Below are positions 1-20,778 of a stretch of 20,778 nt of DNA, piece after piece. Below the pieces are notes generated by a model. The model was given only the letters and a program-made list of their open reading frames with translations, had not been told where the DNA came from and ran no database searches. This stretch comes from a virus, in the IMG/VR virus record IMGVR_UViG_3300037264_003480, positions 1 to 20,778 of that record; one strand, written 5' to 3'. Made by a program: the position numbers and the translations under genes. The first letter of the stretch is position 1, and every line of letters starts with the position of its first letter.

Positions 1-212
1 CGTCTTTCTAGCGGCTGCACATCGATGATGCCTTCAGCATTCAGCGCTTTCCTGGCTGTTTCCAAGATCTTCTTGGCATCCTCCACCTCTGTCTCTGAAC
101 GACAGAAGATGGTGAAGTTCACCGCTGATTCGATCTCATCTTTCGTCATGAGATCTACGTTCGTCCAATCGCCGTTACGAGAGCGAATGGATCCTTGGAT
201 TGTAAGTGGCAT
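1..212 (-). CDS. Hypothetical protein, N-terminal 70 residues, partial
   Basis: A reading frame on the minus strand starts at an ATG whose first base is position 212 and runs off the left edge with 70 codons visible. It is preceded at good spacing by a Shine-Dalgarno-like AAGAGG. The protein begins MPLTIQGSIRSRNGDW and then becomes mixed and charged, with a helical stretch (EDAKKILETARKALNAEG). This composition is far more protein-like than the plus-strand frame across the same bases. I do not recognise the family. No membrane segment or catalytic motif is visible. Its orientation opposite to all other genes suggests it is the first gene of a leftward, possibly early or replication, transcription unit that shares the control region to its right. 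The function is unknown. Confidence 0.75.
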   Translation of the reverse strand, partial: MPLTIQGSIRSRNGDWTNVDLMTKDEIESAVNFTIFCRSETEVEDAKKILETARKALNAEGIIDVQPLER

Positions 213-303
213 GGTATACCTCTTATAGATGGTTAGTTGATGGCGCTCGAATGGCGAGTTAACCCACTCATTCGTGGCCGTGGATTGGGCAGCGCCCAGA
301 GCT

Positions 304-358
304 ATCCTTGACTCTTAAATGAACTTTTTCAACCTGTTTCCCCAACAGAGTCAAGGAT
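304..358. repeat. 12-bp perfect inverted repeat with 31-nt loop
   Basis: The left arm atccttgactct (304-315) and right arm agagtcaaggat (347-358) are perfect reverse complements. Just outside them lie gccca on the left, after a 5-nt insertion, and tgggc on the right, so the symmetry extends imperfectly. The right flank also repeats the ggattgggc found at 282-290. No T-run follows, so this is not an ordinary terminator. A protein-binding site or a structured leader is more likely. Confidence 0.6.
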
Positions 359-417
359 TGGGCGGGTAGTGTAGTGGAGTACCTCACTCACACACTCCGT
401 ATTAACCCTGGACATTG

Positions 418-431
418 GTGATCTACATCAC
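418..431. promoter_or_regulatory. Operator-like dyad GTGAT-N4-ATCAC
   Basis: A perfect 5-bp dyad with a 4-nt centre (gtgat ctac atcac) lies about 80 bases upstream of the candidate rightward promoter. Dyads of this size are typical binding sites for dimeric helix-turn-helix regulators, and the half-sites resemble those of the CRP/FNR type, though the spacer is shorter than the usual six. Function is inferred only from symmetry and position. Confidence 0.3.
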
Positions 432-498
432 ACTATATATGGCCATTCTAGGCTAGTTAAGCCCCTTAAAAAACTTGTTAAATATTTTACAAAAACAC

Positions 499-527
499 TT
501 GCTAATTGACATTTTATTGGTTATATT
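499..527 (+). promoter_or_regulatory. Candidate sigma70-type promoter for the rightward late block
   Basis: TTGCTA (499-504) and TATATT (522-527) are separated by 17 bases inside an AT-rich tract, a good match to the -35/-10 arrangement. Transcription would start near 534 and read toward the accessory and terminase genes. The overlapping TTGACA at 506-511 lacks a -10 element at proper spacing. The Bacteroidota pattern TTG-N19-TAnnTTTG is not present here. Confidence 0.4.
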
Positions 528-600
528 AAAGTACCAGGGTTTCTTTCATATAAACACGCTTGTAAAAGGAATGAGCGGCCTTTATGGGTTATCTTGGTAA

Positions 601-837
601 CGTTACCAGTCTGTATTAGTTAACAAGGGTATATCAAGGCATTCTGGTAGTTCGGCACGTGTCCTCCGGATCTCCGGCACTTGGTCAAAGGGACCCGATC
701 CCCTTACTGCGAAGGGACAGCGAAAGCAGCAGTTCATAGATTTGCTTGAAAAGGGCTATTTTCATAGTCTAATGCCGTTCTATGTTCGTTCGCGGCTACG
801 GCTTAATGCCTCCGCCGCTCATGTACAGACAGATTAA
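601..837 (+). pseudogene. Protein-like open frame without a standard start codon
   Basis: A frame stays open from just after the TAA at 598-600 to a TAA at 835-837, 78 sense codons. Its translation looks like real protein, including WSKGPDPLTAKGQRKQQF around codons 28-45 and a basic tail (YVRSRLRL). It ends 10 nt before the next gene, as an operon neighbour would. Yet there is no in-frame ATG or GTG before position 772, only a TTG at 742, and neither has a convincing ribosome site. It may be a decayed gene, a gene entered by a rare ATA start (631, directly preceded by AACAAGGGT), a frameshifted product, or chance. The central segment vaguely recalls the N-terminal helical region of small DNA-binding phage proteins, but I would not assign a function. 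Confidence 0.35.
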
Positions 838-847
838 GGGTTATTAG

Positions 848-1081
848 ATGCATATTCTCCCCAAAATGGATGGTATTCCGATAGGTGATTCCTTGTGGAG
901 ACAGATAAGCGGCCCTAAGGCCAGACTAAGTGAGGATAATACGATAGTTTATGATTCGTATTCTCCCGAATGGGGTGGTAGGGGCCATAGGAATGTCTGT
1001 TTTTTCTGTTCCACATCTAAGCTTTACTTTAAAGACTACTGCTATGAGTGCTATAGAGACTTCGTCGATATCCCCAGGTAA
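848..1081 (+). CDS. Small zinc-ribbon protein (C-x2-C-x10-C-x2-C)
   Basis: A 77-residue protein starting at ATG 848, with AAGGG seven bases upstream. Its second half carries Cys51, Cys54, Cys65 and Cys68 in a C-x2-C-x10-C-x2-C arrangement, the usual geometry of a compact zinc ribbon. The flanks are aromatic-rich (YFKDYCYECYRDF). The N-terminal 50 residues have no recognisable fold. Such mini zinc proteins are frequent in phage accessory regions and may bind nucleic acid or a host protein, but the sequence does not say which. It is the first gene with a normal start after the rightward promoter, followed by a second protein of similar cysteine spacing that overlaps its 3' end. Confidence 0.65.
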   Translation: MHILPKMDGIPIGDSLWRQISGPKARLSEDNTIVYDSYSPEWGGRGHRNVCFFCSTSKLYFKDYCYECYRDFVDIPR

Positions 1082-1280
1082 ATCCGGGGGAGAAATATGT
1101 GGGCTCTGCTTCAGAGGCGCCTGCCGTTCTGGAGAGGTGGCTTGTAGAGCCTGTATAGATGAAATGAATCAAGAGAGGGGTTATAATGTCAACCTGGATA
1201 CAGGCGAACTACAATATCTTAATCCTAATAGGAATAGCTGGGCTCATAGGCTACGTCGAACAGCACGTTTACAGAAATAA
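1044..1280 (+). CDS. Second small zinc-ribbon protein (C-x2-C-x11-C-x2-C)
   Basis: This frame gives a 78-residue protein if started at ATG 1044, and the frame is open further upstream to 951. Cys19, Cys22, Cys34 and Cys37, plus an extra Cys27, form C-x2-C-x11-C-x2-C, almost the spacing of the preceding gene, so the two may be diverged copies. The C-terminal half is polar and basic (NSWAHRLRRTARLQK). The start is uncertain: no good ribosome site precedes 1044. The gene overlaps the previous one by 38 nt and the next membrane-protein gene by 95 nt, which lowers confidence. In its favour, the cysteine pattern falls exactly where no other frame offers a good gene (1082-1185). Confidence 0.45.
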   Translation: MSAIETSSISPGKSGGEICGLCFRGACRSGEVACRACIDEMNQERGYNVNLDTGELQYLNPNRNSWAHRLRRTARLQK

Positions 1281-1578
1281 CTACAGGGACTATGGCTGGC
1301 ATTTCCTGGGGTTTTTCTCCCCCAGGTATCACCTCCCTAACTTTATCTCCTGGATGCTAGTCTGTAGTCTGGCAGATTATACTTGGTTTATAGGTATATT
1401 TGCCGTTATTGAGGATTTCTGCTACTTTCTTTTTCACCCGACCGATACCCTTGAGAAGGATGACTGGATCTGCCGTATGATGGGCTCTTTCTCAGTCTTA
1501 GGCCTCAGAATTCCCAATGCTTACCTTCTCGGGGGCGCCTTTTCCTACTTCCTTTACAAGATCCCATCATGGATATAG
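1186..1578 (+). CDS. Integral membrane protein, three predicted TM segments
   Basis: A 130-residue protein with a strong ribosome site (AGAGGGG) six bases before ATG 1186. Hydrophobic helices lie at roughly residues 9-24, 54-83 and 103-125. The second contains acidic residues within or beside the membrane (Asp64 and the pair Glu76-Asp77 in AVIEDFCYF), unusual for a simple anchor. The loop between helices 1 and 2 is rich in aromatics and His (YGWHFLGFFSPRYHLP). I do not recognise the family. The gene overlaps the following membrane-protein gene by 10 nt, so the two are probably translated together and may work as a pair. Possible roles are membrane enzyme, superinfection exclusion or lysis control, but none is demonstrated. 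Confidence 0.7.
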   Translation: MSTWIQANYNILILIGIAGLIGYVEQHVYRNNYRDYGWHFLGFFSPRYHLPNFISWMLVCSLADYTWFIGIFAVIEDFCYFLFHPTDTLEKDDWICRMMGSFSVLGLRIPNAYLLGGAFSYFLYKIPSWI

Positions 1579-1982
1579 GTCTGCATGTCATATTGCCTAC
1601 TCTAGCTGGTAAATGGGCCGGAATAACAAAGAAGTACCTTATAGCGATCGGAATTGGAGGGGCTACACCAGACCTTGTCTCAGGCCTGGAACACGTGCTG
1701 TTCTGGTCAGGTATCTGGGAACATAAATGGCTCCTCCGTAGTTATGCCCATTTCACCTACTCTCCCGATGCCTGGGCCATATTACTCCTTCTAGCCCCGC
1801 TATTCCTTCTCATTCCCAGATGGCTGGGGTTGGCATTTTATATAGGGTATGCCTTACATTTCTTTATGGACTATCTATGGCATGATCCGCTAGGTGGGTG
1901 GTATACCTGGGCAACGATCACTAACTACTCAATCTGGGGCTTATTAGTTATATATTATGTTTACCGTCTCCGTAAAGAGTAA
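1569..1982 (+). CDS. Membrane protein resembling DUF457/YdjM-type metal-dependent hydrolases
   Basis: A 137-residue protein with several hydrophobic segments (about 23-34, 69-83, 86-100 and 117-133). Polar residues of the kind that bind metal recur at segment ends: His6, Asp35 (ATPDL), His42, His52, His61 (RSYAHFTYSP), and His97-Asp101-His105 in ALHFFMDYLWHDPLGG. The last motif (H-x3-D followed by a Pro/Gly turn) and the RSYAH-SP segment resemble the YdjM/DUF457 family of membrane-bound metal-dependent hydrolases. I base this on motif resemblance only, and the family's classic HRGxTHS signature is not intact. No clear ribosome site precedes the ATG. It overlaps the preceding membrane-protein gene by 10 nt and the following TerS-like gene by 26 nt, so translational coupling is likely. 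Confidence 0.65.
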   Translation: MDIGLHVILPTLAGKWAGITKKYLIAIGIGGATPDLVSGLEHVLFWSGIWEHKWLLRSYAHFTYSPDAWAILLLLAPLFLLIPRWLGLAFYIGYALHFFMDYLWHDPLGGWYTWATITNYSIWGLLVIYYVYRLRKE

Positions 1983-2769
1983 AGAGTATGATATACTCAC
2001 AAAAGCAGAGGCCGATGAAAAGAACATCCCTTATACACACTGGTCGGTGGCGAAACCTGGGGATTTCGCGCTTTCAGATGATGGACATATTGCCCTATGC
2101 CTATCCAGAAAGACCTACGATGGAGATGATTTCTGCGTCTTCCCAACTACCAGGGGGTTCTATAAGCCTCGCGGGAAGTCAAAAAAGATCAACTTCATCG
2201 GGAATCAGACCTATTGGACAATATCCGGGGATAGCTGGGTTGAACATGAATCCAGAAGAGAGCGAACCAAGCGCATGGTTCAACTGTACGTTAAGATGTC
2301 TATGGCCGGGAAACTTGATCTTGCTGTACTTGGAAAGGTTTATAGGCCCGATCAAGCCATCCCCACTGCCACACTTAGACGGCTGCTAAAACAGGACAAG
2401 ATTAAACGCATGATAAGCGAAGAATTCGACAAGATACTTTCAGAAGTGGGTCTTACTGAGAGGTGGATTTTAGAGAAAATAAAAAAGGCGATGGAGATTG
2501 CGGAGAAGAAGGGTAATCCATTTGCCATGCTAAAGGGCACGGAGCAGCTCTCGGAGCTGCGGGACATGTTTCCAAAGACAAGGAAAATGGATATTCCTAT
2601 TGCTCTCGGTGTTACTCCGGAGCTTGTGGATGCCATGCAGAAGGCCGAGCGCGAACTGGGGGTAGGTAATGCTGAAGATAAGAAAAAAGAAGTTAACGCT
2701 TCTTATGAGATTGTTGACCCCCCAACATCAGAAATTGTTGGCGGAGAAACTGAGGGAAACAAGCCTTGA
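1957..2769 (+). CDS. Probable terminase small subunit with extra N-terminal domain
   Basis: This 270-residue protein lies directly upstream of the large terminase. Small subunits bind the packaging site on phage DNA and regulate TerL. Residues about 1-95 form a separate domain opening with ILTKAEADEKNIPYTHW and then KPGDFALSDDGHIALC, a pattern I associate with uncharacterised phage proteins. Residues about 130-215 are helical. The segment GLTERWILEKIKKAMEIA, followed by AMLKGTEQLSELRDMF, resembles the central helices of small terminase subunits, where the protein oligomerises. The C-terminal 50 residues are acidic and probably flexible. No helix-turn-helix is obvious. The ATG at 1957 overlaps the preceding gene by 26 nt and lacks a strong ribosome site, so the true start may differ. 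The assignment rests on position plus helical pattern. Confidence 0.6.
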   Translation: MFTVSVKSKEYDILTKAEADEKNIPYTHWSVAKPGDFALSDDGHIALCLSRKTYDGDDFCVFPTTRGFYKPRGKSKKINFIGNQTYWTISGDSWVEHESRRERTKRMVQLYVKMSMAGKLDLAVLGKVYRPDQAIPTATLRRLLKQDKIKRMISEEFDKILSEVGLTERWILEKIKKAMEIAEKKGNPFAMLKGTEQLSELRDMFPKTRKMDIPIALGVTPELVDAMQKAERELGVGNAEDKKKEVNASYEIVDPPTSEIVGGETEGNKP

Positions 2770-2848
2770 CTGTAGAACTGAAATCGCCAAAGAGTACATC
2801 GAGGCCCTCATACGAAGAGGTGAGCTGGCACCGGTGTCCATTACATAG
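2705..2848 (+). CDS. Possible 47-aa overlapping small protein
   Basis: A short frame starts at ATG 2705 inside the end of the TerS-like gene and closes with TAG at 2846-2848. Its translation is distinctly protein-like and helical, with a basic-acidic pattern (LLAEKLRETSLDCRTEIAKE, then EALIRRGELAPV). It overlaps the last 65 nt of the upstream gene and the first 83 nt of the zinc-ribbon gene, each in a different frame. No good ribosome site is present. It could be a genuine overlapping gene, the product of a frameshift from the upstream gene, or coincidence. Confidence 0.3.
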   Translation: MRLLTPQHQKLLAEKLRETSLDCRTEIAKEYIEALIRRGELAPVSIT

Positions 2849-3017
2849 AACGATATATGATGTTGATTTAATAGGTGTCCCATACTGTACGACATGCTAC
2901 ATATCCGCTCTCCCGCTATTCCCCGTGAAAGATTCCGATACAGCGGCCAATGTCAGGATGCCGGGCTCTGAGCCGCTTCTTCCTATTCCCATTACTTTGC
3001 CGATACTGATAGCCTGA
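2766..3017 (+). CDS. Third small zinc-ribbon protein (C-x2-H-x13-C-x2-C), TTG start
   Basis: An 83-residue protein starting with TTG at 2766, whose start overlaps the stop of the previous gene (TTGA). A ribosome site GAGGGA lies eight bases before the TTG, which decides this start. GTG at 2820 is an alternative giving 65 residues. Cys24, His27, Cys41 and Cys44 form a C-x2-H-x13-C-x2-C zinc-binding pattern (CPLH, then CTTC). The tail is Pro- and Leu-rich. The stop overlaps the TerL start by one base (TGATG), so it is almost certainly co-translated with terminase. A small zinc protein between the terminase genes could assist packaging, but this is inferred from position only. Confidence 0.6.
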   Translation: MTVELKSPKSTSRPSYEEVSWHRCPLHRTIYDVDLIGVPYCTTCYISALPLFPVKDSDTAANVRMPGSEPLLPIPITLPILIA

Positions 3018-4546
3018 TGAATAAGTACCTTCAATTCCATTCTCCGCAGCATAAAGATATGGTCCAAAAGCTGCTAGGGAATATACTGCTAATGGGAAGA
3101 ACGTGCCTCCCCAATATGTTTACTGTCCCCTCCCCGCCATTTCATAAGGATTTGGCTCGGGCGTTAACAGACCCGACCTTAAGAAAGATGATTTTCATAG
3201 CTCCCAGAGGCTTTGCTAAAAGCTCTATTGTGGCCTGCTTGTGGGTTATGTGGCACATTTTCTTGGAACCAAGGCCGAAGGTGGTGATCCTAGTATCCAA
3301 AACAGAGGGCCACGCAATCAGGCTTTTACTAACAATTAAGAATGCACTGGATTATTCGCTGCCGTTAAGAAATGTCTTCGGGTATTGGGGAGAACACTCA
3401 GCCAAACTATGGCGACAGAATGAGGTAGTTCTCAAAGATGGCACGGCAATTATCTGCCGGGGGACAGGCCAGCAGGTCGTAGGACTGAAACATGGCGACC
3501 AGAGGCCCACTCTTGTTGTTGTTGATGACCCGGAAGACATGGAGAATACAAAAACTGCCGAGGCAATGGAATATAACCTCAGATGGTTATTGCAGGCTTT
3601 GGCGCCCTCTTGGGATCCACAGAGAGGCAGGATATGCGTTATAGGCACTCCGCAGCATCAGAGGTGTATTGTCGAGACTCTCTATGATGCGGAAGGGTGG
3701 TATTCCAGGCGCTGGAAGGCCTTACTTGGTGAACCAATGGGTTCGGAAGGCAGCCTATGGCCGGAGTGGCATAATGTATCGGCTCTGATAAAGGAGAAGG
3801 AGTCCTTGGAGTCTATCGGTAGATTATCGTCATTCTACAGGGAGTATCAGTGCGAGATAGTCGGGGATGAGGATCAGCTGTTTAAACCTAACTACCTACG
3901 ATATTATGATGGCGTGCTCTTTCGATCTGGTAAGTATGGCTTTATGCAGCTTAAGGAAAAGAATGGGGTACAGATCCCGGCGCTTCAGCAGGTGGTCCCG
4001 GTGACAATATTTACCGGAATAGATCCAGCCAGTTCAACCTCCCAGACTTCCGACTACAGTACCATAGTGAGTGTAGCCGTAGACAAGGATATGAATCGGT
4101 ATATTCTTCCCTACTTTCGTAAACGTGTTACGCCCCTGGCCCTAGCAGACGCCATTCTTAGCTACGATAAGAAGGTCAAGGCTGATCGAACCAGGGTTGA
4201 GAGCGTTGGATATCAGGAAATGCTGAGGGAATTTCTTAGATCTCAGGCCTATATTCCAGGACTTGAAATAAAGGAGAACCCCAGAACACAGAAGAGTAAG
4301 CGTCTGGAATCTATGGAGCCATTCTTTTGTCGGGGGAAAATTCATCTTCTTAAGAATATGCAGGAATTAAAAGATGAGTTAATGCTGTACCCAAGAGGAA
4401 AACATGATGATCTCTTGGATGCACTTTATTATTCGATGAAGGGCAACTATCCGCCTACGCATGAATATGTAGAAAATGTAGGTAAATTCAGCGACGAAAA
4501 AGCCGAAGGTATTGAAAACGGCTTTGGCTGGCTGTTTGCTAATTAA
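3017..4546 (+). CDS. terL: Terminase large subunit (packaging ATPase and nuclease)
   Basis: A 509-residue protein with both catalytic halves of a phage large terminase, the motor that pumps DNA into the prohead and cuts it. The ATPase domain shows Walker A at 62-70 (APRGFAKSS), Walker B at 166-171 (LVVVDD) followed by Glu173, and the coupling motif VIGTP at 208-212. The RNase H-like nuclease domain shows Asp336 in TGIDPASS, Glu395 in RVESVG, and Asp464, Asp465 and Asp468 in GKHDDLLDAL. Length and domain order are normal, and all key acidic residues are present, so the enzyme should be active. The ATG overlaps the upstream zinc-ribbon stop by one base. A 23-nt gap separates it from the portal gene. 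Confidence 0.95.
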   Translation: MNKYLQFHSPQHKDMVQKLLGNILLMGRTCLPNMFTVPSPPFHKDLARALTDPTLRKMIFIAPRGFAKSSIVACLWVMWHIFLEPRPKVVILVSKTEGHAIRLLLTIKNALDYSLPLRNVFGYWGEHSAKLWRQNEVVLKDGTAIICRGTGQQVVGLKHGDQRPTLVVVDDPEDMENTKTAEAMEYNLRWLLQALAPSWDPQRGRICVIGTPQHQRCIVETLYDAEGWYSRRWKALLGEPMGSEGSLWPEWHNVSALIKEKESLESIGRLSSFYREYQCEIVGDEDQLFKPNYLRYYDGVLFRSGKYGFMQLKEKNGVQIPALQQVVPVTIFTGIDPASSTSQTSDYSTIVSVAVDKDMNRYILPYFRKRVTPLALADAILSYDKKVKADRTRVESVGYQEMLREFLRSQAYIPGLEIKENPRTQKSKRLESMEPFFCRGKIHLLKNMQELKDELMLYPRGKHDDLLDALYYSMKGNYPPTHEYVENVGKFSDEKAEGIENGFGWLFAN

Positions 4547-4555
4547 GGTTTTATT

Positions 4556-4570
4556 TAGTATATTATACTA
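4556..4570. repeat. AT-rich palindrome overlapping the portal start
   Basis: The bases tagtat-att-atacta form a perfect 6-bp dyad ending on the first base of the portal start codon, in the only gap between the terminase and portal genes. The portal gene lacks a clear ribosome site here, so the element could affect translation or bind a regulator. AT-rich dyads of this size can also arise by chance. Confidence 0.3.
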
Positions 4571-6804
4571 TGAAGGTATTCTCGCTCTTTAGTGGCAAAG
4601 AAGAAGATAACACACAGAAGACTAGCGCTTACCTGCAAAATGAGGAAGGAGAGCTTTCATACAGACTCCTAGAACGGTATAATACCTCAAGCAGGGCTAA
4701 CTGGCTCGAGGATTTTGCCTCCAGTTCTAACTTCAGGGCTGGTTACCAGTGGACTCAGGATGAAGAGGCCGAGCTCAAAGAGGAGGGTCTGCCGCCGGTA
4801 GTTGTCAACGTCATTCATCCATCGGTAGATCAAATAAAGGCGGCCATGACCGCCAACAACCCGCAATTCTCAGTTACGGGTGCGGAGGGAAGCGACCATA
4901 AGGTAGCCTCCATCTTCTCCGATGTGTTATCGGATATCTGGCGAAGCTGCGACGGTAAATCACAAACCCGCCAGATGATAGATGATTATATCATCGGCGG
5001 CAATGGGATTTATCTGGCTTATGTCGATCCAACCGGAGAAAACGGCCAGTCAAAAGTAAAGTTTGCAGCAATAGACCCACGGGATGTTTGGGTTGATCCG
5101 GATACCAAGGATTATCTTTACCGTGATGCTGCCCATATCCTGATAGGAAAGATTCTCACCTCCGAGCAACTCCAGCATTATTATTCTCAGTATGCCGAAG
5201 CGTTCCCCAAAATGGAAGAGTGTCATACGAACTCTTTATCTTCTTTAGGAGGAGAGGTTCGCACTGACGATCCTCAACTGCCCGCTACTGATCCAGAGGC
5301 GGTAAAATACTGCGTGATTGATCGCTATAGTCGCATCAAACATGTGGTGCATATAGTTCGCAATCCAGTTGATGGCAGTGAGTGGGAAATGAATGCTGAG
5401 CAGTTTCAGACCTTTTTGGGATCGAAGTTTCTGTATGAGATTACCGCTAACTCTCTGCCACAGCTTATTACAGATTCCGTAAAATTACGAGAGGCAATGG
5501 GATATGTGGAGAAGTTTGGTAATACGTTCCACTATGCGATTGATCCTAATGATAGGATGGGTAAGCCGCTTATTGTACCGGGAGAAGAAAACCCTGAGCT
5601 AGATTCTCAGCAAGGCATGCAGACGATCCCAGGATCAACCGTTAGACTCAATCCTGTTCCTGTTGCCGAGTTGATTAAGAAGCGGGTATTGGATTACGAA
5701 GAATTCGGAGATAACCGAATTAAGCGGGTATTCTCTATAGGAAGATTTGCGCTCTACACGGAAATTATGCCGGTAGAAGATCATGTAATAGTTCCGTGTA
5801 TTAATGGTTTTGGACGCTCTCCACATGGCCGCTCAGATGTAAAGATCGTTAGACCTCTACAGGTATACATAAATAAGCTGCGGGCTCTTATTCTTGTTCA
5901 TGCGGCTAACTCTGCTGGAGTAAAGCTTGCAATTCAACGTGGCTCTGCCGATGTGAACGAACTGCGGAAGCAGTGGAGAAGGGCTGGCACGGCGGTTATT
6001 GAGGTAGATATGGAGTTGGGAGCGCCAGTCCAGGTGGCTCCACCGCCATTGCCTAATGAGCTTTATCTGGATGAAGCTCGTATGAGGAGCGATATCCAGG
6101 AGATCCTGGGGACATACACCCTTTCTGCTGGTAACCCGGATGAGGCCCCGACCACCTATAAGGGCACGGTAGCTATTGATGAATATGGCCAGCGTAGGAT
6201 TAAGAATAAAAAAGACGAGGTAGAGGCAACTCTTACGCAACTTGCGTATATTCTTATCCGCCTTATTCAGGCTAACTATACAGAGCCAAGAATTATACGG
6301 CTGATTAGACCGAATAACACGACCTATTCGGCCAGGGTTAACTACCTTGAAGATCAGTCTGCTTTTGCTCCTAAGATTAATGATTTATCTGTTGGCCGGT
6401 ACGATGTTATCGTTGTCTCCGGCTCTATGCTGCCCGTTAATAGGTGGGCACGGTTTGAATATTATATGGCGCTTTACGAGAAGGGCGTCATAGATCGCCT
6501 TGAACTCTTAAAGCATGCTGAAATTGTCGATCCACAGGCTGTGGCTGAGAGAATGAGCGAGATAGAGATTCTACGCCAACAGCTTAATACTGCCATTGAC
6601 AAGATCAAGGATCTGGAGGGCGATCTGCAAACCGCAACCAGAGAAAGTATGCATGATCGTAAGCGGGTGGAAGTTGAAAAGTTTAAGTCGAGCATTTCTG
6701 GGCTCCGCCAGAAAGCTGAAGCCGCAACGGAAATATACACCAAACGGCTGGCCGACGAAGTTGCTCTTGCTGCAACCTCTGTTAAAGAGGATGGCAAAGA
6801 GTAA
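4570..6804 (+). CDS. Portal protein, P22-like
   Basis: A 744-residue protein that should form the dodecameric ring at one capsid vertex through which DNA enters and leaves. Its position directly after TerL and its length (P22 portal is about 725 residues) fit. The N-terminal third resembles P22-type portals: VNVIHPSVDQIKAAMTANNP (80-99), the segment around IIGGNGIYLAYVDP (141-154), and IDPRDVWVDPDTKD (168-181), where this family typically has a D-P-R/D-V-W turn. The last 90 residues are strongly charged and helical (IEILRQQLNTAIDKIKDLEG), a coiled coil consistent with a C-terminal barrel. The start lies 23 nt after the terL stop without a strong ribosome site. Confidence in portal identity is high, in the P22 subgroup moderate. 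Confidence 0.85.
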   Translation: MKVFSLFSGKEEDNTQKTSAYLQNEEGELSYRLLERYNTSSRANWLEDFASSSNFRAGYQWTQDEEAELKEEGLPPVVVNVIHPSVDQIKAAMTANNPQFSVTGAEGSDHKVASIFSDVLSDIWRSCDGKSQTRQMIDDYIIGGNGIYLAYVDPTGENGQSKVKFAAIDPRDVWVDPDTKDYLYRDAAHILIGKILTSEQLQHYYSQYAEAFPKMEECHTNSLSSLGGEVRTDDPQLPATDPEAVKYCVIDRYSRIKHVVHIVRNPVDGSEWEMNAEQFQTFLGSKFLYEITANSLPQLITDSVKLREAMGYVEKFGNTFHYAIDPNDRMGKPLIVPGEENPELDSQQGMQTIPGSTVRLNPVPVAELIKKRVLDYEEFGDNRIKRVFSIGRFALYTEIMPVEDHVIVPCINGFGRSPHGRSDVKIVRPLQVYINKLRALILVHAANSAGVKLAIQRGSADVNELRKQWRRAGTAVIEVDMELGAPVQVAPPPLPNELYLDEARMRSDIQEILGTYTLSAGNPDEAPTTYKGTVAIDEYGQRRIKNKKDEVEATLTQLAYILIRLIQANYTEPRIIRLIRPNNTTYSARVNYLEDQSAFAPKINDLSVGRYDVIVVSGSMLPVNRWARFEYYMALYEKGVIDRLELLKHAEIVDPQAVAERMSEIEILRQQLNTAIDKIKDLEGDLQTATRESMHDRKRVEVEKFKSSISGLRQKAEAATEIYTKRLADEVALAATSVKEDGKE

Positions 6805-6825
6805 AACACAAATAACGGAGAAGTA

Positions 6826-7716
6826 ATGCCTAAACCTAAGAAACAAAAAGAAGACGCTGCTGTTGACGATACCGGCCTGGAGTTGGAAGACGACCTGGGG
6901 CTGCTTGGTAACAGTGACGCAGATGGTGGTATTTCCGACGACGACTCCAAAGCTTCCAATAGTAAGGGGGAAGACAGGGGAAAGAAGTCGAATGCCGCAT
7001 CTAAGGAAGATCCATCAAGATATCAGTACTGGCAGGGAAAGCACGACAGGCTACTCGAGCGAATGCGAGAGATAGAGCCCGTCGTCCCGCTGGCAGAGCT
7101 TGTGAGTAAGAGAAAGGACATTATGGCTGCCATTCAAGAGATGGCGGCTCGTCCTGAAGGGGAGAAGAAGCTCATAAGGCCGGAACGGCCCAAACGTCCG
7201 GCAAATTTTGATGAGGCAGTCGCAAGAGAAGATCTTGATAGTCCCTCTGCAAAGTACCTCGTAGAGGCTGAGGTTTATCATGAGCGGCTTGCTGAATACC
7301 AGGATGAGCGCATTAAGCGCATGGAGTCTGACTTTGGACAAATGGTGGATGGACAGAAGAAACGTGAGCAGGAACTTGCTGCGGGCGAGAAGTTGCGTAG
7401 AAGTCTTGCAGAGCGTGGAATCGTTGGCGGGAAAGCTGACAAGTTTATCGAAGTCTATACAAAGCCAGGCAAACTCACGTTCGACAATCTTGTGGACTTT
7501 TTCAATATGATTGATGGCGGTGGGGAGACTCGGAAACGAGTTCCCCGAGACGAGTTCAGTCGTGGGTATGATGGACACGGAACTCCTCCTCCGGTAGCTT
7601 TTTCGGCCGGATACAGGGAAGAAGTGGAAGTCGAAAAGGACGAGATTGGCGAATCATTCAGTCAAGATTTGCTTGCCAAGGGTAAGGCGGGGGTCAAGAA
7701 GATCTCTCGCACTTAA
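6826..7716 (+). CDS. Capsid scaffolding protein
   Basis: A 296-residue, highly charged protein between portal and major capsid protein, the canonical place for the scaffold that templates prohead assembly and is later removed. The first 60 residues are acidic and low-complexity (ELEDDLGLLGNSDADGG, then DDDSKASNSKG). RYQYWQGKHDRLLERM (65-80) resembles a motif common in scaffolds of phages with similar heads. A long helical region, approximately 125-190 (YHERLAEYQDERIKRME), probably dimerises. The C-terminus is basic (KGKAGVKKISRT), as expected for the capsid-binding helix of scaffolds. ATG 6826 has GGAG at good spacing. No protease signature is present, so any cleavage must be supplied elsewhere. 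Confidence 0.75.
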   Translation: MPKPKKQKEDAAVDDTGLELEDDLGLLGNSDADGGISDDDSKASNSKGEDRGKKSNAASKEDPSRYQYWQGKHDRLLERMREIEPVVPLAELVSKRKDIMAAIQEMAARPEGEKKLIRPERPKRPANFDEAVAREDLDSPSAKYLVEAEVYHERLAEYQDERIKRMESDFGQMVDGQKKREQELAAGEKLRRSLAERGIVGGKADKFIEVYTKPGKLTFDNLVDFFNMIDGGGETRKRVPRDEFSRGYDGHGTPPPVAFSAGYREEVEVEKDEIGESFSQDLLAKGKAGVKKISRT

Positions 7717-7742
7717 CCTATGGCTAAGAAGGGATAAATAAT

Positions 7743-9035
7743 ATGCCTGCTAAAAATTTAGGCGGAAGTGGCGTTCTCTATACGGATCGCCGGAACTTTT
7801 ATCTTTCGCCCAACGTAACGAAAGAGCTGTGGACGAGCGTTGCTCCGTTTACCACAATTATAGCCAATAGGCCGATTGTGACCGGACTCGCAGACCCACT
7901 GTTCAAAATGTTTGAACACCGAGATCCCTGGATTAAACAACAGGTAGCGGTTAACGATTCTTCTCCCCCGAACATCCTTGATGATGATACGGGAACCGTT
8001 GTAACGGTGGATAGTATTGTTGGCCTTGCCAGTCCCGTTGATTCCAGCTATGTCAACCTTGTCTTTGAGATATATGATTCGACTCTTGTAACTAAAAGGG
8101 GGACAGTGGTATGCACGGCGATCTCCGGTGCCGATTTAACAGTAAAGCCTCTTTATGCGGCTGCCATCCAGACAGCAGACAACGATGTTCTGCTCTGTCG
8201 GGGTAATGCCCAGGGAGAGGGATCGTCGGCTCCCGAAGCATGGGGCGATGAATTGCGGGTGGTCTGGGGCTCAACTCAGATTATGGAAACACCCGTGGAT
8301 ATCACCGGTACCCTGCTCAGGGCGGCTCTTCGCGGTTACTCCAACGAGCTTGCACGCCTTCGCATGATGAAGAACAAAGAGTTCAAAATGCAGAGGGAGA
8401 ATGGACATCTCTTTGGTGAATCGATCATCGGGACCAATCTCGATGTCGATGCTGCGGATACGTTCAGCGATGCGTTCCGAACCGATGCTAACGGAAAGAA
8501 GATCCGAACCAGCATGGGTCTTGTGACGGCCATTGAGCGTTACGGCAAGACTTCTGGCGATACTCAAAATCGTTTCACCATCACGGCAGCTTCCTATAAC
8601 TATGGGAACTTTGTCGATGATATGGAAAAGGTTTTTCAGTATTATCCCGAAGACGGTATTAAGTATGCACTCTGCGGTCCTGGGGCCATGAGCTACTGGT
8701 CCAAGATCTCGACCTCTGGATTTGCGGATAATAGTGGCTGGAAGGTGCAGCTGTCCGACTCTTTTAAGGATAAGCTGGGCTTTGCGATCCGCATGCTTGA
8801 AACTCCTCACGGAATACTTGCGCTTGTTCTGACCCCCGCTTTGCGAGGACCGCGGAATAAGAGCATGCTTGTTATCAGCGACTCTAATCTCAATATTGTC
8901 GAGTATGAGCCTCCGATGTACAAGACGAACATCAAAACTGACAATGCTTACAAGGGTGTCAAAGATGTTTATTTCTCTGATGAGGGTCTGGGCATGACGC
9001 TGATCGAAAGTCACCATATATTTAATGTCGTCTAA
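7743..9035 (+). CDS. Major capsid protein, HK97-fold, SU10-like
   Basis: A 430-residue protein following the scaffold, of the right length for a major capsid protein. The segment from about residue 175 (LRVVWGSTQIMETPVDITGT) followed by an amphipathic helix with many charged residues (ELARLRMMKNKEFKMQREN) and GHLFGE resembles the SU10-type family (DUF5309), where a T/E-x-V-x-V-T/S-G-T strand precedes the long spine helix. The family assignment is by pattern memory, so moderate. No signal or delta-domain cleavage site is visible. It has a strong ribosome site (AAGGGA) before ATG 7743. A GC hairpin lies 18 nt after its stop and may stabilise the transcript end, as expected for the most abundant virion protein. 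Confidence 0.85.
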   Translation: MPAKNLGGSGVLYTDRRNFYLSPNVTKELWTSVAPFTTIIANRPIVTGLADPLFKMFEHRDPWIKQQVAVNDSSPPNILDDDTGTVVTVDSIVGLASPVDSSYVNLVFEIYDSTLVTKRGTVVCTAISGADLTVKPLYAAAIQTADNDVLLCRGNAQGEGSSAPEAWGDELRVVWGSTQIMETPVDITGTLLRAALRGYSNELARLRMMKNKEFKMQRENGHLFGESIIGTNLDVDAADTFSDAFRTDANGKKIRTSMGLVTAIERYGKTSGDTQNRFTITAASYNYGNFVDDMEKVFQYYPEDGIKYALCGPGAMSYWSKISTSGFADNSGWKVQLSDSFKDKLGFAIRMLETPHGILALVLTPALRGPRNKSMLVISDSNLNIVEYEPPMYKTNIKTDNAYKGVKDVYFSDEGLGMTLIESHHIFNVV

Positions 9036-9052
9036 TAAATTCATGGGTAGGA

Positions 9053-9074
9053 GCCCGACGCTACATCGTCGGGC
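9053..9074 (+). terminator. Strong GC hairpin after the capsid gene
   Basis: GCCCGACG (9053-9060) and CGTCGGGC (9067-9074) are perfect arms around a 6-nt loop. A flanking GGG and CCC may extend the stem. Only a weak attt follows, so termination would be partial at best. Such a hairpin could protect the capsid mRNA 3' end or tune readthrough to the decoration gene. Confidence 0.5.
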
Positions 9075-9117
9075 CCCACCATTTAATGCTAACGCTTTTG
9101 GCTGAAAGGAAATTAAA

Positions 9118-9594
9118 ATGGCTTTAACTCAAGGTGCGTGGTCTCTCAAGACGGTGAATAGACGGCTTGTAGCCGCCTGTACTATCTCTGGGACGACCGC
9201 CGAGAATGATGTATACACTTTAAAAACCCCTAAGGAACTTGATCCCAGTAAACCGTTTACGTTAGTCTTCGATGTTACCGAAGATCTAACGGCGGCGGGC
9301 GCTGCGGCTCTCGATATTTGGGGTGGACACTCTGATTCGTTTGCAATGACTGGCAACGATACAACGGTAGCTGCGACAGATGGGGCGCTTATTGTGGCGA
9401 TCACAACTGACGTGGACGCTGGGGGTGTCTTCGCTGTTCGCTGTGTTCCTGGGAATGAGGGAGCGCCTGCTCAGGTGGTCACCGTCCCAGGGGCTATCGT
9501 TATTCTGCCTCCGCTTCCGTACTTTGCTTTTAATATTGATTGTACGGCGGCCCTGGCCGATGCTGCGGATGTAAAGTTCTACATCATCCAATAA
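9118..9594 (+). CDS. Probable capsid decoration/stabilisation protein
   Basis: A 158-residue protein directly after the major capsid gene with a good ribosome site (AAAGGAAA) before ATG 9118. It is rich in Ala, Thr, Val and Asp, with alternating hydrophobic patterns expected for beta-strands (TLVFDVTEDL, GALIVAITTDV, YFAFNID). It contains no membrane segment or catalytic motif. Position, size and composition match small capsid-surface or head-decoration proteins of many tailed phages, which are usually encoded here. I do not recognise a specific family. A terminator immediately downstream makes it the last gene of the head block, so it should be expressed at levels near the capsid protein. 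A head-fibre or spike role is an alternative. Confidence 0.5.
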   Translation: MALTQGAWSLKTVNRRLVAACTISGTTAENDVYTLKTPKELDPSKPFTLVFDVTEDLTAAGAAALDIWGGHSDSFAMTGNDTTVAATDGALIVAITTDVDAGGVFAVRCVPGNEGAPAQVVTVPGAIVILPPLPYFAFNIDCTAALADAADVKFYIIQ

Positions 9595-9610
9595 GGTTGA
9601 TGGTTAGAAG

Positions 9611-9652
9611 AATCGGGCGGGGTGGCGCGCTAAACCATCTCGCCTGATTTTT
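9611..9652 (+). terminator. Rho-independent terminator after the head block
   Basis: A 15-bp stem (9611-9625 with 9635-9649, containing three G-U wobbles) encloses a 9-nt loop and runs into TTTTT (9648-9652). Beginning with aatcgggcgg and closing with cgcctgatt, it is a textbook intrinsic terminator on the plus strand. It separates the head genes from the exported-protein and adaptor genes, which have their own ribosome sites but no obvious promoter in the short gap. Partial readthrough is likely. Confidence 0.8.
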
Positions 9653-9667
9653 ATCAAGGAGACTATA

Positions 9668-10117
9668 ATGAAATTCAAGTTAATTCTTTTCGCTTTACTT
9701 TGCCTGCCCCTTCTGGCGGAAGCACAGTTCTCTGGTTTGAGTTCTAACGATAGCTTGTATGTTAAAACATTGGCCGGAACGAAAATAGTAGATAAGGCTT
9801 TTGTAGACGCCACACTGGATACCTCGCAGACCGTCTTTACCGGCCATCACAAGACCTTTTATGTCTTATTGCAGAGCAAGGACTCTGCCAGGATATTTTT
9901 GAATTATCAACTGTCTCTGGATGGCGTCACCTTTTCTCCGACTGTTCAGGGGGACTCTCTTAATACAACGAGTAACACCGGCAACGTTAAGGCGGTGGAT
10001 TATACCGCCAGGTTTTTAGGAACCCCATTTATACGAATGGTGTACGACGTACAGACAACCGGACTTGGTTTTTCCTCGGCCACCTATACGGCCCTTTTTG
10101 TTAGGAAGATCTTTTAA
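9668..10117 (+). CDS. Small exported protein with Sec signal peptide
   Basis: A 149-residue protein with a strong ribosome site (AAGGAG) before ATG 9668. The first 20 residues form a textbook signal peptide: basic start (MKFK), hydrophobic core (LILFALLCLPLL) and a cleavage site AEA|Q. The mature part, about 130 residues, is beta-rich without motifs I recognise (HKTFYVLLQSKDSARIF, NYQLSLDGVTFSPTVQGDS). It is presumably translocated to the periplasm or beyond. That is odd for a gene between capsid and adaptor genes, because virions assemble in the cytoplasm. It could be an exported relative of a decoration protein, a host-surface modifier or an exclusion factor. Its stop overlaps the next start by one base (TAATG), tying it to the adaptor operon. 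Confidence 0.7.
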   Translation: MKFKLILFALLCLPLLAEAQFSGLSSNDSLYVKTLAGTKIVDKAFVDATLDTSQTVFTGHHKTFYVLLQSKDSARIFLNYQLSLDGVTFSPTVQGDSLNTTSNTGNVKAVDYTARFLGTPFIRMVYDVQTTGLGFSSATYTALFVRKIF

Positions 10118-11079
10118 TGGCCACTCTTCACCAAAGGGTAGAAGATTATATAGGAACATTTTCAGACACTGAGGCAGTAGATAATTGGCTTACGGAGTCT
10201 GCGGCAATGATCCTACGAAGGCTTCCAGAAACCGAAGCTCGTCTTTATGCTACCGAGGCCGACGTTCTTGATGCTGGGATATCCCTTACTCAGAAGTTGC
10301 CTCTTTATGCCACAAGGGATAGTCGTGGCTGTATAATGACAGGTGGGGAGAATGAAGGAAGAGTAGCTGATCCTGCCTCATTTTTCTATGCAACCAGTTG
10401 GGCTCCAGTAGCCATCATTAATAATAATCTCCTAAAGATTTATCCTTCAGGGGGCACGAAGAAGCTTACTGCCATTATTTATCCCACGGTAGGCGGAGCT
10501 TCTACTACCGTTCCCAATATCCCATCCTGGGGTGAAGGTGTATGTATTCTCTATTCCGCTATTCGGGCCAGACAAAAACAGATTACCGATCTTACGAGTG
10601 AGCTTCCTACTCCCCCTACGGCTCCAGGCTTTACATATACTGATGCCGTGGGCGCTCAAATATTATCGAGTGCGCTTTATAGCATTGACTTAACGACCGA
10701 CTTTACTCAGGCGCTAACCTATATTCAGACCGAGGAAGATATTGAGCTGGCCAGAGGACACGTAGAAAAGATTCTTGCCAGGCTTCAAGAGTTCCAAAGA
10801 GAATCAGAAATTGAGTTCCAGAGAAATTTGGAGAATGCTAGGGCCTCTAGTGAGACGGACCGAGTAAATCGAATTAATCAACTCTCTCGACATGTTCAGG
10901 AGTATACAGCAGTACTGGAAAAGTATGCCAGAGATCTCCAACGAATAGTGCAGAAGATCGCTACATATCGAGTTGGCCTGGCTTCTATGACTGAGCAGTA
11001 TAATCTAATGCTGATAACCCATCTTGGCGTAGTGATGGGCCAGGGAAAGAGGGGGGAGGCTATAGATGACGCTGCTTAA
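10117..11079 (+). CDS. Neck/head-completion candidate with long coiled coil
   Basis: A 320-residue protein whose start overlaps the preceding stop. An AGGAAG ribosome site lies about ten bases upstream. The N-terminal part (about 1-130) resembles small phage connector-type proteins: a helix (VEDYIGTFSDTEAVDNWL), then RRLPETEARLYATEADVLD and a strand-rich part with LLKIYPSGGTKKLTAIIYP. Residues about 208-300 form a continuous charged helix (ELARGHVEKILARLQEFQRE), clearly coiled coil. Placed between head genes and a second adaptor-like gene, it probably forms part of the neck or an internal virion structure. I do not recognise a named family. The sequence does not show whether the coiled coil reaches into the tail or the capsid interior. 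Confidence 0.5.
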   Translation: MATLHQRVEDYIGTFSDTEAVDNWLTESAAMILRRLPETEARLYATEADVLDAGISLTQKLPLYATRDSRGCIMTGGENEGRVADPASFFYATSWAPVAIINNNLLKIYPSGGTKKLTAIIYPTVGGASTTVPNIPSWGEGVCILYSAIRARQKQITDLTSELPTPPTAPGFTYTDAVGAQILSSALYSIDLTTDFTQALTYIQTEEDIELARGHVEKILARLQEFQRESEIEFQRNLENARASSETDRVNRINQLSRHVQEYTAVLEKYARDLQRIVQKIATYRVGLASMTEQYNLMLITHLGVVMGQGKRGEAIDDAA

Positions 11080-11842
11080 TATGGTTGAGACCATTCAGAG
11101 CTCTCATCCCGGTAAGTTCCTTGCACGAATACAGTTTGATCTTAACGACGCCTTGAGAGTATTTTGCATAGAAACCCGCATCTTAGGCACGAGAGCAAAG
11201 GTAAATGCGGTTACTGATAAAGTCTCTGAAGACCTCGTTAAAAATATAACTCGATTTGCCCTGCCAGCAGACTTTCACGAGCTGGTTAAAGTAGATGAGC
11301 TATATAAAGACAATATGCTGATTAAGCAGGGCTACCTGGAAATCTTTGCATTCGATAATGCTTTAACAGAAATGTGGATGGATTATTCTGCATTGCCGAC
11401 ACTTTTAGTGTTTGAGGCCGACTCACCGGGTATGCCGGAGGAATTTCATAGGGCTCCGCTCTGTTCGGTAATGAAACAATATTATGCCGATGCAGGAGAC
11501 TTACCAAGGGCTCAGTACTGGAGTAAAGAATACTCTGATCTGTATAAGAGCGCCCTTCGCTATTCTAATACCAGGCCGTACAGACTTTTAAATACCTTAG
11601 GAGGTGCAAGCAAAGTGAAGCAAGCTTGGGCAAGGGGCGTTTCCCTGGTAGCCGGGAAAAATACCATTCCTACAAATTTAACATTTACTAATAATCTGTA
11701 CGCCTTAGTTTTTAATGGCAACGGGGTAGACGTACAGGCTACCGACCCCGTAACTGGTTTACCGGATAAAACAACCACGACGTTTGCCGTCTGGGCTGCA
11801 ATCGCAACTTCGCAGTTCGAATGGATAGCAAGCGGAAATTAA
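11066..11842 (+). CDS. Head-to-tail adaptor-like protein
   Basis: A 258-residue protein overlapping the previous gene by 14 nt with an excellent ribosome site (GGGGGGAGG) before ATG 11066. Its features recall phage adaptor proteins that sit under the portal: an N-terminal helix containing LARIQFDLNDALRVF, a TRFALPADFHELVKVDELY turn (about 72-90) like the 'yaLPaDf' motif of such proteins, and a helical pair near LCSVMKQYYADAGDLPRAQY (142-161) followed by KEYSDLYKSALRYSN. The C-terminal 70 residues are beta-rich and Thr/Ala-rich. SU10-type phages carry a comparable adaptor at this position. The family link is by motif memory and position. Confidence 0.55.
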   Translation: MTLLNMVETIQSSHPGKFLARIQFDLNDALRVFCIETRILGTRAKVNAVTDKVSEDLVKNITRFALPADFHELVKVDELYKDNMLIKQGYLEIFAFDNALTEMWMDYSALPTLLVFEADSPGMPEEFHRAPLCSVMKQYYADAGDLPRAQYWSKEYSDLYKSALRYSNTRPYRLLNTLGGASKVKQAWARGVSLVAGKNTIPTNLTFTNNLYALVFNGNGVDVQATDPVTGLPDKTTTTFAVWAAIATSQFEWIASGN

Positions 11843-11856
11843 CCATAGGAGAAACA

Positions 11857-12051
11857 ATGTTTAATCTTACTACAAAGAATACGACCGTTCTTGGCATTGC
11901 AATGATTATTACGGCTCTTTCGAGCGCAGCAGCCGCTGTCTTTGATGGAGAGCTGACTACCGAGGTGGATTTTGCGTCGCTTATTGCCGCCTTATCTGGT
12001 GGCGTTGCTTTAATGCGAGTTAAAGTAGAGCCTGTTCCGCCCACTGCCTAA
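11857..12051 (+). CDS. Holin candidate, two TM segments
   Basis: A 64-residue protein starting at ATG 11857, chosen over the in-frame ATG at 11821 because AGGAGA lies just before 11857 and 11821 lies inside the previous gene. It has two hydrophobic helices (TVLGIAMIITALSSAAAAVF, about residues 9-29, and FASLIAALSGGVALM, about 40-54) separated by a short acidic turn (DGELTTEVD) and a basic/proline-rich tail. This is the architecture of class II holins, which open the inner membrane at lysis time. Its stop overlaps the start of the peptidase gene by one base (TAATG), a typical holin-endolysin pair. Confidence 0.65.
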   Translation: MFNLTTKNTTVLGIAMIITALSSAAAAVFDGELTTEVDFASLIAALSGGVALMRVKVEPVPPTA

Positions 12052-12434
12052 TGGCGGGGTATTTGCTAAAGGAGGGAGTTCCTATTAAGGAACTTTCTCC
12101 CATAATGCTGAATGCTCTGGAAAGGCTTGCTCTTATCTGGCAAGCCTTCTTTCCGGACGTAGATCAAGAGATGGTGGTAACTTCCACCTACGAGGGACAT
12201 CGTGGGGATGGTGTCCATAAAATGACCAGCTTTCACTATGACAAGAAGGCGGCTGACTTGAGAAGCCGCCATGTTATACGGTCGCGTGCCAAGGAAAAGT
12301 TTTGCCCCGCTGCTCGTCTGTGTCTCGGGGAAGATTTTGACGTGGTTTACGAGACACATCCAATACATATTCATGTGGAATATGACCCAAAAGAAAATCA
12401 AACTTCCGGACCCGGAATACATTCCACTGTCTAA
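12051..12434 (+). CDS. Endolysin, M15-type zinc peptidase
   Basis: A 127-residue protein immediately after the holin candidate. It shows the metal-binding layout of M15-type (VanY/hedgehog-like) peptidases: Ser60-x-His62 and Asp69 (TSFHYDKKAAD) followed by His106-x-His108 near the end (HPIHIHVEYD). Arg51 in GHRGDG lies where family members often have an arginine. Such enzymes cut the peptide stem or cross-bridge of peptidoglycan. There is no signal peptide, so release would depend on a holin, and no separate cell-wall-binding domain. At 127 residues it is a minimal catalytic unit. No ribosome site is visible, so translation probably couples to the TAATG overlap. The last 53 nt overlap the next gene. 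Confidence 0.75.
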   Translation: MAGYLLKEGVPIKELSPIMLNALERLALIWQAFFPDVDQEMVVTSTYEGHRGDGVHKMTSFHYDKKAADLRSRHVIRSRAKEKFCPAARLCLGEDFDVVYETHPIHIHVEYDPKENQTSGPGIHSTV

Positions 12435-12723
12435 GCCCAAGAAGAGAGAACCCCCCAGGCCTCTTTCGGGAGTTCCATTAGATGAGGTAGTCAAGGCAAG
12501 ACGAGAGGTAGACGAGAATTTACGAAACAGTGCAGCCCTTTCTACGGAGGAAGAGGAAGAGTTGTTGGATGATGAAATTGAGCGTCTGTCTAAACACCAA
12601 GAACTTACCGACGTTAGCGCCGGGAAGGTATCTACTCGTCGAGAGGCCGAGCTATCTCAAAGAACCGGAGTATGGAAATTGATAGGGTTTGTTATCGACT
12701 TTCTTAGAAAGTTTATAATTTAA
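12382..12723 (+). CDS. Lysis-cassette protein of unknown function with C-terminal hydrophobic helix
   Basis: The frame is open from 12271, but translation from ATG 12382 (113 residues) removes a long overlap with the peptidase and a non-natural N-terminus, so I prefer it. ATG 12373 is another option. The protein is proline- and lysine-rich at first (KPKKREPPRP), then strongly charged and helical (ALSTEEEEELLDDEIERLSK), and ends with a hydrophobic/amphipathic helix (GVWKLIGFVIDFLRKF, 95-110). Position beside holin and endolysin suggests a lysis role. Spanins normally anchor at the N-terminus, so a spanin assignment would be unsupported. It could also be a small virion component. The stop overlaps the nozzle gene by one base (TAATG). 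Confidence 0.5.
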   Translation: MTQKKIKLPDPEYIPLSKPKKREPPRPLSGVPLDEVVKARREVDENLRNSAALSTEEEEELLDDEIERLSKHQELTDVSAGKVSTRREAELSQRTGVWKLIGFVIDFLRKFII

Positions 12724-15700
12724 TGCCTAGGGAAGTTATAGAGCTTGCGACGTTCGGTGGAATGGTTTCTAATCCTGATCTTCAGGATATTCCTATTAAT
12801 GCGGCCGATTGGCGTGAGGATGTAGACGCTGATTCCGCCGACGGTATTCTGCGTGGTCGCAAGGGAGATACTACCGTTGCTACGACTTATGGAAAGACCG
12901 CGATAGCGGCCCGACTTATTTATCGGGATATTTCTCTTAGAGACCTGGTCTACCTGAACCCGGTTGACCAGCGTATTGAGGCCGTCAAGGATCTGTACGG
13001 CACTCCAGTATTAGTAGGTAACGGTGGAAGCGATCCGATTGTCGTCGCTGAGAAGGCCGCTGCTTCAGTTCTGAATAATGTCGTTCACTACGGACTTGGA
13101 AATCAGGCGCCTAAATGGGCTGGGTACATTAATCATGATCGCTTTGGCATTAACACGGCAGATAAAACTCTGTTTAGGGTACTCGATGATACCGTAACTA
13201 CCGGTAATGCAACACCCTATTTTCACAAGGTGTTGGCCGATAGTCTTTACTACTATGGCATTCAGCTTGATGGTATCTATATTTATAAGATCGACAAGAC
13301 TACGGGGTTGTTTGTTTCTAAGTCAATAGCCTTTGTGAAGACCAGGGCATTCTGTCATGCAGAGTCTGGCTACGCTTATCTTTTTGACCAGGCTGGTAGT
13401 GACGGGATACTCTATAAAATTCAGCTCTCTGATCTTACAATTACCATTACAAGAACTCTTTCCGCCTTTACCGGAATACAATCTACGTTCACTCCGTATA
13501 TAAGCGATATACTTGCTACCACTAATCGTGTGTGGTTTGCCTTTCATGGCCCGCTCTTAAAAGAGTTTCCCGATGGTTCCAATGGGACAAATTGGGTGTA
13601 TACCATTCCACGAACAGAGGCGGATTCATCCGGTGGCTCTAGCACTAATACCAATCGGACTCCGTTAATTACGGGCGGCAGTATGGCAGTTGGACGCTTT
13701 ATAAATCTTCGTATATTTTCAGATACGACTCGCACCCTGGTATCTAGTGTGACGAAGCAATTAGTACAGACATTCCCGGTTTCCCTTGTAAAGCTTTCAG
13801 GAACCAGCGTTGCATGGCTTGCTCGTTATTCAGGCGGGTACTCTACTTATGGAGATATTGGTGGGCTGGCCTTTACTGAATATCATAATCATATTCGAGA
13901 AAATGATAGTGGCGGAATATATCAGGCTGTTCGAGGAGACGTGATCGCCTTTAATATTGGCGAGAGTGATGCCTCCGCAACTCTTCAGCCCTTTCATAGC
14001 ATATACGATGTAAGTGGTCCGTCCTCTATTTATGGGTGGTGTGGCGAAGATACGTCGTTGGCTACATCCGACATAGACATGTTTATTGTTGTAAGTAAAA
14101 ATATTCTACAACATCATGCAGCGTTTAATAATCCAGTGCCGACAGTTGGCGTCTCCGCCGATCAGCGTGCTGCGACCAAGTATTCTGGGACTGTTGGTGG
14201 GGCAAACTTTGCCGCGGTAACCGTTGATCTTTCTCCGGCTACCGACGCGGTGATTCTTTCCAGGCAGGCCGGGAGCGCTCCAGGAATTGAAAAAATTAAC
14301 GTAGACTGGACAGCCAACATTACCAAGCCCGCCGCTGCTCACGAAGGATCTAATATTATTATATCTTCAACAGTCGTTACCTCTACAACTGCATTTACGG
14401 ATAACAGATCCTACTTTTATCGTTTTAGTTTTACTTTTAATTTTACAGAAGAGAGCCCGCTGGGATTACTGGCATATCGTATAGATCGTGCTGCTGGAGT
14501 TAAAGATGGGGCAAGAGTATCGGTGATTATCCGAGACACCGCCCTTCTTAGTTCCAGGGTGACCGCTGTAAATGTTTATAGGGCTAGTGGTACATACCAA
14601 GGGAATACGCCTGATGGCTTCTATCGTCGGGTCAAAACTATTTCCACCACAGATCAGTCTTTTGTAGCTAGCGGAATAACATCAATGTCGCACTCTTTTG
14701 ATGATTTAGAAGAGAGTATTGGGGCAGCTTTTGAAGCCAGAGCCGGGTATAGTGAAACATTGGAAGACGTAGGGATGCAGTATACATTATCTGCGGCCCT
14801 AAATGGATCGCTGTTTATTGGCAAGTGCTATCATACGGAGCTTCCAGATGCCCTAAGGTATATTTTTAAGAGCAAGTCTTTTCGTTATTCTACGTTTGAT
14901 CGCATTAACGAATACCTAATTCTTCCTGCTATTCCTACTGCTATGGCTGGGTGGAATGGAAGACTGTATGTATGCACGAAGACCGACCTTTACCGTATTA
15001 ATCCCGACGGACTTTTTATCGAGGACGTTTTTCATGGAGTAGGAGCTATAGATCAAGGCTGTATTGTGGTAACTCATGCCGGCATGTTTATATACGATCA
15101 GGAGAGTATCTACTTACACGACGGGAAATCTCTTAGCAATATAGGCTACCCCATTCAAAGACGCAGTAACTTAGTGTCTGTGCCTGGATCATTTGCTCTT
15201 GAGAATATTTCTCATACACAGTATAATCCCATTGGTAGTTATTTCCAAGACCAAGGAAGCGTATGTTATCTGGTAAGTACCAGTTCTACTGGTAATTATC
15301 TTTTAGTCTTTAATATACGACGGGGGGAATGGGGAGTATGGAAGTTGGCCGACAATCCAGGAACGTCGAGGGTAAATATATTTGGGGGTATAAATGGCGA
15401 GTTGTATTTTTCAGATACTGCCGCTCTGCTTAAGATAGCCGACTCAGGAACGCGAAAGATATTTAACTGGTACTCCAAGGTATTTACCGGCGACCAGACT
15501 CATGACAATAAGAAGTTTTATATTATGCGTCCTAAGGCTAAAGGAGAGGACGCTTCCTCTGTTCTAAATAAAACTTATTCAGCAGACGATGCTGCTTTTG
15601 TAGCGACTGCCGCCGGAGACCTGATTAATTCAGCCGATAGAAAAAAGAACCGGATTCAGCTGCGACTCAATACGTCGGGCGGAACGGCCGGCAATGTTAG

Positions 15701-15749
15701 CGTGCAGTCTCTATCGTTAGTTTTCCGTTCCCTATTGGGGGAGAGATAA
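12723..15749 (+). CDS. Large tail protein, probable tail nozzle/tubular protein
   Basis: The largest protein here, 1008 residues, starting in a TAATG overlap. It opens with VIELATFGGMVSNPDLQDIP and GILRGRKGD, as do many phage tail-tube/nozzle proteins that begin with a conserved segment docking on the adaptor. The body is beta-rich with repeated blade-like units, and the C-terminal third has typical propeller wording: LYVCTKTDLYRINPDG (about 748-763), MFIYDQESIYLHDG and VFNIRRGEWGVWKL (about 862-875). In short-tailed phages such proteins form the hexameric nozzle that closes the tail. Position just before the fibre genes supports this. I see no signal peptide or membrane segment. A siphovirus-type tail is unlikely, as no tape measure or tube gene is present. 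Confidence 0.65.
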   Translation: MPREVIELATFGGMVSNPDLQDIPINAADWREDVDADSADGILRGRKGDTTVATTYGKTAIAARLIYRDISLRDLVYLNPVDQRIEAVKDLYGTPVLVGNGGSDPIVVAEKAAASVLNNVVHYGLGNQAPKWAGYINHDRFGINTADKTLFRVLDDTVTTGNATPYFHKVLADSLYYYGIQLDGIYIYKIDKTTGLFVSKSIAFVKTRAFCHAESGYAYLFDQAGSDGILYKIQLSDLTITITRTLSAFTGIQSTFTPYISDILATTNRVWFAFHGPLLKEFPDGSNGTNWVYTIPRTEADSSGGSSTNTNRTPLITGGSMAVGRFINLRIFSDTTRTLVSSVTKQLVQTFPVSLVKLSGTSVAWLARYSGGYSTYGDIGGLAFTEYHNHIRENDSGGIYQAVRGDVIAFNIGESDASATLQPFHSIYDVSGPSSIYGWCGEDTSLATSDIDMFIVVSKNILQHHAAFNNPVPTVGVSADQRAATKYSGTVGGANFAAVTVDLSPATDAVILSRQAGSAPGIEKINVDWTANITKPAAAHEGSNIIISSTVVTSTTAFTDNRSYFYRFSFTFNFTEESPLGLLAYRIDRAAGVKDGARVSVIIRDTALLSSRVTAVNVYRASGTYQGNTPDGFYRRVKTISTTDQSFVASGITSMSHSFDDLEESIGAAFEARAGYSETLEDVGMQYTLSAALNGSLFIGKCYHTELPDALRYIFKSKSFRYSTFDRINEYLILPAIPTAMAGWNGRLYVCTKTDLYRINPDGLFIEDVFHGVGAIDQGCIVVTHAGMFIYDQESIYLHDGKSLSNIGYPIQRRSNLVSVPGSFALENISHTQYNPIGSYFQDQGSVCYLVSTSSTGNYLLVFNIRRGEWGVWKLADNPGTSRVNIFGGINGELYFSDTAALLKIADSGTRKIFNWYSKVFTGDQTHDNKKFYIMRPKAKGEDASSVLNKTYSADDAAFVATAAGDLINSADRKKNRIQLRLNTSGGTAGNVSVQSLSLVFRSLLGER

Positions 15750-16405
15750 TGCCGCTGATTAGAGGTCGCCGCCTCCCACAGCTGGGAGATCCCGCTTTGG
15801 AGCGGGCATTCCAATCTCTATATGATGATATTAATAGTATATTAGAGGGAATACAAAGACCGTCTCATGTTGGTAACCCCAGGGGAGATGAGGGCAAGCC
15901 TGGCGATATTCGCTTGACAATGGATCCAGGTGGGCAGTTCTTCTTGCAGGCTCGGTATAAGGAGGGATGGGTTTCGTCGGCTAAGAATGCGTTTCAATTC
16001 ATGCTGAACGAGAACGCTAGACCTGAAATAGTTATTACGGGTGGTGGGCTGACTTCTACCCCTGGGAAGCCCGTGGTTTTTGGGCTTTCTGAAACTGGCG
16101 TAATCCCTGGTAGCTATACTCGTACAAATCTAACGGTTGATGCTTTTGGGCGTATTACGACAGCAGCAAATGGCGGGGGGTCAGGGCAGATTACTTCGGC
16201 GGCTGGAGCGGGGATCGTTGCGGTTACATTGACTGGTCAGCCCAATGCAAACTATATTCCAGATGGCTTTCTTTTAACGTCTACAGGAGAAAAGTCCCTT
16301 GTAATTCCACAGATTCCCCCATTAACCGACTCGAGAACAGCTGGTGGATTTAATATGAGAGTATTTGAAGCTGGAACGCTTTACACGTGGGTGCTATCGA
16401 TATGA
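15749..16405 (+). CDS. Fibre-base or short tail-fibre protein
   Basis: A 218-residue protein starting in a TAATG overlap after a strong ribosome site (GGGGGAGAG). It begins with a helical docking region (LGDPALERAFQSLYDDINSI), then a segment GNPRGDEGKPGDIRLTMDPG that recalls collagen-like or fibre linkers. Residues about 112-144 contain GVIPGSYTRTNLTVDAFGRI, a turn-strand motif recurrent in phage tail fibres. The C-terminus is beta-rich. It probably attaches fibres to the nozzle. It has no signal peptide, unlike the two fibre genes that follow. The stop overlaps the next gene's start (ATGA, 16402). Confidence 0.65.
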   Translation: MPLIRGRRLPQLGDPALERAFQSLYDDINSILEGIQRPSHVGNPRGDEGKPGDIRLTMDPGGQFFLQARYKEGWVSSAKNAFQFMLNENARPEIVITGGGLTSTPGKPVVFGLSETGVIPGSYTRTNLTVDAFGRITTAANGGGSGQITSAAGAGIVAVTLTGQPNANYIPDGFLLTSTGEKSLVIPQIPPLTDSRTAGGFNMRVFEAGTLYTWVLSI

Positions 16406-18513
16406 GGGTAACCGTTATATTGTTATTTCTCTTGGCGACAGGCCCTGCGTTTTCACAGACAAGGGCCCCCCTAGCTAAACACGATACGGTGAGCTCTTTT
16501 ACTTCAGCCAGTATGCTTTTGCTCTATGATACGATTCGTGTTGCTGGTTATATTCAAGGAGATTCAGTCGGTTCCTCCGTTACGCCACCCTACGGTAAAG
16601 GAAATTTGATAATTAAGGGAATGAGTGGAATTTACTATCGTTATCCGAACGGCGTCGAACGTAACCTCGATTCGGCAACGGCAGGTGGTGCGGGTGAGGC
16701 AAATACTGCGTCGAACCTCGGCGGAGGTCTCGCTAATTTTGACAGTAAGAGCGGAGTGGATTTAAGGTTCAATTCTTTTGAGGCAGCCGACTTTAATCTT
16801 GCTGCCAACCTTCTCTCCATAGACGATGCGAATTGGGCCAGTCAAACAGAATTAAATCTAAAGTCTCCCCTTGCGTCTCCGACATTTACGGGGACTGTCA
16901 TAATTCCAACGCCGTTTACACTTGGAGCCGTCTCAGTGGTTCCGACGGGCACGGAATTGAATTATGTAGATGGAGTCACATCTGCGATTCAAACACAATT
17001 AGATGCAAAGGTTCCTACTACGCGGACACTGACGATCAACGGTACGACGAATGAAGTAACATCGTCCGCAGGAAGCCAGGACTTATCGGCTAATAGAACC
17101 TGGACACTGGGGCTGCCAGATTATGTAACCGTTACCGAGGATTTAACGATTTCAGATACACTTACCTTTTCTAATGCCGGGCTAAGTGGTTTTGCTGGAA
17201 TCATCAATAGTAATGTACTATCGTCTACAAGAAATTGGAACCTCCCCAATGCCAACGGAACATTCGCCGTGTCGGCAACAAGCCCGCTTGCGCTCGATGC
17301 TACGTCTGGCGCGCTTACTTTAACAACCGTTCCAGTCACCAAAGGCGGAACAAATAGTACGAATTACACAGCCGGAAGCATTATTTTTGCAGGTGCCAGC
17401 GGAACGTCGTTGACCGAAGATAATACAAATTTATTTTATGACGATGCACTTAATCGACTTGGTCTTGGCACGGCTTCTCCGGTTAGTGATTTTCATAGTT
17501 CCTCTGCGTCGCCAGTAATATCATTTACTTCGACGAACAATGTGTCGGGCGTTCGATTTAATGTTACCGCAACGGCAACCACCGCTTTTCGTTGGCAATA
17601 TGCGGGCGTAACTTATTTGACCATGATGCCAAGCGGTAATTTTGGTGTGGGTGATGGTACTCCTGCGTCATTATTTACAGTTGGGTCTGGTGACTTGTTT
17701 CAAGTGGGATCGGATGGTGATATTGACAGGATTAAAGACCTTCCGTTTTCTTGGTATTCTACGCGAACCGGTAGCGGCTTCATGTTTGATGATGGGGCTG
17801 GGAATATAAGTTTGAATACACCGGGCAATCAATCCATGTCGAGTAGTGTAGAGTTGTTTGAGGAATGGATTTCGGCCACCGCCACCGGCAATCTCGGGTG
17901 GGCGGCGGCCACGACAGGCAGCGGTGCATTCATCCCAAGCATTCCAGTCAACTATCCAAGTACTGCAGATTCAAATGCTTTCGGAATCCTCTCATTTGTC
18001 TGTGGGACTGCGTCAAGTGGTCGCTCAAATGCTTATCTCAACACGAACAACATTTCATTCGAGGGTGGGGCGACTGAGTTTGAGATTCGTATGAAAACCC
18101 CCGCCGATGTAACTGCGGCGAGGGACTATGCGATGGTTCTTGGGATGGGGGATAGTTTACTCTCGATTACGCACCGTGATGCCGTGGCCTTTCAGTGGGT
18201 GGCCGATAGTAGCTCTCAGCAGTGGCGCGGTATGACATCTAATAACGGAACCAAGAGTTATGTTACTGGAGGTAGTGCGATTACAGCAAGTACGTGGTAT
18301 AGGCTGCGGGCCGAGGTGAATGCTTTGGGAACTTCAGTTACGTTTTACGTTAACGGGTCTTCTATTGGAACTATAACTACCAACATTCCGTCCGATGTTA
18401 CAGCGAGGATGGTTTCACCCCACATCAAGATAGTGCGCTATTTAGCGGGAACGACGCAGACGATGTATGTTGATTATTTTTATCTAAAAAAATCTTTTTC
18501 TCCTACGAGATAG
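16402..18513 (+). CDS. Tail-fibre-like protein with signal peptide and lectin-like C-terminus
   Basis: A 703-residue protein. I chose ATG 16402 over 16387 because 16402 makes an ATGA overlap with the previous stop and puts a perfect signal peptide at the N-terminus: MRVTVILLFLLATGPAFS|Q. The mature protein shows fibre repeats: SPLASPTFTGTV (155-166), DGVTSAIQTQLDAK (190-203), LGLGTASPVSDFH (about 353-365) and MPSGNFGVGDGTP. Residues about 476-700 form a concanavalin/LamG-like beta-sandwich, with the tell-tale STWYRLRAEVNALG and VTFYVNGSSIG (about 630-655), a likely glycan-binding domain. Such a protein should bind host surface sugars. The Sec signal at the start is unexpected for a fibre assembled in the cytoplasm, so it may act outside the cell. 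Confidence 0.7.
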   Translation: MRVTVILLFLLATGPAFSQTRAPLAKHDTVSSFTSASMLLLYDTIRVAGYIQGDSVGSSVTPPYGKGNLIIKGMSGIYYRYPNGVERNLDSATAGGAGEANTASNLGGGLANFDSKSGVDLRFNSFEAADFNLAANLLSIDDANWASQTELNLKSPLASPTFTGTVIIPTPFTLGAVSVVPTGTELNYVDGVTSAIQTQLDAKVPTTRTLTINGTTNEVTSSAGSQDLSANRTWTLGLPDYVTVTEDLTISDTLTFSNAGLSGFAGIINSNVLSSTRNWNLPNANGTFAVSATSPLALDATSGALTLTTVPVTKGGTNSTNYTAGSIIFAGASGTSLTEDNTNLFYDDALNRLGLGTASPVSDFHSSSASPVISFTSTNNVSGVRFNVTATATTAFRWQYAGVTYLTMMPSGNFGVGDGTPASLFTVGSGDLFQVGSDGDIDRIKDLPFSWYSTRTGSGFMFDDGAGNISLNTPGNQSMSSSVELFEEWISATATGNLGWAAATTGSGAFIPSIPVNYPSTADSNAFGILSFVCGTASSGRSNAYLNTNNISFEGGATEFEIRMKTPADVTAARDYAMVLGMGDSLLSITHRDAVAFQWVADSSSQQWRGMTSNNGTKSYVTGGSAITASTWYRLRAEVNALGTSVTFYVNGSSIGTITTNIPSDVTARMVSPHIKIVRYLAGTTQTMYVDYFYLKKSFSPTR

Positions 18514-18522
18514 GGTGTCACG

Positions 18523-20196
18523 ATGAGACAGATATATATAATTGGGATCATCTTGTTGTATGTTACTTGTAACGCTCAGGAAGTACCATACGGAACATCT
18601 CTAACAGGGAGCGATACATTATGGTTGAATTATCTCAAGGTGACAAACACTGCTGACGACGCTGATGCGCCGACAATTCTATTGGATAACGTTGCCGGAG
18701 GCAGGCGGTATGATCTCAAAGCGTTAGGCAGTGGACATCTTGAGTGGACAGACTATAACGGCGGATCGCCGAAATATCTCTTTGGGTTCGATGGACTTAA
18801 TGCAAAGGTTTATACAACAGAGACAACTCTTGGTCTTGGTATCGCCCGCACGGACGCTATCGCTAACCCCCTGAGCGTAAAGGGAGCCGTAAGCATCGGC
18901 GCGTCGTATATCAATATTGCCGCTCCTGCCAATGGACTTATTTCTGAGGGGACTATCGCTATTGGTACGTCCGCACCTGCCGCCTCATCCCAGCTACAGG
19001 TAAGCGATGGCACAGCTATCCTTGCCGGGCTTATCGGGGCGTCTGATAAGTGGTTATTTACCGTAAATAATACCGCTCCGGGACTCGTCGGGATCGTAGC
19101 AAGTAACACGGTCAGTCATAGAATGGTATTCAAGGGTACGCGGGCACGCGGGACAACTGATGTTCCGACAAAATTATCGGCAGATGACGATGTCGTGTCG
19201 CTCTTGGGTGTTATATGGGACAGCTCAACAGGAAGGGCGACAGGAGAAATTCTATTCGAAGCTGACGGCGCATCGTTACCAAGCGTCGCTCCGCAAAGGA
19301 TTTCATTCCTTACAGGGGCGACCACGTCCCGCACAGAACGTATGCGAATCACGAGCGGTGGTCTTGTCGGTATTGGCGTTACACCTACGACAATATTGCA
19401 TGTGAAAGGCGCAGACAATACAACAGTCCAGACTATCGAGATTGCGGCGACACAAGCCAATGTAACGGCGGCGGACATATTCATGGATTTCCGCAGTTCA
19501 TCCGGGAGCGAAGGCACCATTGCAGGGACGGCTGTGGCCGGCGTGATAGCATTCAATACATTTACTGGGGCGCATTATGCACAAAAACAGAATGAAGCCG
19601 AAAATATGATAACAGGGATGATTGTTTCTGCGACGGGGAATGTCATGCCGGGCGGGGATTATCTTCCTATGATTACCAAATCGACGGGTCGAAACGATAA
19701 AGCCGTCTACGGAGTTTATGCCTCAAAGATTGCCGATGGTTACACGACGACCGAGATCGACTCACTGCGAGGATTGAAACGATTGCATGATTCTGTGCAA
19801 GTGATTTATGACTCACTCCAAATCAAAATCAACGGGGGCGATACGCTGATTCAGCAAATCAGCGTGCCACCGATACCCTCATTCAAAGGGCATACGCTGG
19901 ATTACGCGAAAGGACATCCTGCAAAAGATTTGCATCAGGTGTTCGCCGTCGGCACGGGAGTCATTCTCGTTACCGACGCAGGCGGGAATATAGCGGTGGG
20001 GGATTTTATAGCATCCAGTCCAACGAGAGGGCTTGGGGAGCGACAGACTATCGGCGGATTAGGGGTGACATCGGATCCGGTTGAATATGGTTACACGGCA
20101 GCAAAGGCAACGGTGAATGTCGATTTCGCCACAGTCCCCGTGCATCCACAACTTGGCGTGAAGGTGAAAATGATTCCCTGTACCTATGCGTTTTAG
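18523..20196 (+). CDS. Second signal-peptide fibre/adhesin-like protein
   Basis: A 557-residue protein with AGGGTG upstream of ATG 18523. It starts with a signal peptide (MRQIYIIGIILLYVTCNA|Q). Cys16 is in a poor lipobox (YVTC), so a lipoprotein is possible but less likely. Features: VGIGVTPTTILHVKG (about 281-295), a repeat style common in bacterial and phage fibre proteins; FNTFTGAHYAQ (about 344) with a G-x-H motif; a coiled coil (RGLKRLHDSVQVIYDSLQIK, about 415-434); and a C-terminal domain with NIAVGDFIASSPTRGLGE and a terminal IPCTYAF. This C-terminus resembles domains ending fibre-like proteins of marine phages and large DNA viruses (GDxI-SS, then AK-x-V, then CTY), a recall-based match. 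Codon use looks GC-richer than in neighbouring genes, suggesting a separate origin. Confidence 0.65.
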   Translation: MRQIYIIGIILLYVTCNAQEVPYGTSLTGSDTLWLNYLKVTNTADDADAPTILLDNVAGGRRYDLKALGSGHLEWTDYNGGSPKYLFGFDGLNAKVYTTETTLGLGIARTDAIANPLSVKGAVSIGASYINIAAPANGLISEGTIAIGTSAPAASSQLQVSDGTAILAGLIGASDKWLFTVNNTAPGLVGIVASNTVSHRMVFKGTRARGTTDVPTKLSADDDVVSLLGVIWDSSTGRATGEILFEADGASLPSVAPQRISFLTGATTSRTERMRITSGGLVGIGVTPTTILHVKGADNTTVQTIEIAATQANVTAADIFMDFRSSSGSEGTIAGTAVAGVIAFNTFTGAHYAQKQNEAENMITGMIVSATGNVMPGGDYLPMITKSTGRNDKAVYGVYASKIADGYTTTEIDSLRGLKRLHDSVQVIYDSLQIKINGGDTLIQQISVPPIPSFKGHTLDYAKGHPAKDLHQVFAVGTGVILVTDAGGNIAVGDFIASSPTRGLGERQTIGGLGVTSDPVEYGYTAAKATVNVDFATVPVHPQLGVKVKMIPCTYAF

Positions 20197-20230
20197 AGGT
20201 CGAAAAAGACAGCCTTGTGAGATGAAATAG

Positions 20231-20596
20231 ATGCCGGACTCGCTCTTCATGGAACAGGCGCACGAACTCACCCATGAGGTGTTTTTCTTTATTGTGCCGA
20301 TTCTACTGATGTTTTTTCTCAAATCATTTGTAGAGGAAATAGTGGGTGGGTTGCTCTGGAAGTGGAGGTCTGGCTATGACGAGGACGATCTGGTGAAGCT
20401 TAATGGTGACTGGGCGAGAATCGTTCACATCGGGCTGTTCAGATCGAAGTTCTACGTTTACGTCATCAATGCGCGGGATGAAATTGTCGGTGGGTATAAA
20501 ATGTCGGTCTTGAATAACGAACTGAGGAAAATGACCCTGAAAGAACCGTTAAATCTCATCGACATCCCAAAGAACCTAAGAAAAGTTACCAATTAG
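20231..20596 (+). CDS. Small membrane protein resembling an MscS pore helix plus beta domain
   Basis: A 121-residue protein. A hydrophobic helix at about 17-32 (FFFIVPILLMFFLKSF) continues into EEIVGGLLWKW, then YDEDDLVKLNGDWARIVHIG (49-68) and a strand-rich end reaching LNNELRK (94-100). This order parallels the last pore helix and beta domain of small mechanosensitive channels (MscS), where 'GD-V-i-G-xG-V--I' and a final 'pN' motif occur. Only the core is present, with no N-terminal membrane helices. Function is unproven: osmotic valve, lysis helper or inner-membrane tether are possible. A weak ribosome site precedes ATG 20231, which stands 34 nt after the fibre stop. Confidence 0.55.
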   Translation: MPDSLFMEQAHELTHEVFFFIVPILLMFFLKSFVEEIVGGLLWKWRSGYDEDDLVKLNGDWARIVHIGLFRSKFYVYVINARDEIVGGYKMSVLNNELRKMTLKEPLNLIDIPKNLRKVTN

Positions 20597-20626
20597 TATT
20601 GCGCACTTCGGTAACATAGTCATCGA

Positions 20627-20645
20627 CATAGACACTATGTCTATG
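20627..20645. repeat. Perfect 8-bp dyad, operator-like
   Basis: CATAGACA-cta-TGTCTATG is a perfect 19-bp palindrome with a 3-nt centre. The 3-nt loop would also allow an RNA hairpin, but no T-run follows within ten bases. A binding site for a dimeric regulator is the simplest reading. Confidence 0.5.
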
Positions 20646-20652
20646 ATCGTAA

Positions 20653-20668
20653 GTTGCATTTTTGCAAC
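20653..20668. repeat. 6-bp hairpin dyad GTTGCA-tttt-TGCAAC
   Basis: A perfect 6-bp dyad with a 4-T centre lies 7 bases after the 19-bp palindrome. The stem is too weak and lacks a downstream T-run, so it is not a normal terminator. The pair of dyads may form a composite operator for the gene starting at 20719. Confidence 0.4.
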
Positions 20669-20718
20669 ATATTAGTTAAATTCACCCATAATTATACAAC
20701 ACAATAAAGGAATCACTC

Positions 20719-20778
20719 ATGGATGCCAAGCCGTTTTATCTTTCCAAAGTGTTTTGGTTCAATATCTTAGCCTTCGCC
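20719..20778 (+). CDS. Start of a small membrane protein, partial
   Basis: Only the first 20 codons are in the window (MDAKPFYLSKVFWFNILAFA), behind a good ribosome site (AAAGGAA, eight bases upstream). A polar start followed by S-K-x-F-W-x-N and a hydrophobic run recalls the N-terminus of small phage holin-like membrane proteins. The protein continues beyond the right edge, so the identity stays open. It would be a second holin-like gene, far from the first at 11857. Confidence 0.5.
   Translation, partial: MDAKPFYLSKVFWFNILAFA

Follow-up and report, generated by a model that had tools for sequence, protein, structure and literature searches.

A putative distant relative of YdjM and an orphan hydrophobic protein encoded by overlapping genes upstream of a viral terminase

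Two overlapping genes for small hydrophobic proteins lie just ahead of the terminase genes in the IMG/VR virus record IMGVR_UViG_3300037264_003480, raising the question of whether they encode a coupled pair of membrane enzymes, as a sequence-only reading of the locus had proposed, and what such a pair might do in infection. The window, i.e. the whole stretch of DNA analysed, is the complete record of 20,778 bases, which is itself probably a fragment. The relevant features are as follows.

1186-1578, plus strand: ORF1, an orphan hydrophobic protein of 130 aa; notable are D64, within a hydrophobic stretch, and the segment E76-D77-F-C-Y-F-L-F-H-P85
1569-1578, plus strand: 10-nt overlap of ORF1 and ORF2, consistent with translational coupling
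1569-1982, plus strand: ORF2, a 137-aa hydrophobic protein, putatively a distant YdjM or Zn-dependent phospholipase C-like protein, with H6, P34-D35, H61, G93 and H97-x3-D101-x3-H105
1957-2769, plus strand: small-terminase-like ORF (PF03592, E 0.012, under the cut-off), with relatives upstream of the large terminase in other contigs
3017-4546, plus strand: large terminase subunit (phrog_38, E 4.4e-76; PF17289, E 1.3e-6)
4570-6804: portal (phrog_156, E 4.4e-53)
7743-9035: major head protein (phrog_1328, E 1.1e-6)

The gene pair and its setting

The coordinates, frames and 10-nt overlap of the pair agree with the sequence-only reading, as does its placement upstream of the terminase, with the small-terminase-like ORF and then the large terminase following 3' of ORF2. 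The left end of the window holds one leftward ORF (3-212), positions 229-847 are free of ORFs of at least 50 aa, and a rightward gene block begins at 848; ORF1 and ORF2 lie within this block, immediately 5' of the small-terminase-like ORF, which ORF2 overlaps by 26 nt. Direct inspection of the sequence revealed a purine-rich stretch, GAGAGGGG, upstream of the ORF1 ATG and no clear ribosome-binding sequence upstream of that of ORF2. A Bacteroidota host is suggested by three ORFs in the window (9668, 16387 and 18523), because each has a signal-peptide-like N-terminus ending in ...AQ or ...SQ.

Mean hydropathy is 0.41 for ORF1 and 0.55 for ORF2, in keeping with the proposal of two membrane proteins; however, the profile of ORF2 has a single strong 19-residue peak (residues 70-89, 2.14), its three further maxima reaching about 1.0. 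The maxima of ORF1 are at residues 11-29 and 57-75. D64 falls inside the second of these and E76-D77 just past it, matching the earlier description of an Asp and a Glu-Asp in or beside a transmembrane helix. ORF2 carries His at positions 6, 42, 52, 61, 97 and 105 and Asp at 2, 35, 67, 101 and 106, and the H-x3-D-x3-H motif reported for it is present as HFFMDYLWH (H97 to H105).

Whether both ORFs are genuine genes was examined through codon usage and chance expectation. With the full codon score, the value of ORF1 is reached by 124/930 out-of-frame stretches and that of ORF2 by 98/930, while only 2/186 in-frame stretches are equally low in either case. With a synonymous-codon score, 79/372 (ORF1) and 133/372 (ORF2) out-of-frame stretches reach the ORF, and 11/186 and 6/186 in-frame stretches, respectively, are equally low. 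Codon usage thus marks neither ORF as coding; an odd amino-acid composition may account for the full-score result, but not for the synonymous-codon one. This, together with an alternative frame (951-1280) that has CxxC pairs and overlaps the start of ORF1, speaks for one or both ORFs being spurious. Against it, composition-matched random sequence yielded, over 40 simulations, an average of only 0.1 ATG-initiated ORFs of at least 130 aa on the plus strand per 20.8 kb, and never more than 2, compared with the two found here in tandem, and ORF2 carries a protein-family signal that is absent from ten control sequences (see below). We therefore regard spurious genes as highly improbable.

The alternative frame, on the plus strand, carries a CxxC...CxxC arrangement (ICGLCFRGACRSGEVACRACIDE), and the ORF that precedes it (848-1081) likewise has two CxxC pairs. 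These are possibly two tandem zinc-ribbon-like pieces, which might belong to one gene expressed by way of a frameshift or an unusual start.

Similarity of ORF2 to YdjM

In a Pfam scan of nine proteins from the window (E up to 10), ORF2 returned two matches only. The better one is to PF00882, the Zn-dependent phospholipase C family (E 4.6e-4, 20.6 bits, under the curated cut-off of 26.8), and is a partial-domain match that places residues 76-123 on profile positions 58-116. The other is to PF04307, the YdjM inner membrane protein family, which we take to be DUF457/COG1988 (E 0.18, 11.7 bits, under the curated cut-off of 29); here, profile positions 1-111 fall on residues 1-106. A genome search with PF04307 scored ORF2 at 8.9 bits against the same cut-off. 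No match was obtained in PHROGs (E up to 1) or NCBIfam (E up to 10). None of the ten controls, comprising a reversed copy of ORF2 and nine shuffles that keep its hydrophobic pattern, matched PF00882 or PF04307, and the best match of any control to any Pfam family had an E value of 0.19.

We then compared ORF2 with five YdjM proteins, namely that of E. coli and four phage proteins that a tblastn search with it retrieved, from SA 1306 Kay (E 3e-15), SP-15 (E 1e-6), G (E 5e-5) and Quantum (E 0.2), the last of which was retained for its PDID, HRTLTH and GYASHIVAD motifs. A profile of the five gave ORF2 6.8 bits and ORF1 -2.0 bits; of 3000 shuffles that preserved the hydrophobic pattern, 2911 received a score, and 13 of these equalled or exceeded that of ORF2, the highest being 10.1. 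Profile-profile comparison, along the lines of a check that the sequence-only reading had suggested, gave a low P value for YdjM against ORF2 (hhalign: P 0.0025, 50 columns including GYxxHxxxD) but a probability of only 11.7 %, while swapped pairs used as controls returned P values of 0.46 and 0.55. In a search with ORF2 against the 12,753 stop-to-stop stretches of 159 loci, YdjM proteins took the first, third and fourth ranks (three of the five; E 2.5-3.7), although a chance frame ranked second and all YdjM matches had E values above 1. The local YdjM-ORF2 alignments span residues 55-104 only; H6 and D35 are positioned by a forced whole-length alignment and the weak Pfam match.

Invariant in all five YdjM proteins are a Pro-Asp, the two His of HRxxTH and, in GxxxHxxxD, the Gly, His and Asp. 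The last motif is present in ORF2 as G93-Y-A-L-H97-F-F-M-D101, such that the H-x3-D noticed earlier aligns at the H-x3-D position of YdjM itself. The Pro-Asp, which contributes the first Asp of PDxD, corresponds to P34-D35 in the whole-length alignment only, and the second Asp is absent (PDLV); this Asp occurs in four of the five YdjM proteins and is replaced by Cys in that of SA 1306 Kay (PDIC), and so does not appear to be strictly required. A His near residue 6 is shared by ORF2 (H6) and by four of the five YdjM proteins as annotated, the phage G frame having its His before the annotated start. In the HRxxTH region, where YdjM proteins have two His, ORF2 has a single one (H61). The resemblance to YdjM/DUF457 hydrolases thus held up as a distant similarity, with every score under the curated cut-offs and one HRxxTH His missing. 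We do not assign ORF2 to the YdjM family but regard it as distantly related, and it may act as a membrane hydrolase of the YdjM type.

ORF2 (137 aa) is smaller than E. coli YdjM (196 aa). In the Bacillus phages SP-15 and G, the YdjM-like proteins carry the annotation metal-dependent hydrolase and resemble ORF2 in being phage-borne and small and in having Pro-Asp and GxxxHxxxD; in contrast to ORF2, they are clearly related to E. coli YdjM by tblastn. No annotated terminase lies within about 1.5 kb of either gene, and the neighbours are mostly unnamed or hypothetical. PMC2912341 lists the SMART model of the Zn_dep_PLPC family as secreted with a signal peptide, whereas ORF2 is very hydrophobic. 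The parts of the literature retrieved by our search gave no established function for YdjM-type membrane proteins. Cap1, considered as a DUF457 phage protein, proved to be DUF4579, which is unrelated.

The AlphaFold models, each built from a single sequence, were of too low a quality to be informative for either protein (ORF2: all helical, pLDDT 61.5, pTM 0.31; ORF1: pLDDT 52.3). With the low-confidence ORF2 model as query, a search of viral folds returned 18 hits within E 10, of which none reached 0.001, and a sequence search of solved structures returned nothing for ORF1 or ORF2 at E up to 10.

ORF1 and the EDFLWF proteins

ORF1 is an orphan with no sure relatives: it has no match in Pfam (E up to 10) or NCBIfam, and its best PHROG has an E value of 0.54. 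A motif, EDFLWFxxNP, that resembles the ORF1 segment VIEDFCYFLFHP (E76-D77-F...P85, or EDFxxFxxxP), was used as a pattern query and led to a family of small hydrophobic proteins. A scan of viral DNA returned 11 stretches, two of which (L016 and L019) are real members, 145-aa hydrophobic proteins with the motif; a further pattern gave five stretches with the same two real members, and a third gave at least 119 stretches, with no new relative among the matches listed. Three more viral members (L031-L033) were found by an alignment search, and tblastn with one of the two 145-aa proteins added relatives in plasmid records, three from Caballeronia and one from Burkholderia. A genome-contig scan with an alignment of two members found none. 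Pfam gave no match for any of the six members tested (two at E up to 10, four at E up to 1), nor did NCBIfam for the two tested there. Eight sequences share invariant E, GWA, LPT, TGYH, ED, WH and W positions.

In the three Caballeronia records, the family gene (at 3965-4474 in one plasmid, L025) has a glycosyltransferase gene on one side and a dual-specificity phosphatase gene on the other, with YdcF coming after, and the glycosyltransferase of the one record tested matches MGDG synthase. The family may represent an undescribed lipid or glycolipid enzyme. By eye, sugar-transfer-like ORFs are found near the gene in L032 and L033. Hydrophobic proteins of 184 aa (L016, 7984-8538, reverse strand) and 175 aa (L031, 6108-6635) are encoded near it in two other viral contigs and appear by eye to be related.

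ORF1 could be a far relative of these proteins, making the pair a module that modifies lipid or glycolipid, a reading that overlaps with our preferred one. Support comes from the setting of the Caballeronia genes and from an hhalign comparison of VIEDFCYFLFHP with the family segment LIVEDFLWFVVNP (P 7.4e-4, probability 25.7 %, 22 columns), and ORF1 scores 9.6 bits against the family profile, a value reached by 1 of 1995 scored full shuffles. However, the motif match was selected, as the motif had served as the query; when the motif was preserved, 58 of 2000 shuffles attained the same score, and with the motif masked ORF1 falls to -1.0 bits, reached by 794/1995 shuffles. The EDFxxFxxxP motif and the small hydrophobic character are shared, but the other conserved blocks of the family, EIE(G), GWAxxLPT, TGYH, WHxxW and Y-W, are absent from ORF1 or reduced to a possible YH. 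We treat the link as a lead only, because the motif was the search term, and consider this descent unlikely. The earlier suggestion that ORF1 is a second enzyme accordingly keeps a hint from one motif, the remainder of the protein being without signal.

Occurrence and possible role of the pair

The sequence-only reading had proposed coupled membrane enzymes and named conservation of the pair across phages as a check; a conserved coupled pair found no support in the searches made. Neither ORF has a convincing relative in 159 other loci; viral-contig scans with both ORFs and a genome-contig scan with ORF2, all based on exact short peptides and able to detect close relatives only, found none. At E up to 10, tblastn gave no match for ORF2 in phage and plasmid records or for ORF1 in plasmid records. 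A phage match to ORF1 (E 2) was rejected, being antisense to annotated Arthrobacter phage genes, and a DNA pattern for G(Y/F)xxHFxxDxxxH returned four stretches, none of them real.

Relatives of the window's large terminase occur in seven viral contigs, and relatives of the small-terminase-like ORF precede the large terminase in L003 (E 2.6e-35), L002 (2.4e-34), L005 (1.6e-14) and L006 (4.4e-11). DNA upstream of that ORF is visible in three of the seven, namely L002 (54 % identity in the large terminase; about 9 kb upstream), L005 (41 %; about 1.7 kb) and L006 (41 %; about 0.95 kb). In all three, searches for ORF1 and ORF2 (E up to 5; the upstream DNA is short in two) and for PF04307 (E up to 1) came back empty. 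Upstream in L002 there are two short ORFs, one of 61 aa and one of 68 aa; in L005 there is one of 191 aa that, judged by eye, has two hydrophobic segments towards its end. ORF1 and ORF2 thus do not belong to a fixed module among these contigs, and from this absence we read the pair as probably accessory cargo lying close to the beginning of the packaging operon.

Our preferred, if tentative, reading, to which we give a probability of roughly 40 %, is that ORF2 is a small, diverged phage protein of YdjM type. Its H6, D35, H61, H97 and D101, perhaps with H105, would be brought together from separate helices around a single metal ion, allowing the protein to hydrolyse a phosphate-bearing membrane substrate. 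ORF1 would be a translationally coupled orphan membrane protein that assists or accompanies ORF2, and the pair, accessory cargo placed between the control region and the genes for packaging, would target the envelope of the host at a late stage of infection. The observed part of this scheme is the similarity of residues 55-104, with the GYxxHxxxD stretch, to YdjM, along with the N-terminal His and the Pro-Asp that line up when the whole length is aligned; the metal, substrate, partnership and timing are predictions, and so are the roles in lipid modification, the envelope or phage DNA entry that the sequence-only reading had put forward. The bolder version, in which a YdjM-like hydrolase and an EDFxxF-type enzyme of an undescribed kind form a two-gene module that remodels a host membrane lipid or lipid carrier late in infection, strikes us as improbable.

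The leading alternative is YdjM-like descent with catalysis lost, the pair then altering the host membrane without chemistry, e.g. to exclude other phages. That ORF2 keeps a single His in the HRxxTH region, whose two His never vary among the five YdjM proteins, argues for this, as do the small size of the protein and the lack of relatives in our searches. The missing second Asp of PDxD points the same way but is weak evidence, because one of the five YdjM proteins, that of SA 1306 Kay, lacks it too, and the remaining His and Asp of ORF2 do fall at family positions; we think loss of catalysis somewhat unlikely. A role in lysis, as a holin or holin partner, would suit small hydrophobic proteins with overlapping genes in a packaging-gene operon. 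Yet neither ORF matches a holin or lysis family in PHROGs, Pfam or NCBIfam, and a likelier candidate cassette lies elsewhere in the window, where a small hydrophobic ORF (11821-12051) adjoins a possibly peptidase-like one (12051-12434), making lysis quite an unlikely function for the pair.

The second ORF of that cassette (plus strand, 127 aa) resembles the Hedgehog N-terminal domain (PF01085, E 4.5e-4, under the cut-off), a fold common to bacterial peptidases. Although neither cassette ORF matches a lysis family, the 127-aa product may be an endolysin next to a small hydrophobic partner.

At present, the pair stands as a distant homologue beside an orphan. A minimal phage version of YdjM with fewer ligand positions would help to show which residues the core needs, and, if the pair does alter host lipids, this would be an uncommon late function for a phage. 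Towards the right end of the window, a 121-aa ORF (20231-20596, plus strand) has a weak match to NifZ (E 0.0049, under the cut-off).

What the first reader, a model, noticed from the sequence alone, without database searches (positions are those of the whole stretch)
9668..20196. Three Sec signal peptides on proteins of the phage structural module
The 149-aa protein (9668), the 703-aa fibre (16402) and the 557-aa fibre (18523) each begin with a basic start, hydrophobic core and small-residue cleavage site before Gln (AEA|Q, AFS|Q, CNA|Q), each with a normal start. Tail fibres are normally assembled in the cytoplasm and are not Sec substrates. Established knowledge says signal peptides direct export. 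The inference is that this phage exports adhesins or decoration proteins during infection: to coat or mask the host surface, to block superinfection, or to load onto virions only after release. Three independent cases in one genome argue against chance and suggest an extracytoplasmic fibre system that I do not know to be described.
Basis: partly seen in the sequence, partly recalled or inferred. Interest (0 to 1): 0.82.

Follow-up and report, generated by a model that had tools for sequence, protein, structure and literature searches.

The report
Sec-exported tail-fibre proteins of tailed phages
This virus puts bacterial export tags on three proteins of its structural gene block, two of them fibres; the same tags sit on proteins found in purified particles of cultured marine phages, which suggests, but does not yet prove, that some tailed phages pass part of their particle through the host's export machinery before it joins the rest.

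Summary
Genes 9668, 16402 and 18523 start with classical Sec/SPI signal peptides cleaved before Gln (AEA|Q, AFS|Q, CNA|Q), the Bacteroidetes 'Q-rule'. No other long gene in the window does, and 0 of 590 ORFs in 80 contigs carrying a related portal do. A second phage (L082 contig) repeats the pattern with four clear cases, two beside its capsid gene. Its single 1006-aa fibre matches the N-half of the 703-aa and the C-half of the 557-aa window fibre, so both pieces carry their own signal peptide.

The trait is wider than one genome. In Cellulophaga phages phi10:1, phi18:3, phiSM and phi39:1, ten proteins with such N-termini are annotated in GenBank as virion proteins by MS/MS. There the peptide stays identical through 6-7 synonymous changes while the protein's tip is replaced. 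A homologous spike without signal peptide is a virion protein too.

Best reading: these adhesins are exported by Sec, trimmed and folded in the periplasm, and joined to cytoplasm-assembled particles at lysis. Signal peptides, selection on them and virion presence (in Cellulophaga phages) are supported; export and post-lysis joining are inferred. I found no published description in the open library searched.

The parts
9668..10117 (+). 149-aa protein with Sec/SPI signal peptide (MKFKLILFALLCLPLLAEA|Q), between capsid/cement genes and tail genes; mature part orphan
   Evidence: ORF and N-terminus; no homologue in viral contigs or phages; fold model pLDDT 39, unusable. L082's contig has signal-peptide proteins of 157 and 114 aa just after its capsid gene, but BLASTP finds no similarity between the 149- and 157-aa proteins
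9668..9724 (+). signal peptide of the 149-aa protein (19 aa, AEA|Q)
   Evidence: translation; AAGGAG 6 nt upstream of the ATG
15749..16405 (+). 218-aa tail protein without signal peptide, weak tail-fibre PHROG match; its stop overlaps the start of the 703-aa fibre (ATGA); candidate cytoplasmic docking partner (inference)
   Evidence: a 126-aa gene without signal peptide lies at the same place in L082, after a 979-aa ORF in the nozzle-gene position and before the fibre
16402..18513 (+). 703-aa fibre with signal peptide; C-terminal SO2946-like domain (PF22237)
   Evidence: residues 5-365 align to the L082 fibre through the signal peptide, E 3e-14
16402..16455 (+). signal peptide of the 703-aa fibre (18 aa, AFS|Q)
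18523..20196 (+). 557-aa fibre with signal peptide; residues 187-300 resemble Bdellovibrio MAT fibre 8oml; C-terminal 268 aa 65-66% identical to the L082 fibre
18523..18576 (+). signal peptide of the 557-aa fibre (18 aa, CNA|Q)
12723..15749 (+). 1008-aa protein at the nozzle-gene position, no signal peptide
   Evidence: weak PHROG virion structural match; not alignable to the L082 979-aa protein
4570..6804 (+). P22-like portal (PF16510), anchor of the structural module
   Evidence: 209 relatives in viral contigs, 80 kept
7743..9035 (+). SU10-type major capsid protein (PF17236)

Best explanation
The phage sends its adhesive fibres, and one small protein near the capsid genes, through the host's own Sec translocon. 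Host signal peptidase I cuts them before Gln; in a Q-rule host the new N-terminal Gln would be cyclised to pyroglutamate. The mature fibres fold and trimerise in the periplasm, apart from the DNA-filled heads and nozzles assembling in the cytoplasm, and dock on the particles when lysis mixes the two compartments. Supported: signal peptides in this phage and in L082, independent signal peptides on fibre halves, selection on the signal peptide and virion presence in Cellulophaga phages. Inferred: actual export, cleavage, post-lysis docking, and that this phage behaves like the Cellulophaga phages. Likely benefit (inferred): keeps sugar-binding or sugar-cutting proteins out of the cytoplasm, or lets spare fibres clear receptors on the dying cell.
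For: Three Q-rule signal peptides among 20 window ORFs, 0 of 590 in portal relatives. L082's contig: clear Q-rule signal peptides on 157-aa, 114-aa, 1449-aa (GH18) and 1006-aa fibre proteins of its structural module. The 703-aa and L082 fibres align through the signal peptide, and the 557-aa fibre, whose own N-terminus does not align, matches that fibre's C-terminal part, so the second piece has a separate signal peptide. GenBank MS/MS virion proteins with such N-termini: phi10:1 gp091-094, phi18:3 gp085-087, phiSM gp08, phi39:1 gp25-26 (gp25 misses my rule but reads MRKLILFFGLIFCLEMAA|Q). Selection: phi10:1 or phi13:2 against phi18:3 gp086-type, residues 1-20 identical with 6-7 synonymous and 0 nonsynonymous changes, while residues 131+ align at about 20%. 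Virion-bound homologue without signal peptide: phi14:2 gp097. Q-rule: PMC5837995, mean Q-value 71% in Bacteroidetes.
Against: No experiment on this phage; host unknown. Window genes often have Shine-Dalgarno-like leaders, unlike the phi18:3 genes examined, so a typical Bacteroidota host is uncertain, though Ignavibacterium album has a Q-value of 77%. MS/MS notes do not give N-terminal peptides, and secreted proteins can contaminate or stick to virion preparations. The window fibres have no detectable homologue among the Cellulophaga proteins, so the comparison is by analogy. Several Bacteroidota phages (crAss001, phiST, 11b, P12024S, B124-14) show no such structural proteins in the stretches read.
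Confidence: 0.6

Rival explanations
1. The exported proteins work at the host surface or in the medium during infection (coating, receptor masking or destruction, superinfection block, capsule degradation), and their presence in virion preparations is secondary.
For: P. gingivalis Nixviridae phages encode five Q-rule proteins of unknown function that the authors interpret as envelope-modifying (PMC10367356). L082 exports a GH18-domain protein. Bdellovibrio MAT fibres, which the 557-aa fibre resembles, are signal-peptide-bearing surface adhesins.
Against: Ten such proteins in four cultured phages are listed as virion proteins by MS/MS; a homologue without signal peptide is a virion protein; the N-terminal module is conserved while the tip is swapped, as in virion-attached spikes.
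Confidence: 0.22
2. The N-termini are hydrophobic anchors that stay uncleaved and act in assembly at the membrane or in the virion.
For: Hydrophobic helices can anchor; cleavage is unmeasured here.
Against: Short cores with small -3/-1 residues and Gln at +1 in all three window proteins and in L082 are the hallmark of SPI substrates in Q-rule hosts.
Confidence: 0.1
3. The fibre genes were picked up from secreted host proteins and the signal peptides are unselected leftovers.
For: Cellular exported proteins with the same repeats exist (Bdellovibrio MATs).
Against: In Cellulophaga phages the peptide is kept under synonymous-only change and reused in front of different tips. The window's fibre pieces each carry one; L082 has four clear cases. 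The 557-aa C-terminal domain also occurs in an ordinary phage fibre without signal peptide (L084).
Confidence: 0.06

Closest known systems
Bacteroidetes Q-rule SPI substrates (PMC5837995)
   Same: Signal peptide cut before Gln in all three proteins
   Different: These are phage structural-module proteins; host phylum of this phage not shown
Virion proteins of Cellulophaga phages phi10:1, phi18:3, phiSM, phi39:1
   Same: Large fibre- or spike-type proteins beside tail or portal genes with Q-rule signal peptides; annotated as found in virions by MS/MS
   Different: No detectable sequence homology to the window fibres; cultured Cellulophaga baltica hosts; signal peptides not remarked on in the annotation
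Mosaic adhesive trimer (MAT) fibres of Bdellovibrio (8ond, 8oml; PMC10769870)
   Same: Phage-fibre-like repeats; family reported to carry signal peptides and to be surface displayed; weak sequence match to the 557-aa fibre
   Different: Cellular predator proteins; the conserved ~130-aa domain after the signal peptide was not tested in the window proteins
P. gingivalis Nixviridae Q-rule proteins (PMC10367356)
   Same: Phage genes with Q-rule signal peptides
   Different: Unknown function, not assigned to fibres or virions
Filamentous phage coat proteins pIII/pVIII (own knowledge)
   Same: Virion proteins exported by Sec with cleaved signal peptides
   Different: Particles are assembled at the membrane by extrusion without lysis; not tailed phages

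Membership tests
Sec/SPI signal peptide | positive n-region, hydrophobic core, small residues at -3/-1 | tested here: met
   rule scan; for 9668 only after allowing one charged residue in the c-region
Sec/SPI signal peptide | not Tat (RR) and not lipoprotein (lipobox) | tested here: met
   inspection of the N-termini; 18523 has YVTC, which departs from [LVI][ASTVI][GAS]C at two positions
Sec/SPI signal peptide | cleaved and exported in the cell | not testable with these tools
   needs N-terminal peptides or fusion assays
Bacteroidetes Q-rule substrates | Gln at +1 | tested here: met
   3 of 3; L082 4 of 4 clear cases in its structural module
Bacteroidetes Q-rule substrates | host in Bacteroidetes or another high-Q lineage | tested here: inconclusive
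   no host link; portal relatives only in a Flavobacteriales MAG and a Prochlorococcus single-cell record; SD-like leaders in many window genes
Tail fibre / virion protein | homology to fibre domains | tested here: met
   703-aa: PF22237 and shared fibre repeats with L082; 557-aa: C-terminal domain shared with L082 and L084 fibres. Not met for the 149-aa protein
Tail fibre / virion protein | presence in virions | not testable with these tools
   only shown, by annotation, for the Cellulophaga proteins
Bdellovibrio MAT superfamily | signal peptide plus trimeric-fibre repeats | tested here: met
   557-aa to 8oml E 5e-5; its C-terminal region to 8ond E 7e-5
Bdellovibrio MAT superfamily | conserved ~130-aa beta-rich domain right after the signal peptide | not tested
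   MAT N-terminal sequences not compared; the PDB matches cover C-terminal constructs

The most novel reading that the evidence does not exclude
Two-compartment assembly of a tailed phage: heads and nozzles form in the cytoplasm while fibres (and perhaps a small capsid-proximal protein) are exported by Sec, matured in the periplasm and fitted to particles only at lysis, as a recurrent strategy among phages of Bacteroidota and relatives.
Probability: 0.45. Interest if true: 0.9.

Novelty: new variant of a known kind. Interest (0 to 1): 0.74.

Why it matters
Tailed phages are taught to assemble wholly in the cytoplasm. If virion adhesins are Sec substrates, part of the particle is built in another compartment under host signal peptidase and glutaminyl cyclase control. 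That would bear on how receptor-binding proteins of Bacteroidota phages should be expressed (mature form) and annotated, and makes the assembly question testable in cultured Cellulophaga phages with existing virion proteomics. Signal-peptide-bearing tail proteins may at present be misread as host genes or morons.

Tried and rejected
Homologue searches for the 149-aa, 703-aa and 557-aa proteins in viral contigs and phages gave nothing, or L082 only for the 557-aa protein, plus a distant C-terminal match of the 703-aa protein in Pseudanabaena phage Pan5. Structure models of the 149-aa protein and of the fibre C-domain were too poor to use (pLDDT 39 and 37), so no fold search was made. The 149-aa protein and L082's 157-aa protein are not detectably homologous; shared position only. 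Host identification by portal relatives gave a Flavobacteriales MAG and a Prochlorococcus single-cell record, neither with signal-peptide genes in the piece, so the host stays open. A genome-contig scan with the fibre C-domain found nothing. Lipoprotein and Tat alternatives rejected by motif. Alternative starts that would avoid the signal peptide rejected for 9668 and 18523. Literature: no paper on exported tailed-phage fibres found in the open-licence library; subscription papers are not covered.

Full report
Observation. The window is an IMG/VR virus record of 20,778 bp. Its gene order is that of a short-tailed phage: TerL 3017, P22-like portal 4570, SU10-type capsid 7743, a weak Bbp16-like cement protein 9118, adaptor-like 11066, a 1008-aa protein at the nozzle position 12723, and the fibres. 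Proteins 9668, 16402 and 18523 begin with Sec/SPI-type signal peptides that end before Gln. No other long gene in the window has such an N-terminus. In 80 contigs sharing the portal family, 0 of 590 plus-strand ORFs of 100 aa or more pass the same rule, against 3 of 20 here (p=3e-5). The rule is mine, not SignalP, and I relaxed it once after its first version missed the AEA|Q site of 9668. The control contigs are mostly short, so many do not reach their own fibre genes; the comparison speaks for structural genes in general rather than fibres alone.

A second phage. The only viral contig with a close relative of the 557-aa fibre is IMGVR_UViG_3300025326_000085 (L082; 66% identity over the C-terminal 275 aa). 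Its portal and capsid sequences look different, though I did not compare them formally. Its structural module carries Q-rule signal peptides on a 157-aa and a 114-aa protein next to the capsid gene, on a 1449-aa protein with GH18 and TIG domains, and on a 1006-aa fibre; a 390-aa protein has a weaker one. The 1006-aa fibre aligns with the window's 703-aa fibre from inside the signal peptide to residue 365 (E 3e-14) and with the window's 557-aa fibre over its C-terminal part. Thus the two window fibres correspond to two parts of one L082 fibre, and each has its own signal peptide. The same C-terminal domain occurs in L084 on an ordinary fibre without signal peptide. The L082 fibre start is not a standard ATG: ATT or CTG at 7859/7862 overlaps or abuts the preceding stop, with GGGAG upstream; the upstream GTG/TTG starts give a longer n-region but keep the same cleavage site.

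Cultured phages. Reading Bacteroidota phage records, I found Q-rule signal peptides on proteins that the depositors annotate as virion proteins from MS/MS: phi10:1 gp091, gp092, gp093, gp094; phi18:3 gp085, gp086, gp087; phiSM gp08; phi39:1 gp25 and gp26. gp25 of phi39:1 fails my rule and is included by eye (MRKLILFFGLIFCLEMAA|Q). Relatives in phi19:3, phi46:3, phi13:2 and Ingeline_1 carry them too. Homologous spikes of phi17:2 and phi14:2 lack them, and phi14:2 gp097 is an MS/MS virion protein. For the gp086-type spike, residues 1-20 are identical between phi10:1 (or phi13:2) and phi18:3 with 6-7 synonymous and no nonsynonymous codon changes, while the part beyond residue 130 is hardly alignable. 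The export signal is therefore kept by selection, in proteins that end in the particle according to the annotation. This is not universal: the stretches read of crAss001, phiST, 11b, P12024S and B124-14 show none on structural proteins. I looked mainly at Cellulophaga phages, chosen because their records carry MS/MS notes, so no frequency across phages can be quoted. No sequence homology links these proteins to the window fibres.

Mechanism. The most economical reading is export by Sec, cleavage by SPI before Gln, folding in the periplasm and docking on cytoplasm-made particles at lysis. The start of the 703-aa fibre overlaps the stop of a 218-aa tail protein without signal peptide (ATGA), and L082 has a similar order, which would suit translational coupling to a cytoplasmic docking partner; this is inference. 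Export, cleavage and the timing of docking are not shown by anything here. MS/MS detection does not prove stoichiometric assembly, and a surface role during infection (rival 1) fits the signal peptides equally well.

Host. The Q-rule points to Bacteroidota or another lineage with high Q-values; PMC5837995 gives a mean of 71% for Bacteroidetes and 77% for Ignavibacterium album. Many window genes have Shine-Dalgarno-like leaders, which the phi18:3 genes examined lack, so the host is left open.

Known context. Q-rule proteins of unknown function were reported in P. gingivalis phages (PMC10367356). Bdellovibrio MAT fibres are phage-fibre-like proteins with signal peptides, displayed on the predator surface (PMC10769870), and the 557-aa fibre has a weak sequence match to two of them. 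I found no description of Sec-exported virion fibres of tailed phages in the open-licence library, which does not cover most subscription journals.

Verdict. A real and recurrent feature; interpretation partly supported; new variant of a known kind, with a clear experimental route in cultured phages.

Noticed in passing
L084:4433-6237: Capsid gene interrupted: its N-part runs in frame into a LAGLIDADG endonuclease domain (PF03161, E 4e-26) and the likely C-part is a separate ORF, suggesting an intron or intein.
   Followed up: partly
L100:12295-16641: 1449-aa protein with a Q-rule signal peptide, GH18 and TIG domains in a phage structural module; its C-terminal end resembles that of the window's 703-aa fibre by eye, without a significant BLASTP score.
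   Followed up: partly
L106:45363-45806: Flavobacterium phage FCL-2 encodes a 147-aa protein with a Q-rule signal peptide followed by a fibre-type repeat (VGIATTTPTETLDVNG).
   Followed up: no
L117:281-1552: Fibre with a 35% match to the anchor region of the phi10:1 gp093-type spike but no signal peptide; another case of related domains with and without it.
   Followed up: partly
window 12051-12434: 127-aa protein with a sub-threshold Hedgehog-signalling-domain match (PF01085), a fold related to M15-type peptidases (own knowledge); possible endolysin.
   Followed up: no
window 1569-1982: Multi-pass membrane protein with a sub-threshold match to zinc-dependent phospholipase C (PF00882), upstream of the terminase genes.
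   Followed up: no
L103 and L102: Portal relatives of the window in a Flavobacteriales MAG contig and a Prochlorococcus single-cell contig with the same gene order; the host of this phage group is unresolved.
   Followed up: partly
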